Part shown: piece after piece, positions 1 through 64,000 of the stretch
Position numbering within the stretch: the first letter of the stretch is position 1
Layout of the letters: every line of letters starts with the position of its first letter
From: Planctomycetaceae bacterium
GTDB lineage: Bacteria; Planctomycetota; Planctomycetia; Pirellulales; Pirellulaceae
Assembly (NCBI GenBank): GCA_002709225.1
Contig: PAQH01000058.1
Span: forward strand, 1-64,000
Direction: 5' to 3'
DNA length: 64,000 nucleotides
The notes under the pieces: generated by a model
Seen by the model: only the letters and a program-made list of their open reading frames with translations
Told to the model about the DNA's origin: nothing
Databases searched by the model: none
Program-made: the position numbers and the translations under genes

Positions 1-2
1 GC

Positions 3-1310
3 TGGTTACGCGAACTGCGCGATCCCCAGGAGGTGCAGCAGCGCGACCGTCACTACCTGTTTTATTCGCTCTACAAAAAGCCGAGAAAATCCCCGACAGG
101 ATTCTCTAACGACGAGAACATTTACTTGGACCGTGCCGCTGAGATGGCTGTTGGAAGTCGGCGGTTTCGGATGGCAGAAGACTTTGGTAACCGTCAATTG
201 CGCACAACACTGCAATTCAAGGCAGTCGGCCTAGCCGATGACGAGGGACTCAAGATTTGGATCAACGACCAGGCTGTCCCTATCGATTACATCAGTCGTG
301 TGCACGACAAGAACGGGCAAAACGTCTATGAAGGCGACACGCTTCCTGCGTTCCATTTGTTTGTGATTGACATGAATTGGCAGACAACCGGTCGCAAACA
401 GCCGCTGGTCTTTGGTGACAATGTGCTCAAGGTGAAGTTGGATCGGAAAAATGGAGGAAGGTCCAGTAAGTCGCTCCGGTTTAAAGAAATGGTGTTGGGA
501 GTGCAAGCCGATGATCAGGGCGGGGTAAGCTCCGTCGATCTCAATGGCTATCTGGACGATTTTGCAGTTTGGTCACGGATTCTAACTGATCAGGAACTTC
601 GATCGGTGTACCAAAACGGTTCCCGAGATATCGGAATTACTGCTCTCCGGGAAGTAGATTCTGCGTCGGGGCTGGACGAAGGATTACAGGTACTCTACGA
701 ATTTGAGCAGGTTGATGCTGTGACCGCGAATAGTAGCGGCAGCCGGCTGCCAGCTAGCCAGGTTGGGCCAGCGGGCTCGCTGGTAACACAAGACGCCAAA
801 GCGCCTCGGATTGGTGACGGCGCGGGAGACTTTACCCAAGACAACGCCACCCTGAAGTTACATAGCAGGGACATGAGGGAATTGCTGGATGCAGCAACAG
901 GTGACCTGACCATCGCGTACTGGTTTAAGGCGGCTGCACGAAGCGCGAATCATACGGTCTGGGCAATGTCGAACGAAATCATTCCCTCGTTGCCGTACCG
1001 TGTGAATCAGGCCAACGCGATGCTTGCCACACACACGATCCAGGTAGAAGATCCGGAAACCGTACTATTTGGACTCGTGAGACCCGGGATCAATAAGACC
1101 GCACGCACCAAGGCCACCTTGGCCGATGGCAAATGGCACCACCTGGCAGTGACGCTCGACCGAGACTCGGCACGCAGCAAATTGACGATACGGCTCTTCG
1201 TTGATGGCACTCCTAGCAAAACACCGCTCATTGATGACCAGCTCGTTCATCGTATACAAGGCATCGTCAGCATCGAAGAATTGGAATCCTACGTCTATGT
1301 GCGCAAATAG
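3..1310 (+). CDS. Secreted LamG-fold (ConA-like) protein, 5'-partial, 3' end possibly truncated
   Basis: The frame is open from the first bases of the window, so the true start lies upstream; an internal GTG at 33 is unlikely to be the start. About 435 residues are visible. Residues 60-175 form a beta-sandwich-like segment (GLKIWINDQ, then FGDNVLKVKL) that resembles the C-terminal part of the Tat-exported barrel-like protein at 27087. A LamG C-terminal signature follows near residue 190 (GYLDDFAVWSRILTDQEL). A second LamG domain starts near 300 (LTIAYWFKA ... DGKWHHLAVTLDRD ... LFVDGTP) but stops soon after this strand, before the usual last strands. In the +1 frame the DNA continues to about 1428 with LamG-like text (LGIALGRPRHCYFSNAID), so a frameshift may have removed the end. 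Probably a planctomycete surface or exported protein; a catalytic domain, if any, would lie upstream. Confidence 0.7.
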   Translation, partial: WLRELRDPQEVQQRDRHYLFYSLYKKPRKSPTGFSNDENIYLDRAAEMAVGSRRFRMAEDFGNRQLRTTLQFKAVGLADDEGLKIWINDQAVPIDYISRVHDKNGQNVYEGDTLPAFHLFVIDMNWQTTGRKQPLVFGDNVLKVKLDRKNGGRSSKSLRFKEMVLGVQADDQGGVSSVDLNGYLDDFAVWSRILTDQELRSVYQNGSRDIGITALREVDSASGLDEGLQVLYEFEQVDAVTANSSGSRLPASQVGPAGSLVTQDAKAPRIGDGAGDFTQDNATLKLHSRDMRELLDAATGDLTIAYWFKAAARSANHTVWAMSNEIIPSLPYRVNQANAMLATHTIQVEDPETVLFGLVRPGINKTARTKATLADGKWHHLAVTLDRDSARSKLTIRLFVDGTPSKTPLIDDQLVHRIQGIVSIEELESYVYVRK

Positions 1311-1770
1311 ACAGTGTCCACAGGCAGGCGGCTGGTTCGCTGAACAGCCTGGGCATTGCCTTGGGCAGGCCTCGTCATTGCTACTTTTCCAACGCAATCG
1401 ATCCCGCCAACTTGAACTAATGTGGCGATAACACGGAGAAGTCCCGCGACCAGACACCAGCCGGCACCCGTCCCAAGAATGCCGTTGCATCCACGCCCGC
1501 TTATGTTACAAACACAAGTCCTGCCAAGGAACATGCCATATTCCTCACGTGCCGAGTTGCCCCGCACGTGCCGAGTTGCAATGACCACACCCCGGCCCAA
1601 TTTCAACTTCTGGCTAGTCAACGTCACGCAAAACGGTTAACCCCGAGCGCCAGAGGTGTTCCTTTCATTAGCTGCCGGCGGATATACGCTGCCTCGCTGC
1701 GTTTCGGAGAGACTGAGATACGCCGCGCCACAGCGCAAGTCATCGACACCGTTGTCGAAAGCGACGCGGA
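1311..1770. other. Gene-poor stretch after the LamG gene
   Basis: No convincing intact gene is seen. Up to about 1428 the sequence may hold the out-of-frame tail of the LamG domain. After that the open frames are short and look random in composition. A 15-bp direct repeat lies at 1546-1579. Confidence 0.4.
1546..1579. repeat. 15-bp direct repeat, two copies
   Basis: CACGTGCCGAGTTGC occurs at 1546-1560 and again at 1565-1579 with a 4-base spacer. Both copies are exact. It lies in non-coding DNA; function unknown. Confidence 0.8.
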
Positions 1771-2109
1771 CTAACCGTGCTCATCAAGTGCACTTTTCGT
1801 GGTATCAGGCCCGTAGGGTTGATCTCGTAACGCCGCGTCAAGCGCCGCCTCAGCAGCGATCGCAAAACGCTCGAGATTTTGGCAACCCAGGCGCATGGAG
1901 GGCGAATTGAAAAGCCACAGGACGTCAATATCAGCCTCTACCATACTATTACGGAGGGCCAATAAACGGGCGCGAACGCGTTCGAGACGTTGTTCAATGG
2001 CACGCAGATCCTGCTCTTCGAATTTCTCAGTCTTCTGTGTTTGCTTTCCCACCAGTGCACACGCTTTTCGCAGATACAACGGTCGATGTACCGCACCAAG
2101 CACACTCAT
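1771..2109 (-). CDS. Hypothetical protein with helical, coiled-coil-like segment
   Basis: Predicted 112 residues from an ATG at 2109. The middle (residues 28-58) is rich in Glu, Arg and Leu with heptad-like spacing (IEQRLERVRARLLALRN), as in a short coiled coil. An Ala-rich amphipathic helix follows near 82-94. No signal peptide or membrane segment is seen. I do not recognise the family. It stands alone in a decayed neighbourhood. An AT-rich tract at 2165-2200 lies upstream of its start and could hold its promoter. The composition looks more like protein than the surrounding frames, but this could still be a chance frame or a gene remnant. Confidence 0.4.
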   Translation of the reverse strand: MSVLGAVHRPLYLRKACALVGKQTQKTEKFEEQDLRAIEQRLERVRARLLALRNSMVEADIDVLWLFNSPSMRLGCQNLERFAIAAEAALDAALRDQPYGPDTTKSALDEHG

Positions 2110-2327
2110 ACTCTACCGGGACAACTGGTGGCGACAAGCCGAAAAAACGCGCCTGCATGCCACACTATTTGATTACAAAAATATAATACTTTTTTAAACA
2201 TGCGAGTCGCCCACGGGCGGATCAAGAGACAAAGCGATTGCAGGACCAAGCGGAAAAGACCGGCACCTTACGCATCCAGGCCAGCAACATCGTTGTGCTA
2301 CCCCGCGCTATAGGGCGCGGCCAGGAC

Positions 2328-2375
2328 AAATCTAATGAGCAAGAAACAAGCAAATCTAATGAGCAAGAAACAAGC
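2328..2375 (+). repeat. 24-bp perfect tandem duplication at the start of the RHH gene
   Basis: Two identical 24-bp units (2328-2351 and 2352-2375) lie head to tail. Each carries an ATG followed by codons for SKKQA, so the duplication adds eight residues in frame and gives two possible starts (2335 and 2359). Confidence 0.9.
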
Positions 2376-2695
2376 AAAAGCCAAACCCGGCTCGGGCTCG
2401 CGCGGCGTGGGCAGACCTGCAACCCACCCAGAGGGCATTACCCGTATCGTCTCGGCAACCTTACCAAGCGAACAAGTCACAAGTCAAAGACCTTGATTTG
2501 ATCGCTAATCAGAAAGGACGTAGTCGTTCTGAGATCATCTCCGGGCCTGCCGACAGTATCTGGTATCGAGCAAGAATCGGAAACTTCATCGTTAACAAAT
2601 CAAACATCACCAGGACTAGGCATCTGTTTCCAGTAACGACGAAAGGGGGCCTGCGAACAACAAGCCCGTGTAACTCACACGACCCTCTAGACTGA
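2335..2695 (+). pseudogene. Broken ribbon-helix-helix (CopG/Arc-like) DNA-binding protein gene
   Basis: From ATG 2335 (or 2359) the frame reads a basic N-terminus, then GRPATHPEGITRIVSATLPS, typical of the leader and beta-strand of small ribbon-helix-helix proteins. It stops at 2494-2496 after 53 codons. A 7-bp unit, ACAAGTC, occurs twice in tandem at 2472-2485. Removing one copy joins SEQV directly to KDLDLIANQKGRSRSEIIS in the frame that runs to the stop at 2693-2695, which restores the expected helix A, turn and helix B. The RHH family usually acts as a dimeric repressor, often of an antitoxin or plasmid-type gene; no partner toxin is visible. A TATAAT hexamer at 2182-2187 could be a promoter element but lacks a clear -35. 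Confidence 0.65.
2472..2485 (+). repeat. 7-bp tandem duplication causing a frameshift
   Basis: ACAAGTC is present twice with no spacer inside the ribbon-helix-helix gene. Because 7 is not a multiple of 3, the second copy shifts the frame and brings in a TGA at 2494. Confidence 0.8.
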
Positions 2696-2876
2696 CGGAA
2701 GTGCTACCCACTCGCTGCATCGGACCAAGCTTCCATCTCCTGTTGCCACACGGATTCGACCAGAAGGCTTGCGACTATGCAGCAGCTGTACCGTTTTGTG
2801 GCACGGCAAGATCGCCAGTAGCTTGCTTTAGTTACGTGCCAGCCAAATAGAGGGCCCTCACGAACGGTGTGACTGT

Positions 2877-3104
2877 TCAGTAATGAGGTGGTTTCTCATC
2901 CAACGGATCTTGGCCCTGGCTGCTATTTTCCACAAGCCATTGAATCTGCACCTCCGCATTCCTGGAATGCTTCAGCAGTTCATCATAATCCAAGCGTAGT
3001 TGGGTGAGCACTCCGTTAAGCTGGTCCAACAATTGTTCCTGATGGGCGACCGATTCTTCGAGTCGAACCAACCGCTCCTGATCCACATCACGCGACATCT
3101 TCAT
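2877..3104 (-). CDS. slyX: SlyX-like protein
   Basis: 75 residues, the usual SlyX size. Nearly the whole protein is a predicted coiled coil (RLVRLEESVAHQEQLLDQLN). It ends in KPPHY, matching the Pro-Pro-His-Tyr tail typical of SlyX proteins. The start at 3104 is preceded by AGGAA seven bases upstream; a second ATG two codons on is possible. It lies 18 bases after the stop of the upstream hydrolase gene on the same strand, so the two may be co-transcribed. SlyX is a small cytoplasmic protein of unknown mechanism, first noted next to the SlyD prolyl isomerase in enterobacteria. Confidence 0.8.
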   Translation of the reverse strand: MKMSRDVDQERLVRLEESVAHQEQLLDQLNGVLTQLRLDYDELLKHSRNAEVQIQWLVENSSQGQDPLDEKPPHY

Positions 3105-3122
3105 CGGCCCATTCCTAGCAGT

Positions 3123-4511
3123 TCATCGAAATCGCAATGAAAACAGATCCGCATCCTGAACCACAAAACGTAAACGTATGGGCTTTCCTGCCCACCGTGA
3201 CAACTGAGTATCCCGCTCCCAGATAACTTGCTGTTCGATCTGGTCTCCCACAAGAGGACAACAGTCAGCAAGCGCAAGGCCTTGCAAAGGACGGCCGCTG
3301 GCGTCTTGAACTTCCACTCGGATCGAACCGCCTCGTTTGCGCGTGCGATAGTTGAGTACGAGTTCCTTGCCGACAAATCTAATCGCGTGCGTCGTCGCAC
3401 TCCCCTGGTTCGCAGAGAGTGACACCAAGCCATCCTTGCGAAACACAAAACGGCGTACACGACAGTCCGGACCTTCATAGTAGGCTTCGGTAGCATAAAC
3501 CGAAAATTCATCTGACTTGCCGGGCAATGACACCATCCCCCACGTCATGTAGTTACTGCGATTACCTCCGCGGTCCTTAGGGGCGGTCTCCGGAACCACA
3601 GGATCGGGCCAGCGGTTGAAACGCAAGCCGTCTCGGCTAGTCATCATAATCGGCTCGACACGACTGTTCTGCTTCGGTAGATAACGCGTTGGGAACCCAA
3701 CCAGAATGTGCTCGGCACCGGGATAATTGAAGACCGCATTCGTGTAGAGATGTTCGCGGGGCGTATTCGCGGGGTATTGCAAGACAACTGGTTTCGTCCA
3801 ATCACGGTAATTCGTGGATGTTTGTGTCATGATCGCGCGGACACCATCAATAAACGTCCGGTGGTAAGCCCTATAAGTACGTGCGTACGGGTCCCAGAAC
3901 GCAAGATTCTGGGAATCAAAATAGCCATCAGTGATGACAGGCTCCTCAGCCATCAACTTCCAATTCACACCATCCGGCGACTGAAAAATGTAGAGCCCCT
4001 TCTTGCCGCGGGGGCGGCCGCGCGAGATTGCCTTGTAACGCGCTGTCGGCGGACATGCCGGGTTCGCATCCTTGAAGACTGCGAAACAATGCGTCCCGAT
4101 CCCGTCCCAGACAATGTTGTTGTGCTTCGAACCCTGAAATTCAACCAGCCCGAGGTCAGGTTTGGTCCAGTGAACACCATCCCGACTCTCGGCATAACAG
4201 GTCACCTCACGATGCGCCGATTGTTTTTGCGCATCCGCGTGCGAGCCACGATAATACATGCGAAATAGATCACCATCCCGAAAAATAGTGTAGTAAGCCG
4301 ATGTATTCCCTTCCCACGGTTTCCCGGTCACGAAGACCACTTCGGCCGGTTTCGGGGAATGCATAACTTGACGTAAATCACCCGTTTTTTCAGCGACCAG
4401 AAAGTCGTCGATCAGTGGTTCCAAACGATCGCCAATCACAATTGGATCCGTCCCCCACAGGATCGATTCAAGACAAACAAACAGCAACAGACCATTCGCA
4501 AATCGGTACAT
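3123..4511 (-). CDS. Exported GH43/GH32-like five-bladed propeller protein
   Basis: 462 residues from ATG 4511, which has an AAGGTG Shine-Dalgarno-like site seven bases upstream and begins a plausible signal peptide (FANGLLLFVCLESILWG). A longer frame to 4574 lacks such support. The body carries propeller-blade features of beta-fructosidase-like families: LIDDFLVA near the N-terminus, DGDLFRMYYRG, AESRDGVHWTKPDLG, QSPDGVNWKL and MTSRDGLRFNRW. These repeated 'SxDGxxW' turns are common in GH32/GH43/GH130-like folds. Planctomycetes encode many such exported proteins of unknown sugar specificity. Catalytic acids cannot be assigned by eye. It is followed closely by the slyX-like gene. Confidence 0.7.
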   Translation of the reverse strand: MYRFANGLLLFVCLESILWGTDPIVIGDRLEPLIDDFLVAEKTGDLRQVMHSPKPAEVVFVTGKPWEGNTSAYYTIFRDGDLFRMYYRGSHADAQKQSAHREVTCYAESRDGVHWTKPDLGLVEFQGSKHNNIVWDGIGTHCFAVFKDANPACPPTARYKAISRGRPRGKKGLYIFQSPDGVNWKLMAEEPVITDGYFDSQNLAFWDPYARTYRAYHRTFIDGVRAIMTQTSTNYRDWTKPVVLQYPANTPREHLYTNAVFNYPGAEHILVGFPTRYLPKQNSRVEPIMMTSRDGLRFNRWPDPVVPETAPKDRGGNRSNYMTWGMVSLPGKSDEFSVYATEAYYEGPDCRVRRFVFRKDGLVSLSANQGSATTHAIRFVGKELVLNYRTRKRGGSIRVEVQDASGRPLQGLALADCCPLVGDQIEQQVIWERDTQLSRWAGKPIRLRFVVQDADLFSLRFR

Positions 4512-4984
4512 GTTCACACCTTTTGGATTCAGCAACCTCTCGTCATTGTGCCAACCTGACTGGTACCACGCCACCAGCCTCGCCCAAATGCAATAGGGCT
4601 TCTTTTGGCATCGACTTCTTCACAGCGCACCACCGCCCTTTGCCCTTACTCACCTTGCCGTTCCGCAGTAACGCAACCGCCAACCCGACCGCAGCTGTCG
4701 ATTGCTCTAGGACTATTTAGGAGATAGGATCGGAAAATCTAAAACGGAGATCTGACCACGAGAAAACCAGGCTGTAACGCCGTCAGGAATTTGGCGGAGA
4801 ATGTGCATTCGTTTTGCGACCGCGAGTCACTACGCCGCTAACGTGACTGCAATCACGCGGGACCAACGTAATTTCTGCAATTGTTTACTTTCACTATCGC
4901 AACCACCAATGATCCGGCATTCTGACCGCGCCAGAAACACCTTGGCAACCGCTACCAGATGCTGACCATAATTCGAGGGCCCTG
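4512..4984. other. Divergent intergenic region
   Basis: 473 bases between the start of the minus-strand propeller protein and the plus-strand Tat protein. It must hold both promoters. No gene-like frame stands out. A short GAATG-TG-CATTC inverted repeat lies at 4799-4810. No clear sigma-70 hexamers can be assigned. Confidence 0.5.
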
Positions 4985-6337
4985 ATGATGTTCGACGAAA
5001 GGCAAATTCCACGGCGAGAAATCCTGCAAACGGTTGGCGGAACGAGTGCGAGCCTGCTACTGGGCTCTTCTCTGGGTCACCTCTGTTCCGCTGCCCCTGG
5101 CCAGAAACGACCCAAAATCGCCGCCGCGATCACCGAATTCACGTTTCGCAGTCACGCGCACGTAATTCTCGAAAATTTCCTCGAACCCTATTATTTCAAC
5201 GGGCAACTTACGGACCCTGGCGTCGACGTTGTTAGTTTCTATATTGACCAATTCCCTGGTGACCGCGACATGTCGCGAGCCGTCGCGGCTCAATATGGAA
5301 TCAAGATTTATCCAACGATTGAAGGCGCACTCTGCCAGGGCGGTTCGACACTAGCAGTCGACGGTGTCCTCTCAATTGCGGAACACGGCAATTACCCTGT
5401 AAATGCAAAGGGACAACGCCAATATCCACGCAAGCGTTTCTTCGACGAGATCATCGCCGTCATGAAACGCAGTGGTCGCTCGGTGCCTCTCTTTAACGAT
5501 AAGCATTTGTCTTATCGTACCGACTGGTCGCAAGAGATGTACGACACCACACAAAAGTTGAAAGTTCCCTTCATGGCCGGAAGTTCTGTCCCACTCGCAC
5601 AACGGCGTCCGCCACTGGAACTACCCGCTGGAATTGAAATCGAAGAAGCGATCTCAGTGCATGGGGGGCCACTGGAAGCTTATGACTTTCACAGTATGGA
5701 ACTGTTACAGTCCTTTATCGAATCGCGCCAAGGTGGTGAAACTGGGGTCTCAGAAGTCCAGTTTCTGGCAGGCGAAGAAGTCTGGAATGCGGCAGACCAG
5801 GGACTTTGGTCTGCAGACCTGGCAGAAGCCTGTCTGGATGCTGAACTAGGGCCACAAAGGCCACCCTTGCGGAAATTCATCGAGCCGGGCCGTAAAGATG
5901 TCATTGCATCCCACGCGATCCTGCTTACCTACCGCGATGGACTCCGCGCCGTCATTCTGCGTGTCGGGAGCAATGACTTTCGCTGGGACTTCGGCTGTCG
6001 CCTGAAAGGCGAGCAAAAACCTCACGCGACAAGTCTTTACGTCGGCCCCTGGCGCAACCGCAATTTATTCAAAGCACTTTCCCATGCGATACAAGCCCAC
6101 ATGGTCACTGGTCGCGCACCCTATCCCGTCGAACGAACGTTGCTTGTCACGGGCATGCTCGATGCTGCCATGCAGTCACGATTTCAACAGGGCAAGGCGC
6201 TCAAGACTCCGCAGTTACACACTTCCTACGCTGCCACAGATTTCCGAGCGATGCGGGAAATGGGCGATTCCTGGAAAATCATCACCGAAGAGATGCCTGA
6301 ACCAAAAGGCATCAACCCCGGTGGACCACGTAAATGA
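4985..6337 (+). CDS. Tat-exported protein of unknown function
   Basis: 450 residues. The N-terminus has a twin-arginine signal (PRREILQTVGG, then a hydrophobic stretch ending near SAA at residue 36). GAGGG lies about six bases before the paired ATG codons at 4985/4988. After the signal comes KIAAAITEFTFRSHAHVI, a conserved-looking stretch ending in MSRAVAAQYGIKIYPTI, then LAVDGVLSIAEHGNYPVN and FNDKHLSYR. I recall proteins of this form as a widespread conserved 'hypothetical' family in planctomycetes; no catalytic assignment is safe. It stands alone between divergent and convergent neighbours. Confidence 0.75.
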   Translation: MMFDERQIPRREILQTVGGTSASLLLGSSLGHLCSAAPGQKRPKIAAAITEFTFRSHAHVILENFLEPYYFNGQLTDPGVDVVSFYIDQFPGDRDMSRAVAAQYGIKIYPTIEGALCQGGSTLAVDGVLSIAEHGNYPVNAKGQRQYPRKRFFDEIIAVMKRSGRSVPLFNDKHLSYRTDWSQEMYDTTQKLKVPFMAGSSVPLAQRRPPLELPAGIEIEEAISVHGGPLEAYDFHSMELLQSFIESRQGGETGVSEVQFLAGEEVWNAADQGLWSADLAEACLDAELGPQRPPLRKFIEPGRKDVIASHAILLTYRDGLRAVILRVGSNDFRWDFGCRLKGEQKPHATSLYVGPWRNRNLFKALSHAIQAHMVTGRAPYPVERTLLVTGMLDAAMQSRFQQGKALKTPQLHTSYAATDFRAMREMGDSWKIITEEMPEPKGINPGGPRK

Positions 6338-6360
6338 CCCCTGGATTGCAAGGCATGCTA

Positions 6361-6612
6361 CTAAATCTGCGACGTTTGCCTCCGACGTAGATAAAGTGCA
6401 TATCCTCCGATCGTAATCCAAATCACGTTCACAAACGCCGAGGGGTAAGCTCCTAAATAAACGGTGTTCGCAACGAGCAGGGCAGCTCCGGATAGATTCA
6501 ACATCTGGTAAAATACGGAATCACCCTCGACTTTTCGTAACGACACCAAGGCATAAGCCAGTAGAACAAGCACTGCGCCACACCAGCCAATTGCGTCAAT
6601 CGACCAATCCAT
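6361..6612 (-). CDS. Small membrane protein, CBU_0592-like
   Basis: 83 residues from ATG 6612 (an ATG at 6624 is also possible; the longer frame to 6774 runs through a tandem repeat and is unlikely). Three hydrophobic segments are visible: IGWCGAVLVLLAYALVS, MLNLSGAALLVANTVYLG and FVNVIWITIGGYALYL. The pattern YQMLNLSGA between the first two helices fits the small inner-membrane family annotated from Coxiella CBU_0592. Function unknown. It is convergent with the Tat protein, only 23 bases from its stop. Confidence 0.65.
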   Translation of the reverse strand: MDWSIDAIGWCGAVLVLLAYALVSLRKVEGDSVFYQMLNLSGAALLVANTVYLGAYPSAFVNVIWITIGGYALYLRRRQTSQI

Positions 6613-6708
6613 GTTGGTTCTCATCTGAATGAACAAACATCCCACACCGCGTTGGCAACCTAACCAGATGGTCCGTACACGGCAACCTGGTGAAATGAGT
6701 TGACACGG

Positions 6709-6752
6709 CTCGACGCCACTTCGTCCAGACCTCGACGCCACTTCGTCCAGAC
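6709..6752. repeat. 22-bp perfect tandem duplication
   Basis: Two identical 22-bp units, 6709-6730 and 6731-6752, each starting CTCGACGCCACTTCG. They lie in the space between the small membrane protein and the DUF1549 gene. Confidence 0.9.
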
Positions 6753-6910
6753 AAAGTGAACTGCGCTGCAACACACGCTGCGCGAGAAACTCAGAGTGCG
6801 GCTTTTGGCTGGGCGTTCACCACAAGACACCTGGGGCAGGTATAATGACCCACCGCAGCCACACTGCAGACGTTGCAATAAACGTAAGCCCGTTCGCCAC
6901 GAGACAACCT

Positions 6911-9370
6911 ATGATGCAACTGATACGTCCGCTGTTCGTGATTGGGATCCTGCTTTCCGCCGACGCCAGCTACGCTGCGGAAACGACCGCAGTTACAGCG
7001 CCGGTTGACTTTGCGCGAACCATTCTGCCGCTGCTCTCGGAAAAGTGCTTTGTTTGCCACGGCCCTGACGCCAAAGACAAAGATGCGTTACGTCTCGACG
7101 CCTTTGCCACCGCCACCAGCGACCGGGGTGGTTATCGCGCCATCAATCCCGACGCGCCTGCCGAAAGTGAAATCCTCGTACGCATTCAATCCGCCGACAA
7201 CCCCATGCCGCCACAAGATGCAGAAAAACAATTAACCGCTGAGGAGCGGGAACTGATCAAGCGATGGGTACTACAAGGTGGAGCCTATTCAAAACACTGG
7301 GCCTTCGTACCACCTCGACGACTAGCCCCGGACGCCAACAAACCCGCCAAACAAACCACAACAATCGACGATTACGTAAGAGCAACATTACGAGCGCGCA
7401 AGGCCGACTTGGCCCCTGTTGCCGACCCTGCCACGTTAGCCAGACGTGTTTCGCTGGTACTAACTGGGCTGCCGCCCGAACCGGCACAACTGGCTGCGTT
7501 CCTGAACTCGAAAGACTCAGACGCCTATGAGCAGCTGGTCGATGAATTACTCGACAGCCCGCGTTACGGTGAACATCAGGCACGTTATTGGTTAGACGCA
7601 GTACGTTATGGCGACACACATGGCCTGCACCTTGATAATCGTAGAGGAATTTATCCCTATCGTGATTGGGTTGTGACGGCGTTAAATGGCAACTTGCCTC
7701 TCAACGAGTTTATTGTCTGGCAACTTGCCGGTGACCTGCTACCGAACCCAACCCTGGAACAACGTGTGGCAACGGGATTTGTTCGTATGAATCCCAGTAC
7801 GGCAGAAGGCGGGGCGATCCCAGCAGAGTTCCAAGCGAAAAATAACTTTGATCGCACCGAAACACTAGGCACCGTGTTCCTGGGAATGTCACTAACGTGC
7901 GCACGGTGCCACACACACAAATACGACCCCATTCCCCAAAACGAGTACTACCGACTGCTGGCTTTCTTTAACAGCACCGCCGAACACTCGATGGACGGGA
8001 ACAAATATGAGTACGGCCCCGTCGTCAAAGCGCCAGCCAACGTCGCGGCCTGGCAGGCGTGGAACCAACTAGAAGGCGAGCGGAAACTTCTTATTGGGGA
8101 CGCCGGGAAGAAGATAGACGATCTGGACGGCGCCAACGAGACATTTCTCGCACAGTGGAAACAAGCGTCGTCAGCCGATCGTCTGGCTATCGTCGCAGAT
8201 CCGAAAGGCATTTTCGCACAGCTAGACGAACACCAACGAGCGATCGCCCTCGTCGAGAAAATCGAAACCGCCGAAAAGTCCTTCACCATCACACTTGTTG
8301 CGGAAGACCTTGCCAAGCCCCGAACGACACAAGTCTTGACCCGAGGTGAATACAACCTCCCAACCGGCGATCCTCTCGCCCCAGGCATCCTGACTGTGAT
8401 GGGCGCGTTTCCGCAAGATGCGCCACGAAACCGCCTTGGGCTGGCCCGCTGGCTTACAGCACGCAACCACCCGCTAGTTACCCGCGTCCTCATCAACCAA
8501 ATCTGGCAGCGCACTTTTGGTGACGGACTTGTCCGTACACCAGAAGATTTCGGGCTCCAGGGACAACAACCCACTCATCCCAGGCTACTAGACTGGCTGG
8601 CCGTGGAACTGCATGAGAGCGGCTGGAATCTCAAACACATTCTGCGGCTGATGGTAACCAGCGAAACCTTCCGACAAAGCTCCGCCTGGCGCGACGACAT
8701 CGACGATCCAGAAAATCGTCTGATCGCCCGAGGGCCTAGCTACCGCCTCGATGCCGAGGTAATACGGGACATCGGCCTCTGGGCCAGTGGATTACTCGCG
8801 CCAGAAATGGGCGGGGAGGGTGTCAAGCCGTATCAACCGAAAGGCCTGTGGTCAGCCTTGATGCATCCGGCCAGCAATACAAAACTCTACGTACCGGACA
8901 AGGACCGGAAGGCATTCCGACGGAGCCTCTACATCTATTGGAAACGAACAAGTCCTCATCCCATGATGACATTGTTCGACGCACCAAGCCGAGAAGCTAG
9001 TTGCGTAAAACGCTCTCGCACCAACACGTCCCTGCAATCACTCGGCCTGTTCAATGAGACCCAGCGCGTTGAAATGGCGCGGGCTCTGGCGGCGCGCTTA
9101 CTGGAACAGAGAACCAACGATACGGAGCGGATCGATCTGCTATTTACCCTGTTGGCTTCGCGAAAACCAAGCGACCACGAGAGAGCCGCATGTAGTGATT
9201 TATTGAGCTCGCTGAAAACACGTTACGCTGCCAACGAGCAGGATGCACGTGCATTGCTCTCGATTGGCAACGTTAGTCCCGACGTCAAAGTGAAAATTAC
9301 AGACCTCGCGGCATGGTCGCAATTGACCATTACCGTCCTGGCGAGTGATGTTGCAATCCTCCTTTATTGA
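6911..9370 (+). CDS. PSCyt1-DUF1549-DUF1553 cytochrome-c-like exported protein (pair A)
   Basis: 819 residues from ATG 6911 (or 6914), which starts a signal peptide (IRPLFVIGILLSADASYAAE); the longer frame to 6845 is not supported. A planctomycete cytochrome-c domain follows, with a CFVCH haem motif at 46-50 and the usual 'LLSEKCFVCHGPDAKDK' setting. DUF1549 (PSCyt2) covers roughly 145-360, with DGARYG-type text (LDAVRYGDTHG) and a second CxxCH, CARCHTHKYDPI. DUF1553 (PSD1) covers roughly 480-760, including NHPLVTRVLINQIWQRTFG and RTNTSLQSLGLFNE. The end, LAAWSQLTITVLASDVAIL, is typical. The DUF1501 gene follows after 27 bases. Such pairs are common in planctomycetes; a role in exported redox or polysaccharide breakdown has been suggested but not proven. 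Confidence 0.9.
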   Translation: MMQLIRPLFVIGILLSADASYAAETTAVTAPVDFARTILPLLSEKCFVCHGPDAKDKDALRLDAFATATSDRGGYRAINPDAPAESEILVRIQSADNPMPPQDAEKQLTAEERELIKRWVLQGGAYSKHWAFVPPRRLAPDANKPAKQTTTIDDYVRATLRARKADLAPVADPATLARRVSLVLTGLPPEPAQLAAFLNSKDSDAYEQLVDELLDSPRYGEHQARYWLDAVRYGDTHGLHLDNRRGIYPYRDWVVTALNGNLPLNEFIVWQLAGDLLPNPTLEQRVATGFVRMNPSTAEGGAIPAEFQAKNNFDRTETLGTVFLGMSLTCARCHTHKYDPIPQNEYYRLLAFFNSTAEHSMDGNKYEYGPVVKAPANVAAWQAWNQLEGERKLLIGDAGKKIDDLDGANETFLAQWKQASSADRLAIVADPKGIFAQLDEHQRAIALVEKIETAEKSFTITLVAEDLAKPRTTQVLTRGEYNLPTGDPLAPGILTVMGAFPQDAPRNRLGLARWLTARNHPLVTRVLINQIWQRTFGDGLVRTPEDFGLQGQQPTHPRLLDWLAVELHESGWNLKHILRLMVTSETFRQSSAWRDDIDDPENRLIARGPSYRLDAEVIRDIGLWASGLLAPEMGGEGVKPYQPKGLWSALMHPASNTKLYVPDKDRKAFRRSLYIYWKRTSPHPMMTLFDAPSREASCVKRSRTNTSLQSLGLFNETQRVEMARALAARLLEQRTNDTERIDLLFTLLASRKPSDHERAACSDLLSSLKTRYAANEQDARALLSIGNVSPDVKVKITDLAAWSQLTITVLASDVAILLY

Positions 9371-9397
9371 CCACCCAGAAATAAGACGCAACCAGGC

Positions 9398-10903
9398 ATG
9401 AATGACCAAGTGAGCGCGTTCCGCGAACACGAATTGAATCTCACTCGTCGCCAACTCTTCGGGCGAGGTGCACTCGGCTTGGGTACCGCCGCAATGGCGA
9501 ATCTGCTCAGCCGTGATGTCCGCGCCACAGGAAGTAATCCGGCATCCGGACTGCATCATCAGGCGAAAGCCAAACGTATCATTTACCTATTTATGAGCGG
9601 CGGCCCCAGCCATCATGATCTCTGGGACTACAAGCCCAAAATGCAGGAAATGTTTGGCCAACCCCTGCCAGATCACATCCGTGACGGACAGCGCATCACC
9701 GGCATGACAGCGCGGCAAAAGACACTTCCCATTTGCCCAAGTAAATACAAATTCACCAAACACGAAAACAATGATCGTGGCGTCTGGGTCAGCGAACTTC
9801 TCCCACACACGGCGACGGTGGCCAAAGAATTATGCGTCGTCCACAGCACTTTCACCGAAGCCATCAACCATGATCCGGCGATCACCTACATTCAAACTGG
9901 TAGTCAAATTCCTGGGCGTCCCAGCCTAGGTGCTTGGCTGAGCTATGGCCTGGGTAGCATGAACGAAAACCTCCCTGGTTACGTGGTCATGCACGCCAAA
10001 ACCAGTTTCGCTGAGCAGAGCCTCTTCGGCCGACTGTGGGGCACCGGATTCCTCTCATCCAACCATCAAGGTATTCTACTGCGCAGCCAGGGCGACCCCG
10101 TGCTCTATCTCAGCAACCCTGTGGGTGTCACTCGAGACGATCGCCGCGCGCAATTGAAAGCACTAGCGATCCTGAACCAACAACAACACAAGCGTTTTGC
10201 CGACCCTGAGGTACTGGCTCGTATCAAGCAACACGAAATGGCATATCGGATGCAAGCCTCGGTCCCTGAACTCATGGACCTTTCACAGGAGACGGATAAG
10301 ACCTTTGAACTCTATGGAGAAGCGGCCCGCGAACCCGGTACTTTCGCTGCCTGTTGCTTGAATGCGCGGCGGCTCGCAGAACGTGGCGTCCGCAACATCC
10401 AGATCTTTCATCGAGGCTGGGATGCGCATGGCAATCTGCCCAAGGAACACGAATCCCAATGCAAGGACGTGGACCAGGCATGTGCCGGACTGATCAAGGA
10501 CCTCAAACAACGAGGAATGCTCGACGAAACCCTGGTGGTTTGGGGTGGTGAGTTCGGGCGGACCAGTTACTGCCAGGGAGGGTTGCAGAAACAAAACTAT
10601 GGTCGTGATCACCACCCTCGCTGTTTTACAGTATGGCTGGCTGGTGGTGGCATCAAAGCCGGCATCACTTACGGGCAGACGGACGATTATGCCTACAACA
10701 TTGCCGACGCGGAAGGAAACCCGCTCAAGCCGCAACCCAACAAAGAGCACTGGACGCCAGGTACCATGCACATCCATGATTTGAACGCGACCATCCTGCA
10801 CCTGGCGGGAATCGACCACAAGCGTTTGACTTACCGTTACCAAGGGCGCGATTTCCGCCTCACCGACGTTCACGGGCACTTGATTCGCGACCTGCTTGCC
10901 TAA
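9398..10903 (+). CDS. DUF1501 protein, Tat-exported (pair A)
   Basis: 501 residues. A twin-arginine signal (LTRRQLFGRGALGLGTAAMA) is followed by the DUF1501 opening IIYLFMSGGPSHHDLWD. Later signatures are GRPSLGAWLSYGLGS, ARRLAERGVRNIQIFHRGWD, VVWGGEFGRTSY, DHHPRCFTVWLAGGGIKAG and HDLNATILHLAGIDH. DUF1501 belongs to the alkaline-phosphatase/sulfatase superfamily but the substrate is unknown. It follows the PSCyt1-DUF1549 gene after 27 bases on the same strand, so the two are almost certainly co-expressed. The phosphotriesterase-like gene converges on it from the other side. Confidence 0.9.
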   Translation: MNDQVSAFREHELNLTRRQLFGRGALGLGTAAMANLLSRDVRATGSNPASGLHHQAKAKRIIYLFMSGGPSHHDLWDYKPKMQEMFGQPLPDHIRDGQRITGMTARQKTLPICPSKYKFTKHENNDRGVWVSELLPHTATVAKELCVVHSTFTEAINHDPAITYIQTGSQIPGRPSLGAWLSYGLGSMNENLPGYVVMHAKTSFAEQSLFGRLWGTGFLSSNHQGILLRSQGDPVLYLSNPVGVTRDDRRAQLKALAILNQQQHKRFADPEVLARIKQHEMAYRMQASVPELMDLSQETDKTFELYGEAAREPGTFAACCLNARRLAERGVRNIQIFHRGWDAHGNLPKEHESQCKDVDQACAGLIKDLKQRGMLDETLVVWGGEFGRTSYCQGGLQKQNYGRDHHPRCFTVWLAGGGIKAGITYGQTDDYAYNIADAEGNPLKPQPNKEHWTPGTMHIHDLNATILHLAGIDHKRLTYRYQGRDFRLTDVHGHLIRDLLA

Positions 10904-10958
10904 GGGGCCAAACAGCAACAACGATCGCGATTACGCAACTGTGACGTACCGCCTGTTC

Positions 10959-12134
10959 TTAGGCCACCGCGAAGGCCAGTGCCCGTTGTGGGTTTTCGAG
11001 TAACAAAGTACGCAGGTCCGCTGCGGAAACTCCCATCTTTCGAAGTTCTGCGGCCAATTCCGTCGTGGCCGTCGTGTAGTCCGGTGATGCCGCTTTCCAA
11101 TCCGCCGGACGTTTCTCTGCCGCCGCATAGTTGGGACAGTAGTACGGAGCATGGTCGTGACTGACCAGCACCTGCTTCAAGAATCCTCCTTCGATCAACT
11201 TAACGATTTGTCGCGCCTGCTTGGGGACGGCATACTCCGCGTGACCGACACGGTCGAATTGCACATAGCAACCGAGCCTCGCAATCAAACGGTGATAGTC
11301 ATCGGCCTCTTCATTCTCACGATCGTCCATATGCCCCTGGTGACCGATGATAACCTTGCCAGGGGACGCCCCTCGCTTGAGCAGTAACTCCGCTTCCTCC
11401 AGACCTCCCCCAGTAGTCGTGTGTGTGGTAATCGGACAGCCCGTCTCTTGGCTGGCAATGGCAGCAGCGATGTGACAAGCTCGTTCACTCGGACGCAAAT
11501 AGGTACTGGTACCAATCTTGATAATGCCGGCTCGGATATCAGTGTATCGTTCGCCCCAGCTGCCACTCGGATCTTCCATGCCCTTGGTAATTTCTCGCAC
11601 AAAAAGCTCTGCCATCCGGTCAACACCACCTTTTTGAACGCTCATCCGCACCGCCCACGGGTGCTGTGGCGCCAGCGCTTCACACCAGAAACCGCTCGAA
11701 GCGATTAGATGCACCTTCGTACGTTTTGCCAGGTCGACAAGTAATTTTGGATAACGACCTACTCGAATCGGCGTCGTTTCCACTACCGCTCCGGGGCCCT
11801 CTGACTTGTTTAACGAGTGGTGAAACGCATCAAGCAATCCAGCAGTCTTGGCAAGCATCTCGGATCTGACAGGAGCGATCGGCGCCGGACTTGTTTCAAA
11901 GAGTTCAGACCAATCAACTAGAGGCGCATGTTCGTGCATCAACGTCACACCCAGACGCTCCGCCGGAACTGATCCGAGAACCGTCTGAACACGTAACGCT
12001 GCAGCCTCTTCAGAGACGGCCGACGAAAGAGGATGTGAAACTGCGAACAACCCGGCCGCCGTCGCGGAAGTGTTCAACATAGTTCTACGAGACAGCAACG
12101 TTTCCGAGGTTCCGCTATCTGTGGTTACATGCAC
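10959..12134 (-). CDS. Tat-exported phosphotriesterase-family hydrolase
   Basis: 391 residues from GTG 12134, with GGAG eight bases upstream. Twin-arginine signal LSRRTMLNTSATAAGLF. The metal ligands of the phosphotriesterase-related amidohydrolases can be picked out: MHEH (His67, His69), the carboxylated-Lys candidate in AGIIKIGTS, TTHTTTGGG, IGHQGHMDD and VSHDHAPY. The (beta/alpha)8 fold needs two metal ions. True phosphotriesterases, lactonases and PHP-type proteins share this pattern, so the substrate cannot be given; a lactone or ester is plausible. Export by Tat fits folding with metal before transport. It sits alone between two convergent/divergent DUF1501 genes. Confidence 0.85.
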   Translation of the reverse strand: MHVTTDSGTSETLLSRRTMLNTSATAAGLFAVSHPLSSAVSEEAAALRVQTVLGSVPAERLGVTLMHEHAPLVDWSELFETSPAPIAPVRSEMLAKTAGLLDAFHHSLNKSEGPGAVVETTPIRVGRYPKLLVDLAKRTKVHLIASSGFWCEALAPQHPWAVRMSVQKGGVDRMAELFVREITKGMEDPSGSWGERYTDIRAGIIKIGTSTYLRPSERACHIAAAIASQETGCPITTHTTTGGGLEEAELLLKRGASPGKVIIGHQGHMDDRENEEADDYHRLIARLGCYVQFDRVGHAEYAVPKQARQIVKLIEGGFLKQVLVSHDHAPYYCPNYAAAEKRPADWKAASPDYTTATTELAAELRKMGVSAADLRTLLLENPQRALAFAVA

Positions 12135-12399
12135 GTCCGAAACTCCGCGTTACGAGTGTGGCCTGATCAGAGAAGGCTTTAAGGGCCATCTACTGTAACA
12201 AATCGCAAAGCGGTTTGCCGGTATCAACGCGGCCAGAAACCCGTATTCTGATCCAATAACACGGAGACCATTCAATAGCCCCGCACAAGGCAAGAAGATC
12301 TCAGACTCTGGAACCAACGTGCGCGAACCAGACCACGAGCAGAAAGCAGATCGGCGCGAACCCCGTGGCGTCAGCCCTTCTCGAGCCGGCCCTGTCGGA

Positions 12400-13821
12400 T
12401 CAGGCGATGATCCCTGTGGCAACTTCGCCAAAAACATCCGTCAACCGGTAATCACGTCCCGCAAACCGATAGGTCAAGGCGGTGTGGTCGAGCCCCATGA
12501 GATGCAATATCGTTGCGTGGAGATCATGTACATGCATCCGATCCTCAACGGCATCCCAACCCAGCTCGTCCGTCTTCCCATAACGCATGCCGCCACGTAC
12601 CCCGCCACCAGCGAGCCACATGGTAAATCCATAGGGATGATGGTCGCGCCCATCACCCTGAGCCGCAGGCGTCCGTCCGAACTCCCCACCCCAGATCACT
12701 AATGTCTCATCCAACATGCCGCGCTGTTTCAGGTCCTGCAACAGTCCCGCAATCGGCCGATCGGTTCTAAGGGCATTGGCTTCATGCCCCGACTTGAGTC
12801 CCCCATGCTGGTCCCAGGGCTGAAATCCACCTGTCGTGTCGTACAACTGAACAAAACGCACGCCGCGTTCAACCAGCCTGCGTGCCATTAAGCACTGCCG
12901 TCCAAATACGGCCGTCTTCTCGCCATCCAACCCATACAGTCGCTGTGTGCGTTGGCCTTCACGGGCCAAATCAAATGCCTCGGGGGCTTCCATCTGCATG
13001 CGAAACGCCAGCTCAAAGGACTCGATTCTGGCATTCAATCGACTGTCTTCCAGCCTGCTTGATCGGTGCAGTTCGTTCAAGGCACGCAATGCGTCCAAGT
13101 CCTGACGCTGCTCCATTGCGCTGCTGTAGTGGTTCTTCAAATTGCGGATCGGCGATTGCAAGTCTCGAATAAAGGTGCCCTGATAGGTTGCCGGCAAGAA
13201 CCCACTGCCATATTGTCTCGCTCCTTCAATAATCGGACCGGGGCCAATGGCAATGAAACCAGGCAAATTATCGTTCTCAGTTCCCAAGCCATACAAGATC
13301 CACGACCCCATGCTCGGTCGCGAGAACACCCGTTCTCCCGTGTTCATTTGCAGGCAGCCGCCAGGATGATTGACATCATCGGCGACCATTGAACGAACAA
13401 TACACATGTCGTCAACACAGCGCGCCGTGTGCGGAAACAAGTCGCTGACGTCGGTGCCTGACTCACCGTATCGGGAAAACTTCCAGGGAGAGCCCCGCAA
13501 ATCACGCTGTTTTCCCAGATAGAGCCGTGGCGACGGCTTTCCATTATCACGCGAGAGGCGTGGTTTCGGATCATAAGTGTCCACCTGAGAGGGACCACCC
13601 GGCATGAACAAGAAAATGATATGTTTCGCCTTGGCCGGAAAATGTGGCTCTCTGCGCGATGATGCCGCTGAGGCGTTCGCAACATTCGCACCCAAGATGC
13701 CTGCCAATGCGGTCGCGCCGAAACCACCGCCAACCGCCCTCAACATGGCGCGCCGGTTGACCGGCACGACCTCTGAAACACTTCGCGTGATCCGCTCGTA
13801 TTGATCTGTTGGCACAATCAC
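12400..13821 (-). CDS. DUF1501 protein, Tat-exported (pair B)
   Basis: 473 residues. The GTG start at 13821 shares one base with the TAG stop of the upstream DUF1549 gene, which points to translational coupling; GTG 13815 is an alternative. Signal: NRRAMLRAVGGGFGATALAG, with an Asn before the arginine pair. DUF1501 marks: IIFLFMPGGPSQVDTYDPK, GRQCLMARRLVERGVRFVQL, VIWGGEFGRTPAAQGDGRD, HHPYGFTMWLAGGGVRGG and HDLHATILHLMGLDH. Its partner gene lies upstream and carries the cytochrome-like domains. Confidence 0.9.
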   Translation of the reverse strand: MIVPTDQYERITRSVSEVVPVNRRAMLRAVGGGFGATALAGILGANVANASAASSRREPHFPAKAKHIIFLFMPGGPSQVDTYDPKPRLSRDNGKPSPRLYLGKQRDLRGSPWKFSRYGESGTDVSDLFPHTARCVDDMCIVRSMVADDVNHPGGCLQMNTGERVFSRPSMGSWILYGLGTENDNLPGFIAIGPGPIIEGARQYGSGFLPATYQGTFIRDLQSPIRNLKNHYSSAMEQRQDLDALRALNELHRSSRLEDSRLNARIESFELAFRMQMEAPEAFDLAREGQRTQRLYGLDGEKTAVFGRQCLMARRLVERGVRFVQLYDTTGGFQPWDQHGGLKSGHEANALRTDRPIAGLLQDLKQRGMLDETLVIWGGEFGRTPAAQGDGRDHHPYGFTMWLAGGGVRGGMRYGKTDELGWDAVEDRMHVHDLHATILHLMGLDHTALTYRFAGRDYRLTDVFGEVATGIIA

Positions 13822-16800
13822 TACCCCAGATAGATAAATTCATTCGTACACAACAACACCAAGCATAAACGCACCCAACCGCGTTTTGTGTCCCTCTCTA
13901 TCACGTCACGCCCAATTTCCAGTTCGCGCTCAGTCGCAAACCGTCCCAAGACGATCTGGTACAAACGATGTATGCGTTCTTGCGGCCGGTCGGCAGCTAT
14001 TTCTTCCTTTAGGCGTGCAGAGAGAAACACCGCCTGAGCCATGACAAACGGGTCATTCATCATGAACAGTGCCTGTGGGGCAACAACCGACGGTGTTCGC
14101 TTCCCAACAATGCTATTGTTGTCGGCTCGGTCGAACAGCGCACCGTAATTGGAGGTTTCCGCGCCGGTACGCGTTGTCATCAGGTACAGCGTTCTACGAG
14201 GTGTCGTCAAATTCTTGAATGCGGGACCACCCATCCGCCCGTCAAGCGTCCCACTTACCGCGAGCAGTGCGTCACGAATTGCCTCCGCTTCAAGCCTGCG
14301 CCGATTCATCCTCCAAAGCAAACGATTTTCAGGGTCCTCTGCAAGGCCGCGTGGATTCGCGGCCGATTGCTGCTGATAGGCAGATGAATTCATAATGCGC
14401 CGGTGAACTGCCTTAAGCGACCAGTCCGCACGCATCAAATCGAAAGCCAGGTGATCTAACAAAAGCGGGTGCGTGGGACGTTCACCAAGGCCACCAAAAT
14501 TATTCGTCGTACGTACAATCCCGTCACCGAAATGGTGTTGCCACAAACGGTTTACAATCACTCGCGCTGTCAGCGGATGGTCACCCCTGGTCAACCACTT
14601 CGACAATTCAAGTCTACCGCTCCCGCTGGTGATCTGCGGAGGATTGCTCACTCGTACAGCTTCCGGGAATCTCCGGCGCACACGTGGCCCCAGATCCTTA
14701 TGATCGCCGCGGAGGAATACAGGGGAATCTTGAAATCCTGCATAACGGGTGCCAAATGGTCCGCCATCCCTGACCGAAATCGCTTGAGGAATTTCAAGTT
14801 TGGGTAGCTTGTCAAATGCGTCACTTGCTTCTTTACGACGTTTTTCTAACTGATCGAGGCGTGCCGTCAGTTCTTTGCGTTTGGCTGAGATCGCAGCGTC
14901 ACCTATTTGTTCTGAAAAGGGAAATGCTTGATTACCCAACACATCACCGGATTTCCCACGGTTCCTCAAGATCGCCCGCATCGCGTTTTGGCCCTCTGGC
15001 TGTAACCCAAGACCATGGGAACCAACTCGGGAATCTTCCCAGCCGAGGATTCGCTCCCCCCCTTGCGCGATGCCAGATCTCCCGTACACCAGAAACAGAC
15101 TACCCACCAGCGGCGAAGTTTGCGGAGCAAACAGTGATTCCTGTCCACGGAATTCCAGAACTTTCTTGGGTTGGCGATTGATCGCAACATTGACTTGACG
15201 TGGCCCGGAAACTCCCGGCATCGTGCGAGCAGTCTTTTCACGACCAGCACGGTCGGGCCACGCGGTGATGCTTCCGTCAGAAGCACTGGTAATCTCTGGA
15301 TCATCGGCGCGAAAGTGCAACCAGAGGTCATCAATGCCAGTGGCCGCCTTTGCGTCCCCAGATGCCGAATGAGAAAACCACTCTGCCATCAGCGTCGCTT
15401 CCACTGCCAAGCGTTCGTGTTCGCTCAATTGGCGACCGTACACTCGCAACTCAGCAAGCAAACCACGAAATTTCACGCTCTTTCCAGACCCCGCTTCACC
15501 GATCATCAAGTTGTTGATATTCGGGTCGCGGGAAATTGACTTGATCTCAGGATTCGCACCCGCGAAACGACCATTTCGATGCAATGTAACACCCGCTTCC
15601 CCCCAAGTAATCGTCAGCACCTCAAAAACAGAAGACTGAACGCGAATGTCAGCGATCTGTTGTTCAATTTCTCGTAACGGTTGACGCCGTCGAGCAATCC
15701 GCTCATCGATTCGCTGACGCTCGCGACGTGTCAACAACTCCGTTCGCACCAGTGGTGTATTCCCGGGGTTACCGGGAATATCGTCGACCAGGGAGGTGCT
15801 GAAGAAGATTCCCGCCAACGCGTAGTAATCCTCTGTCGAAATCGGATCGAATTTGTGTTCATGACATCGTGCACAAGCCAACGTCAAACCAATGATCCCC
15901 TGTCCGACAACGTTAATCATGTCATCGACGTAGTCAGCAACCATTAAGTCTTTATCCACGTCACCAGGAACAAAATCAGCCAACGCCAACATACCCGTTG
16001 CGATCAGCCCATCGTTGCCCACCGAATCTGAATCAGACGCCCGCAGCAAGTCCCCGGCAATTTGATACTGGATGAAGTCCCGATAAGACATGTCCGCGTT
16101 GAAAGCGCGCACAACCCAATCGCGGTAACGCCAGATTTCACGAAAATCACTACCTGCTGGCAACTGAATCAAGTCACGTGCATCTGCATAACGCACAACA
16201 TCCAACCAATGCCGGCCCCAGCGTTCGCCATACGTCGGTGACGCCAGATAGCGATCCACAATTCTGGCAAACGCATCTGGAGAGTCATCCTGGAGAAATC
16301 GAGTGACGACGTCAGGTGGGGGCGGCAACCCATTCAAATCAAAACTCGCGCGGCGGATCAGAGTCCGTTTGTCAGCCCGGGCGGCCGCCGCAAGCCCCAC
16401 CGTATCGAGCCGATCGAGAATGAACCGGTCCACTGGTTGTTGACACCACTGCGCGAATCCCACGTCCGGCAGTGCCGGGAAGCGGATCGGCGCAAAAGAC
16501 CAGAATTCCGAGGCACCGTCGCGCGACGTCCGCTGGGGTAGGGAACTCTTTCCCTGTTGCGGCCACGGTGCTCCGGTCTCAATCCAATCGGTTAACGCGT
16601 TAACCTGCCTGTTCAGAATCTCTGTCTCGAAAGAGCGACAGACGTTACCCCGCCGACGAAAGACATCGAGTATCAGGCTATCCTGGGGCCGGCCTGGCAC
16701 CAGCGCCGCGCCCCGCGATCCGCCAACCAGTAAAGCACGTCGTGAATCAACCCGCAGGTTTCCATCAGCCCGTTTTGCACTGTGGCACGCCACACAGTAT

Positions 16801-16946
16801 TTCTCCAGCAGAGGGCGTATCCGTTCCTCAAAGAATTGTGTTTGACGACTTTCTGGTTGGGCGCCAATGGCCAACTGAACACAGAGTAATGTCGTGGCAA
16901 CCGTCACAACTCGGATGGAAAATTGTCTGTGTGGCCGCCTCCACAT
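13821..16946 (-). CDS. PSCyt1-DUF1549-[LamG-like]-DUF1553 exported protein (pair B)
   Basis: 1041 residues from ATG 16946 (GGAG nine bases upstream; longer starts at 16967 and 16991 exist). The signal peptide is IRVVTVATTLLCVQLAIGAQ. A CVACH haem motif at 51-55 marks PSCyt1. DUF1549 spans about 150-380 with WLDVVRYADARD and CARCHEHKFDPI. Between it and DUF1553 is an extra region of about 250 residues with a ConA/LamG-like part: LLAELRVYGRQLSEHER, WLHFRADDPE, LFLVYGRSG. A charged helix (ELTARLDQLEKRRKEASD) follows. DUF1553 starts near 800 (DHPLTARVIVNRLWQHHFG). The insert may bind carbohydrate and makes it about 220 residues longer than the pair A protein. Confidence 0.9.
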   Translation of the reverse strand: MWRRPHRQFSIRVVTVATTLLCVQLAIGAQPESRQTQFFEERIRPLLEKYCVACHSAKRADGNLRVDSRRALLVGGSRGAALVPGRPQDSLILDVFRRRGNVCRSFETEILNRQVNALTDWIETGAPWPQQGKSSLPQRTSRDGASEFWSFAPIRFPALPDVGFAQWCQQPVDRFILDRLDTVGLAAAARADKRTLIRRASFDLNGLPPPPDVVTRFLQDDSPDAFARIVDRYLASPTYGERWGRHWLDVVRYADARDLIQLPAGSDFREIWRYRDWVVRAFNADMSYRDFIQYQIAGDLLRASDSDSVGNDGLIATGMLALADFVPGDVDKDLMVADYVDDMINVVGQGIIGLTLACARCHEHKFDPISTEDYYALAGIFFSTSLVDDIPGNPGNTPLVRTELLTRRERQRIDERIARRRQPLREIEQQIADIRVQSSVFEVLTITWGEAGVTLHRNGRFAGANPEIKSISRDPNINNLMIGEAGSGKSVKFRGLLAELRVYGRQLSEHERLAVEATLMAEWFSHSASGDAKAATGIDDLWLHFRADDPEITSASDGSITAWPDRAGREKTARTMPGVSGPRQVNVAINRQPKKVLEFRGQESLFAPQTSPLVGSLFLVYGRSGIAQGGERILGWEDSRVGSHGLGLQPEGQNAMRAILRNRGKSGDVLGNQAFPFSEQIGDAAISAKRKELTARLDQLEKRRKEASDAFDKLPKLEIPQAISVRDGGPFGTRYAGFQDSPVFLRGDHKDLGPRVRRRFPEAVRVSNPPQITSGSGRLELSKWLTRGDHPLTARVIVNRLWQHHFGDGIVRTTNNFGGLGERPTHPLLLDHLAFDLMRADWSLKAVHRRIMNSSAYQQQSAANPRGLAEDPENRLLWRMNRRRLEAEAIRDALLAVSGTLDGRMGGPAFKNLTTPRRTLYLMTTRTGAETSNYGALFDRADNNSIVGKRTPSVVAPQALFMMNDPFVMAQAVFLSARLKEEIAADRPQERIHRLYQIVLGRFATERELEIGRDVIERDTKRGWVRLCLVLLCTNEFIYLG

Positions 16947-17215
16947 GACGCAACACTCCAAGCACATGACAAACCACCGCAGCCTCAACACAAAGTCGCA
17001 TCGGCGATTCTATCTTAGCCACCGCGAGACGAGCAGGCCAGACTTACACGGTAATGCGAAACCGTCACGAAGCAGAAACACAATGAACGTCGTGGCTTGG
17101 TCGACGCAACAATCGCGTTGTTCGACAAAATGCTCACTTGGCAGACGCGCCTAACGCAACCCAGGTGTCGCGGCATGTCGGCGGATCTTCTCACACACGT
17201 TCTGGGAACGCACGA

Positions 17216-19309
17216 TCAAATCGGATCGATATCCCAAATCGGATCGATACCCAAGTAGTACTGGTGTGCATCAAGTGAGTAGTGCTGTGGCAAGTCGCTA
17301 GGTGATGAAATCACTAGAAAATACAATTCCCCCACGACCAGGCTGGTTTCGAGACGCATCGCGCCCGGTCTTGAAGGCCGATCGATCAAGTTCGTCAGCT
17401 CGTTCCCCTGGGCATCGTATGCCCGGATCTTGACACCGCGACCATGGACCGCGACAGATAGATTCAGTTCGGTGGCGGTAAACTGGTACACGTCCTGATC
17501 AGATCCCCGGCCAAGAACACTGCGAATACATGCGTGGCCTCGATCATCAAATTCCAATGGAATTGCATCAGGACCAATCTCATCCACCTCCGCATCATTT
17601 CCATGGAGTGCCGGATCCAGTGCAACGGGTTGGGGTGAACAGGCCACCGTCGGACGTCCGGGCGATCGCTCCGGCGGAGTCAGTTCGATTTCCTCAAAGT
17701 GCGGAAGGGCCTTCGCACGCATCACGTATTGCAGCGCTGTGGGCTGGACACTTTCCACTAACAGGTAATAGGCCGCTCCTTCTTGCAGCGAATAAACGCG
17801 GCTTCCTGGACCACTACGTAATCCAGGTCGTGTCAAGGGAGCGAGCACCACTCCCAACTCATCCACAACACGCACCTTGACGTCGTACGGCGAACCAACT
17901 GAACCGGCGCCGACACGCATCCGATTCGTTGCCGCGGTAAAACGAAAGACGTCCACGTCTTCCGCATCATCCAGGAAACTGCTGAGGCAGAGAACTCCGC
18001 GATCGTCAAACTCCACTTCTGTCGCAGCATCACCACTTTCGTCCGCGTGAAGATCGTCTCCCAATTCAGAATCCAACTGCGGACCACAACGGGGACGGTG
18101 GTGACGCACGTCGAGCCGATAGTGCCAGGCTCGGCCAGCTGCTTCACCCTCGGCGGTCGGTACGCCCACCGCGCCTTCCCGTGAAACTGAAACAAAGTAA
18201 GTCCCCGGTGGCAACGACTGCGTCAACACTTCCGCCTGTTGAGACAATGCTGTGGTGAGCAAACTGCCGTCGTGCGCATAAAGCTTTACGGTCATTGCAC
18301 GTGAAGCTGCCTCCGCAATCCCCAGTTTTTCTGCCGATACCTCCAAGACGCCCTCGGGTACGTCAATCCGGAACACATCAGCATCGTCTGCCTGGTCTAG
18401 AAAGCTACTCACCGAGGCAATCCCTGATTTCAACGGCAAGTTTGTCGCATCGCTACCGGGTGTGTCCCCATGGAGATCCTGCTCCGCCTCAGAATCTGGC
18501 ATGGGAACCCACCAACCGGCATCGAAGTTGACAACGCTCACGGCGTAGTTTCCGAGGGAAACAAGGTCCTCTGCCTGGACACGCAGGTAGTACGGTGCCC
18601 CTGCCTGCACCGGCAAGGTAATTTCCGCGATGTCAGCGGACCAACCTGATGCCAGTACACCTTCTCGAGGCACCAGGTCCGCACTGCTTTTGATTACTTC
18701 CAAATCACCATCCAGGATCTGGATCGAAAGCCCCCCAGCGACCTTGTCCACAAATCCAGTGATCGCAAGTCGATCGTATTTCGGTATCAACTGTACAAAG
18801 TCAACATCTCCCTCGACCTCAAACGCGGTCCGCACGCGGTCATAACCGTCCCGCAAATCGAGCGAGCGAATCGCCGCATCGACGAAATCGGGAAAGTCAT
18901 CTCTCGTATCTAACGTCGTCAAATTGTGTGCCGGGTCCGATTTGTTGAGACGATTGACGATTTGCAACGCATCCACCGCAGACAGAAAACCGTCACCATT
19001 GGAGTCCGCGAACACAGTGGCCACGTCGTGTGCATAACGATGCAGCGTCGGTGGTGCCGACCAGTCGGCGAGCTTTCCCGCACCCCTGTGATTCGTCAAA
19101 CTCAAGACTTCGATCACATCGTTGGGAGCGAGCACCCCGTCATTGTTCGTATCGAGGGGGTCTAGCGGGTTCTGCCAAGGACTGCCAGATACCGCCCCCA
19201 GGCTGCTCGCACCGTCCAAGACGATTCGAGGCTCCAAGCGTTCCACCCCGATCTCGCGGATTGGATCAAACTGCTGTCGACTCGGGTCACGTGACGTGAA
19301 GAAACGCAT
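17216..19309 (-). CDS. LEPR-type exoprotein with dockerin and PPC-like repeats
   Basis: 697 residues from ATG 19309, chosen because GGAGAG lies just upstream; a frame to 19378 adds 23 unsupported residues. Near residue 22 is VERLEPRIVLDGA, the LEPR-type motif seen at the N-terminus of many planctomycete surface proteins. Two dockerin-type calcium loops follow (DTNNDGVLAPND and DSNGDGFLSAVD). Then come three or four pre-peptidase C-terminal-like beta modules, each with the pattern DLHxD...SFLDxADDxDVFRF. No catalytic domain is seen, so this is likely a surface or adhesion/scaffold protein. The final residues are made by a short DNA duplication. It stands alone on its strand. Confidence 0.8.
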   Translation of the reverse strand: MRFFTSRDPSRQQFDPIREIGVERLEPRIVLDGASSLGAVSGSPWQNPLDPLDTNNDGVLAPNDVIEVLSLTNHRGAGKLADWSAPPTLHRYAHDVATVFADSNGDGFLSAVDALQIVNRLNKSDPAHNLTTLDTRDDFPDFVDAAIRSLDLRDGYDRVRTAFEVEGDVDFVQLIPKYDRLAITGFVDKVAGGLSIQILDGDLEVIKSSADLVPREGVLASGWSADIAEITLPVQAGAPYYLRVQAEDLVSLGNYAVSVVNFDAGWWVPMPDSEAEQDLHGDTPGSDATNLPLKSGIASVSSFLDQADDADVFRIDVPEGVLEVSAEKLGIAEAASRAMTVKLYAHDGSLLTTALSQQAEVLTQSLPPGTYFVSVSREGAVGVPTAEGEAAGRAWHYRLDVRHHRPRCGPQLDSELGDDLHADESGDAATEVEFDDRGVLCLSSFLDDAEDVDVFRFTAATNRMRVGAGSVGSPYDVKVRVVDELGVVLAPLTRPGLRSGPGSRVYSLQEGAAYYLLVESVQPTALQYVMRAKALPHFEEIELTPPERSPGRPTVACSPQPVALDPALHGNDAEVDEIGPDAIPLEFDDRGHACIRSVLGRGSDQDVYQFTATELNLSVAVHGRGVKIRAYDAQGNELTNLIDRPSRPGAMRLETSLVVGELYFLVISSPSDLPQHYSLDAHQYYLGIDPIWDIDPI
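17218..17251. repeat. About 18-bp tandem duplication at the 3' end of the exoprotein gene
   Basis: AAATCGGATCGATA occurs at 17218-17231 and again at 17236-17249, each followed by a CCC run. On the coding strand it gives GIDPIWDIDPI and then the stop, so the last residues and the stop codon come from the repeated unit. Confidence 0.8.
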
Positions 19310-20005
19310 CTGCTGCTCTCCGTTCCGGCCCCTGTTGAACACCATAGAACTCAAGTTGACCCACAAATCAAAATCCACGGTCGGTTGGCACTACCATCCC
19401 TATCAAAAGCAAGAGTGTTAACTCGCTATTCGAACAGTTGTTCCGCTAGCATGGCAAGAATAATCCGGGAATATTCCCACTCGCTGCTACTCAACGACTC
19501 GTCGCACCAGACCGCCCGCCTCACTCACACAACGAACAGGCAAAACGCACCAAACGCCTTTGACGTCAATGACTTCGAACATACTAGACGCGTTCTGCCC
19601 GGCCCCAAACATCCACCTAGCGATTTTAGCATAGCTATCTTCCGCAAAAATCAAAAGAGATTTGCCCCGCTTATTTTGCTGTTAATCACAGTTACGAAGA
19701 TCTTGAACCAAATGCCACCCACTTCTGACCGCATCCCTGCACACTGCCGTCCAGGAACCGCGCTCCACGTTATCTCTGTGTTCCGTTCTTTACGAGCACA
19801 AACAGAAGGTTGGTCAGGCACTAGTAGCATGTCCACCCAATCGGTTCATCCTCCGCGCCGGGTCTAGGGCAATTGTTGAGATCGCGATTTATCCCATAGG
19901 CAATTGGAGTTCGCTGTAGAAGGGCTCTCTTGTTGCAAACCAAAGCTAGGTAAACTGAACCCTGCGGAACTCATCAGAACCAACGTCATCCAGGCGAGGG
20001 GCCTT
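19310..20005. other. Intergenic region between divergent genes
   Basis: About 700 bases between the exoprotein start (minus) and the PqqB-like gene (plus). Open frames here have no recognisable motifs and lack Shine-Dalgarno support. An AT-rich patch near 19618-19690 may hold promoters. Confidence 0.5.
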
Positions 20006-20977
20006 ATGCCGTGTACCAATTCGATGCGGACGCACTGGCAAACTTTGGCACTAAGCTGCCTCATCGCCATAACAGGTGATCCGGCTGCCGCCCAGAAAAC
20101 ACTAACACCGCGTCCCTTTGTATTGGTGCTGGGAATCGCCCAGGATGGCGGCTTCCCCCAGGCAGGCTGTCGGCGGCGGTGTTGTCAGGCGGCCATTCGC
20201 ACAACCAGTAAGAGACGCATGGTAACGTCACTGGCAATCGTTGACCCGCTATCACACCAGCGTTGGTTGATTGACTGCACGCCCCACTTTCCAGATCAAC
20301 TGCGACTCCTCGATACCGCAGCTCCCCCTTCTGCCAACCAACCCTTACTCGATGGCATCTTTCTGACTCACGCCCACGTCGGACATTACACCGGTCTCGT
20401 GAACCTCGGTCGTGAAGTCATGGGAACCCAAAATATCGCGGTCCACGCAATGCCACGAATGGCGGGATTCCTTTCGACTCAAGGACCCTGGAGCTTACTT
20501 GTCAAACTCAACAACATCCAAATTAAGCCCCTGCAAGCCGGCCAAGTAATCCGCTTGGGGAAACGCATTCAATTGACTCCGATTTTGGTTCCCCACCGAG
20601 ACGAGTTTTCAGAAACCGTCGGATTCTTGATTAATGGGCCCGAACGTTCCGTCGTATTCATCCCCGACATAGACAAGTGGGAGCATTGGAACCGCCGCAT
20701 AGAACAACTGATTGTCACTGCAGACCGCGCATACCTGGACGGAACGTTCTTTGATGGCCAGGAACTGCCCAACCGCGATATCACGAAAGTTCCTCATCCA
20801 TTCATCATCGAGAGCATCCAGCGATTTGCTGCTTTGGCGGATACACAACGATCCAAGGTGCACTTCATTCATTTGAACCACACCAATCCCGCACTAGCAC
20901 CAGAATCACCGGCAGCGAAAGCTATTCGCCACGCCGGAATGTACGTCGCAGAGCAGGGGACGCGTTATTCGTTATAG
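20006..20977 (+). CDS. Exported PqqB-like metallo-beta-lactamase-fold hydrolase
   Basis: 323 residues from ATG 20006, with GAGGGG six bases upstream (20024 is the next choice). A signal peptide is visible: WQTLALSCLIAITGDPAAAQ. The body matches the PqqB branch of the metallo-beta-lactamase fold: VLVLGIAQDGGFPQAGC at its N-terminus with nearby cysteines (CRRRCC), FLTHAHVGHYTGL, VPHRDEFSETVGF, VVFIPDIDKW and a late HFIHLNHTNP. PqqB takes part in making the redox cofactor PQQ, but true PqqB is cytoplasmic and lies with other pqq genes; none are here. It may instead be a periplasmic hydrolase of unknown substrate. Confidence 0.8.
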   Translation: MPCTNSMRTHWQTLALSCLIAITGDPAAAQKTLTPRPFVLVLGIAQDGGFPQAGCRRRCCQAAIRTTSKRRMVTSLAIVDPLSHQRWLIDCTPHFPDQLRLLDTAAPPSANQPLLDGIFLTHAHVGHYTGLVNLGREVMGTQNIAVHAMPRMAGFLSTQGPWSLLVKLNNIQIKPLQAGQVIRLGKRIQLTPILVPHRDEFSETVGFLINGPERSVVFIPDIDKWEHWNRRIEQLIVTADRAYLDGTFFDGQELPNRDITKVPHPFIIESIQRFAALADTQRSKVHFIHLNHTNPALAPESPAAKAIRHAGMYVAEQGTRYSL

Positions 20978-21197
20978 GTCCTGGATACCCGTTTCCGATT
21001 CCACCTATGCCTCGCTGTCCGAGCGGTGCCTACATAACGCCCGACTACCTTGAAGCGCTCCTGCACAATTGCCCGGTCGCTAATTCAGACCGACCCCGCA
21101 GCTTGCCTGCGCCCGGGTCGCAACCGACTCCGTCTTCGAGTACGTTCGTCGCTTGTTCAGATTCTGTTTCAAGATGACTCGGTCCGCGAGAACGCAC

Positions 21198-22199
21198 ATG
21201 CGCAATCAGCAAGTTCTGCTAGCCTCCCGTCCAGAGGGAATGCCGCAACCATCCAATTTCAAGATCGTTGAATCGGACATAGCGCGCCCGCAACCGGGAC
21301 AATTTCTAGTGCAAACACACTATCTCTCCGTTGATCCTTACATGCGTGGCAGGATGCGTGATGTGAAATCCTATGCTGATCCCGTCGCAATCGGGGAAGT
21401 AATGGTTGGCGGCACGGTTGGTAAAGTCATCGAATCGCAACACGCTCGGTACCGCCCTGATGACCTTGTGGTTGGCAGTTGGGGTTGGCAGTCATACGCG
21501 GTGACTGACGGAAAAGAGTGCTACCGCTTACCACCGTCGGAGGCACCTCTATCTACCGCGCTTGGTGTTCGCGGAATGCCGGGGTTAACTGCCTATTTCG
21601 GGCTGCTGGAAATAGGCAAGCCGCAACCAGGAGAAACGGTCTTTGTAACCGCAGCGGCCGGTGCCGTCGGTTCACTAGTCGGACAAATTGCAAAGATCCA
21701 CGGATGTCGCGTCGTAGGTTCTGCCGGCTCCGACGCCAAGGTTGCCCATCTGATCGATGATCTCGGATTCGATGTTGCCTTCAACTATCGACAAAGTTCA
21801 GATGTGGCGGCAGAACTATACGAATGCTGCCCGACTGGAATCGATCTGTTTTTCGACAACGTGGGCGGAGCTCTTTCTGACGCGGCCTTTGCACAAATCA
21901 ATCAATCAGCGCGCGTCGTCATCTGCGGCCAGATCGACCAATACAACGCCGACTCTCCTCCGCAAGGTCCCCGGTTGTTGTGGCACTTAATTGTCAAACG
22001 GGCCCGCGTGCAGGGATTTCTCGTCTTCGATTTTGTTGACAGGTACCGGCATGCACTGGAACAGATCGACCAATGGATGCGCGAGGGCAAAGTTCAATAT
22101 CGCGAAACCGTCGTCGATGGTCTGGAAAATGCGCCGAACGCCTTCATCGGCCTATTTCGGGGCGAGAACCTAGGCAAGCAACTGGTGCGGCTCATTTAA
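21198..22199 (+). CDS. NADP-dependent zinc-free MDR oxidoreductase (CurA / prostaglandin-reductase-like)
   Basis: 333 residues from ATG 21198, chosen by alignment to the family start (VLLASRP follows at once); ATG 21174 is also possible. Family marks: YLSVDPYMRGRM, VVGSWGWQSYAV, LGVRGMPGLTAYFGLLEIG, the Rossmann motif AAAGAVGSLVGQIAK, VVGSAGS, and DLFFDNVGG. The zinc ligands of classical alcohol dehydrogenases are absent. Enzymes of this group reduce carbon-carbon double bonds next to carbonyl groups with NADPH in the cytoplasm. No operon partner is evident. Confidence 0.9.
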   Translation: MRNQQVLLASRPEGMPQPSNFKIVESDIARPQPGQFLVQTHYLSVDPYMRGRMRDVKSYADPVAIGEVMVGGTVGKVIESQHARYRPDDLVVGSWGWQSYAVTDGKECYRLPPSEAPLSTALGVRGMPGLTAYFGLLEIGKPQPGETVFVTAAAGAVGSLVGQIAKIHGCRVVGSAGSDAKVAHLIDDLGFDVAFNYRQSSDVAAELYECCPTGIDLFFDNVGGALSDAAFAQINQSARVVICGQIDQYNADSPPQGPRLLWHLIVKRARVQGFLVFDFVDRYRHALEQIDQWMREGKVQYRETVVDGLENAPNAFIGLFRGENLGKQLVRLI

Positions 22200-22558
22200 T
22201 CCCAACGTCACAATCCGGCCAACTGGTCGCACCTGCACCGCTGAGCCTTCTCGACGGCATGCCTCGGTTCAACGAAATCCAATAATCCTGCAGGTTACGA
22301 TCGCATGACCGCCCCCTGGCTCTCTCCAAGCGGGCACGACTTCCCATGTCATATCATTCGTTGAGTGGTTCGCTAAACCAACTGCAAGTCGATTACAATC
22401 ACGGCTGTCAGCAACCTGTTTCTAATCGTCCAACCCACTCGGCAGCCGGCTCAGAGCGCCGCTGCAGTGTCGTCCCGACTCGAAACCCTGGACATCTGAA
22501 GCACGGTCGCACACCGCATTACAGCTTGACGTCGCGCCCGTACGATCCCGGTTCCGCC
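22200..22558. other. Intergenic region upstream of pair C
   Basis: The downstream reading frame is open back to 22346, but this part has no protein-like features and the Tat signal begins only after 22559, so it is treated as leader sequence. No clear promoter hexamers are seen. Confidence 0.5.
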
Positions 22559-23986
22559 ATGCAAGATTCACCCGAACTTAGAGTTCCGCGCCGCTATTTT
22601 TTTCGTGAGTGCCAATTCGGACTCGCCCGATTTGCACTGGCTTCGCTGCTTAGTGCCGACAGACTACGGCCAGCCGCCACGGCGCACCAAACCAGAAGCT
22701 TGTCTTCGCTACACTTCGTTCCACGAGCTAAACGTGTCATTTTCCTGTTCATGGCCGGTGGGCCTAGTCAGCTTGAATTGTTCGACGAAAAACCGACACT
22801 TCGCAGGCATGACGGAAAGCCGGTTCCAGCCACAACCTTGCAAGGTCAAGACCTTCCTTTCATTGAATCCGACGCCGCATTGATGGCGTCACCACTGAAA
22901 TTCCATAGCCATGGCGAATGCGGCACTCGACTTTCAGAATTACTACCGCACCTGGGAACGATTGTCGACGACATCGCCGTGGTGCGCTCGATGCGAACTG
23001 ATGCATTCAATCACGCCCCTGCCCAGATTTTTCTGAGCACTGGCCATCTCCAACTCGGCCGCCCCAGTATGGGATCGTGGGTGACATACGGCCTTGGCAG
23101 TGAAGCGACTTCCTTGCCGGCGTTTGTCGTTATGAACTCTGCTGGAAGCCTCAGCGGCGGAGCGGCCTGCTTTGGCCATGGTTTCCTGCCGCCGTCTTAC
23201 CAGGGTGTCCCGTTCCATTCGCGCGGAACCCCTGTCCTCTATACGCAAAACCCACCTGGCTATGACCGTGAACTGCAACGCGATTCGCTTCAACTGATAA
23301 ATCGATTAAACCACGACCGATTCACGACCGTAAGGGACCCGGAAATCAAAACGCGGATCGCAGCATACGAAATGGCATTTCGCCTGCAAGCCAGTGCACC
23401 CGAACTCGTTGACATCGCTAGTGAATCACAAGACACACTGGACATGTATGGTATCGATCCCCAAAAACCCTCTTTCGGTAGAAATTGCCTGTTGGCTCGG
23501 CGATTGGTTGAGCGCGGAGTTCGCTTTGTTTGCCTTTTCCACCAAGGCTGGGACCACCACTCAAATGTGGTTGGTGGCCACCGTAGCGCGTGCGCTGTGA
23601 CAGATCAGCCAGCAACCGCACTGGTCAAGGATCTCAAGCAGCGCGGCCTGCTGGCAGATACGATCGTGTTGTGGAGTGGCGAGTTCGGCAGAACCCCAAT
23701 GGCGGAACGAAACCCGGCCTTGGGACGAGATCGGGGCCGCGACCATCATCCTAACGCATTCACCAGCTGGTTGGCCGGTGGCGGCGTTCGCGGCGGCCAA
23801 ACAATCGGTCAGACCGATGACCTGGGATACCACGTATCCGAGGATCCTGTGCACGTACACGATCTGCAAGCGACACTCCTTCGTCTCCTCGGTATTGACC
23901 ACACTCGCCTGACGTTTCGGCATCAAGGTCGGCCATTCCGGTTGACCGATGTCGGCGGTACAGTGATCACCAAACTACTCGCATGA
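22559..23986 (+). CDS. DUF1501 protein, Tat-like signal (pair C)
   Basis: 475 residues from ATG 22559; an in-frame start at 22346 would add 71 residues of unlikely sequence ahead of the signal. N-terminus: VPRRYFFRECQFGLARFALA, a twin-arginine type signal with a weakly hydrophobic core. DUF1501 marks: VIFLFMAGGPSQLELFDEK, GRPSMGSWVTYGLGS, NCLLARRLVERGVRFVCLF, VLWSGEFGRTPMAE, DHHPNAFTSWLAGGG and HDLQATLLRLLGIDH. Its stop overlaps the start of the next gene by four bases (ATGA). In contrast to pairs A and B, the DUF1501 gene is first here. Confidence 0.9.
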   Translation: MQDSPELRVPRRYFFRECQFGLARFALASLLSADRLRPAATAHQTRSLSSLHFVPRAKRVIFLFMAGGPSQLELFDEKPTLRRHDGKPVPATTLQGQDLPFIESDAALMASPLKFHSHGECGTRLSELLPHLGTIVDDIAVVRSMRTDAFNHAPAQIFLSTGHLQLGRPSMGSWVTYGLGSEATSLPAFVVMNSAGSLSGGAACFGHGFLPPSYQGVPFHSRGTPVLYTQNPPGYDRELQRDSLQLINRLNHDRFTTVRDPEIKTRIAAYEMAFRLQASAPELVDIASESQDTLDMYGIDPQKPSFGRNCLLARRLVERGVRFVCLFHQGWDHHSNVVGGHRSACAVTDQPATALVKDLKQRGLLADTIVLWSGEFGRTPMAERNPALGRDRGRDHHPNAFTSWLAGGGVRGGQTIGQTDDLGYHVSEDPVHVHDLQATLLRLLGIDHTRLTFRHQGRPFRLTDVGGTVITKLLA

Positions 23987-26781
23987 AATTAGCCAATCCA
24001 TCTCGTTCAAGCTACTGGCTCATCCAGCTGATGGGGGCCTGGTCCTTGTTGGCCCTACTTTTCATCGCACCATGTGGTGCTAACGAGCACTGGGCATTCC
24101 GCCTTCCCGCTGTCCCGACACTTCCGACTGTTAGAAACCCGACGTGGGCGCAGCATCATGCGGACCGGTTTGTACTCGAACAACTGGATAGACAAGGGCA
24201 TGAACCCTCTACCACAGCCTCGCGGTCAACCCTGATTCGTCGTCTCAGCCTCGATATCACAGGACTGCCCCCGACTCTCGACGAGTTCAAACTGCGACTA
24301 CAAGACACGTCGCCGGATGCACATGAACGTCATGCCGACCACTTGCTGGCGTCTCCACACTTCGGTGAACGTTGGGCTTTGTGGTGGCTCGATGCAGTCC
24401 GCTACGCGGACTCAAACGGCTATGAAGTGGATCGCCCACGGTCAGTATGGCCCTATCGAGACTGGTTAATCAGTGCCTTCAACAATGGCCTGCCATTCGA
24501 CCAGTTCGCGATCGAACAGATCGCGGGCGATATGCTGCCTGAGGCGACTCTCGAACAAAGGATTGCGACAGGCTTCCATCGCCACACCTATCTCAACGAA
24601 GAAGGTGGTCACGATTGGGAACAATTCCGCTGGGAGGCAATTGTCGATCGGGTCCATACCACTGCTACGATATTTCTAGGACTGAGTTTTTCTTGCGCCC
24701 AATGCCATGACCATAAATACGATCCACTCACGCAGGAAGAGTACTGGCGCTTTTTCGCCTTCTTTAATAACGTCGACGAACCCTTCTTGGAGGTGCCGAC
24801 GGGTCCCATTACAGACCGGCGCAAAACACTTCTGTCGCAAATCGCCACCCTGGAGAAAACGAGACAAGATATTTTCCCCCACAAATCACCACGCCCCGCA
24901 GGTCGCCAGGAAAACGATTGGAGGCAACATTCAATCGACTTGGCTTTTCACACATGGTGCCGCCACCAAGCCGCAGCAGCCGTAAAGTGGCGGGTATTAG
25001 AACCGCTCCACTACACCTCCAAAATGAATGCGACGTTGTCGCCGCTCGAGGACCATTCGCTGCTGGCAACAGGCGACCGCCCGGAAATAGACACCTACCA
25101 TGTCACTTATCGACTTCCCACTGGCCCTCTCCATGGACTCCTTCTCGAAGCGTTACCGCATCCGGCACTCCCCAAACGTGGGCCGGGACGCGGTAGCGTG
25201 CTAGGCGACGGTGCTTTCGCACTTAGTGAATTCAAAGCGACTCTGCCTTCCCAGACGAACCAACAGTCGCCGCAGCCGATGCAGCTCACCTTTCTGCGCC
25301 CATCCGCGACTTATCAACAAAAAAATCGCACGATCGAACTAAGCATCGATGGTGATAAATTGACGAACTGGCACATCCAAGGAGGTGAGGGCAGGGCACA
25401 GTGGGCGCTGTTTCCGACAGCCACAGCCATTCCGATCAACAGACCGACAACGCTGTCGATTACCTACCTCATGAATTTCGTCCACCAGCAGACGCTGGGC
25501 CGCTTCCGACTATCGATCACTCAAGACCCAAAGCCACTTCGGCTGCCAAGTCACCCTCCTCAGATTGACTCTTTACTAGCGACAGGCTGGCAAAACCTTT
25601 CGTTGCCTCAACGGACCAGGTTACGTGATTACTTTCTTTCGGTTACGCCTGAATTGGCTGAATTGAATAAGCAAATTCAGGAACTGCGTGCCGCGTTGCC
25701 CGAACCGCCCACCACACTCGTCGTGACGGAGCGCCCCACCTCGCGGATAACGTTCTTGCATACGCGAGGAGAATTCCATCGCCGGGAGTCTCGAGTTACG
25801 GCCGACGTACCAGAGATGTTACACGCACTTCCTCGCAACTCTCCCCGCAACCGACTAGCAATGGCAAAGTGGATCGCCAGCCGCGACAATCCACTGACCG
25901 GACGCGTTATCTTGAATCAAATCTGGCAAGAAGTATTCGGACGTGGTCTAGTTGTCACACCAGAGGATTTTGGGACACAGGGAACTCCCCCAACCCATCC
26001 CAAACTCCTCGACTGGCTGGCCACTGAGTTCCTGCACCGCGACTGGGATCTGAAAGCGATGATTCAACAGATTGTCCATTCGTCAACCTATCGCCAATCA
26101 TCACGCATCTCCGCCGCCGCAGCCAGCTGGGATCCGCTGAATCAGTGGCTCGCTCGCGGACCACGGTTTCGCGTTCATGCGGAGGTCATACGCGACCTTG
26201 CGTTGACTTCCAGTGGCCTGTTAACGCGTCGTATTGGAGGTCCAAGTTTTTTTCCGCCACGCCCTGACCTCGGAAAGATGATCGCCTACGCAAATGCATC
26301 CTGGAGCGTCAGCAAGGGAGCTGAACGCTACCGCCGTGGACTTTATATTCACCGCAAACGTACGGCACCCCACCCGGGACTCGCCAGCCTTGACGCCCCA
26401 CCTCGAAACACTTGCAAAGTCAGACGCCGACGCTCCAACACTCCATTGCAGGCACTAGCTCTGCTGAACGATCAAACGATGCTCGAATCGGCACAAGCAA
26501 TCGCCCATTTGATTACTGCCAATAACGCTGACACAGAAGTAGAGCGGGCGCAGTACGCATTTCGACTTTGCCTGAGCCGTGAACCTGACGCGCGTGAAGT
26601 TGAAGGGATCGTGCAATACTACCACCGCCAATTTCAACGGCTCAGCGCGGGAACTCTGGACGCAGCTGCCATCGCGGGCAGCGAAGAATCGAAGTCTGAC
26701 GCGTCCCTCAGTTCGCTAGCCGCTTGGACAGCGACTGCCAGAGTCCTGTTGAACCTTGATGAAACCTTGACCAAAGAATAG
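23983..26781 (+). CDS. DUF1549-DUF1553 exported protein lacking the N-terminal cytochrome domain (pair C)
   Basis: 932 residues; the ATG at 23983 overlaps the stop of the DUF1501 gene. A signal peptide (LMGAWSLLALLFIAPCGA) leads straight into NEHWAFRLPAVP, the usual beginning of DUF1549; the PSCyt1 haem domain of pairs A and B is missing. DUF1549 contains WLDAVRYADSNGYE and keeps one CxxCH (CAQCHDHKYDPL). A middle region of about 300 residues is beta-rich (LSIDGDKLTNWHIQGG) and may be a separate sandwich domain. DUF1553 includes DNPLTGRVILNQIWQEVFG and RRSNTPLQALALLND, and ends ARVLLNLDETLTKE. Confidence 0.9.
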   Translation: MKLANPSRSSYWLIQLMGAWSLLALLFIAPCGANEHWAFRLPAVPTLPTVRNPTWAQHHADRFVLEQLDRQGHEPSTTASRSTLIRRLSLDITGLPPTLDEFKLRLQDTSPDAHERHADHLLASPHFGERWALWWLDAVRYADSNGYEVDRPRSVWPYRDWLISAFNNGLPFDQFAIEQIAGDMLPEATLEQRIATGFHRHTYLNEEGGHDWEQFRWEAIVDRVHTTATIFLGLSFSCAQCHDHKYDPLTQEEYWRFFAFFNNVDEPFLEVPTGPITDRRKTLLSQIATLEKTRQDIFPHKSPRPAGRQENDWRQHSIDLAFHTWCRHQAAAAVKWRVLEPLHYTSKMNATLSPLEDHSLLATGDRPEIDTYHVTYRLPTGPLHGLLLEALPHPALPKRGPGRGSVLGDGAFALSEFKATLPSQTNQQSPQPMQLTFLRPSATYQQKNRTIELSIDGDKLTNWHIQGGEGRAQWALFPTATAIPINRPTTLSITYLMNFVHQQTLGRFRLSITQDPKPLRLPSHPPQIDSLLATGWQNLSLPQRTRLRDYFLSVTPELAELNKQIQELRAALPEPPTTLVVTERPTSRITFLHTRGEFHRRESRVTADVPEMLHALPRNSPRNRLAMAKWIASRDNPLTGRVILNQIWQEVFGRGLVVTPEDFGTQGTPPTHPKLLDWLATEFLHRDWDLKAMIQQIVHSSTYRQSSRISAAAASWDPLNQWLARGPRFRVHAEVIRDLALTSSGLLTRRIGGPSFFPPRPDLGKMIAYANASWSVSKGAERYRRGLYIHRKRTAPHPGLASLDAPPRNTCKVRRRRSNTPLQALALLNDQTMLESAQAIAHLITANNADTEVERAQYAFRLCLSREPDAREVEGIVQYYHRQFQRLSAGTLDAAAIAGSEESKSDASLSSLAAWTATARVLLNLDETLTKE

Positions 26782-27086
26782 ACCGGACATCGTCAAAAGA
26801 AGTACCGGGGCATAGTCGCGGCCTTGCCAGGCCCCGCGGTAGCGGTTTTACGGTATTCTATGGACTACGCCGGATGCGTTGTGACTTCCTCACCAACCGC
26901 AACCTCCGCTGGCCATGACGGTGTGACTGTGCACGATGGCGACCGACCTGGTGGTAACGCCATGTACGCATTTCACAATAAGTGCGTCAGCCCACGTCGC
27001 GACACCATTGCGGCGGCGTTGTTCGATGAAAGCCACTCCTTCTTTAACCGCCCCTGGATGCCCCCTCACCATAAAAGGGCCCTCCG
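26782..27086. other. Intergenic region after pair C
   Basis: 305 bases. A GC-rich hairpin lies at 26817-26838. The rest shows no gene-like frame and should hold the promoter of the Tat protein at 27087. Confidence 0.5.
26817..26838 (+). terminator. Possible hairpin terminator after pair C
   Basis: CGCGGCC and GGCC-CCGCG can pair across a TTGCCA loop with a two-base bulge, 36 bases after the DUF1549 stop. A T-run is not present directly after it, so this is a weak call. Confidence 0.35.
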
Positions 27087-28787
27087 ATGTCAATGAAGCG
27101 ACGTGATTTTCTGCAAAATGTGAGTACGACCATACCGGTGGGCGCAATTACCGGCGCTACTGCCGGAGCCACAGGGCAGCCTGCCGAACCAGTCAAAGAA
27201 CCCCATGTCTTCATGTTCGACGATGGCCGCCACGCAGCATGTCTCTATCAGTTTGAAGCGCCCCTGACACCTCGAGACCTGGAATTCAATGTCGACCAAC
27301 TTGTCGATAGTGGAGTTGATACGTTGGTCTATTTTGCCGGGGTGGAAGGTGGCGTCGTCCTGTATGACAGCGACGTTGCCCAGACCTGGGGCGACAATGT
27401 CAAAACCTGGACTCATCCCGTCTGGTACCGGGCCGGCCGTAACATCCAGCAACTCATACAAGACGGGCATGATCCGCTTGATATTCTCGTCAAACGCTGC
27501 AACGAAAAGGGAATCTTCTTTCTGGCTAGCAACTGGGTGAACCTGGTAGGTGGTGATCGCAAGACACACGGCGGGCTTGGAAGAAAATGTGATTTTGTCT
27601 ACGAGCATCCTGAATTTCAGGTCGGCGATGAAGACGACCCGCGTGCTGAGTACGTGGCACCGGAACGCTTCAGTTTCTTGCATGCACCGGTACGCGATTA
27701 CCGTTTCCACATGTTCGCCGAGCTATTGACTCGTTATTCCACAGATGGCATTGAACTGAATCTGCTGAACGACATTCCCTTCTGCAGGTTCCGTGATGCC
27801 AAAGCGTTGACCCCACTTATGACCGAGTGGATTCGCAAGCTTCGCGCCGTTGCCAACAGCGCCGCAGAAGCACAACAAAGACGCAAACGGATCTATGTGA
27901 GAATCCCATCGCAACCCAACGGCTGGCAAATGCTCGGATACGACGTCAAGACATGGGTTGAAGAGCGACTCGTCGATGGACTAATCGTCTTTCCTGCCGC
28001 GATGGAAGGAACTCTGGATCAGCACGCCGACTGCAGCGCGGCAATCGAATTAGCACATCGACATGACTGCCGGGTCTTGACCGCATTGAGTGGCCTGGTC
28101 GGACGACAATTTGAACAATACGCCACCCAATCCATGATTTGGTCCGCGGCGGCGAACGCCTACGCGCAGGGCTCCGACGGTTTTGGGTTTGCCCAACACC
28201 ATTGGACGCCTAACGGCTGGCCGTGGACTGCCGAAGACTATGAGACCCTACGGTTGACGGGGCATCCCGAACTCCTGGAAACTGCGGACAAGTTATACCG
28301 TGCGCCCTCAAACTCATCTCAGAATCCACCAGACCGGTGGCTTCCGCGAGCGGACCCTGAACTGCCGCAAAAACTGGTGGAAGGGAAGCGCGTCGAGGTC
28401 CCATTGCGTGTCGCCGATCGACTCGGCGACTGGCACGCCGAAGGCAAGGTCGCTGGTGTCCATCTGCGAATTCGCGTCACGAACATTGAGCCGGCGCTCA
28501 ACGACCTGCAAATCGCCTTGAATGGCCAACACCTGCCCGCTGACGCCCTCCAACTATCCGACCTGATTTACCGCCTTCACTCCGGTGGCGCCATCGGCCC
28601 CTATGGGTATGTCTACGATTACGCACTAGAACCCCGGCATTACCCCAAAAGAGGCCACAATGTCGTCTCCGTCACGCTCGCTAGGAAAGACCCGGCGGTC
28701 GCTCTCGAATTCTCGCTGCACGACGTCGATCTGGAAATCGCTTACCGGCCGCACCGTCACTTCAATGCACGACCTGTGGCCTATTAG
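27087..28787 (+). CDS. Tat-exported TIM-barrel-like protein with C-terminal beta-sandwich
   Basis: 566 residues from ATG 27087 (ATG 27093 is an equal choice). Twin-arginine signal KRRDFLQNVSTTIPVGA. The middle part looks like a glycoside-hydrolase-type barrel: LVDSGVDTLVYFAGVEGG near the start, RYSTDGIELNLLNDIPFCR, VRIPSQPNGWQMLGYDV, VDGLIVFPA, and AYAQGSDGFGFAQHHW. The last 120 residues are a beta-sandwich (VTNIEPALNDLQIALNGQ ... RGHNVVSVTL) that recalls the first partial gene in the window. A sugar-acting enzyme is likely but the catalytic acids are not certain. It stands alone. Confidence 0.65.
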   Translation: MSMKRRDFLQNVSTTIPVGAITGATAGATGQPAEPVKEPHVFMFDDGRHAACLYQFEAPLTPRDLEFNVDQLVDSGVDTLVYFAGVEGGVVLYDSDVAQTWGDNVKTWTHPVWYRAGRNIQQLIQDGHDPLDILVKRCNEKGIFFLASNWVNLVGGDRKTHGGLGRKCDFVYEHPEFQVGDEDDPRAEYVAPERFSFLHAPVRDYRFHMFAELLTRYSTDGIELNLLNDIPFCRFRDAKALTPLMTEWIRKLRAVANSAAEAQQRRKRIYVRIPSQPNGWQMLGYDVKTWVEERLVDGLIVFPAAMEGTLDQHADCSAAIELAHRHDCRVLTALSGLVGRQFEQYATQSMIWSAAANAYAQGSDGFGFAQHHWTPNGWPWTAEDYETLRLTGHPELLETADKLYRAPSNSSQNPPDRWLPRADPELPQKLVEGKRVEVPLRVADRLGDWHAEGKVAGVHLRIRVTNIEPALNDLQIALNGQHLPADALQLSDLIYRLHSGGAIGPYGYVYDYALEPRHYPKRGHNVVSVTLARKDPAVALEFSLHDVDLEIAYRPHRHFNARPVAY

Positions 28788-28927
28788 TAGTATCGCAATG
28801 TGGTCCTACAACAAAACGGTGTAAACGACTCCAGCATTACAACGCCCGGGAGGGAAGCTGACATTTCCGCAATAGCCCGACGACATTGGTCAAAAAGCCA
28901 GCCACCAAACCGCTCTGTTTTTAGTAC

Positions 28928-28963
28928 GATCTTTCTGTCCAGTGAATAGAAACCGGAAAGATC
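28928..28963. promoter_or_regulatory. 8-bp perfect inverted repeat upstream of the lone DUF1501 gene
   Basis: GATCTTTC (28928-28935) and GAAAGATC (28956-28963) are separated by 20 bases and lie 70 bases before the DUF1501 start. It could be an operator or a leader hairpin; no T-run follows. Confidence 0.35.
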
Positions 28964-29032
28964 TTTGCGTGAGCAACCCGATCCTGGATAATGACAATCA
29001 AGCGTGAAGTAACCTCTTGAGGAATTCGTGAA

Positions 29033-30472
29033 ATGTTTACGATCAGTGACCGACAGGCACCGACCGCGAGACAGGGTTGGTCGAGACGAGATTTTCTGCG
29101 TATCGGAAGTCTGGCACCTGGTGGTATGACACTTGCATCTCTGCTGGAGGGCAAGGCTTCTGCTGCCACGAGGGGGTTCTTGCGGGATAAATCTGTCGTC
29201 CTCCTATTCGTCCAAGGCGGCCCTCCTCAAGTCGAGACTTTCGACCCGAAAATGAACGCTCCGCTCAACATTCGCAGCGGTACCGGTGAAGTCTCTACGG
29301 CACTGCCTGGTGTCACCTTTGGCGGCACGTTCCCCCAGTTGGGACGTCGAGCAGAGCAATTGGCAATTGTCCGCTCTTTCCATTCTGGTGATGGCAGTCA
29401 TAACCAGCTTCCTATTTTGTCTGGGAATTGTCCGACTGCCGCCTCCATGGGATCTCAGTTTGCGAGATTGGCGGGAACGAACCATCCCGTAACGGCAGTC
29501 CCTACCCACTCCGTAATTATGCCCGAGCAGATTCAACCCGACTTAAAACTGGGAGAGCCGACTGGCCCATTCACATACAACTACATACGCAAACATTACC
29601 CTACCGCGGGAAAACTGGGTGGCGCATACGAGGGTCTATTCCTGACGGGCGGAAAGGGCCTAGCAGAAAGCCTGACGTTGTCACTCTCACGCGAGCGATT
29701 CGACGATCGCCGTAGCCTCCTAGATCAGCTTGATCAATTCAAACGTCGCGTGGACCGTACTGGTGCGTTAGATGGCGCTACAGGTGCAGAGCAACAAGCC
29801 ATCGATGTATTGCTTCAGGGGATCGCAGACGCATTCAATCTCTCCAAAGAGCACCCTGAAACCATCGCCAAATACGATACCAGTCCACTCTTCCGTATGC
29901 AGGATTGGCATCAAGGGGGTGTCCACTATCACGGCAAACGCAATCAATCACGCATCACAAACCTGCTCGGAAAACAGATGCTCTTGGCGCGGCGACTGTG
30001 TGAAGCCGGTTGCGGCTTTGTGACGGTGTCCGATGCCTGCTGGGATTTCCACAACGATGGAAATAATCCGCCGTCGAAAGAAGCCATGATGGTACTAGGG
30101 CATCAACTGGATCATGCCGTTTCGGCATTTCTCGACGATCTTGAAACTCGCGGTTTGAGTGACAAGATTCTGCTGATCGTCACTGGAGAAATGGGACGAA
30201 CTCCCAAGAAGAAAGAAAACGGCGGAACCGACCACTGGGCTCGGCTGACACCACTGTTGATCGCGGGGGGTGGCCTCCGCATGGGTCAAGTGATCGGCAA
30301 GACCGATCGCTTAGGAGGAGAAGCTACAACGCCGCTCTACGGACCTTCGCATTTGCGAGGCACGGTCATGCAAACGCTCTTCGACCCGGCTGAAACGCGT
30401 CTGGTCGACGGCCTACCACGCGATCTGTTTAACTCGATAACTGCAACTCCACCAATCGCCGAGTTATCTTGA
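29033..30472 (+). CDS. DUF1501 protein, Tat-exported, unpaired
   Basis: 479 residues; GAGGA lies nine bases before ATG 29033. Twin-arginine signal WSRRDFLRIGSLAPGGMTLA. It opens with VVLLFVQGGPPQVETFDPK and contains KQMLLARRLCEAGCGFVTV and LLIVTGEMGRTPKKK, followed by TDHWARLTPLLIAGGGL. This differs from the three paired DUF1501 proteins: their GRDHHP is replaced by TDHW, and GEFGRT by GEMGRT, which marks a separate DUF1501 subfamily. No DUF1549 partner lies next to it; the convergent CobW-like gene follows on the other strand. Confidence 0.85.
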   Translation: MFTISDRQAPTARQGWSRRDFLRIGSLAPGGMTLASLLEGKASAATRGFLRDKSVVLLFVQGGPPQVETFDPKMNAPLNIRSGTGEVSTALPGVTFGGTFPQLGRRAEQLAIVRSFHSGDGSHNQLPILSGNCPTAASMGSQFARLAGTNHPVTAVPTHSVIMPEQIQPDLKLGEPTGPFTYNYIRKHYPTAGKLGGAYEGLFLTGGKGLAESLTLSLSRERFDDRRSLLDQLDQFKRRVDRTGALDGATGAEQQAIDVLLQGIADAFNLSKEHPETIAKYDTSPLFRMQDWHQGGVHYHGKRNQSRITNLLGKQMLLARRLCEAGCGFVTVSDACWDFHNDGNNPPSKEAMMVLGHQLDHAVSAFLDDLETRGLSDKILLIVTGEMGRTPKKKENGGTDHWARLTPLLIAGGGLRMGQVIGKTDRLGGEATTPLYGPSHLRGTVMQTLFDPAETRLVDGLPRDLFNSITATPPIAELS

Positions 30473-30580
30473 CCGCTGCTGTCGGCGGCACAACACGGGC
30501 CAGATTGTTCACTAATCGACGCCTTTCCATTGCAACCAAGCTGACGGCCAAATACTTCGTCAAGCGGAGCAACGCAGCAT

Positions 30581-31690
30581 TCAGTCTGCCACCGGATCGG
30601 AATAACGATGTGTGGGCACAGGCCGCCCGGGCCGGAAGCTCTGCGTCTGCCGAAAATCAACTTTGATCTGTCGCTTGCCACAGACTCGTGATACCACGTC
30701 CTGGACCTTGGTCTGTAGTATGTCAGGATCAATCGCCACCCGCGCATTAACAATCAAGTCCGCGTCTAACGGGTGACAACCCGATTGTAGAGAAAGTTCG
30801 GGCGCAAGCTCATTGCTGATCGCGTTGGCTACGCCATGGCTCCCTGCAGACATGCCAATGACTTTCAAATGGGCAACCTCTGCTGAATCCTGCCGCAACT
30901 CGTCAACGAGTTCAACAACAACTTGCAGCAGGATCTCGTCAAGTGCGAACGAGGCTTCAGAAGTTAAACGCATGCTGCTATTGAGCCACCCCAATTCCGC
31001 TTCCCCAGCTGCATAGATGTCATAATCAAGCTGAAGGATTCGCCGCCCAAACTCTCCTTGTTGCCCGAGCTGCTCCAACAACGTCTCGAATCCCTGTCCC
31101 GTGCGCGCCGACATTTGCACAACGGGAACTTCTGGACAGGCGGTTGCCAGCAGAGCAACAAGCTCACCGATTTCCTGCCCGGTCAACTCGTCAATACGGT
31201 TGAGGATCACAAAATCCGCTTCTTCGAGTTGTTTGCGGAAAATATACGCCGCCTTTGGCGAAAACCCGCTCCCTTCTTCATTCCGCAAAATCCGCCGTCC
31301 ATGACTCGGTTTGAGGATCACGCCGTAAGGAGCGACATCTATTTCGTCACTATGTAACCCCCGCAAGGGCTGAACTACTGTCGCCACCAGATCAGTACAA
31401 CTGCCAACCGGTTCAGCAATGACAACGTCAGGACGCTGTTCCTGGCCAAGCTCAGCCACGGTCGCGGTCAATTCGTCGAAATGGCAGCAAAAACACGCAC
31501 CTGCGACTTCCCCTACATGAAGACCTTGAGAGCGTAAAGTGTGCGTGTCAACCAGGTCGCTAGCCTGATCATTCGTAACGATTCCGACCCGCAGTCCACG
31601 GTCCTGATAAGCACGTGCCAAACGAGCAATCGTCGTCGTCTTACCAGCCCCCAAGAACCCGCCGATCATGATGAAACGCATTGCAGCCAT
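30581..31690 (-). CDS. CobW/G3E-type GTP-binding protein with unusual C-terminus
   Basis: 369 residues from ATG 31690, with GGAAG about eight bases upstream (the open frame extends to 31756). Walker A: IGGFLGAGKTTT. The G3E zinc-binding motif appears as GACFCCHF, a CxCC form. Also visible are VIAEPVGSCTDL and the guanine-specificity motif NRID. G3E GTPases hand metals to enzymes or act in cobalamin and urease assembly. The C-terminal 130 residues do not look like the usual CobW_C domain; they contain HLKVIGMSAGSHGVANAIS and a charged end. Divergent from the Rieske gene with a gap of about 200 bases, so the two may share a regulatory region. Confidence 0.85.
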   Translation of the reverse strand: MAAMRFIMIGGFLGAGKTTTIARLARAYQDRGLRVGIVTNDQASDLVDTHTLRSQGLHVGEVAGACFCCHFDELTATVAELGQEQRPDVVIAEPVGSCTDLVATVVQPLRGLHSDEIDVAPYGVILKPSHGRRILRNEEGSGFSPKAAYIFRKQLEEADFVILNRIDELTGQEIGELVALLATACPEVPVVQMSARTGQGFETLLEQLGQQGEFGRRILQLDYDIYAAGEAELGWLNSSMRLTSEASFALDEILLQVVVELVDELRQDSAEVAHLKVIGMSAGSHGVANAISNELAPELSLQSGCHPLDADLIVNARVAIDPDILQTKVQDVVSRVCGKRQIKVDFRQTQSFRPGRPVPTHRYSDPVAD

Positions 31691-31889
31691 CGTGTTCTTC
31701 CGCACTTTGGGTAAAACATCTGCGGGCACGGCCCTACCGTCGAGACCTCCACACACCTAGAATCTAACCACTGGCGATCGTTGCCCGCTAGTACTTGTGC
31801 TTGATTTCTGGCACTTCCAGACGAGCTGCCAGCTTCACAGATCGTCAGTCCGATCAATGCCTCCCGATCTCCTTTTCTGGCCGAGAGCC

Positions 31890-32243
31890 ATGTCCGAATT
31901 TACGACCGTGGCAAAGACTGTAGATATCCCGCAGGGTACAGGATCCGCATTTCCAGTGAATGGGCGTATGGTCGCCGTATTCAATGAAGAGGGGCAGTTT
32001 TTCGCGATCGATGATATCTGTCCTCACATGGGTGCATCGCTAGCCGGCGGCCATGTTGAAAATGGAACTGTCAGCTGTCCCTGGCACGCATGGCGTTTCT
32101 GCATTCACGATGGAACCTGGTGTGACAATCCAAAGATTGGCATCGATCGGTTCGATTTACGGGTCGTCGAAGACGAAATTCAAGTTCTAGTACCCGACGC
32201 GGAAAGCCCTCCACCAAAAGCAGACCAGACCGACGAAAGCTGA
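31890..32243 (+). CDS. Rieske-type [2Fe-2S] protein
   Basis: 117 residues from ATG 31890; upstream in-frame starts are less likely because the domain begins directly (EFTTVAKTVDIPQGTG). The cluster ligands are CPHMGASLAGG and CPWHAWRF, the Cys-X-His and Cys-X2-His pairs of Rieske proteins. The single small domain resembles NirD-like or dioxygenase ferredoxin subunits and is probably a soluble cytoplasmic electron carrier. Its stop abuts the stop of the convergent gene with no base between. Confidence 0.9.
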   Translation: MSEFTTVAKTVDIPQGTGSAFPVNGRMVAVFNEEGQFFAIDDICPHMGASLAGGHVENGTVSCPWHAWRFCIHDGTWCDNPKIGIDRFDLRVVEDEIQVLVPDAESPPPKADQTDES

Positions 32244-33161
32244 TCAAAGGACGGTAATCTGCAACGTCGTCGAGCTTTGATCCACCGTCTCAATACGCTG
32301 TCCTCGATACAACTTCTCCGTTGTACGCTTTTGCCGTACCTGTGACGATTTCAGGTACCCCGCCTCGACATCGAAGTAGATCTCGCCAGCTTGAATGTGT
32401 TGCGTGAGGCGCCCAGCTTTGTCGCTAGACTCCGCGGATGCCTTTGCTTGCTCTAGCGTCGTTTTCAGAACAATCAGCGCCGTTTCACGTCCGCCGCGTT
32501 GTTGAGTTCCTTTGTATGTATAGACAGTCGTCAATTTCACCTTTCCAAGTGGCGAGACTTGGACCGAATCCGTCTCCCAACTGTCCCCCATGGCGACAGG
32601 CATTTCTGGCAGCAGCAAATTGGATTGTCGCAAAACATTTGCCAATTGTTCAGCGGAAATAAATCGTTTCAAGCGCGGCGAGTCAACCGTTTGAGTCGTA
32701 ACGGGTCCAGACAGCACCTCCCTGATCTGCCCTCGGTCACCAACATTTACACGAAATGGTGAATCGAGCAGCGGCTGTATACGGTTCGCAATACGCAACA
32801 GCTGGCCAGTGGGATTCTTATCTCGCTGCGAGTCGTACTCAACGGGTTCTGCCTCAGGAGCCTGGAATTTGATCGCCAGACGCGAAAATTGCTGAGTCAC
32901 TTCCGCGCCGCCGCGTGGAGTCAGTTTTCCGACAGTCCAATCGACATCCATCTCCAAAGCGCTGGTAATCGCCAAGGGGCGGTTATTAACCGATGTAGTG
33001 GTCGTCGCTTGCTGGCTGATCCTAAGCTGTAGCTGCTGCCCTGCACGAAATTTCCACCGCAATCGAACCTGGGCTGACAATTCGCCAACCTCTTGATTCA
33101 GCAGCAAAGGCACAATCAGGAGACAGCATGTGCATACACGTTGGGTGCTGGAACGCAACAA
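32244..33161 (-). CDS. Exported protein of unknown function, DUF6263-like
   Basis: 305 residues. A perfect AAGGAG sits seven bases before the TTG at 33161, which favours it over the GTG at 33167 (only one base from the site). Signal-like N-terminus: CTCCLLIVPLLLNQEVGE. The rest is beta-rich: VRLRWKFRAGQQLQLRISQQ, SALEMDVDWTVGKL, LPEMPVAMGDSWETD, GEIYFDVEAGYLKSSQVRQ. This resembles the DUF6263 exported family as I remember it; function unknown. It follows the UPF0173 gene after about 45 bases on the same strand. Confidence 0.65.
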   Translation of the reverse strand: MLRSSTQRVCTCCLLIVPLLLNQEVGELSAQVRLRWKFRAGQQLQLRISQQATTTTSVNNRPLAITSALEMDVDWTVGKLTPRGGAEVTQQFSRLAIKFQAPEAEPVEYDSQRDKNPTGQLLRIANRIQPLLDSPFRVNVGDRGQIREVLSGPVTTQTVDSPRLKRFISAEQLANVLRQSNLLLPEMPVAMGDSWETDSVQVSPLGKVKLTTVYTYKGTQQRGGRETALIVLKTTLEQAKASAESSDKAGRLTQHIQAGEIYFDVEAGYLKSSQVRQKRTTEKLYRGQRIETVDQSSTTLQITVL

Positions 33162-33206
33162 AAGCACTCTCCTTAGTGAATAGGCGGAAGTTACTACCGA
33201 ACTAAA

Positions 33207-33905
33207 TCACAAATCCAAATCCACCGTAATTGTACCACCAGGCTCTATAACAACCGGATCAGATGATGTATCCGCTTTTACCCGCGCAGCCCATGCTTCT
33301 GCATCCTGCACAATCGGTGGAAATGTATTGTAATGGGCTGGAGCAACCCGGCGTGGCTGAATCAACTTGATTGCTGCGATGGAATCTTCCGGTCCCATAG
33401 TGAAATGATCACCAATGGGTAACACCGCGAGGTCCACTCCCACATCTCCAATCAACTTCATATCCGAAAAGAGGGCCGTATCACAAGCAAAATAAATACG
33501 CTGTTCCCCCAACGTCAACAAAAAACCAGCTGCCACACCACCGTCACTACCATCCGGCAATTGGGAGCTGTGCAATGCCGGTGTCATCTTCACGTGGCCC
33601 CAGGGAAACTGCAACGTGCCACCCAAGTTCATGCCAATCGTTTCTTGCACGCCGTGGTTCTTCTGAAACCACTCCGCGATCTCAAACATCGCAATCACCG
33701 TGGCACCGGTGCGATTCGCAATCGATGCCACATCCGCCACGTGGTCAAAATGCCCATGTGATACCAAGATGACATTCGCTTCGACATCGTCCGCCTTCAT
33801 CGGTGCCACTGGTGAATCATCCAGGAACGGGTCTAAAAGGATGCGATGTTCGTCAACCTGAATCAACCAGGAGCCATGGCCCAACCAGGTAAGTTGCGTC
33901 GTCAT
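33207..33905 (-). CDS. UPF0173 metal-dependent hydrolase (metallo-beta-lactamase fold)
   Basis: 232 residues; AAGGA lies five bases before ATG 33905. The family pattern is clear: LTWLGHGSWLIQ at the start, LLDPFLDDSPVAP, LVSHGHFDHVADV (HxHxDH metal site), ALHSSQLPDGS, YFACDTALFSDM, LPIGDHFTMGPEDSIAAI and APAHYNTFPPI. Two zinc or other metal ions are expected. The substrate of UPF0173 enzymes is unknown. Cytoplasmic; between pgi upstream and the DUF6263-like gene downstream, on the same strand. Confidence 0.93.
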   Translation of the reverse strand: MTTQLTWLGHGSWLIQVDEHRILLDPFLDDSPVAPMKADDVEANVILVSHGHFDHVADVASIANRTGATVIAMFEIAEWFQKNHGVQETIGMNLGGTLQFPWGHVKMTPALHSSQLPDGSDGGVAAGFLLTLGEQRIYFACDTALFSDMKLIGDVGVDLAVLPIGDHFTMGPEDSIAAIKLIQPRRVAPAHYNTFPPIVQDAEAWAARVKADTSSDPVVIEPGGTITVDLDL

Positions 33906-34009
33906 TGCTGTCCTTCTAGATGAAACGATTACTCAGACGCGATCGCTGTTCCAAAGTGCATACAGGCCGTTGTTGCAAGAGCATCTTCGCCGACAAAACA
34001 CGGGCACTC

Positions 34010-35452
34010 TCACTTCGGCAATGAACACGATGAACGTGACAGCAACTGTGTCATGTTTCGTTTGTAGGCTTCGACTCCCGGCTGACCATAGGGATTAATT
34101 TTCAATAAACGCCCCTCAACCACCGTTGCCAACATCAGCATTTGAAACAACTGTCCCATCACGTGAGCATCCAGTGCGGGCAACTTCACGTCAATCGTGG
34201 AACGACGGTCTTCCCGATACGCCTGTTTCGTTCCCTCAATCGCCGCTGCCATAATATCGGGAACCCCCAACCCGACAAGATCGCCTAAACCGTCATCGAC
34301 AAGTTCGCTGGGATCGATTTGTAACGCCGGAGTTCTGGTTGCCTGAACCACGAGATTAACATGGATCTTGTCGCGTTGCCCCTCTTGATGCTGCTGTGCA
34401 CGTGAATGCAAATCTCTCGTGTTTACAACCGTCAAGGGCGTGGCTCCCTTTTCCTGCTTACCGAGGCTTTCAGCAAGTAACTGGTCGTGCCACAAACCAA
34501 CCGATTCCAATGCGTCTGACCAAACGTTAAGGACGCGAATACCGCACGCTCGCATGCCATTCAAACTGTACAGGCTGCGTACATATTCAAGCACGACATT
34601 TTCACTTGCCTCGCTATCACGAAAATGGGCATTCATAGCAGCGGCGCCCTCCAGTAGTCGAACGACATCGATTCCGAGAATAGCGGCAGGAAGCAAACCT
34701 ACTGGTGTGAAGATTGAAAAACGTCCTCCAACTCCATCGGGGATAGTAAAAACATCGTTACACCCTAGCGCCTGTGACATCGCCCGTAACCGACCACGAG
34801 GGCCGGTCACAACCCGCAGCCGTTCAACCATTCGCTGAGACTCGCAACCAGAACGTCTGTACAGGGTCTCCAGAAACACGCGCAATGCGCAGGTGGTCTC
34901 AATCGTACCGCCACTCTTGCTGACTGCTACGATTCCCCAATCGCATCCAGAGGAAGCTGTTTCAGACCCATCCTCAAGCAACCCTAGCAGGCCCTGAATC
35001 GCATCGTTGTCGAGATTATTCCCCGCAAAGTACATGCGTGGCGTCCCACCACGTGCCGCCCGCGAACGTTCATTGTGATAGGGATGGCAAAGAACATCCA
35101 TCAGAGCTCGAGGGCCCATATAGGAGCCACCTATTCCTAACAAGACAACCGCATCCAATCGTTCGCGCATGGTCGCCGCCGATGCCAAGATACACCCCAC
35201 TTCGCTAGCCGACCCTTGGTTTCGACAATCGTCTAACAGGCGTTCTGGTAGGTCAACAAAGGCTGCGTCGAGTGGTTGTTTTTCGGTCGGAGTTTCTGTC
35301 GTGCCCGCCAACATTTGCTGATCTTCCACCAGCACTTCAGTGCGCACAGACTCCAACGCTGCTTGCAAATCACGCCCGTCCTGAGAGGTGCCTCCGACCA
35401 ACACTCCTCTACAATCAAGTTCAATCAGGGAGTTCGACTGATTGGTATGCAT
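34010..35452 (-). CDS. pgi: Glucose-6-phosphate isomerase
   Basis: 480 residues from ATG 35452; a frame to 35530 adds a Val/Arg-rich stretch that is unlikely to be coding. Family marks are VVLLGIGGSYMGPRA, FAGNNLD, VSKSGGTIETTCALR, GVGGRFSIFTPVGLLP, and the C-terminal QPGVEAYKRNM. It interconverts glucose 6-phosphate and fructose 6-phosphate in glycolysis and gluconeogenesis, in the cytoplasm. It is divergent from the phosphoglycerate mutase gene, another glycolytic enzyme, with about 230 bases between. Confidence 0.95.
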   Translation of the reverse strand: MHTNQSNSLIELDCRGVLVGGTSQDGRDLQAALESVRTEVLVEDQQMLAGTTETPTEKQPLDAAFVDLPERLLDDCRNQGSASEVGCILASAATMRERLDAVVLLGIGGSYMGPRALMDVLCHPYHNERSRAARGGTPRMYFAGNNLDNDAIQGLLGLLEDGSETASSGCDWGIVAVSKSGGTIETTCALRVFLETLYRRSGCESQRMVERLRVVTGPRGRLRAMSQALGCNDVFTIPDGVGGRFSIFTPVGLLPAAILGIDVVRLLEGAAAMNAHFRDSEASENVVLEYVRSLYSLNGMRACGIRVLNVWSDALESVGLWHDQLLAESLGKQEKGATPLTVVNTRDLHSRAQQHQEGQRDKIHVNLVVQATRTPALQIDPSELVDDGLGDLVGLGVPDIMAAAIEGTKQAYREDRRSTIDVKLPALDAHVMGQLFQMLMLATVVEGRLLKINPYGQPGVEAYKRNMTQLLSRSSCSLPK

Positions 35453-35683
35453 GACGGGTCGTGCCCTCACGGTTATGGATCGGCAAACGACTTCTACCGA
35501 ACCAGGCCTCAGCTGCTTAGAATAACGCACATCAAGGGGAAAATTAGAGCACAGAGTGCCCGGCGTGCACAGACGGTTAACCCTCGTACGGACAATTTGT
35601 CAGGATCGTCAGCGGAGGTCACTCTCAGCGGCTAATTTCTTCCACTCTCGGGTTTCCACATCAACAACTTATCAATAAGCATC

Positions 35684-36898
35684 ATGGACTTACACGAATT
35701 GACGCGCAGCCTGCACACTAAGAATGACTCCAAGATCGTTATGCTTGTCGCTGACGGTTTGGGAGGATTACCGCTTGTCGCCGGGGAGGGAACCGAACTG
35801 GAAACAGCAAACACGCCGCACCTGGACGCTCTCGCGGCGCGCGGGGTACAAGGGGGTAGCATTCCCGTCGCACCTGGGATCAGCCCAGGTAGTGGGCCTG
35901 GGCATCTCGGTTTGTTTGGCTACGATCCCCTCAAATATCTGATCGGTCGAGGCGCTCTGGAAGCGACTGGAATTGGCTTTGAACTTCAGCCTGGCGACGT
36001 CGCCATCCGCTGCAATTTTTGTACGCTTGATGACGATGGCAATATCGCCGACCGGAGGGCGGGGCGAATCGCGACCGACCAAAGTGTACCTCTCGTTCAC
36101 CGACTACGCGAAATTTCGATCGCAGGCCTGGAAACTTTTGTGGAGCCGGTCAAGGAACATCGATTCGTGGTCGTTTTCCGGGGGCCAGATTTAGGTGGAG
36201 ACGTCCGTGACACTGATCCCCAAGAAACCGGCGTACCGCCCCTCGATCCTCAAGCCGTCGACCCCAACGACGCCGCCAGCTGCAGGACCGCGGAGTTAGC
36301 CGGTGAGTTTCTACGGCAGGCGCGGCAGCTCTTGTCCGCGGAACCTCAAGCGAACTTTCATACGATGCGTGGTTTCGCCGTCAAACCCAACCTCCCCTCC
36401 TATGACGAAGTATATGGCCTGAGAGCCGCCGCGATTGCCGTGTATCCCATGTACAAAGGACTGGCCCGGCTGGTCGGAATGGAAATCGTGGGACAATCTC
36501 AATCGCTGGACGAGCAAATCACCACGCTGGAAAACTCCTGGAACGACTTCGATTTCTTTTTCGTGCACTTCAAGTACACCGACAGCACCGGTGAAGATGG
36601 AGATTACAGTGGTAAGGTGGCTCGAATCGAGGAGCTTGATAAGAGCATTCCAAGAATCATGGCACTCAACCCAACTGTCATGATTGTAACCGGCGACCAC
36701 AGCACTCCCTGCTTCTTGCGTGCCCATAGTTGGCATCCAGTACCAACCCTGCTCGTATCTGACTGCTGTCGACCGGACCCCGCCCAGACGTTTAGCGAAA
36801 CCGCTAGTATCAGCGGAGGCCTTGGCCAGTTCGAAGCTCGCCACTTAATGACACTCGCGCTCGCCAATGCGGACCGGCTGGGAAAATACGGCGCTTGA
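35684..36898 (+). CDS. apgM: Cofactor-independent phosphoglycerate mutase, archaeal (ApgM) type
   Basis: 404 residues. The alkaline-phosphatase-superfamily metal site begins with VMLVADGLGGLP, then NTPHLDALAARG, and SPGSGPGHLGLFGYDP, which holds the Ser of the phospho-enzyme region. AIRCNFCTLDDDGNI and IATDQ follow, then HFKYTDSTGEDGD and VTGDHSTP plus HSWHPVP near the end. This is the ApgM-type enzyme found in archaea and some bacteria, unrelated to the GpmI form. It swaps 3- and 2-phosphoglycerate using two metal ions. A strong hairpin follows. Confidence 0.93.
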   Translation: MDLHELTRSLHTKNDSKIVMLVADGLGGLPLVAGEGTELETANTPHLDALAARGVQGGSIPVAPGISPGSGPGHLGLFGYDPLKYLIGRGALEATGIGFELQPGDVAIRCNFCTLDDDGNIADRRAGRIATDQSVPLVHRLREISIAGLETFVEPVKEHRFVVVFRGPDLGGDVRDTDPQETGVPPLDPQAVDPNDAASCRTAELAGEFLRQARQLLSAEPQANFHTMRGFAVKPNLPSYDEVYGLRAAAIAVYPMYKGLARLVGMEIVGQSQSLDEQITTLENSWNDFDFFFVHFKYTDSTGEDGDYSGKVARIEELDKSIPRIMALNPTVMIVTGDHSTPCFLRAHSWHPVPTLLVSDCCRPDPAQTFSETASISGGLGQFEARHLMTLALANADRLGKYGA

Positions 36899-36942
36899 CA
36901 TCGCAATGAGGCCGGCAGTTCGGTGCGCTGGCGCAATAAAAT

Positions 36943-36973
36943 GGCCTGCACGGCACACATGTCCGCGCAGGCC
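36943..36973. terminator. Bidirectional hairpin between convergent genes
   Basis: GGCCTGCACGG and CCGCGCAGGCC pair over 11 positions with one mismatch and a 9-base loop. It sits between the stops of apgM (plus) and the LTxxQ protein (minus), a place where a shared terminator is expected. There is no long T-run. Confidence 0.5.
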
Positions 36974-37020
36974 TGATAAACGCCTGTCTCGGCAACCGCG
37001 AAGCCACCAAGCTGGAAGAG

Positions 37021-37719
37021 TTAGTTCCCTTTCTTTTTGCCTCGACCACGACCGCCGCCACCGAATCCGCGACGGGGCAACTCAAACTTCTTGCCTTGCA
37101 TGGACGTAAATTGCTTTTTCTGAGGTGCGGTCAGCACTGCCATCGTCTGCTTTTCAGCATCCGCCCGCATCTTTTCCATCTTGGGACGCAGCTTGGCAAA
37201 ATCGGCACGTCCACCAGAAAACATCTTCCGCATTTCCTGGGTCATCGTGTCAGCAATTCCCTTGATCTTCTTGCTTTGAGCCGCAGTCAGCTTGAGCTCC
37301 TTGGCTACGTCAGCATCCCGCAGAGCGGCTGACCCAGCTTGCTGGATGTGAATCTGCCTGAGCCGAGTGTATTGGTCGGGGGCCAACATCTCAGCCAATT
37401 TGGCTTTCACGGCTTTGCCACGCTTGACTTGGATCTCCGCCATCTTCTTCATAAACGTGTCACGCTCCGCGTCCGTCGCCTCTTGAAAATTAATCCTCGG
37501 GTTCGGAAACTGCTTTTGCATCTCTGCTGCAATGACCTCGCCTTCGTCGATTTGGACGTCGAGCAAATCCAGTTCGATTTGCACTTTTTCAATTTGCAGT
37601 AAACCCAACAAGGGATCACCACCAAATCCACCGCGCCGTTGTGCCTGTGCGGCCGGGACGACTACCAATGCCACCACTGCGATTGCCAGGGCGGCAAACT
37701 GCATTCTGCGTACCATCAT
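37021..37719 (-). CDS. Exported LTxxQ-type helical protein
   Basis: 232 residues from ATG 37719, with a perfect AAGGAG five bases upstream; a longer frame exists to 37791. Signal peptide: MQFAALAIAVVALVVVPAAQAQ. The mature part is nearly all helix, rich in Lys, Gln and Met, with LTxxQ-like motifs (KLTAAQSKKIKGIADTM and LTAPQKKQF), as in the CpxP/Spy group of periplasmic stress proteins. The tail is Gly/Arg/Lys-rich (GGGGRGRGKKKG). It is the last gene of the adaptor/permease/EF-hand cluster, 84 bases after the EF-hand gene. Confidence 0.75.
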   Translation of the reverse strand: MMVRRMQFAALAIAVVALVVVPAAQAQRRGGFGGDPLLGLLQIEKVQIELDLLDVQIDEGEVIAAEMQKQFPNPRINFQEATDAERDTFMKKMAEIQVKRGKAVKAKLAEMLAPDQYTRLRQIHIQQAGSAALRDADVAKELKLTAAQSKKIKGIADTMTQEMRKMFSGGRADFAKLRPKMEKMRADAEKQTMAVLTAPQKKQFTSMQGKKFELPRRGFGGGGRGRGKKKGN

Positions 37720-37803
37720 TCTTACTCCTTGGAATAACAACATCGAAAAATCACTGCCCACAGGGGCGATGGCCAAAAGGGTCGCTTTCACCGCAACAAT
37801 TGA

Positions 37804-39051
37804 CTAACGATTACCTCTGCCAAGATTCTTGAACTGCTCAAGCATCGCGTCCGCTTCCGTCTCATCAACCGCATCGTCACCATTACTATCCACATTGCTC
37901 CACCAGAAATCGATCCCCCTTTTTAACTCAGCGGGCAATTCCTCCTTGGATACCTTTTCATTTTTGTCTTTATCAAACAGGGCAACAAAGGCCTTGCCGG
38001 ATTCTGGCAAAGCAAAACCGCCAGCGCCTTTCTTATCACCCGCTTTAGCGTCATCAGCTGGCGTGGAACGATTACCGCCCCCGCCCGTCGAAGACAACTC
38101 ATCCTCTTCAATAAAGCCATCGCCATTCTTGTCGAGTCGATCAAAAAATCGCTTAATGTTTTCCGGCGCTTCATCCTTACTAATTTTGCCGTCGCCGTCG
38201 GCATCATTTTCCTGCAAGCGACTCCAACCCCGGCCACCTGCACGCTGTTCTGCTGCGGCGGGTGCCGGTGCGGGCTCTCCCCGCAAACGAGCCAACAAAG
38301 TGTCGAGCGCCTGGCCACTGGTTTCACTCGCGAACGGGTTCGCATCGTCGTCACCACCGCCACCACCACGGCCACCGCCACCAAATCCGCCAAAACCCCC
38401 ACCGCCACGACCGCCCCCGCCACGACCGCCTCCACCCGACCGACTGCGACGACGAAAGGGCAGGCCGACATTTTCTTGTTTGGCGACCTGTTCCTCGGTG
38501 AGAATCGAAGAGAGGGCCTCGTATTTTTCTTTGGCTTCGTCGTCGGTCATCGTATCCTTATCCGCCACATCAGCCAGCGCATCGAGCAAAGACCGCGTCT
38601 GCTCGTCGGAAAGGCGAATGCCCACATCGCCGGTCAACAACGCCAACTTCCGAACCAACGTGGTCAACTGGCGTTTGCTGTTTTGCCCGCGGCCACCACC
38701 TCCTCCAAACATGGCTCCCATGCCACCCATACCGCCTCCCATGCCGGCAAAGCCGCCACCGCCGCCTGGGCTACTTCCGCGCGAGCCGGGTGCCTGGCCA
38801 TTCTTGAACCCTGGACCACCGTCGGCTGGTCGGCCACCACGGCCACCAACTCCACTATCGGCCGGGCCTCCACCTGGGCCACCCATACTTCCGTTCGGTG
38901 CCGATTCCGCGCCCTCGACAACCGCGTTGGGGTCGGGCGCATTGCCACTGTTGGAGGCCAGCTTGAGTTCATAGCCCGAGGCGAAAAGTCCAACCACTGC
39001 CAGCCCGATCCCAAGCACAATTCCAGTAGCGACTGCGACCAATTGGTTCAT
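37804..39051 (-). CDS. Exported or membrane-anchored Gly-rich EF-hand protein
   Basis: 415 residues; GAGGTG lies four bases before ATG 39051. The N-terminal hydrophobic segment VAVATGIVLGIGLAVVGLFA looks like a membrane anchor or uncleaved signal. Residues 45-125 and 195-240 are low-complexity Gly-rich (GGGRG repeats), flanking a helical part with LSDEQ and LTEEQ motifs (about 125-195). Four EF-hand loops end the protein: DADGDGKISKDE (about 284), DKNGDGFIEEDE (about 308), DKDKNEKVSKEE (about 361, Gly6 lost) and DSNGDDAVDETE (about 389, Gly6 lost). The first two loops are almost identical, in DNA as well, to those in the neighbouring adaptor. Third gene of the cluster. Confidence 0.8.
   Translation of the reverse strand: MNQLVAVATGIVLGIGLAVVGLFASGYELKLASNSGNAPDPNAVVEGAESAPNGSMGGPGGGPADSGVGGRGGRPADGGPGFKNGQAPGSRGSSPGGGGGFAGMGGGMGGMGAMFGGGGGRGQNSKRQLTTLVRKLALLTGDVGIRLSDEQTRSLLDALADVADKDTMTDDEAKEKYEALSSILTEEQVAKQENVGLPFRRRSRSGGGGRGGGGRGGGGFGGFGGGGRGGGGGDDDANPFASETSGQALDTLLARLRGEPAPAPAAAEQRAGGRGWSRLQENDADGDGKISKDEAPENIKRFFDRLDKNGDGFIEEDELSSTGGGGNRSTPADDAKAGDKKGAGGFALPESGKAFVALFDKDKNEKVSKEELPAELKRGIDFWWSNVDSNGDDAVDETEADAMLEQFKNLGRGNR
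38131..38238 (-). repeat. EF-hand DNA block, copy 1
   Basis: About 108 bp encoding GGRGWSRL, the loop DADGDGKISKDE, APENIKRFFDR and the start of the second loop. It is nearly identical to 40941-41049 in the adaptor gene, with only scattered single-base differences, many of them silent. Confidence 0.85.
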
Positions 39052-39086
39052 AATTCACCTCAGCAAATCTGGTGACAGGATGTGTT

Positions 39087-40418
39087 CTATTCGTGCCTCA
39101 AGGCTTCAATCGGATCCATTTGCGCTGCCCGAAAAGCAGGCAACAAACCAAAGATCACGCCGACAACAACAGCGATAACGAACGACACCCAGACCGACCA
39201 CGGTGCGATAATCGGTACCATGTTGAGGACATTTTCAGGTATCGCGGCGAGAGATTGGTAGGTCGTACGGTTATTTTTCGCATAAGTCAGTGCTGAGGTC
39301 ACAACGGGCCCAACCAGGAACCCGGTAGTGACTCCCATGATTCCACCAATCCCGGTCAGCACGACCGCTTCCGTCATAAACTGCCAAATGATATTCACTT
39401 TCTTGGCGCCGATCGCCCGCCGAATACCAATTTCCCGGGTCCGCTCCGTGACGGTCGCCAGCATGATGTTCATGATCCCGATCCCACCCACAATGAGCGA
39501 AATGCTGGCGATCAGAATCCCGAGTACCTGAAACATCTTCTGCAGCAACTCCGCCTGCTTGAGAAGTTCCTTCGGCACCACGAGCGCTACGTCTTCCTTG
39601 CTCTTATGATCCGGATCCTGCTTGACCAGTACATCGACAATGTCCGCCGTATCATCGATCTGTGCAATGTCAGCCACACTCAATGTGATCTGGTTCAACT
39701 CGACAATCTCGCCCTCTCGACTGCCAGACCGACTAGTCATGGTCTGATCGCCGATACGATGATAGAGCGTTCTGAGCGGAATGTAGACGTCGAAGTTGTA
39801 GTCCTGTGAATCAAGATTACCACCGATCGCAGCCGTGGGATCACGTTGACTGGTCTGACCTACAATGCGGTAGAAATCGGTGTCGATCTGGATCACCCGC
39901 CCCACTGGATTCTCAAAACCGAACAAGGCCACCGCCGAGCGGCCACCCAAAACGCAAACGTTCTTCGGTGGAAACGTACTGTCCTGGTCCGTGATGAAAC
40001 GACCGCGTTCAACGGTGAGCTGATTCAATTCCAAATACTCCGGGGTGCAACCAACCACGCGTACTTCTTGTTCGGTCTGATCATTGCGTACCGTTTTGCG
40101 CATCTCTCGGATTGGCACCGCCTGTTCGACCCAAGGCACACCAGCGGCAATTTTCTTGAAATCAGCTCGCTTCAAGCCGTAACTCAAGAACATACCGCCG
40201 CCCGCCGCTGACGAATTCTGCGAAGGCTTGACCGTACGTACGATCACGTTCTTTGCGCCCAAATCGCGAATCTGGTCCTGCGCTTGCTGACTGACACCGT
40301 TGCCCATTGCTACCAGCCAGATCACCGCGGTAATACCGATCCAAATACCGATAATTGCCAGGCCTGAACGCAACGGCTGCAACAGCAGACTTCGCATGCT
40401 CAATGTAAACGTCTTCAT
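39087..40418 (-). CDS. MacB/FtsX-type ABC transporter permease
   Basis: 443 residues from ATG 40418, with AGGTGG about six bases upstream; the frame is open to 40517. Topology fits MacB-type permeases: one N-terminal helix (LAIIGIWIGITAVIWLVAMG), a large periplasmic domain of about 230 residues, then three helices at the C-terminus. The FtsX signature TERTREIGIRRAIGA follows the second helix, and FGLLPAFRAAQMDPIEALRHE ends the protein. Such permeases couple ATP use to mechanical work on periplasmic substrates and need a separate LolD-type ATPase; none is encoded here. Upstream lies the adaptor, downstream at 35 bases the EF-hand protein. Confidence 0.9.
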   Translation of the reverse strand: MKTFTLSMRSLLLQPLRSGLAIIGIWIGITAVIWLVAMGNGVSQQAQDQIRDLGAKNVIVRTVKPSQNSSAAGGGMFLSYGLKRADFKKIAAGVPWVEQAVPIREMRKTVRNDQTEQEVRVVGCTPEYLELNQLTVERGRFITDQDSTFPPKNVCVLGGRSAVALFGFENPVGRVIQIDTDFYRIVGQTSQRDPTAAIGGNLDSQDYNFDVYIPLRTLYHRIGDQTMTSRSGSREGEIVELNQITLSVADIAQIDDTADIVDVLVKQDPDHKSKEDVALVVPKELLKQAELLQKMFQVLGILIASISLIVGGIGIMNIMLATVTERTREIGIRRAIGAKKVNIIWQFMTEAVVLTGIGGIMGVTTGFLVGPVVTSALTYAKNNRTTYQSLAAIPENVLNMVPIIAPWSVWVSFVIAVVVGVIFGLLPAFRAAQMDPIEALRHE

Positions 40419-40575
40419 GGACACCACCTTCAACAAAAAACAACCGTAACACACACCTCCCGGCGGACGAATCGTCGCGCCGGGAGTGCTGGGAATCAAG
40501 TAGCCGCAAGAAAACATACGTAGCGAACAACCAAACGGGGCCCTCTGCTACTCAGTCGCGACTACACACGTCCGG

Positions 40576-42630
40576 TTATTGACCACCGCCGGGACGGCCA
40601 CCACCGGGTCGGGCGCCGCCACCACCGCCGGGGCGCCGCTTCAACATGGCGTCCGCTTCTCCTTCGTCGATCACGCCATCGTCGCCTGCCATAAACGACC
40701 AGAAACTGTCGATTCTCGACTTCATTTGCTCGGACGTCTCGGGGTGTGCTTTAAATTCTTCTTTGGAAACTTTGCCGTCGGAATCGGTATCATACTTCGC
40801 GATGTAGGCCTTGCCATTGGCGGGCATATCGGGGCGCCCACCGCCGCCAGCACTACCGCCGCCAGCACTCCCGCCGCTACCGCGGCTACCACCGCGTCTG
40901 CCACCAACTTCGGATTCTTCGATAAATCCGTCCTTGTTCTTGTCCATGCGATCAAAAAATCGCTTAATGTTTTCCGGCGCTTCATCCTTGCTAATTTTGC
41001 CGTCACCATCAGCGTCATTTTCCTTCAAGCGACTCCAACCTCGGCCACCACGACGGCTACTGCCGCCGCCATCGCCACCACTGGAACCGCCCCGGCCACT
41101 TGCGCCCCCACGTCCGCCCGCTTTCCCGCTCGCTTTCTTCTTATCCGAAACGCGCGGCGAACCCGACGTGTCACCAAATTTCTCTTCCTCGCTCTCTTCC
41201 TCAACCTGGATGTCTGTATCCGCTTCCACCAGCCCGATCGCACGTGGGTTGCGGATCACTGTATCACCCTCCTCAACACCGTTTTTCACTTCGACAAAGG
41301 TCTCGTCACTCAACCCGACTTCCACAATACGTTTTTCGCTCGTGCCATCAGCACCCTGGATGAAACAGTGATACTTTCCCTTCTCCTCAACAACGGAAGA
41401 AAGCGGAACCTTGATCACATCCTCCAAACTATCGACACGGATTTCGACTTCAGCCGTCATCCCGGGCTTGAGATCTCCTGGAGCCCCATCAATTTTTACG
41501 ATGGTCGCATACTCCTTGATATTCCCCTGGAACCAGGAAGTCGACTCTGGCTGGTTACTGATCCGCTCTACCTGACCCTGCAGCTGATTACCTTGAATCA
41601 GGATCGCAGCGCGCATTCCTACTTTCAGATCTTCCACCTTGGTTTCATGCACTTTGACCTTCACCTGCATGTTGTCCAGATCAGGAAGCCACAGGATGTC
41701 CTGCAACTGCCGCACGTTTGACCCCTCTTCAATCTGCACACCTTGCGAACCAAATCGTCCTTGCTTGTTCGCATAAACGACCATCCCATCGCTCGGCGCC
41801 ACAATGAGGCAATTTTCGAGCTGGTCCTCAAGCCGTTTCAACTTGCTCAGTTCAAGTTCGTAGGCCGCCAACTCAGACTTCAATCCGGTCTCAGCGATCG
41901 CGACCTGGCTCTCCAAGTCAGTTAACGTTTTCTGCTTGGTATACATCTCCATAACTTCTTTCGCGGTCTTGGCAGATGTTAACTCCAAATCAGACCGTCT
42001 AACTGCGAACTGTGAACTCTCCAACTCCAACTGGCTGATGTACCCACGCTGGAACATCCGCTCAGAATACTCCAACGAATTTTGGGAACTGCGCAGATTC
42101 TCTTCTGCAATGACAATATTCGATTCTTGATCCTTGAGATCCTTCTCAAATATCTTCAGATACTCTTCGACATTGATCTGCGCCACTTTGACCTTCGCCT
42201 CAGCGCTGATCTTGGCGGACTCCGCCTTCCCCATGGCAATTTTCTGGGCATTGATGTTGTCGGTGATCGAGGAATCATCCAGCTTCACCAGCTGGTCTCC
42301 CTCTGAGACTATCGCTCCGTCTTCAACGATTTCGAGGATGGATGCGCCACCCTCCACACGACACTTAATCGTGACATTGTTGCCGCTTTCCACGTTACCA
42401 TCTTCGGTCACGGTGACCGTCAACGGGCCTTTAACAGCCTTGAATACTTGATAGCCTTCGCTTACAGCATCACCACCTGTGGCACTACCGCCCGGGGACT
42501 GGCCACAACCGGAAATTCCGACCAGCAAACATCCTGTGGCACACCAAAGAGCCACGATGTGCAGTCGCTTCGCGACACTTACGCGGCGGTTGCTTCGACA
42601 GATACGACTTGGCTGTTTACCTTTGCTCAT
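40576..42630 (-). CDS. Lipoprotein HlyD-type efflux adaptor with C-terminal EF-hand domain
   Basis: 684 residues from ATG 42630, with AGAGGTG six bases upstream (GTG 42639 lies above). N-terminal lipobox: LLVGISGCGQ. The order is that of a MacA/HlyD adaptor: barrel/lipoyl half (VTVTEDGNVESGN, then SILEIVEDGAIVSEGDQLVKL), a long coiled coil (about 120-265), the second lipoyl half (LIVAPSDGMVVYANK), beta-barrel, and membrane-proximal domain (SLEDVIKVPLSSVV). After about residue 480 comes a charged linker and Gly/Ser-rich spacer, then EF-hands DADGDGKISKDE, DKNKDGFIEESE, DTDSDGKVSKEE and a degenerate fourth. The Gly-rich tail ends GGGRPGGGQ. It is the first gene of the cluster; the permease begins 157 bases on. 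Confidence 0.88.
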   Translation of the reverse strand: MSKGKQPSRICRSNRRVSVAKRLHIVALWCATGCLLVGISGCGQSPGGSATGGDAVSEGYQVFKAVKGPLTVTVTEDGNVESGNNVTIKCRVEGGASILEIVEDGAIVSEGDQLVKLDDSSITDNINAQKIAMGKAESAKISAEAKVKVAQINVEEYLKIFEKDLKDQESNIVIAEENLRSSQNSLEYSERMFQRGYISQLELESSQFAVRRSDLELTSAKTAKEVMEMYTKQKTLTDLESQVAIAETGLKSELAAYELELSKLKRLEDQLENCLIVAPSDGMVVYANKQGRFGSQGVQIEEGSNVRQLQDILWLPDLDNMQVKVKVHETKVEDLKVGMRAAILIQGNQLQGQVERISNQPESTSWFQGNIKEYATIVKIDGAPGDLKPGMTAEVEIRVDSLEDVIKVPLSSVVEEKGKYHCFIQGADGTSEKRIVEVGLSDETFVEVKNGVEEGDTVIRNPRAIGLVEADTDIQVEEESEEEKFGDTSGSPRVSDKKKASGKAGGRGGASGRGGSSGGDGGGSSRRGGRGWSRLKENDADGDGKISKDEAPENIKRFFDRMDKNKDGFIEESEVGGRRGGSRGSGGSAGGGSAGGGGRPDMPANGKAYIAKYDTDSDGKVSKEEFKAHPETSEQMKSRIDSFWSFMAGDDGVIDEGEADAMLKRRPGGGGGARPGGGRPGGGQ
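40941..41049 (-). repeat. EF-hand DNA block, copy 2
   Basis: Near-identical partner of 38131-38238, in the same orientation, inside the adaptor gene. The high identity at silent sites points to recent duplication or gene conversion. Confidence 0.85.
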
Positions 42631-43181
42631 CGCCGTCACCTCTTCTCCCTAGCGGTCTATTTACAAAAAAGCCGATTTATTCGTGACCACAACCGCGGAC
42701 ACCGCATCCGCGATTAGCGTGTGTTATTCTAACAATATGTTACTCCTAAGCGAATTGGAAAAACCGGATATTACACAGTAAATATCCCTTCCCGCAGCCA
42801 TATAAAAGGTGTGACCGGCCGAGCTAAGACAGCGTCAAGTGGATACGCAAACTCGCTATCTAGCAGCGGCCGGCCACAAGGAGATCTCTCAACCGTTAGA
42901 AAAATCAAGGCTAATCCGGCTTCCGCTTATCACCTAAACCCCCACGCCACTGTCGCATTCCACATCGCCTATGCGTGTGAGAGCCAGAAACAACTGAAAA
43001 ATGCCCTTCTTGCCCACGGAATTCTGTGGACTTGTCAACGCAAACCGGCGAACCGGTACACAGGCCGTGAACACTATTTTTGCGACGGAGACATAAATCC
43101 TTGGCTCCCGCCCAGTGTCCGACCACCAGGAGCTGTGGACACTCAGCACTTTTTCACGATTTAAGGAATCGGTGAACTGGT
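42631..43181. other. Divergent regulatory region between adaptor cluster and sigma factor
   Basis: 551 bases. It must hold the promoters of the minus-strand export cluster and the plus-strand sigma gene. It contains a CGCGGA/TCCGCG hairpin at 42694-42712 and a 7-bp inverted repeat at 42766-42787 in an AT-rich patch. An open frame at 42811-43164 has no protein-like features. Confidence 0.5.
42766..42787. promoter_or_regulatory. 7-bp perfect inverted repeat, possible operator
   Basis: GGATATT and AATATCC flank ACACAGTA. The site lies about 135 bases before the adaptor start, in the AT-rich part of the divergent region. Operator function is a guess. Confidence 0.35.
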
Positions 43182-43820
43182 ATGTCCGACAATGCAAGTG
43201 ATTCGACGGTGCTGATCAAACGTGCCACGGCGGGGGATGAACAGGCCTTGGCAGCCCTGTTTACAAAACATCGTGATCGATTAAGGCGAATGCTCGATTT
43301 CCGTATGGATCAGCGTCTCAGGGGCCGGATCGACCCCTCTGATGTGCTCCAGGAGGCGATGCTCGTGGCCGCTCAAAACGTACAGCAATATGTGGAGGCA
43401 CCAGCATTTTCGTTTTTTGTCTGGCTTCGACAAATCACCATGCAACGCTTGATCGACGTGCACCGCCGGCATCTGGGAGCACAGAAACGCTCTGCGCGAC
43501 AGGAAGTACGCAGCGTCCGCCAGGCCTGGGGCCAAGGCACCTCCGTTTCGCTGGCGCGGTACCTAGTAGGACAACTTTCAACTCCCAGTCAGGCAGTCAT
43601 ACGTGCCGAATTACTCGACCATGTGCAAAAGGCTCTTGATCGCATGGACAAAATCGATCGTGAAGTCCTGGCATTGCGCCACTTTGAAGAGCTTACGAAC
43701 AACGAAGTCGCGGAAGTACTCGATTTGCAGAAGTCCGCGGCCAGCAATCGATATGTACGTGCATTGACTCGCCTAAGGACAATTCTGTCTGAAGTTCCCG
43801 GTTTTTTTGATGATGAATGA
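43182..43820 (+). CDS. ECF-type RNA polymerase sigma factor (planctomycete kinase-linked group)
   Basis: 212 residues. Sigma region 2 contains DEQALAALFTKHRDRLRRM, IDPSDVLQEAMLVA and FFVWLRQITMQRLIDVHRRH; region 4 contains DREVLALRHFEELTNNEVAEVL and SNRYVRALTRL, the DNA-reading helix-turn-helix. The DPSDVLQEAML form is typical of planctomycete ECF sigma factors. No anti-sigma factor gene follows; instead a Ser/Thr kinase does. ECF groups linked to Ser/Thr kinases are known in planctomycetes, where the kinase is thought to control the sigma factor. Confidence 0.92.
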   Translation: MSDNASDSTVLIKRATAGDEQALAALFTKHRDRLRRMLDFRMDQRLRGRIDPSDVLQEAMLVAAQNVQQYVEAPAFSFFVWLRQITMQRLIDVHRRHLGAQKRSARQEVRSVRQAWGQGTSVSLARYLVGQLSTPSQAVIRAELLDHVQKALDRMDKIDREVLALRHFEELTNNEVAEVLDLQKSAASNRYVRALTRLRTILSEVPGFFDDE

Positions 43821-43912
43821 GTCGGTCACACGTAGAGCGCGGATCCCTTAGTACCCGTTGCAAACACGACACAACTTCAACGCAAGACCATCGACTCGAT
43901 CGCCAAGGAAGT

Positions 43913-46900
43913 ATGGCAATGGCAAACATGGACCTGGATCGCAACCCGATTGACATGGCGGCTGAAGAATTCTGTCAGAGACAACGACGCGGCGAACATC
44001 CTTCAATCGATGAGTACTGCCAGCGTTACCCGGAACACGCGGATCAAATCCGCGTGCTGTTCCCGGCCATCGTGGCCATGGAACAACTGAAGTCGCGATC
44101 GTCTTCCGGTACCGCCAGTCAGCCGGCCGCACTGGTAGAAATGCCCAAGCAATTGGGAGACTATCGCATTGTGCAAGAAATTGGTCGGGGTGGCATGGGT
44201 GTGGTCTACGAGGCAATTCAGGAATCATTGCGACGCCGTGTGGCGGTAAAAGTTTTCTCAAACCTCACACTCAGTGAACCAAGACATCTGCGCCGCTTCG
44301 AACGTGAAGCGCGAACCGCGGCCAATTTGCATCACACCAACATCGTTCCCGTATTTGGTGTCGGGCAGCAGGAAGATCTGCACTACTTCGCGATGCAGTT
44401 GATTGACGGCCGTGGACTGGACGAAGTGCTACGTGAGTTACGACGACTATGCCTTGACTCGGAAACTCGCGATTACCATGCTCTCGCCCCTCCAACCTCG
44501 CAAGTAGATTCAACTTTTTCAGTGACTGCAGCTGCCTTGCATTTAATGAACGGACGTCTCACGTCCGTAGCTGCTACAGAACAGGAAACTGACGCAACGC
44601 GAACTGCGATCCAAACATGCGATCAGGATTTAACCAGCCCAGGCATCACTTCCACCGCAATCCTTGATCCTGGTGATACCAGCAACGTCGCCAGACTCGC
44701 GGCGAGCAAGCATAGTGGATCCGCCAACACCGACAGTACCCACGCATTCGACGGCAGCCCGGTCTATTGGCAAAGCATCGCGAAAATCGGCTTGCAGATT
44801 GCCGACGCTCTGGAGTACGCCCACGAACAGGGCGTATTGCATCGCGACATCAAGCCAGCCAACCTGCTGCTCGATGCTCAAGGCACTGTCTGGATCACCG
44901 ATTTCGGACTGGCCAAAGCGATTGATCAGGATGATCTCAGTCTGAGTGGTGACGTAGTAGGTACGTTACGTTACATGTCGCCAGAGCAATTTAACGGCAA
45001 CCACAACAAAAAAAGCGATGTCTATAGTCTTGGACTTACGCTCTACGAGTTATTGCTATTGCGGCCGGCATTCGATGATCCGGATCGCCATCGATTGATT
45101 CAACAGATCGCCCAGGGCAACCCACCTAAACTCCGACGCCTGAATCCACAGATTCCACGCGACCTGGAAACGATCGTGCTCACGGCGACGGCAGTGGACC
45201 CTCAGCATCGCTACGCTTCTGCCGGCGCGATGGCGCGCGATCTCAACCGCTTTCTCGAAGACCGCCCTATCCTGGCGAGACGGTCAGGGCCCGTAGAGCG
45301 ACTCTGGCGATGGGGACGTCGCAACCCAGCGGTTGCTTCGCTGAGCACCTCCTTATTAGTGGTATTGCTCAGCTCATTGGCGTGGATCAACGTCGAGTGG
45401 CGGCAAGCCGAAATGGAAAAGGAACGCGCGACTGCGGCCAATCGCCGCGCAGAAAGCAACCTGCGCCTGGCTTTGGAGTCGATGGACCGCATGCTTCAGA
45501 AGTTCACACCACAATGGCTCGAACAGCCATCTGCGCCTCAAGTGGAAGGGGAAGAACCTGAAGTCCCGTTTCAAATGACGGTCTCCGAGAACAACGCGGA
45601 GTTCCTACAGCAAATCCTCAAATTTTACGATCAATTCGCTGAAGAAAACGCGGAAAACCCCGACCTGCGTTTTGCCACCGCGAAGGCCAGTAGCCGAATT
45701 GGACAAATCCGTCGCCGCCTCGGACAACCTGAACAAGCCGAAGACGCATATCACCGGGCTTTAGAGTTGTTTGCAGAAATGCCTAACGACTTTGAAGACC
45801 ATGAGACACTCGCCATTGAAACGGCGATCGCACAGCGTGAACTAGGACTTACTCTTCAACTCGACTTACAGCGGCGCAGCCGGACCGAAGACATGCTTAC
45901 CCTGGCCCTCCGCACACTCGACGCATCTAATCCCAAAAAACTCAGTGACAAAGCAAGCCTTGAAGTCGCGCGCACGCTTCACGAATTAGGCACACTTTTC
46001 CTCAGCAGTGGAAAACGTGCGGAAGCACATAGCAACCATGAACGCGAATTAGAGATTCTCACTCGGCTGCGGAAACAGGACCCTGGGAATCCAGAGGCTC
46101 GCTTTCTTCAGGCTCGCTGCAACAGAAACCTCTCGCTGCTTGCTTTCCCGAGTCGCCGCACAGAGTCTGGAGCCACTTCCTCTTCTTCGCAGGACGTCAA
46201 ACGCGCGCGACAGAACATCTCCGAAGCGATTGAACTGCTAGAGCAACTCCGCCGCGACTTCCCGGACTTCCCGGATTATCAATGTGAGCTAAGCGAGACG
46301 CTGGTCGCCTCGGCTCGAATCACAATGGCAATAACGTCACGTGATCCGACGGCCACGGACGCCGGTCGACAGGCGGCAATCCAGTTACATACTGCCATAT
46401 ATCTGGCCGAACAGTTGGTCCGAGTCCACCCGACAATTCCACGCTATCGGCTGGCGTTGCTTGCGGGCCACTATCGGATGGCGGCACGGCTCCGCGATCT
46501 CAAGCAATCCAGCGGGGCGTTGCGCCACCACCGGAAAACGGTTGAACTGTGCGTCGAGCTAGTCGAGCAGTTTCCGGAAATTGCCATCTACCAGCGTTAC
46601 CTGAACCACCTTTATCGTCAGCTAATCCGAGCCGTGGAAACGCGTCACGGAAAGGACGAAACCTGGCGTCAAGTTGTTACGGACGCAGCCCAGCAAATGT
46701 CTAAGTACCTGCAAGCTACCGCCGCGGAGAGCTCCGGGCTGGAACTCGCTCGCAGATACCATCGGCTGGGCGAGCTCTACTACGATCTGGAAAATTTCGC
46801 AAATGCGCGGCCAGCCTTCGAGACGGCAGTACGTTATTGGCAGGGGTTGGATCCCGAACTGCCCATTATCTTTGCGCTAGCACGCACCAAGCATGCCTTG

Positions 46901-47176
46901 GGGAATAGCCTGCGAGAGCTCAATGAGCTTGAACTCTCACAGCGCGAGCTGGAAGAAGCAATTCTCTTACAAAGAACTCTGGGATTCCCGCGCGCGCCGT
47001 CAACAAGCACTCCGAGAACCTTCTGGAAACAAGAGTTACGCCAGCAGTACCGCAGTCTCGCCAACACACTGGACCTGATGGGAAACCGGCAGGAGGCCAA
47101 CCACATGCGCGCCGAGGCAAGTAAATTGCTGACACCTGCGCCAAGCACTGAAGCCCCACCAGAGCCAGCTGCGTAA
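43913..47176 (+). CDS. Ser/Thr protein kinase with transmembrane helix and TPR-like region
   Basis: 1087 residues from ATG 43913 (AAGGA five bases upstream); an ATG at 43817 overlapping the sigma stop by four bases is possible. An N-terminal helical part (EEFCQRQRRGEHPSIDEYC) precedes the kinase. Glycine loop GRGGMGVVYEA near 91, Lys113 in RRVAVKVF, HRDIKPANLL near 310, DFGLAKA near 330, and GTLRYMSPEQF. About 105 residues of Thr/Ser-rich text (near 180-285) are inserted between the hinge and the catalytic loop. One membrane helix (LSTSLLVVLLSSLAW, near 480) is followed by about 590 residues of helical repeats. All catalytic residues are present. It probably regulates the preceding sigma factor. 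Confidence 0.92.
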   Translation: MAMANMDLDRNPIDMAAEEFCQRQRRGEHPSIDEYCQRYPEHADQIRVLFPAIVAMEQLKSRSSSGTASQPAALVEMPKQLGDYRIVQEIGRGGMGVVYEAIQESLRRRVAVKVFSNLTLSEPRHLRRFEREARTAANLHHTNIVPVFGVGQQEDLHYFAMQLIDGRGLDEVLRELRRLCLDSETRDYHALAPPTSQVDSTFSVTAAALHLMNGRLTSVAATEQETDATRTAIQTCDQDLTSPGITSTAILDPGDTSNVARLAASKHSGSANTDSTHAFDGSPVYWQSIAKIGLQIADALEYAHEQGVLHRDIKPANLLLDAQGTVWITDFGLAKAIDQDDLSLSGDVVGTLRYMSPEQFNGNHNKKSDVYSLGLTLYELLLLRPAFDDPDRHRLIQQIAQGNPPKLRRLNPQIPRDLETIVLTATAVDPQHRYASAGAMARDLNRFLEDRPILARRSGPVERLWRWGRRNPAVASLSTSLLVVLLSSLAWINVEWRQAEMEKERATAANRRAESNLRLALESMDRMLQKFTPQWLEQPSAPQVEGEEPEVPFQMTVSENNAEFLQQILKFYDQFAEENAENPDLRFATAKASSRIGQIRRRLGQPEQAEDAYHRALELFAEMPNDFEDHETLAIETAIAQRELGLTLQLDLQRRSRTEDMLTLALRTLDASNPKKLSDKASLEVARTLHELGTLFLSSGKRAEAHSNHERELEILTRLRKQDPGNPEARFLQARCNRNLSLLAFPSRRTESGATSSSSQDVKRARQNISEAIELLEQLRRDFPDFPDYQCELSETLVASARITMAITSRDPTATDAGRQAAIQLHTAIYLAEQLVRVHPTIPRYRLALLAGHYRMAARLRDLKQSSGALRHHRKTVELCVELVEQFPEIAIYQRYLNHLYRQLIRAVETRHGKDETWRQVVTDAAQQMSKYLQATAAESSGLELARRYHRLGELYYDLENFANARPAFETAVRYWQGLDPELPIIFALARTKHALGNSLRELNELELSQRELEEAILLQRTLGFPRAPSTSTPRTFWKQELRQQYRSLANTLDLMGNRQEANHMRAEASKLLTPAPSTEAPPEPAA

Positions 47177-47178
47177 CC

Positions 47179-47207
47179 CTGGATCGTGATCTAAGGCGAT
47201 CCTCCAG
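47179..47207 (+). terminator. Possible hairpin after the kinase gene
   Basis: CTGGATCG pairs with CGATCC-TC-CAG across a ten-base loop, with a two-base bulge, directly after the kinase stop. No T-run follows. Confidence 0.35.
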
Positions 47208-47413
47208 AGTCCGCCACTGTAAATCTCTCTGCCGCACGTTACGCGCTCTCGGAACTCAAGCAAGTACCTCCTGCAAAAGTCGTGGGAAGCTGCTAACATC
47301 TTCGTTCCCGCCCGCGAACCCAACTCTTGCCGGAACGCTGCGTCCCGGAATTCGCGTTACTTTCTGAAACCCTCTCTCTGTTCACTCGTCCTTCTCCCCG
47401 CGCACCGGCTTCG

Positions 47414-48727
47414 ATGCTACGTTCCACTGCTGCTCCAGCTCGCACCACCGCGCGTGGACCATCCGTCTCGCGTTTCGCCAATCTGCCATTCTTCTATGGC
47501 TGGGTCATCCTGGCGATTGCGGTTGTGGCTACCGTTGCCACCACACCAGGGCAAACACACGGGGTCACCATTTTCAACCCATTCTTCACCGAACACCTCA
47601 AGCTAACCAAGACGCAGCTGTCCGGCGCCTATATGGTGGCAACACTTTTGGCCGGGTTCACAATGCCCTGGCTGGGAAGCTGGATGGACAAGCGAGGCAT
47701 CCGAGTGATGATGACCCTGGTGGTGTGCGGATTAAGCGGCACCTGCCTGCTGGCATCATACGTCTCCGACTTCACATCACTTCTCGTAGTCTTTTTTCTG
47801 TTCCGAATGTTGGGGCAGGGGGCGTTGTCACTATTAGCCAGTAATGCCGTCGGCATGTGGTTTGACACCCGACTGGGTACCGCAAATGGCATTCTCAGTG
47901 TTCTCTCCACGCTGATCACCAGCCAGGTGCTGTTGGCGATGAACCAGCTTGTGCTAGATGCCGGATGGCGGATGACCTATCGAATCATCGCCATCTGCAT
48001 CGCAGCATCACTACTACCGCTGTTGGCTTTCCTGTTTCGCAACCGGCCTGAAGACATTGGCCGCTATCCCGATGGACGTGCCGGTCCGCTCAACTCGACA
48101 GCCAACAGTCAACAGCAGCACCATCAAGTACAGCAATCGTATGATTTTGGCAGAGTGTTGCGTACCCGATGCTACTGGATCCTGATCGCAACGCATGTCG
48201 CCTGGTCATTGATTGGCACGGCGCTCATTTTTCACATTCACGGACTTTTTGCGGCCCGAGACCTAGCCGCTACCACGGCCAACCAAACACTGACTCAGCT
48301 ATTCATCGCTGCAGCTGCGATACAGTTGATCAGCGGTATTCTGGCGGACCGAGTTCCGCTGCATCTCCTCTTGGCAACGAGTAGCGGTGGCATGCTTGTC
48401 GCTACGGGTTTGCTGCTCAGTGCAGACCCGTCCCTGCTTAGTACCGGGTATCTTGTCTTTGGTATGTCACAGGCCATTACCGGTGTGGTCAGCGGCACTA
48501 TTTTCATCCGCTACTTTGGCCGTAATCACATCGGCAAGATTCGCGGCAGCGTGTTTAGCGCAATGGTCGCGGGTAGCGCACTGGGCCCGTTTGTCATGGG
48601 CTTTCTCTACGAACAACTCGGCAGTTTCACCCCATCTCTGTGGTTGTTCGCGGTTAGTTTCCTGGTCGTCACAATATTGACGATGCTGGCCACACCACCG
48701 AAGCCCGACCAAGCGATCGCGTCCTGA
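47414..48727 (+). CDS. Major facilitator superfamily transporter
   Basis: 437 residues from ATG 47414; an in-frame TTG at 47327 would add a Pro/Arg-rich stretch. Twelve hydrophobic segments are expected; clear ones are FFYGWVILAIAVVATVA, YMVATLLAGFTMPWLGSW and ILTMLATP at the end. The loop WMDKRGIRVMM fits the MFS signature after helix 2. The opening FYGWVI and the layout recall the monocarboxylate or oxalate/formate antiporter group. Substrate unknown. It is convergent with the VWA gene. Confidence 0.88.
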   Translation: MLRSTAAPARTTARGPSVSRFANLPFFYGWVILAIAVVATVATTPGQTHGVTIFNPFFTEHLKLTKTQLSGAYMVATLLAGFTMPWLGSWMDKRGIRVMMTLVVCGLSGTCLLASYVSDFTSLLVVFFLFRMLGQGALSLLASNAVGMWFDTRLGTANGILSVLSTLITSQVLLAMNQLVLDAGWRMTYRIIAICIAASLLPLLAFLFRNRPEDIGRYPDGRAGPLNSTANSQQQHHQVQQSYDFGRVLRTRCYWILIATHVAWSLIGTALIFHIHGLFAARDLAATTANQTLTQLFIAAAAIQLISGILADRVPLHLLLATSSGGMLVATGLLLSADPSLLSTGYLVFGMSQAITGVVSGTIFIRYFGRNHIGKIRGSVFSAMVAGSALGPFVMGFLYEQLGSFTPSLWLFAVSFLVVTILTMLATPPKPDQAIAS

Positions 48728-48760
48728 GGCCCACCAGAACTTTTCGCAGTACCGCGACAG

Positions 48761-48788
48761 CCTGTTGTCCCTGGCACCGGCGAACAGG
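48761..48788. terminator. Weak hairpin between convergent genes
   Basis: CCTGTT and AACAGG can pair across 16 bases between the MFS stop and the VWA stop. Only six pairs, so a weak call. Confidence 0.25.
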
Positions 48789-48789
48789 A

Positions 48790-50490
48790 TCACGCGATAA
48801 TCTCTCTCTTGTTGGAAACATAATCCCAAATCACGAATCGGTCCAAATCACTGCCACCCGTGAAAATCACCCGTCCTTGGGTCGTTTCGGCAAGTCGGTA
48901 GGCAAAGTGAATATCCTCCTGAGATTGTGACCAACTCGGGACCAGGAAGAGATTGATTGTGATACCTTCGCGTTGGCAGAGTTTGCCTTCGCGCAACGTC
49001 GCTGCCTCCGTGAGTGGGTCGGGAGGATACAACAGATACAGCCAGGAACCCTCAAAGTGTGCGGTTGGCAAACCATCCGTAATCAAGATCACCTGCCGGT
49101 TCGGCGTATCTTGAGCAGCCAACATCAAGCGTGCCGTCTGTAGTCCATGTTGAATATTGGTGAAGTGGGGTGGCACTTGTACTTCGCTGATGTCATCACG
49201 GCTCATATCCGCCTTGAGGCGTACAATCGGATCGTGAATCGTGGGAACCTTGGGGAGCATTTCAATCACCTCTCCCCGCTGTCGCGGCCTGGCGAACGTG
49301 TACATCTCCACGAATTGCAGAACGTCGCCAGGGTATTCGTGGCGAATCAACCCCTCCAACGCCAATGCCATCCGTTTCACGTTGATGTACTGGCCTTCGT
49401 AGCGCATCGAACCACTCATATCCATCAACACCACCGTCGCACATTTGGGTGAATTGCGTGTCCGGTGGATCTCGATATCTTCGGGCCGCCAACGTACGGG
49501 CTGTGCTCCTCCGCTGCGCAACAACGCATTGATCATGGATTGGGGAATGTCCATCTGGCTCACCGAATCGCCAAACTCGTAAGATTTCGTCTGCTGGAGC
49601 TCGACTGCCCCTTCACCAACGACGCGTTCCGCGTGCCGCCCCGTGCGAGACTCTTGCAGATTACTGAAAATCCTCTCGAGCAACTTGCCTTGAAACAAAC
49701 GGTATGCTTGAGGTGTCAGTTCATAACCGCCACCCGCGTTCATCAATCCCTGGCGTTCAGCCATTTCACGAGCGTAATCCTCCACGTACTGCCGCAACCC
49801 TTCGAGCTGAGCGATGTCTCCCGGCTCGGTAAATTCACGCAATGCCTCGAGATCAACCACAGCAATCTGTGCTGTCTCACGGGCCTCCTCAAGCTGCTTC
49901 AGCAACTCATCGATTTTCTCGAGTTCCTCCTTAACATCTAACGCCTCCTCCACCGTCAAAGCGACACGCCCGGTAAAGTCGTAGCGCGCCGCGAGCTCCT
50001 CGACCTGATAACGGTTCCCCAACACATTCATCAGCTGCAGCAGTGAGCGTGCAAAATCGGACCGCTGATCCTCCAAGGCGTACCACAGCCTCTCCAGGTC
50101 ATATAACTGTTCGTCCAGAAATGCCTGGTCGAACCGGCGGCGTGCCTTGCCTGGCGGAGTGATCGCAAAACCCATCTGCTGGTAATCGCGAGCACTCTTT
50201 TCGACAACCGTGTCGGTTTCATAACGCATGAGGATCTTCCTCTTACGTTCCAATAAGATGGCGCGTAGCGCATCAATGCTCGGCCCCAATCCTGCAATCT
50301 GGCTGGGATCCAGTTTCACCGCCCGTGCCAATTCCTCGTCTGTCAATCGGCGCAAGTCACCGAACATCAGGGCGTGCTCGAATGCAGATGAAGCGAGATC
50401 GACAGGAGCGGCCGTCGGGCTCGGAAAATTCCGGGGATCGTATTTCTGGTAGGTGTGAATGATTCCGCCAAAGCGGCTTTGGTTTGTCAT
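48790..50490 (-). CDS. Cytoplasmic VWA (von Willebrand factor A) domain protein
   Basis: 566 residues from ATG 50490 (ATG 50499 also possible). No signal or membrane segment is seen. The N-terminal two-thirds are helical and charged, with a coiled-coil-like part (VKEELEKIDELLKQLEEA). The C-terminal VWA domain has the metal-binding MIDAS sequence VLMDMSGSM, then QVILITDGLPTAHFEG and RVIFTGGSDLDRFV. Proteins of this form usually work with a MoxR-type AAA ATPase gene, but no such gene is in the window. It is divergent from the isomerase-like gene. Confidence 0.85.
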   Translation of the reverse strand: MTNQSRFGGIIHTYQKYDPRNFPSPTAAPVDLASSAFEHALMFGDLRRLTDEELARAVKLDPSQIAGLGPSIDALRAILLERKRKILMRYETDTVVEKSARDYQQMGFAITPPGKARRRFDQAFLDEQLYDLERLWYALEDQRSDFARSLLQLMNVLGNRYQVEELAARYDFTGRVALTVEEALDVKEELEKIDELLKQLEEARETAQIAVVDLEALREFTEPGDIAQLEGLRQYVEDYAREMAERQGLMNAGGGYELTPQAYRLFQGKLLERIFSNLQESRTGRHAERVVGEGAVELQQTKSYEFGDSVSQMDIPQSMINALLRSGGAQPVRWRPEDIEIHRTRNSPKCATVVLMDMSGSMRYEGQYINVKRMALALEGLIRHEYPGDVLQFVEMYTFARPRQRGEVIEMLPKVPTIHDPIVRLKADMSRDDISEVQVPPHFTNIQHGLQTARLMLAAQDTPNRQVILITDGLPTAHFEGSWLYLLYPPDPLTEAATLREGKLCQREGITINLFLVPSWSQSQEDIHFAYRLAETTQGRVIFTGGSDLDRFVIWDYVSNKREIIA

Positions 50491-50583
50491 GCCAACCATT
50501 ATGGGCAATACTCTTGTCTCCGTGAAGTTCCAAGTACGCGTCGTCCGCTCACGGTTCCCCACCACAATGAATTGTCTATTTCA

Positions 50584-51420
50584 ATGGAAACATCTGCGAT
50601 GCGGCTCGCAATTTGCAACGAAACGTTCCAGGATTGGCCGTTTGATCGGGCCTTCGCCTTCGCCCGGGAATGCGGCTATACAGGCATCGAATTTGCCCCC
50701 TTTACGATCAATAAAGACGCTCGTGAAATTTCCCCCAAACAACGGGATGAGATTCGGAGCCAGGTAGAAACCGCCGACTTGCAAACTATCGGGCTGCACT
50801 GGTTGTTGGCATTCACGGAAGGCTATTATCTGACTTCGCCTGATACTGAAACGCGTAAACGCACCGCTGACTATCTGTCTGAGTTAGGGAGACTCTGCCG
50901 CGACCTTGGTGGCCACATACTAGTTTTGGGATCGCCCCAACAGCGCAATCTGCTCCCGGGAATCTCTCACGAAGAAGCAATGCGTCTGGCAGCCGATGTC
51001 CTGCAGCAAGCGATGCCAGCTTTTGCAGACTGTGAAGTCACACTGGCGGTGGAACCACTGGGGCCTGCGGAAGGCGATTTCCTGCTCACTGCCGCCGACG
51101 GACGCAAACTCGTCGATCTAGTTGCCGCGCCGCAATGTCAGCTGCACTTGGACGTTAAAGCGATGTCGACAGAGTCCCAACCAATCGATCAGGTAATTCG
51201 CGACCATGCTGACATCATGTACCACTTTCACGCCAATGACGCCAACTGCCGTGGCCCCGGAATGGGGGATACCGACTTTATACCAATCTTGCAGGCCCTC
51301 TCCGACGTAGATTACCAAGGCTGGGTTTCCGTGGAAGTGTTTGACTACGACCCAGGTGTCGAAGCGCTGGCCAGCGACAGCATTCGCTATCTTGAGGATT
51401 GCCTGCAGCAACTCTCCTGA
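50584..51420 (+). CDS. Sugar-phosphate isomerase/epimerase-like TIM-barrel protein
   Basis: 278 residues from ATG 50584 (ATG 50599 is the next choice and starts the domain directly, RLAICNETF). The xylose-isomerase-like barrel shows CGYTGIEFAPFTIN, TIGLHWLLAF, ILVLGSPQQRN, VTLAVEPLGPAEGDF (Glu metal ligand), QLHLDVKAMS and YHFHANDANCRGPG, then WVSVEVFDYDPG. One metal ion is expected. Substrate unknown; many planctomycete members act on sugars or inositols. Cytoplasmic. Confidence 0.87.
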   Translation: METSAMRLAICNETFQDWPFDRAFAFARECGYTGIEFAPFTINKDAREISPKQRDEIRSQVETADLQTIGLHWLLAFTEGYYLTSPDTETRKRTADYLSELGRLCRDLGGHILVLGSPQQRNLLPGISHEEAMRLAADVLQQAMPAFADCEVTLAVEPLGPAEGDFLLTAADGRKLVDLVAAPQCQLHLDVKAMSTESQPIDQVIRDHADIMYHFHANDANCRGPGMGDTDFIPILQALSDVDYQGWVSVEVFDYDPGVEALASDSIRYLEDCLQQLS

Positions 51421-51566
51421 AAACCGGCAAGTAGGTGACAGCGAATTCGGAGGCCAGCCTACAACGCGGGAGTACCGACAGGAGGATCCACGGTCGGACT
51501 TTTCAACAACCGAGGGGCTGTTTCGCGTCAGGCTCCGTGGCAAACTGTCGCGGGCCGAAAGCCAGA

Positions 51567-51962
51567 CTAGCTGGCGGCCGCCTTCAACTCAGCCAAATGC
51601 TGCGCGGTTCCGACGAGTCGATCCCAATTTTCATGAATGTATTCCGGCGGTCCGCCAACTTGGGCAACTACTTGTGCAACCTGCTCGGTCGGCACCATTT
51701 CGATCGCGTCCCAAGGACAGACAAGCAACTCGTAGGGATTCGACTTCTTCTGGGGAATATGGACGCAAACCTCACATCCCACGCAACGCTCCAGGTCGAT
51801 TTCACACCAGGACTGGTTGCCTTTTACCCCGTGACCAAACGAATTCATAAAAATACAATCGACCGGGCACACTTCCAGACAGGACTCACAGCCCGTGCAA
51901 TTATCGGCGTTAATGACCGCCAATTCCTTAGGGAGTTTCTTGCGGGGCCCCTTCTTAGCCAT
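51567..51962 (-). CDS. Ferredoxin with one standard and one spread-out [4Fe-4S] motif
   Basis: 131 residues from ATG 51962 (AGAGG about eight bases upstream). First cluster motif: CTGCESCLEVCPVDC, standard. Second: CVGCEVC, but the last Cys-Pro comes only 15 residues later (CVHIPQKKSNPYELLVCP) instead of three. A further Cys lies before it (WCEIDLERC). About 40 residues follow the clusters (VGGPPEYIHENWDRL). I think similar proteins exist in other planctomycetes, so this may be a lineage-specific form. Soluble electron carrier; partner unknown. Confidence 0.88.
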   Translation of the reverse strand: MAKKGPRKKLPKELAVINADNCTGCESCLEVCPVDCIFMNSFGHGVKGNQSWCEIDLERCVGCEVCVHIPQKKSNPYELLVCPWDAIEMVPTEQVAQVVAQVGGPPEYIHENWDRLVGTAQHLAELKAAAS

Positions 51963-52281
51963 CAGCAAAACCTCTTGACCTGTCAATAAAACACAGCACT
52001 TGCCGGAAAACTATCCCTGGCGACTCCACTAGTATAGAAGGTGCCCGCAAGTGAGCCAAGCCGACCCTACTGGAACTAGCTGCTGCGAAACACCGGCAAA
52101 CGCTTACGACGCAGCGAATCAGCGTTCCTACTGGGCACCTGCTCACCTCATCCGGTCGCACCTTTTCTAGCGACTCCGACAACTACAACAGATGCACCAT
52201 CCGGTGATTCCAAGCTGAAGATCTCCTCCAGGCCGCGCCGATTTTATGCGATGAAGGATACTCTCTCTGCGGAGTTAAGCC
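51963..52281. other. Divergent intergenic region
   Basis: 319 bases between the ferredoxin start and the unknown exported protein. No gene-like frame. Both genes have good Shine-Dalgarno sites at its edges; promoters cannot be assigned by eye. Confidence 0.5.
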
Positions 52282-52923
52282 ATGTTTCCCCGTCGTCTCT
52301 TCATTCCCTCACTGCTCGCTGCGGTCGGTGTACCGTATGCAATGATGCGTGAAGACCAGAGACAAGTGCAGACGGCAACGAAATCGGGAATCAGCAAACA
52401 CTCCTCGTATTACAACGGCATTACGTCGCCCGGGGTTGCCACGGGTATCCCCCTGGCTGGCAAGCCGGGCATGGAATTGCACCAGCTGTTTCGTTTCAAC
52501 ATTTCCCCCCACTGGGTGACGGCGAATTGGCCGCGAGTTTCAACGATCCAGACCTCGACAAACCTGCAAGGGCTACGCATTCCGGTCGTCACCGGAACTC
52601 AGAAAGACGCGTTGGTCGGTGTATTGACCTACTACTTCGATAGCCAGGACCGATTGGTGCGAATTTCCTTTCAGGGTCACACTGGGGACGAAAGGCCGCT
52701 TGTCCAATATTGTCTGAAACAATTTGAGTTGCGCGTCACACCAAAACTAGGCTCCGGCATGTACGCATACAAACGGCGAGGTCGTCCGTTGAGCCTGCTC
52801 CGCGTACGGCGTGCCCCTGTCATCCGGGCATCGACGCCCAATGCCAGTCTCGAGGTTTCATTGGAGCTCAATCATCCCCGGCTCTCCCGTGAGCTGAGTT
52901 CCAAGTTCAGAAACCAGCTCTGA
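52282..52923 (+). CDS. Exported protein of unknown function
   Basis: 213 residues; GGAG lies seven bases before ATG 52282. The N-terminus RRLFIPSLLAAVGVPYAMM is a short signal or anchor. The rest mixes strands: MELHQLFRFNISPHWVT, LRIPVVTGTQKDALVGVLTY, YFDSQDRLVRISFQGHTG. The C-terminus is Arg/Leu-rich. I do not recognise the family with confidence. It lies just before the ABC sugar operon but the gap and lack of overlap make a joint function uncertain. Confidence 0.7.
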   Translation: MFPRRLFIPSLLAAVGVPYAMMREDQRQVQTATKSGISKHSSYYNGITSPGVATGIPLAGKPGMELHQLFRFNISPHWVTANWPRVSTIQTSTNLQGLRIPVVTGTQKDALVGVLTYYFDSQDRLVRISFQGHTGDERPLVQYCLKQFELRVTPKLGSGMYAYKRRGRPLSLLRVRRAPVIRASTPNASLEVSLELNHPRLSRELSSKFRNQL

Positions 52924-53166
52924 CCGTTCGCGCGGGACAAACTGTCCACCGCTGCTCCTCGGCAAACGTTGAAGTGTATCGCGAGTTATGTGCACTCCGT
53001 CAGTGAATGCACCGACACCTTTTCGACATTTTGACATTACGGCCTCATATCGGAGTGCGCGGTCCAAGGTTGCTTTTTGCCCTACGGCAGCAGATCGGAC
53101 TCCGTACCCTCACCACCAATCGCGGCCGCTCGTTATAATCACGCTTCACCTCAAGGATCTCTCGAA

Positions 53167-55710
53167 GTGGCCGATACTGCCGTCTCCCCGTTACTAGAAC
53201 TACACCAGATCCGGCGCACATTCCCGGGTGTTGTGGCCCTCGAGCGGGTCTCATTCCAATTGCTACCAGGCGAAGTACACGCACTCGTCGGCGAAAATGG
53301 CGCCGGCAAGAGCACCTTAATCAACATTCTCTCAGGTGTGCTCCAGCCCGATGAGGGCCAGATCGAACTGCTGGGCTCGCCCATTGTCCTGGCTAATCCG
53401 GTTGAGGCCCGTCAGCGGGGAATCGTTGCTGTACATCAAGAGGCAGAACTGTTTCCCACCCTCTCTGTCGCCGAGAACATGGCATTGGAATCCGGCCTGC
53501 CAGTCAACAAATTCGGCTTAGTTCAATGGCGTCAGGTAGCCGCCGTCGCCGCGAATGCCATGTCCCAGTTGGGACCCTCCTGGCGTCCCGACACACCTGC
53601 TGCGGAGTTGAGTGTAGCGCACCGGCAAATGGCCCAGGTTGCCGCCGCTATTGAACAACAAGTGCGTGTTTTGATCCTGGACGAACCGACCAGTTCGCTC
53701 AGCCGTCGGGAAGCGGAGTGGCTTTTTTCATGCGTAGAAGCACTGAAAAAAAACGGAACGGGGATCATCTATATTTCACACCGCCAAGACGAAATCTTCG
53801 ATCTGGCCGATCGCATCACCGTCCTGCGCGATGGACAGCACATCTGGACACGCCCGGTCGACCAAGTCGATTCCAACGGTCTCGTGGTAGCGATGGTGGG
53901 GCGTTCGGTTGAAACCGAGAGGGCACGCCCTGATCCGGCTCATCCCCACGTCGCCCCCCCGGAGCTACCTCCCCGCCTGAGAGTCAAAGGACTGCGTAGT
54001 GGACAAGCAAACTCGCAGCCAGTGGACCTACAGGTTGCTCCCGGTGAAATCGTGGGGCTGTATGGACTCATCGGGTCCGGCCGAACGGAATTCGCCCAGA
54101 CCTTATTTGGTCTGACACCAGCTGTCGACGGTACGATCGCCGTCGATGGTATCACGCATACGATTAGAAACCCCCGTGACGCGTTGGCAGCAAAGATTGC
54201 ATATGTTCCCGAAGATCGGTTGCGGGAGGGCATTTGCCGCCATTTAACGGTACGCGCCAATCTTGTCCTCTCCAGTTTGAGCCGCTGGACTCGCCATGGC
54301 TTGGCATCACTGGCACGAGAACGCCAGACATCGTCTGACATGGTGCGGCAGCTGGCGGTCCGCCATCGTACAATCGAACAGCCCATCAGGCAATTGTCGG
54401 GCGGTAATCAGCAGAAGATCGTTGTCGGACGCTCACTGTTAACCAGACCGCAAATACTGGTTCTGGATGAGCCAACCCGTGGCGTCGACGTCGGTGCCAA
54501 GAGCGAAATTCACCAGATGTTGCGTAACCTGGCCGATCAGGGGCAGGCTATCTTGATGATCAGCTCGGAATTGCCTGAAGTAATGGCGCACACCGACCGC
54601 ATCGTGGTTTTCCAGGAAGGCGGGGTTTCCGGAGAATTCGACCCCTCCAGCGCATCCGCATCCGACGTCGCTGAAGCCGCATTTCCATCTGGTTCGGGGC
54701 AACTTCTAACGCAAACGACAAAGACGCCAGCTCGCAACAAACTGCGTTTGCACATGCCAGTCGCACAATGGGGACTGGCGTGCGTGGTGCTCCTGCTGGC
54801 CAGCTGGCTATGGATCTCTACGCCGAATTTTGACCCTTGGATGCAACTCACACACGCAACCGTCTGGATCATCCTTGGCTTGGCGGCAAGCAGTGTCATC
54901 ATCGCAGGTGGCATCGATATTTCGATCGGTTCTTTGTTGGCCTTGTCCGCCGCATCCGCAGCGTTTGTCCTCCGCCTCGACTACCCAGCTGTAGTCACCA
55001 TACCTGCTGCGATTCTAATGGCAGCCAGTGTGGGAATTGCCGGCGGCCTGGCCAATGGCGCCCTGTCGCTGGTCGGGCGCGTACATCCCATTGTCGTCAC
55101 GCTAGGAACGATGACCATCTACCGAGGCCTGGTCATCATGCTACTAGGGGGCCGCCCCGCTACTGACTTGCCTTCGCTGTTTATCTGGTTGGCTGAGCCA
55201 CAATCCGGATTTCACGGGGCCGTCCTCGGCACCGCATTTCTCGCCTGCGCCGTATATATTTGGCTGCAACATACGCGCAGTGGGCGTCATATCTTCGCCC
55301 TGGGTAGTAGTCCTACCGCAGCGCGTCTGGTCGGCATCTCAGGAACAAGGACTTGGCTGCTGGCATTTGCTGTCGGGGGTGGGCTGGCGGGGCTCGCAGG
55401 CGCGTTACAGCTGGCAATCAGCGGACAAATGCAATCGCGGCTAGGAAGTGGATGGGAATTGGGCGCGATCGCCGTGGCAGTCATTGGCGGCGTCTCAATT
55501 CAAGGAGGCCGAGGATCCGTACTGGGAGTGATCCTGGGCGCATTATTGTTACGACTGGTTACCAGCGCCATCGTACGCTGGGGAATTGCCGGCGAGCACG
55601 TGGACTTACTGATTGGCGGCATGATTCTGGCCGCCGTCTTATGCGAACTGGGATGGCAGTACATTCAAACTCGTGTTCGTTTTGGTTGGAGTCAACGGAG
55701 TTCAAAATGA
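53167..55710 (+). CDS. Sugar ABC transporter: double ATPase fused to permease
   Basis: 847 residues from GTG 53167, with AAGGA nine bases upstream; the frame is open to 53077 without a signal. Residues 8-505 form an RbsA-type double ATPase: first Walker A GENGAGKST and Walker B VLILDEPTSSLS; second half with the usual altered P-loop GLIGSGRTE, signature LSGGNQQKIVVGRSLL and LVLDEPTRGVDVG. Residues 525-847 are an RbsC-type permease with about eight to ten helices, including IIAGGIDISIGSLLALSAA and GGVSIQGGRGS. ATPase and permease are normally separate proteins. The second permease overlaps its stop by four bases. Confidence 0.92.
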   Translation: MADTAVSPLLELHQIRRTFPGVVALERVSFQLLPGEVHALVGENGAGKSTLINILSGVLQPDEGQIELLGSPIVLANPVEARQRGIVAVHQEAELFPTLSVAENMALESGLPVNKFGLVQWRQVAAVAANAMSQLGPSWRPDTPAAELSVAHRQMAQVAAAIEQQVRVLILDEPTSSLSRREAEWLFSCVEALKKNGTGIIYISHRQDEIFDLADRITVLRDGQHIWTRPVDQVDSNGLVVAMVGRSVETERARPDPAHPHVAPPELPPRLRVKGLRSGQANSQPVDLQVAPGEIVGLYGLIGSGRTEFAQTLFGLTPAVDGTIAVDGITHTIRNPRDALAAKIAYVPEDRLREGICRHLTVRANLVLSSLSRWTRHGLASLARERQTSSDMVRQLAVRHRTIEQPIRQLSGGNQQKIVVGRSLLTRPQILVLDEPTRGVDVGAKSEIHQMLRNLADQGQAILMISSELPEVMAHTDRIVVFQEGGVSGEFDPSSASASDVAEAAFPSGSGQLLTQTTKTPARNKLRLHMPVAQWGLACVVLLLASWLWISTPNFDPWMQLTHATVWIILGLAASSVIIAGGIDISIGSLLALSAASAAFVLRLDYPAVVTIPAAILMAASVGIAGGLANGALSLVGRVHPIVVTLGTMTIYRGLVIMLLGGRPATDLPSLFIWLAEPQSGFHGAVLGTAFLACAVYIWLQHTRSGRHIFALGSSPTAARLVGISGTRTWLLAFAVGGGLAGLAGALQLAISGQMQSRLGSGWELGAIAVAVIGGVSIQGGRGSVLGVILGALLLRLVTSAIVRWGIAGEHVDLLIGGMILAAVLCELGWQYIQTRVRFGWSQRSSK

Positions 55711-56669
55711 ACCGCATTGATTCCAGTCCCGGTCAACTACGCCGCATCGCGACACTAGGCATCCGGGGGTGCCTGCTGGCCATTGGGTTGACACTGGTCT
55801 TCTCCCAAGTGCAGCGCCCCGCGGCTTTGGTGGACGTCTGGCTACCATGGGCCGAAATCGGCATTCTTGCACTCGCCATGACAGCTGTCATTCTGTGCGG
55901 CGGCATCGATCTTTCGGTCGGTTCGACGGTCGCTCTCTGCGGAGTCGTGCTGGGGATTACCTTACAATGGCAATGGCCACTGACATTCGCCTTGGCAGCC
56001 ACCGCTGGCTGCGGGTTGTGTGCGGGTGCATTCAACGGTGGACTGGTCGCCATCGGTTTGTCTCCCTTAGTCGCCACGTTGGCGACCATGGCATTTTATC
56101 GCGGCCTGGCGATGACGCTTTCCGGCCGTGAACGCTTCGCGGGATTTCCAGACAGCTTGCGCAGCTGGCAGACCGTCGCTGGGATTCCGCTTCACTTTTT
56201 CTGTTTTGTTTCCGTCGGGCTGGCAACCTGGATCCTCATTCACCATACGAGGCTGGGCCGCTGGTGTTACGTGATTGGCGACAATCGCACCGCCGCCCGT
56301 TTCGCAGCCGTGCCCGACCGTCGCGTGGATCTCTCTCTCTATACGCTCAACGGCATCGCAGCCGCCTTGGTAGCGGTCCTGCACGCGATCGATGAAAATG
56401 TCGCAATCCCCGACGCTTTTCGCGGCGCGGAACTGCAGGTCATCGCCTGTGTCGTCGTCGGAGGAACGCTCATCACCGGCGGTGAAGGGGGGGTTCTCCG
56501 AACTCTGATCGGTATTGGAATCGTCACCCATCTTGAAATCGGCTTGCGTTTCCTGAGCTACCGTTTTCCGTTGTTGACCCCAAACTCACGCCTTATAGTC
56601 ATCGGCCTGCTTGTGATCCTGGTGGCGATCTGGAATCAGCGTCTGCAACGTGGTAGTGATAACGCCTGA
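55707..56669 (+). CDS. Sugar ABC transporter permease (second)
   Basis: 320 residues; ATG 55707 overlaps the TGA of the fused gene (ATGA). RbsC-type: about nine helices, with the family signature VILCGGIDLSVGSTVAL, then LSPLVATLATMAFYRGLAM and GGTLITGGEGGVLRTLIG. Two permeases with one double ATPase is the arrangement of rhamnose (RhaPQ) and AI-2 (LsrCD) importers. Inner membrane. Confidence 0.92.
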   Translation: MNRIDSSPGQLRRIATLGIRGCLLAIGLTLVFSQVQRPAALVDVWLPWAEIGILALAMTAVILCGGIDLSVGSTVALCGVVLGITLQWQWPLTFALAATAGCGLCAGAFNGGLVAIGLSPLVATLATMAFYRGLAMTLSGRERFAGFPDSLRSWQTVAGIPLHFFCFVSVGLATWILIHHTRLGRWCYVIGDNRTAARFAAVPDRRVDLSLYTLNGIAAALVAVLHAIDENVAIPDAFRGAELQVIACVVVGGTLITGGEGGVLRTLIGIGIVTHLEIGLRFLSYRFPLLTPNSRLIVIGLLVILVAIWNQRLQRGSDNA

Positions 56670-56776
56670 AATAAAACACCGGCATGCTACGGCACCAGAC
56701 ACTTGCGACAGAGACCACGTGTCGCTTCAATGGCGTCTGACAAAACGTATCGGACCAAAAAACCACGGACAGCAAC

Positions 56777-57796
56777 ATGCGACAAAACACCAAATTCACA
56801 GCCTCCGCACAGCTGATTGCCGTGGCCTGCTGTATCTTGATCGGCTGCAGCGGATCACAAGACGGCACCTTATCTGGGCCGCGTATCGGAATGATGCCTA
56901 AGCTCATCGGAATTGGCTATTTTGAAGCCACACGTGAGGGCGCCGAAGAAGCTGCCGCAGAACTTGGACTCGAGTTAACCTATGACGGTCCACATCTGGA
57001 TCGATCCGAAGATCAAGCCCAACAAATCGGTGAATGGACAACACTTGGACTTGACGTAATCGCGGTCGCCCCCGTTGATCCGGAAGGAATTTCAGAAGCG
57101 TTACGAGACGCACAACGAGCAGGCGTTACTACCTTGACCTGGGATACCGATGCAAACCCAGAAACATCCGGCAGGTCAGTGTTTGTGAATCAAGCTCCCA
57201 ACGAAGCAATCGGCTACAAACTGGTCGATGTGATGGCGGAAGGAATCCAAGCCAAAGGTGAGTCTCTAGCGGGCAACTACCTTATCGTCAGCGGTTCTGC
57301 GACAGCTTCAAATCAGAATACCTGGATGGAGTACATGAAGCAGCGCATTGCCGACAAGTACCCAACTATGAAACTGCTGCCACACCTAACACCCAACGAA
57401 GACCGCCAGCGGGCCCAGGAACAAACCGCGGAGGCCTTGGCGGCCCATGCTGATCTCAAAGGAATCTGGGGCATCACTTCCGTTTCTCTTCCGGCTGCGG
57501 CCAAAGCGACACGCGATGCCAAACGAGCAGACCAGGTCTATGTCACCGGGTTGAGCCTGCCAAGTGAAATGCGCGAGTATGTCAAAGATGGCACAGTCGA
57601 ACAATTTGTTCTCTGGAACCCTGTCGATCTGGGCTACCTCACGATCCACGTCGCCCAGCGACTCCACGCGGGAAACCTGCAAAGCGGCTCCCAGGCAATG
57701 GGACGACTCAAGAATGTCGAAGTCCGGGGAGGTGAGGTCATCCTAGGACCCCCGATGATCTTCAACCGCGAGAACATTGACGACCACCGCTTCTGA
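56777..57796 (+). CDS. Sugar-binding lipoprotein of the ABC importer
   Basis: 339 residues. Lipobox CCILIGCSG near residue 24, so anchored on the outer face of the inner membrane. Type I periplasmic binding protein: GIGYFEATREGAEEAAAELG, then LTYDGPHLDRSEDQAQQI, IAVAPVDPEGISEALRDA, TTLTWDTDANPETSGRSVF and VNQAPNEAIGYKLVD. The WDTDA and VNQA patterns are those of the rhamnose (RhaS) and AI-2 (LsrB) binding proteins. It is 107 bases after the second permease and likely in the same operon. Ligand not decided by sequence alone. Confidence 0.9.
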   Translation: MRQNTKFTASAQLIAVACCILIGCSGSQDGTLSGPRIGMMPKLIGIGYFEATREGAEEAAAELGLELTYDGPHLDRSEDQAQQIGEWTTLGLDVIAVAPVDPEGISEALRDAQRAGVTTLTWDTDANPETSGRSVFVNQAPNEAIGYKLVDVMAEGIQAKGESLAGNYLIVSGSATASNQNTWMEYMKQRIADKYPTMKLLPHLTPNEDRQRAQEQTAEALAAHADLKGIWGITSVSLPAAAKATRDAKRADQVYVTGLSLPSEMREYVKDGTVEQFVLWNPVDLGYLTIHVAQRLHAGNLQSGSQAMGRLKNVEVRGGEVILGPPMIFNRENIDDHRF

Positions 57797-58205
57797 TCGG
57801 CGCAAGCCTCTGACCCACCCGGCACATGGACCCAGGTTTTGGGTACCGCGCTGGCAATGAAATTTCAACGCCGAACGCGGAAACGACCTTACCATAACGC
57901 CGTTTTGCGCGCGGGTACCCGACCGGAGATCAATGTACAGCGACAGCGTGTGGCACCGGAAACCCCTGGCCAAACCAATACCCGTTCTCGCGAGAAATGT
58001 CACAAACATTGACCAGGAAACAACCTACAGCCACTCGCCAGCCTCTTGGACAAGCCCGAGAGTGGGGCTTACCCAAGTGAAAAATCCGCAACAAACACCA
58101 CCAAACTCCTTGATTATCTGTACTATCAAAATCATCCAGAATATACTGTTTACCCAGACGACCGTCGGTAAACTATCTTTGTGTGCTGCCTGAATTGGTG
58201 TTTTG
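57797..58205. other. Intergenic region after the sugar importer
   Basis: 409 bases without a gene-like frame. AT-rich from about 58085. A strong interrupted palindrome lies at 58148-58173, just before the next gene. Confidence 0.5.
58148..58173. promoter_or_regulatory. Nested inverted repeat before the exported repeat-domain protein
   Basis: GTTTACC ... GGTAAAC form a perfect 7-bp outer stem, with GACG ... CGTC nested inside. It lies 32 bases upstream of ATG 58206, in AT-rich DNA, a good place for a repressor site or leader hairpin. Confidence 0.4.
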
Positions 58206-59756
58206 ATGACAAGACTGGCTCAAAAATCCGCGTTTCCCTGTACGTTCAGTCTGCTGTTGCTTTCTGCTGCGGTTTACGCCGATCTGCTACCAATGCCGAT
58301 CGCCGTCTTTCCACAGCCGACGACACCAGAAGTGGCTCTGGAAGCGGTGGCCTTGTTGCAGGACACCCCGGAACCATTAGCAGACCCCGTGCCTCAGACT
58401 CCGGCAGTCGAGGCAGAAAATACCGCGTCAGCAACTGCGCCGTCGGACGCACGCGGACCGGATCGCGTAACGCTTCAACCGGCGTCATACCAGGATTGGC
58501 GTGAAGCCGCCGTCGACGGCCTGGGAAAACGGCTGCGAACCCATCGTATTCGGTTGAATGCGAATGGCGAGTTTACCGGTCAACTCGCCATGCTGGAGGG
58601 TAAAACCGCAAAACCGGTACCCATCCACGATCTGGAAATAATGCTCGTAAAAGGTGAGCTGGTGGTACAGAGACTACGTCCCCAAGCGAACGGGCAGTTC
58701 AAGTCCCGCGGATTGGATCCCGGCGTCTACGACCTGATTGCGACAGGACCTGAAGGATTCGCTGCATTCTCATTTCAATTGCTGCCAGCGATTATCGAGA
58801 ACATGCTCCCGGAGGAAGATGGACCGTTAATGCAAGTACCCAACGTACTCTCGATTAACGCGTTGGTTGTACCGTCGCGCGACGCGGTCGTTCTTCGGGA
58901 AATCATCAACATTTACGTACCCAAAACAAACCCCTCTTTGAATCCGGACGAACCACCCAGGGAGCAGCTACCACCAGCGGCGTTGGAACTGGAAAACAAT
59001 GTGGATGCTGAAGAGGACGAAGAAGCAGTCACCGCAGCGACGACGCTTCGGTGGCACCGTGTCCGCCTCCATTCCAACGGAATTCTCATTGGTAGAGTGA
59101 GACGACTTCACCGCCGCTCTGGCCGTTCACTCGAGATCGCGAACAACAGAGTATTTCTGTTACAAGAAAATCACGTCGTATCTGAGACCACTGCCACCAA
59201 ACAAGGTGTCTTCCAGTTTAAATCTGTGAAACCTGGTATTTACTCTATTGCCGCGGCTGGCAGCAGTGGTTTTGCGGCCTTTGGATTTGAGGCGGTACGA
59301 GCCGAGCTGCAAGCGTCCGAAAGCCAGCCTCAAAGCCCCGCACCGCAAGAAACCTCGGAGGAGGCCCCGTCCGATCCAGAGGAGGCTACGGAAACCGCAG
59401 ATACCGCCGTTTTAGACGCGCTTGACTTCGCAGTCGTTGAAAACCATACCCTGGTACGTGCCACCGCGCTTCAAGAAGAGCGCAAGGAATCCGAACCAAG
59501 TGTTGCCGCGCAGGCCCCCGCTGTGAACTTGCGCAAGTCAAAGGGCGCTGGCGCCACGACGGGTGGAGGACAGACGCTTGAGGCGCTGCTCACACATCCG
59601 CTATGGGCAGCTGGTGGCATCGGCCTCGGTGTGATGGCTGCTGTCGATACGACCGACCCGCCGGTGGCATCTCCATCGGGTGAAGATTCCGGTATCTCGC
59701 GCCGCGCCTTCTATTTCGGGCAGGATCAACCGTGGCTGCGACTCGAACAGCAATAG
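58206..59756 (+). CDS. Exported protein with two carboxypeptidase-regulatory-like domains
   Basis: 516 residues from ATG 58206 (TTG 58203 is adjacent). Signal peptide: CTFSLLLLSAAVYA. A Pro/Glu/Ala-rich linker (to about 85) precedes the first beta-sandwich module (IRLNANGEFTGQLAML ... GLDPGVYDLIATGPEGFAAF). The second module, near 270-365, repeats the same plan (VRLHSNGILIGRVRRL ... VKPGIYSIAAAGSSGFAAF). Further acidic linkers follow, and a hydrophobic stretch WAAGGIGLGVMAAV near 475. This fold appears in planctomycete exported proteins; function unknown. Confidence 0.75.
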   Translation: MTRLAQKSAFPCTFSLLLLSAAVYADLLPMPIAVFPQPTTPEVALEAVALLQDTPEPLADPVPQTPAVEAENTASATAPSDARGPDRVTLQPASYQDWREAAVDGLGKRLRTHRIRLNANGEFTGQLAMLEGKTAKPVPIHDLEIMLVKGELVVQRLRPQANGQFKSRGLDPGVYDLIATGPEGFAAFSFQLLPAIIENMLPEEDGPLMQVPNVLSINALVVPSRDAVVLREIINIYVPKTNPSLNPDEPPREQLPPAALELENNVDAEEDEEAVTAATTLRWHRVRLHSNGILIGRVRRLHRRSGRSLEIANNRVFLLQENHVVSETTATKQGVFQFKSVKPGIYSIAAAGSSGFAAFGFEAVRAELQASESQPQSPAPQETSEEAPSDPEEATETADTAVLDALDFAVVENHTLVRATALQEERKESEPSVAAQAPAVNLRKSKGAGATTGGGQTLEALLTHPLWAAGGIGLGVMAAVDTTDPPVASPSGEDSGISRRAFYFGQDQPWLRLEQQ

Positions 59757-59859
59757 CCAAATCGCCGAGCGCATTACCTGTTTTCGAGCAGAGGAAACCG
59801 CGCAAACTTTCCCGACGGCGTTTTTGGGTAACTAGCGGGTGGCAACCAATTTCCCGGGG

Positions 59860-60297
59860 CTAACGCTCCAATTGCTCAATCTTGTCGATCCGTCGTCCGT
59901 GCCGCCCGCCTTCAAACTCGGTCTTCAACCAAATCCCGACGAGGTCATCAACCAGGCGTTCTCCCAGCAAATCGCCACCCAGGCAAAGCACATTGACATC
60001 ATTGTGTCGGCGACTCATCTCGGCCACGAATGCATCCTGGCATGTTGCGGCACGCACTCCGGGAAACTTGTTTGCGGAAATCGACATGCCGATTCCTGTT
60101 CCGCAAATCAAGATGCCGCGTTCAACCGCGCCTTCACTAACGCGCGAGCTAACCGCCGCGGCAATGTCGGGGTAATCGACACTGTCGGAACTATTCGTGC
60201 CGAGATCAACCATCTCATGCCCGGCATCTTGCAGCACCTTGATCAGACGGGTCTTAACCTGCCATCCCCGGTGATCGCTACCAATCGCAATCCGCAT
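59860..60297 (-). CDS. rpiB: Ribose-5-phosphate isomerase B
   Basis: 145 residues from ATG 60297; GTG 60300, which shares one base with the upstream TAG, is the other option. Marks: IAIGSDHRGWQVK, VDYPDIAAAVSSRV, GILICGTGIGMSISANK, RAATCQDAFVAEMSRRHNDVN and LCLGGDLLG. It interconverts ribose 5-phosphate and ribulose 5-phosphate in the pentose phosphate pathway. It starts at the stop of the YrdC-phosphatase gene, so the two are translated together. Confidence 0.95.
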   Translation of the reverse strand: MRIAIGSDHRGWQVKTRLIKVLQDAGHEMVDLGTNSSDSVDYPDIAAAVSSRVSEGAVERGILICGTGIGMSISANKFPGVRAATCQDAFVAEMSRRHNDVNVLCLGGDLLGERLVDDLVGIWLKTEFEGGRHGRRIDKIEQLER

Positions 60298-60299
60298 CA

Positions 60300-61454
60300 C
60301 TAATCTCCGGACAAATCCCCAGGGAGTATCTGCGCGAGATCCAAACTACGAACCTGGATTTCCAGATGGCCGTCGATTTGGTCGGCACAACGGCGATACA
60401 AGTCCAGTGGGCCACCGATAGGATCAGAGATCTCCGTGCCATCCTGAGCCAGCAAATGCACCCGGTCGACCAGCTCGGGCCACTGCGCGATCAGTGCATC
60501 ACGGTGCCCACGAGTCATAGCAAGAATCAAATCGGCAAACCGGATAAGACGGTCTGTCACCGGTTGACTGGCATGACGTGACAAATCGATCCCGCGACTC
60601 GCCAAGACATTAACCGCTTCTACACTGGCGGGCGAATCCGCCAAAGCCGCAATGCCCGCTGAGAGCACCATGGCACCACGCGACTCCAGATCCTCTGGCT
60701 GGCAATCCAATTCAGCGGCCAACCGCTGGCGCATCAGGCACTCAGCCATCGGGCTGCGGCACGTATTTCCGGTACAGACCATGAGCACCATCAAGCTACA
60801 GTACTTTTTGAAGGCCTGCGCCCCAATTACGCCTTCCCGCAAAACACGGACACCTTCTGCTCCCAGGTGCACGACAGTCGACGCCTGTCCATAATGGCAG
60901 TCGCCATCGTCCAGCAACATATCCACATCGTCGCCCAGTCCCTCGCGTGCAGCTGCCGCTCCCAAGGGGGCCGGCTCGCCGCTGCGACTGGCACTGGAAA
61001 GCACCAAAGGACCGGCCGACAACCTTAGAATCTCGCCCACAATTTCGTGATCCGGCACTCGCAAGCCGATCGACCCCGTGGGCATTAAGGCTTGCTGAAC
61101 GCCATGTGAAAATTGAGTGGCCAGGCTATCCGATCCAGGATCGTCACAGACTAGCGTCAGGGGACCAGGCCAACATCGACGAGCCAGCCGCCGGCCCAGG
61201 TATGACATGTGAGGCACATAGTCCAGTGCGGCGTCTGCATTTCCCACGGCCAGTGTGAGGGGATGGTTGCGCGCGTGGCCTTTGACCTCCTGCAGGCGTG
61301 CTACTGCCTGTGGACACAGCGCACTCGCCGCTAATCCGTAAACCGTCTCTGTTGGCAGTACAACCAGCTTGCCTTCGGCAAGCATCTGGACAGCTCGGTG
61401 AACAACGTCGCGCCGATCGTCCGAACGTGTAAGATCAACATGGATCACAGACAT
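60300..61454 (-). CDS. Fusion: YrdC/Sua5 threonylcarbamoyl-AMP synthase + low-molecular-weight protein-tyrosine phosphatase
   Basis: 384 residues. Residues 1-210 are a YrdC/Sua5 domain: GKLVVLPTETVYGLAAS, VKGHARNHPLTL, CWPGPLTLV and GSIGLRVPDH, then SSASRSGEPA. This enzyme makes threonylcarbamoyl-AMP for the t6A modification of tRNA. Residues 222-384 are a low-molecular-weight phosphatase: LMVCTGNTCRSPMAEC holds the CX5R loop, and ISDPIGG the catalytic Asp-Pro. In Bacillus, ywlC (Sua5), ywlE (phosphatase) and ywlF (rpiB) lie in one group; here the first two are one protein and rpiB follows directly. Both active sites look complete. Confidence 0.92.
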   Translation of the reverse strand: MSVIHVDLTRSDDRRDVVHRAVQMLAEGKLVVLPTETVYGLAASALCPQAVARLQEVKGHARNHPLTLAVGNADAALDYVPHMSYLGRRLARRCWPGPLTLVCDDPGSDSLATQFSHGVQQALMPTGSIGLRVPDHEIVGEILRLSAGPLVLSSASRSGEPAPLGAAAAREGLGDDVDMLLDDGDCHYGQASTVVHLGAEGVRVLREGVIGAQAFKKYCSLMVLMVCTGNTCRSPMAECLMRQRLAAELDCQPEDLESRGAMVLSAGIAALADSPASVEAVNVLASRGIDLSRHASQPVTDRLIRFADLILAMTRGHRDALIAQWPELVDRVHLLAQDGTEISDPIGGPLDLYRRCADQIDGHLEIQVRSLDLAQILPGDLSGD

Positions 61455-61688
61455 TCGGGGCTACCTGGTGAAAGCGAAAAAACAGCCACATCTCAGCTCT
61501 GATAACTAGACGTCCCGTGGACCGGCATGTTTGAATAGTCAAACCTTGTTTGTAATGGTGGGAATACTGGAGGGTCAAGTAGCAGGCGGATCCAGCTCAC
61601 CGGTGAAACACCCTATTCATCGAGCTGATCATTCAAAAACTGGCCCGAACGGCCATATCAACGTTTCAGCAACCAGGCTCTTTCGTCC

Positions 61689-62660
61689 ATGCAATTCGAC
61701 TCTCGCTCAAGAAAAAATACTCAAAGTCGTCGAAGTGTGCTGCAATTCGCCGCCGGCGGAGGTCTAGCACTTGCCAGCAGTTGCCGGCAGCCGTCTGCTT
61801 CGACTGGCGTTCTCGAAAAAGTCTGGGGGCAACGTGGGATTCTCGACGGGGAATTCCAAAAACCACGGGCGATCGCCATCGATCAGGACGATCTGCTTTA
61901 TATCGTGGACATGACAGGACGTATCCAGGTCTTCGATGGTGAGGGAGCCCATCAACGGACGTGGCGAACACCCTCGATCAAATTCGGCAAACCGTGCGGA
62001 TTGTCATTTGATCGAGCAGGTAACTTGATGGTCGCTGACACACACTACTACCAGATTCTCTTCTACAATCGCGAAGGAAAGTTGCTGCGCAATAGGACCA
62101 TCGGGGGAAAACACGGAGATGCGATTGGTGAATTCAGTTTCGTCACTGACGCCGCTCAGGATTCTCAAGGGAACTATTACGTCGCGCAATACCACGAACA
62201 CGATCGCATTCAAAAATTCTCTCCAAACCGCGAATTCCAATTGCGTTGGGGCAAATTAGGTGAAGGCCCGGCAGAATTCAATCGCCCTCAGAATCTGGCT
62301 CTGGATGAAAGCGACCGCCTCTGGGTCGCCGACTCGTGCAATCATCGCGTACAAGTGTTTGATACCCGGACCACAACACCAGAACTGATTGCCTCGTGGG
62401 GCGCGGCGGGAACCGGTCCCGGAGAGTTGAAATACCCCTACGACATCGTCCTCGACAGCAAAGGGCATGTGTACTTGTGCGAGTTTGGCAACCATCGCAT
62501 ACAGAAATTTACACTGGACGGTAAATGGCTGGCAGCCTGGGGCCAACCAGGTCGCAGAGCGGGAGAATTGCATAACCCGTGGGGGTTTGCACGCGATAGT
62601 AACGGTCGATTGCACGTCCTGGATTCGATGAACCATCGAATCCAGCGTATTACGTTGTGA
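61689..62660 (+). CDS. Tat-signal lipoprotein-like NHL-repeat protein
   Basis: 323 residues. Signal: SRRSVLQFAAGGGLALASSC, a twin-arginine motif ending at a Cys that could be lipidated. The rest is a six-bladed NHL-type propeller; repeated blade text includes FQKPRAIAIDQDDLLYIVD, FNRPQNLALDESDRLWVAD, LKYPYDIVLDSKGHVYLCE and LHNPWGFARDSNGRLHVLD, each followed by an NHRIQ/NHRVQ strand. NHL propellers bind proteins or small molecules; some are enzymes. No neighbour suggests which. Confidence 0.85.
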   Translation: MQFDSRSRKNTQSRRSVLQFAAGGGLALASSCRQPSASTGVLEKVWGQRGILDGEFQKPRAIAIDQDDLLYIVDMTGRIQVFDGEGAHQRTWRTPSIKFGKPCGLSFDRAGNLMVADTHYYQILFYNREGKLLRNRTIGGKHGDAIGEFSFVTDAAQDSQGNYYVAQYHEHDRIQKFSPNREFQLRWGKLGEGPAEFNRPQNLALDESDRLWVADSCNHRVQVFDTRTTTPELIASWGAAGTGPGELKYPYDIVLDSKGHVYLCEFGNHRIQKFTLDGKWLAAWGQPGRRAGELHNPWGFARDSNGRLHVLDSMNHRIQRITL

Positions 62661-62830
62661 CCTTAGCTGTCCAGTCAATGCCCGACGAGAGGTACCAGTA
62701 GCCCGTAGCGGCGTGGGAATCCAGGGCAGAGACCTGTAGAATACGTACTCCTTGACACACGATTCACACCGCGATTCACAAATCGGTATCACCAGCCCGC
62801 CTGCGCTGCGGATCAATACGAAACGGACTT

Positions 62831-64000
62831 ATGGATCGCCTAGGATTTTCTTTCGACCATCCCGGCTATTTGTCACTGTTGTTGTTCTTGCCAGCCATGT
62901 GGTATTTGAGCTTCCGTTCCTTGGCAGCTCTCGGCAGCACTCGGCGGATACTGGCAATCCTATTCCGGTCGGTCGTTTTTGCTGTGTTCGTATTTGCCCT
63001 GGCAAATGTGCAATTCTTGCGCACCAGCGACCGCATGGCGGTGATTTATCTGCTCGATCAATCCGAGAGCATACCGGCTGCAAAACGACAGTGGATGCTG
63101 AATTACGTGGTTCAGGACGTTAAAGAACATCGACGCCCTGGTCGTAATGATCTCGCTGGTGTCATCGTATTTGGACGCGATGCCTTGATAGAAGTTCCTC
63201 CGTTCGACGACGACATTCCGAACGTGGGTAGGATCGAAGCGCAACTCGGCAATACTGATGCCACCAATCTTGAAAGCGCGTTGCAACTCGCACAGGCAAG
63301 TTTTCCTGAGGGGTCAGTAAAACGCATTGTAATTGTCACGGATGGCAACGAGAACATCGGCAATGCTCGTTCCGTCGCTCCACAACTTGCGCGCAATGGA
63401 ATCGGCATCGACGTTGTCCCGGTAACCCTGAATGCACGTTCTGAAATTGTCGTCGAAAAAGTCTCCGTACCGGCAGACATCCGTATCGGCCAGCCATCCA
63501 ATATCAATCTCGTCCTGCAGAACTACTCCGAGACACTCACCATCCCCGGCAAGGTACGTATTACACAACACCTGGGCCCCAACGAAACACTCATCGTGCC
63601 CGAGACTGCGGTCGCCCTGCCGCCTGGCAAGACGGTGTTACGTTTCCCCCACGTTATCGAGGTGCCGGCGCCCTACCGGTTCCGGGCGACATTTACCGCT
63701 GACAATCCCGGAGACGACCACCTCTCACAAAACAACACCGCGTCTGCGTTTACTCACGTACAAGGCAAAGGGCGGATTCTACTTATCGAAAATTTCGAGA
63801 ATCCTGGAGAATTCGATTTTCTTGTGCAACGGTTGCGCGAAAATAAAATCGAAACGGACATCATGCCTAGCAACCAGCTATTCACCAGCCTTTCAGAATT
63901 GCAGGCCTACGATTCCGTCATCTTGGCGAACGTCCCCCGCGCAAGTGCGGTTGAGGGAGATGAAATTGACTCAAACCAGGTGGCTGCCTTTAGTGACGAT
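62831..64000 (+). CDS. BatA-like membrane protein with VWA domain, 3'-partial
   Basis: The frame runs from ATG 62831 off the window edge (390 codons visible). Two N-terminal hydrophobic segments, YLSLLLFLPAMWYL and ILFRSVVFAVFVFALANV, precede a VWA domain with IYLLDQSESIP (MIDAS DxSxS form) and IVIVTDGNENIGNA. A beta-rich part follows with VSVPADIRIGQPSN and then RILLIENFENPGEF, which opens a second Rossmann-like domain. Such proteins are common in planctomycetes next to MoxR ATPases and further VWA proteins, which may lie beyond the window. Confidence 0.85.
   Translation, partial: MDRLGFSFDHPGYLSLLLFLPAMWYLSFRSLAALGSTRRILAILFRSVVFAVFVFALANVQFLRTSDRMAVIYLLDQSESIPAAKRQWMLNYVVQDVKEHRRPGRNDLAGVIVFGRDALIEVPPFDDDIPNVGRIEAQLGNTDATNLESALQLAQASFPEGSVKRIVIVTDGNENIGNARSVAPQLARNGIGIDVVPVTLNARSEIVVEKVSVPADIRIGQPSNINLVLQNYSETLTIPGKVRITQHLGPNETLIVPETAVALPPGKTVLRFPHVIEVPAPYRFRATFTADNPGDDHLSQNNTASAFTHVQGKGRILLIENFENPGEFDFLVQRLRENKIETDIMPSNQLFTSLSELQAYDSVILANVPRASAVEGDEIDSNQVAAFSDD

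Follow-up and report, generated by a model that had tools for sequence, protein, structure and literature searches.

The window analysed here is a stretch of 64,000 nucleotides from a Planctomycetaceae bacterium (G000; contig PAQH01000058.1, positions 1 to 64,000 of the forward strand). Near its start, two short open reading frames (ORFs) of 53 aa (2335-2496) and 65 aa (2498-2695), confirmed as reported in the first-pass annotation, carry what is left of a gene for a ribbon-helix-helix (RHH) protein, flanked by a divergently oriented gene for a 112-aa protein and by a SlyX-family gene (Table 1). A repeat search recovered both of the tandem duplications that the same annotation had placed in this short gene. 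The first is a perfect 24-bp duplication with copies at 2327-2350 and 2351-2374 and identity running on to 2378 (2.17 copies, 100%); it covers the start codon, giving an ATG at both 2335 and 2359, and lengthens the frame by eight codons without shifting it, so that on its own it is harmless and leaves the gene unbroken. The second is a perfect 7-bp duplication, ACAAGTC, with copies at 2472-2478 and 2479-2485 and identity to 2486, which shifts the frame into TGA 2494-2496, the first of four stops in the starting frame ahead of the ancestral stop (TGA 2494, TAA 2506, TAG 2521 and TGA 2530). The pieces of the window copy alone, searched as three overlapping stretches, gave no family match in Pfam.

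Table 1. Features at and around the broken RHH gene (window coordinates).
Feature	Positions	Strand	Remarks
Broken counterpart of the 64-aa ORF of G001	1581..1774	+	In-frame TAA and one missing base
Gene for 112-aa protein, divergent from the RHH gene	1771..2109	-	Open in G000 and G001, under constraint
Upstream stretch, better conserved than the remaining intergenic region	2280..2308	+	24/29 bases identical to G001
Perfect 24-bp tandem duplication over the start codon	2327..2378	+	In frame; not in G001
53-aa ORF, the 5' portion of the broken RHH gene; closed by TGA 2494-2496, past the 7-bp duplication	2335..2496	+	
Perfect 7-bp tandem duplication, frame-breaking	2472..2486	+	Single copy in G001
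Central portion of the RHH domain, frame-shifted, as far as the second lesion	2487..2541	+	
Second frame-breaking lesion, one base short relative to G001	2541..2542	+	Alignment with G001
3' end of the putative ancestral reading frame, to TAA 2593-2595	2542..2595	+	Codon-patterned against G001
SlyX-family gene, downstream	2877..3104	-	Open; gap-free alignment to G001

A DNA search of 60 genomes, including that of the window itself, matched two, namely G000 and its congener G001 (Planctomycetaceae bacterium isolate RS398, a metagenome-assembled genome (MAG) of the same genus). In G001, the locus lies on two contig ends (contigs of 8555 and 21126 bp) that overlap by exactly 99 bp, and synteny with the window extends over both flanks in blocks, with window positions 1-1310 and 1485-2541 aligning to one contig and 2446-14623 to the other. 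At the syntenic place, the G001 frame is open over 76 codons and its product matches Pfam RHH_1 (PF01402) over residues 31-66 (E 2.7e-7; 30.8 bits against a curated gathering cut-off of 20.5). The alignment shows one ACAAGTC and no 24-bp duplication in G001, and both duplications are therefore real differences between the two assemblies. The first-pass annotation had held that a single copy in relatives would speak for recent inactivation; the congener is such a relative, lacking both duplications and retaining an open RHH_1 frame, and the pairing of a broken frame in the window with an open syntenic orthologue is that expected of a pseudogene.

The same alignment shows that the window is one base shorter than G001 near 2541/2542. 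The 7-bp duplication, taken at first for the sole lesion, is thus accompanied by a second frame break, and the proposal that dropping one copy of ACAAGTC would restore a full RHH domain holds only in part, as the missing base breaks the frame again before the domain ends. The open frame across the beta-strand, helix A and helix B that characterizes RHH_1 is consequently not found in the window copy, and the 65-aa ORF leaves the RHH frame near 2541/2542, so that its C-terminal tail is not RHH sequence. The two lesions (+7 bp and -1 base) sum to +6, which returns the old 3' end to the starting frame up to TAA 2593-2595. A frame repair conjectured from a single sequence needs a relative; here the second lesion hid behind the first.

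Across 75 codons compared between the window and G001 (the one codon with the missing base being set aside), differences at codon positions 1/2/3 number 7/3/29 (chi-square test against an even spread, p 2.8e-7), with dN 0.043, dS 1.06 and dN/dS 0.04, the lowest of six genes compared (0.058 to 0.21 for the other five). By segment, the counts are 5/2/20 before the lesions (37 codons), 2/0/2 between them (20 codons) and 0/1/7 after them (17 codons). As a control, the 277 aligned bases from the ancestral stop to the SlyX gene show 31/27/39 differences, 180/277 identical bases and six gaps, indicating that constraint ends with the RHH gene. A neutral phase occupying 20% of the G000 branch predicts 13.5 nonsynonymous differences against the 7 seen (P 0.04), and one of 25% is rejected more strongly (P 0.007), in a crude Poisson treatment that halves a pairwise dS of 0.85 and assumes complete constraint before the break; by this crude bound, at most about 20% of the branch would have been neutral. 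To judge from these patterns, the RHH gene was under strong constraint until very recently, and since hardly any neutral drift is seen, the break is either recent or absent from the living genome.

It is considered probable, on the strength of the sequence comparison, that a chromosomal gene encoding a small orphan DNA-binding protein of RHH/CopG type was inactivated recently at this locus, by ordinary small indels. The intact gene would be ancestral, its polarity being set by one congener with no outgroup orthologue found in G002, the third genome of the genus. The ancestral product was presumably a dimeric RHH protein of 76 aa with a basic arm at its N-terminus, acting as a repressor of transcription; the RHH fold binds operator DNA through its beta-strand. 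Small indels would then have broken the gene in the G000 lineage, the 7-bp tandem duplication leading into the stop at 2494 and a base being lost near 2541/2542, with the duplications probably arising from slippage-type events. The earlier suggestion of recent inactivation is supported both by the open syntenic frame with single copies in G001 and by a codon-position pattern with little or no neutral drift.

Near-absent drift after two frame-breaking lesions would also be expected from an error of assembly or consensus in the MAG, with reads from two strains or a low-coverage stretch giving false indels and the living gene intact, an account that is unlikely though far from negligible. The source assembly is fragmented (167 contigs, 82.7% complete), and the G001 assembly also breaks inside the RHH gene with its 99-bp overlap, but that break is not special, as another pair of the G001 contig ends examined also overlaps by 99 bp. 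An error would, moreover, have to produce three separate indels within about 215 bp, against no frame break in 3844 neighbouring orthologous codons. These codons belong to eight larger orthologous ORFs in the first 14.6 kb, hand-picked from a tblastn table from which antisense and paralogous rows were dropped; none is frame-broken in the window and one has 3 gapped residues. Two frame-breaking indels in the 231 bp of the RHH gene, as compared with none in 11.5 kb of neighbouring orthologous ORFs, gives a Fisher p of 0.0004, which argues against a general error rate and not against a local one. Perfect duplications of 24 and 7 bp are atypical of base-calling errors.

The first-pass annotation had also read two duplications within 160 bp as a sign of slippage or of a recently inactivated gene. 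In 439,567 bases of G000 (the window and 20 further stretches), perfect tandem repeats with periods of 7-80 number 62, and 15 of these have a period of at least 15, where two resamplings of a first-order Markov model gave a chance expectation of 32.5 and none, respectively; the 7-bp repeat alone is therefore unsurprising, and the 24-bp repeat is not due to chance. In G000 DNA outside ORFs, 13 tandem repeats in 34.6 kb correspond to about 0.38 per kb, under an ORF mask (stop-to-stop, at least 150 codons) that also hides some non-coding DNA. At this rate, arithmetic places two within 160 bp in approximately one of 600 such stretches, which for the sampled 34.6 kb amounts to some 0.4 occurrences, so that neither a special mutator nor a special slippage mechanism has to be invoked. 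The possibility that G000 has more tandem duplications throughout its genome was tested and rejected, as the congener sample (343 kb of G001, a total that includes 12 kb of G002) holds 52 tandem repeats, with 11 in 24.5 kb outside ORFs (0.45 per kb); repeats of period at least 15 outside ORFs numbered 6 in G000 and 2 in the congener sample. Another perfect two-copy tandem repeat, of 22 bp, lies at 6709-6752 of the window, between two blocks aligned with G001.

In the surroundings of the RHH gene, the genes for the 112-aa and SlyX-family proteins have dN/dS values of 0.13 and 0.14, respectively, against G001. The 112-aa protein has no Pfam match above its cut-off; its distant relatives lie in G072 and G117, from one other genus of the family (35-38%), and in G200, from another (25%); no RHH ORF was spotted by eye in the ORF lists of the whole 3.4-kb contig of G117 or of the first 3.5 of 7 kb in G072. 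The counterpart of the G001 64-aa ORF at 1581-1774 has 19/11/16 differences at codon positions 1/2/3 (p 0.34 in a test against an even spread); it shows no codon-position constraint and may be an older pseudogene or may never have been a gene; it is preceded, at 1543-1579, by an imperfect duplication with 19-bp spacing that is present in one copy in G001. In G001, an open stretch of 99 codons follows the RHH stop and, having neither a Pfam match nor codon-position constraint, is not taken for a gene. Opposite window positions 1311-1580, G001 (L021 4156-7600) carries genes for a 507-aa SelO protein and a 445-aa DUF1501 protein (Pfam E values of 1.6e-112 and 9.2e-95, respectively), both of which are missing from the corresponding position of the window; searched with the SelO protein, G000 yields at best a 39% relative, located on a different contig. 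Between the RHH gene and its divergent neighbour, the more conserved upstream stretch contrasts with the other four intergenic blocks (35/51, 36/60, 35/59 and 15/26 identical bases) and is a possible candidate promoter or operator, judged by its conservation; no sigma-70-like site emerged from a promoter scan. On the minus strand, four terminator-like sites lie inside or just after the RHH gene (1.2 expected in shuffled sequences), three of which overlap each other, and an Rfam search of window 1300-3200 returned nothing.

In G002 (81% complete), a neighbouring gene for a 483-aa protein is present with 72% DNA identity, the RHH gene was matched by neither DNA nor protein search, and a comparison with the neighbourhood at window 1760-2130 returned an empty answer in a search that had no positive control. 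Directly beside the 483-aa gene in G002 are the 3'-terminal 54 nt of a tRNA-Leu (L032 2843-2896), matching at 94% identity the complete tRNA-Leu that G001 has at L021 666-749; in G001, the stretch with the RHH gene lies within the approximately 8.5 kb that separate this tRNA-Leu from the 483-aa gene. This arrangement suggests a tRNA-targeted insertion or replacement at the locus.

The gene had been described at first as perhaps selfish. That it is what remains of a toxin-antitoxin or mobile module of a selfish kind is very doubtful. RHH antitoxins exist, the antitoxin EndoAI is the best sequence match in the PDB (E 0.0013), the tRNA-Leu fragment of G002 hints at past insertion near the locus, and there are weak matches to PHROGs families of phage RHH repressors (best E 1.2e-5), such as any RHH domain would be expected to give. 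Against this, no toxin or defence family was recognised among the neighbours searched (112-aa, 64-aa and SlyX; SelO, DUF1501 and the 99-codon stretch in G001), in libraries that varied from one neighbour to another, and the adjacent toxin gene that marks a type II antitoxin is thus missing from this set; the RHH protein has no PADLOC match; and the gene occupies a single locus in G000 and in G001, with no relative on plasmids or viral contigs (31 pattern matches in the latter, none a relative).

It is extremely improbable that the gene is still read through recoding, with the +7/-1 shifts bridged, beginning with a +1 slip at CCT-TGA (2491-2496) that re-enters the RHH frame. The lesions do sum to +6 with the 3' end again in the starting frame, and recoding, if true, would account for the lowest dN/dS of the six genes despite two frame lesions, but it requires two opposite shifts, the segment between the lesions holds four stops in the starting frame, and the G001 gene needs none of this. 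A phase-variable switch in which the 7-bp copy number toggles the gene is hardly credible either, as the repeat, although perfect and of a length that is not a multiple of 3, has just two copies and the second lesion would keep the frame broken at any copy number.

Recent loss of an intact gene by small indels remains the preferred reading, and the case documents how a planctomycete lineage appears to have lost, very recently, an orphan regulator that was under strong constraint; otherwise it adds little beyond annotation. A literature search of limited depth returned nothing on this case. The gene is an orphan restricted to its lineage and occurs at a single place in each genome. A protein search of 199 genomes of the family (E <= 0.001) matched five, including G000 and G001, the other three (G077, G094 and G120) at 35-40% identity, and a search of 392 genomes of the phylum (E <= 1e-4) matched three including its own, the other two at 39-40%; G001 was not among the latter matches, presumably because it was not drawn into that sample. 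A scan of a collection of 84,980 species, which finds close relatives only, returned just two contigs, both of G001 (PBOG01000030.1 and PBOG01000044.1). In G077, a 77-aa RHH gene occurs three times, each time inside a repeat (1577-3318 bp, without differences between the copies) and beside a 342-aa ORF that we take to resemble an IS-type transposase; these copies represent a remote RHH rather than the orthologue.

Among known families, the G001 protein belongs with the CopG family, matching RHH_1 (PF01402) above its cut-off, whereas two frame breaks interrupt the window copy. RHH_5 (PF07878) aligns with residues 31-68 of the G001 protein (E 1.3e-5) at 25.2 bits, just below its cut-off of 26. 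The best NCBIfam match, to the aCcr1 family cell cycle regulator (NF053762), reaches E 1.6e-5 over the RHH core, with 24.7 bits against a cut-off of 60. Likeness to RHH antitoxins, including EndoAI (chain 4me7_E), RelB-like (NF048017) and BrnA (NF047399) proteins, is weak and lies over the RHH core, at 14.4-17.4 bits against NCBIfam cut-offs of 50-60, and the RHH gene differs from these systems in having no recognised toxin gene beside it.

Follow-up and report, generated by a model that had tools for sequence, protein, structure and literature searches.

A planctomycete MacA-type adaptor and MacB-type permease probably powered by an ATPase encoded elsewhere in the genome

How can a MacB-type permease be energised when no ATPase is encoded beside it? 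The question is raised by a four-gene cluster in a planctomycete genome (G000), found in a window, the stretch of DNA analysed here, of 64,000 nt. An earlier note on this DNA had described four genes on one strand, encoding an EF-hand-tailed adaptor, a MacB-type permease, a separate protein with EF-hands and an LTxxQ protein. Profile searches confirmed each of the four, with the start of the adaptor ORF moved from 42630 to 42639. All four ORFs are intact, run in one direction and lie close together (Table 1).

Table 1. Features of the adaptor-permease locus. Coordinates are positions in the 64,000-nt window; the cluster lies on its minus strand.
Feature	Position	Strand	Basis or remark
MacA/HlyD-type periplasmic adaptor	40576..42639	-	ORF, Pfam/NCBIfam, predicted structure
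Parts of the adaptor			lipobox ISGC at about residue 45, long TolC-type alpha-hairpin, barrel, MP domain, Gly-rich linker, EF-hand tail
EF-hand tail of the adaptor, residues ~533-668	40636..41043	-	two EF-hand domains
EF-hand module of the adaptor	40916..41049	-	partner copy of the module in the third protein
MacB-type permease without NBD	39087..40418	-	ORF open to 40517; probable start Met34
Major coupling helix of the permease, TM2-TM3	39375..39455	-	TVTERTREIGIRRAIGAKK...; conserved with and without linked ATPase
Minor coupling helix of the permease, C-terminal	39090..39143	-	MDPIEALRHE
Third protein, exported or membrane-anchored	37804..39051	-	Gly-rich; C-terminal EF-hand region
Planctomycete helical domain of the third protein	38446-38682	-	
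EF-hand module of the third protein	38105..38238	-	near-identical DNA to the adaptor copy
Exported LTxxQ (Spy/CpxP-like) protein	37021..37791	-	probable start ~37716

In searches of Pfam and NCBIfam, the adaptor scored 107.7 bits against RND_mfp (TIGR01730; cut-off 94.9) and also matched HlyD_3 and EF-hand models, the latter above cut-off. The best fold match of its predicted structure was to MacA chains (Z 19.2-19.6). With the TIGR01730 match and a MacA-like fold comprising alpha-hairpin, lipoyl, barrel and MP domains, it belongs to the MacA/RND_mfp adaptors. The permease matched MacB_PCD (3e-34) and FtsX (3e-20) but no NBD; together with four TM helices and a coupling helix between TM2 and TM3, these matches place it among MacB permease domains. 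It is not a MacB in the strict sense, which has an N-terminally fused NBD: it is 443-476 aa long, lacks ABC_tran and reaches 152 bits on the MacB equivalog, where the cut-off is 966. Its model (mean pLDDT 89) was closest in fold to the split pneumococcal MacAB-like transporter 5xu1 (Z 26.6), with further matches to LolCDE and MacB. The true start is probably the internal Met at 40418, because relatives align from there. The third protein matched EF-hand_1 of Pfam (8e-11), and the fourth LTXXQ (PF07813) at 30.7 bits against a cut-off of 24.3, spanning 34 of 100 positions. The fourth sequence contains the LTxxQ motif twice and begins with a signal-like stretch, but it did not reach the NCBIfam cut-off of the CpxP equivalog.

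A search of the window for ABC_tran found no ABC-transporter ATPase at the locus, and here the earlier note, which had reported none beside the permease, was right. The sole matches in the window, at 53.2-54.5 kb (53239-54477, plus strand), fall in an 891-aa open frame with two tandem ABC domains, which is probably of ABC-F type rather than the NBD of a transporter. Loss of an ATPase gene in an assembly gap was ruled out, the locus being contiguous and the gene order being identical in G001, a genome of the same genus; a pseudogene remnant between the genes was ruled out by intergenic gaps of only ~12-160 bases. Nor was an outer-membrane efflux gene found near the locus; in G023, a 982-aa outer-membrane-efflux protein is encoded upstream of the adaptor (L042 1752-4700). 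Upstream of the adaptor in the window and divergent from it, a sigma-factor-like gene is followed by a large Ser/Thr kinase gene (43182-47176, plus strand). In G003, a comparable pair directly follows the ATPase gene (L041 9841-13637), which hints at a link in regulation.

The NBD of MacB pushes on the major coupling helix, which is located between TM2 and TM3, and makes contact with the minor one at the C terminus (PMC5985334). Across the permease family, the mean pairwise identity of the major helix was 0.84 in members with a linked ATPase and 0.83 in those without; the corresponding values for the minor helix were 0.83 and 0.82. Identity over the whole permease was far below that of the coupling helices (0.55 with and 0.58 without a linked ATPase). 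Judged by these identities, both NBD-coupling helices are preserved equally well in permeases with and without a neighbouring ATPase.

The distribution of permease and ATPase genes was then followed with one profile for each family in 148 genomes of the host order. The ATPase profile, built from members linked to a permease, separates the family by a wide gap, with members at 390-450 bits and the next ATPases at no more than 317 bits. The permease family has 243 copies in 127 of the genomes, from one to five in each. The ATPase family has 133 copies in 122 genomes, and exactly one in 112 of these. In no genome with a permease do ATPases outnumber permeases, and in genomes assembled as a single contig the ratio of permeases to ATPases was 3:1 (G013 and G060), 2:1 (G107) or 4:2 (G079). 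With both profiles drawn from the same neighbourhoods, the two families occur together in 120 genomes, the permease alone in 7, the ATPase alone in 2 and neither in 19 (Fisher p 3e-16). The two genomes with an ATPase and no detected permease (G065 and G076) are both fragmented; three with permeases and no detected ATPase (G024, G093 and G111) are 91-95% complete. Outside the host order, a class-wide sample of 61 genomes held 77 permeases and 63 ATPases. In a wider scan of contigs, generic MacB-like matches from other phyla diluted the hits to the permease profile, and few named planctomycetes were returned. The genomes thus carry fewer ATPase than permease genes, as would be expected of a shared ATPase.

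Sharing also presupposes that the ATPase gene can stand apart from permeases, and such an arrangement was found repeatedly. A tree of 74 permeases splits into two well supported halves. Clade I mostly shows the order adaptor-ATPase-permease; in clade II, which holds the window permease, 35 of 42 members have no linked ATPase and the other seven have one downstream. The linkage label changes at least 10 times on starred branches of the tree. The nearest relatives outside the window's genus include those of G026 and G003, both with an ATPase downstream. The G026 locus is syntenic with that of the window, reading adaptor (with EF-hands), permease, third gene, ATPase, a 190-aa gene, LTxxQ and pgi, the last also a neighbour of the window locus. 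In the window's genus (G000 and G001) the ATPase is gone from the locus. The four-gene order for which the earlier note had proposed a search in relatives was seen in the same genus only, and G026 has an ATPase inside it. Family ATPases stand alone inside contigs, adjacent to neither permease nor adaptor, in G040, G058, G088, G105 and G117, and all retain Walker A, signature, Walker B and H-loop motifs; G046, where the permease is at a contig end, was left out of this set. In closed genomes with one permease and one ATPase, the two lie ~2.1 Mb (G151) and ~1.6 Mb (G165) apart; in G199 the distance is ~0.9 Mb and an adaptor adjoins the ATPase. G183 was dropped as a further unlinked pair, as another ATPase adjoins its permease. 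G049 and G118 each have a single ATPase, placed beside one permease, and their other permease has none. A different arrangement was seen at seven loci (L058, L063, L065, L222, L225, L228 and L236), where three consecutive, different adaptor genes precede one family permease, suggesting mixed adaptor rings.

In the window's own genome, the sole family ATPase detected is on contig C35, in a paralogous, clade I adaptor-ATPase-permease operon. Of the FtsX permeases found in this genome, only those on C35 and C58 have the family coupling motif, and the others have an adjoining ATPase, except one of a different type on C153. The latter contig (L259) and C33 (L260) hold a second unpaired set, namely this other-type permease, which has no ATPase, and a LolD-like ATPase that stands as an orphan. 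Since the genome is 83% complete, a second ATPase of the family may have escaped detection; G001, which is 98% complete, has five permeases and one ATPase. The ATPase is not simply absent, as had been proposed: a matching single-copy family member is encoded at another site, and the permease retains the helices to couple to it.

Wherever they are linked, permeases of the family pair with one ATPase family, present nearly once per genome. The adaptor and permease of the locus therefore probably belong to a split envelope exporter of MacAB type (type VII, mechanotransmission) that obtains its ATPase in trans; gene content, linkage and conservation all point to such sharing. In the mechanism we propose, two permeases would bind a dimer of the shared ATPase, and ATP binding would zip the permease stalks together, pushing periplasmic cargo through the adaptor hexamer into an outer-membrane channel encoded elsewhere.

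The EF-hand tail may add a layer to this mechanism. In the model, a disordered, Gly-rich linker joins the C terminus of the adaptor to two EF-hand domains predicted with confidence, which contain three canonical loops and one degenerate loop. The helix-loop-helix pairs and DxDxDG loops, which score above the Pfam cut-off, identify true EF-hands, and chance motifs were ruled out by these scores and the confident models. From the loop residues, Ca2+ binding is predicted. The earlier note took such a tail to be peculiar for a MacA-type adaptor, yet 32 of the 66 permease loci with a scorable adaptor have one: 14 of 27 in clade I, 15 of 16 in the window's group of clade II and 3 of 23 in the other clade II group. 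Since the tails occur on about half of the adaptors and do not track the ATPase, being found with and without a linked one, they are a trait of the group. In MacAB-TolC, the MP domain contacts the permease (PMC5985334), and here that domain ends just before the linker, which makes a role of the tail at the adaptor-permease interface plausible. Flexibly tethered behind the MP domain, the tail could bind envelope Ca2+ and then stabilise or gate the adaptor-permease contact, or recruit cargo; we give these steps less weight. The part of the literature searched held no description of a planctomycete MacB or HlyD protein with an EF-hand, and within it the EF-hand-tailed MacA adaptor is a common but undescribed architecture.

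The family of the third protein is small and planctomycete, present in 12 of the 148 genomes. Its relatives elsewhere lack EF-hands and, G026 apart, do not lie beside an adaptor-permease pair of the exporter family; a dedicated role of the third gene was rejected on these grounds. Over 134 bases, the EF module of the third protein is 87% identical to that of the adaptor in G000 and 90% in G001. In mid-module, the two copies within one genome are identical, whereas the orthologues differ at synonymous sites, a pattern indicating that the modules are homogenised by gene conversion in each lineage. Because other members of the family have no EF-hands, the module of the third protein is likely to have originated from the adaptor. 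Both the EF-hand protein and the LTxxQ protein probably act as co-expressed accessories in the periplasm.

The earlier note had suggested a calcium-tuned envelope complex, to which the four proteins would be dedicated and which would need no ABC ATPase. Two of the four neighbours bear EF-hands that gene conversion keeps alike, and this would agree with such a complex, as would the identical gene order in G001. However, the coupling helices are fully retained, G026 has an ATPase within the locus, and EF tails are also borne by ATPase-linked adaptors. With the four-gene order seen in one genus only, and the relatives of the third gene EF-less and usually distant from any such transporter, a four-protein calcium complex is possible, and one that dispenses with an ATPase very unlikely.

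Two other accounts concern the motor itself. Another ATPase might energise the permease in trans, a candidate being the orphan LolD-like protein of C33, which has no adjoining FtsX permease. ATPases of this type, at ~280-317 bits on the family profile, adjoin a different, ~34% identical permease class in relatives, whereas the ATPase encoded inside or beside loci of the present permeases, wherever they are linked, is that of the family, and we regard the substitution as unlikely. That the ATPase was lost from a decaying system, or from one turned into a static scaffold, would fit its repeated loss from permease loci across the tree. Such an account is highly improbable for a locus whose ORFs are intact and ~94% identical to those of G001, in a family whose coupling helices and C terminus are invariant in tens of ATPase-less members from many families.

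An exporter whose ATPase acts in trans would combine features of several known systems. It resembles MacA-MacB-TolC, a type VII ABC transporter working by mechanotransmission (PMC5985334), in adaptor and permease folds, periplasmic MacB_PCD and both coupling helices, but its ATPase is neither fused nor linked, its adaptor is EF-tailed and its locus has no outer-membrane factor. As in the split MacAB-like transporter of Streptococcus pneumoniae (5xu1, 5xu0), ATPase and permease are separate polypeptides; there, however, no EF-hand tail has been described, and the planctomycete ATPase is encoded elsewhere. MceG, common to Mce1 and Mce4 of Mycobacterium tuberculosis (PMC9947336), is likewise one ATPase for several multi-subunit envelope transporters, but these are lipid importers with MCE proteins and an unrelated permease fold. 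The multitask ATPases MsmX and MsmK, orphans that energise several incomplete transporters (PMC7658222), serve type I sugar importers, unlike the present exporter. Similar in gene arrangement is the tripartite efflux system HP1489-HP1486 of Helicobacter pylori, for which the orphan HP0853 was proposed as candidate ATPase (PMC9570263): the exporter locus lacks an ATPase that is linked in a relative, as here, although the lineage is unrelated and the assignment is still a proposal.

Sharing of ATPases has been documented mainly for importers, and the literature searched, covered in part, held no description of a shared ATPase for planctomycete MacB-like systems. It may be, though we consider it rather doubtful, that throughout Planctomycetia one single-copy ATPase drives a whole set of MacA/MacB-like exporters, with EF tails letting envelope calcium choose which of the competing adaptor-permease pairs engages it. 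A class-wide single-copy ATPase serving several MacB-like exporters would explain many apparently incomplete planctomycete ABC loci, and one genetic handle would switch off all the exporters that it serves. On the EF-hand-tailed MacA adaptors, control of a tripartite pump by calcium can be tested directly.
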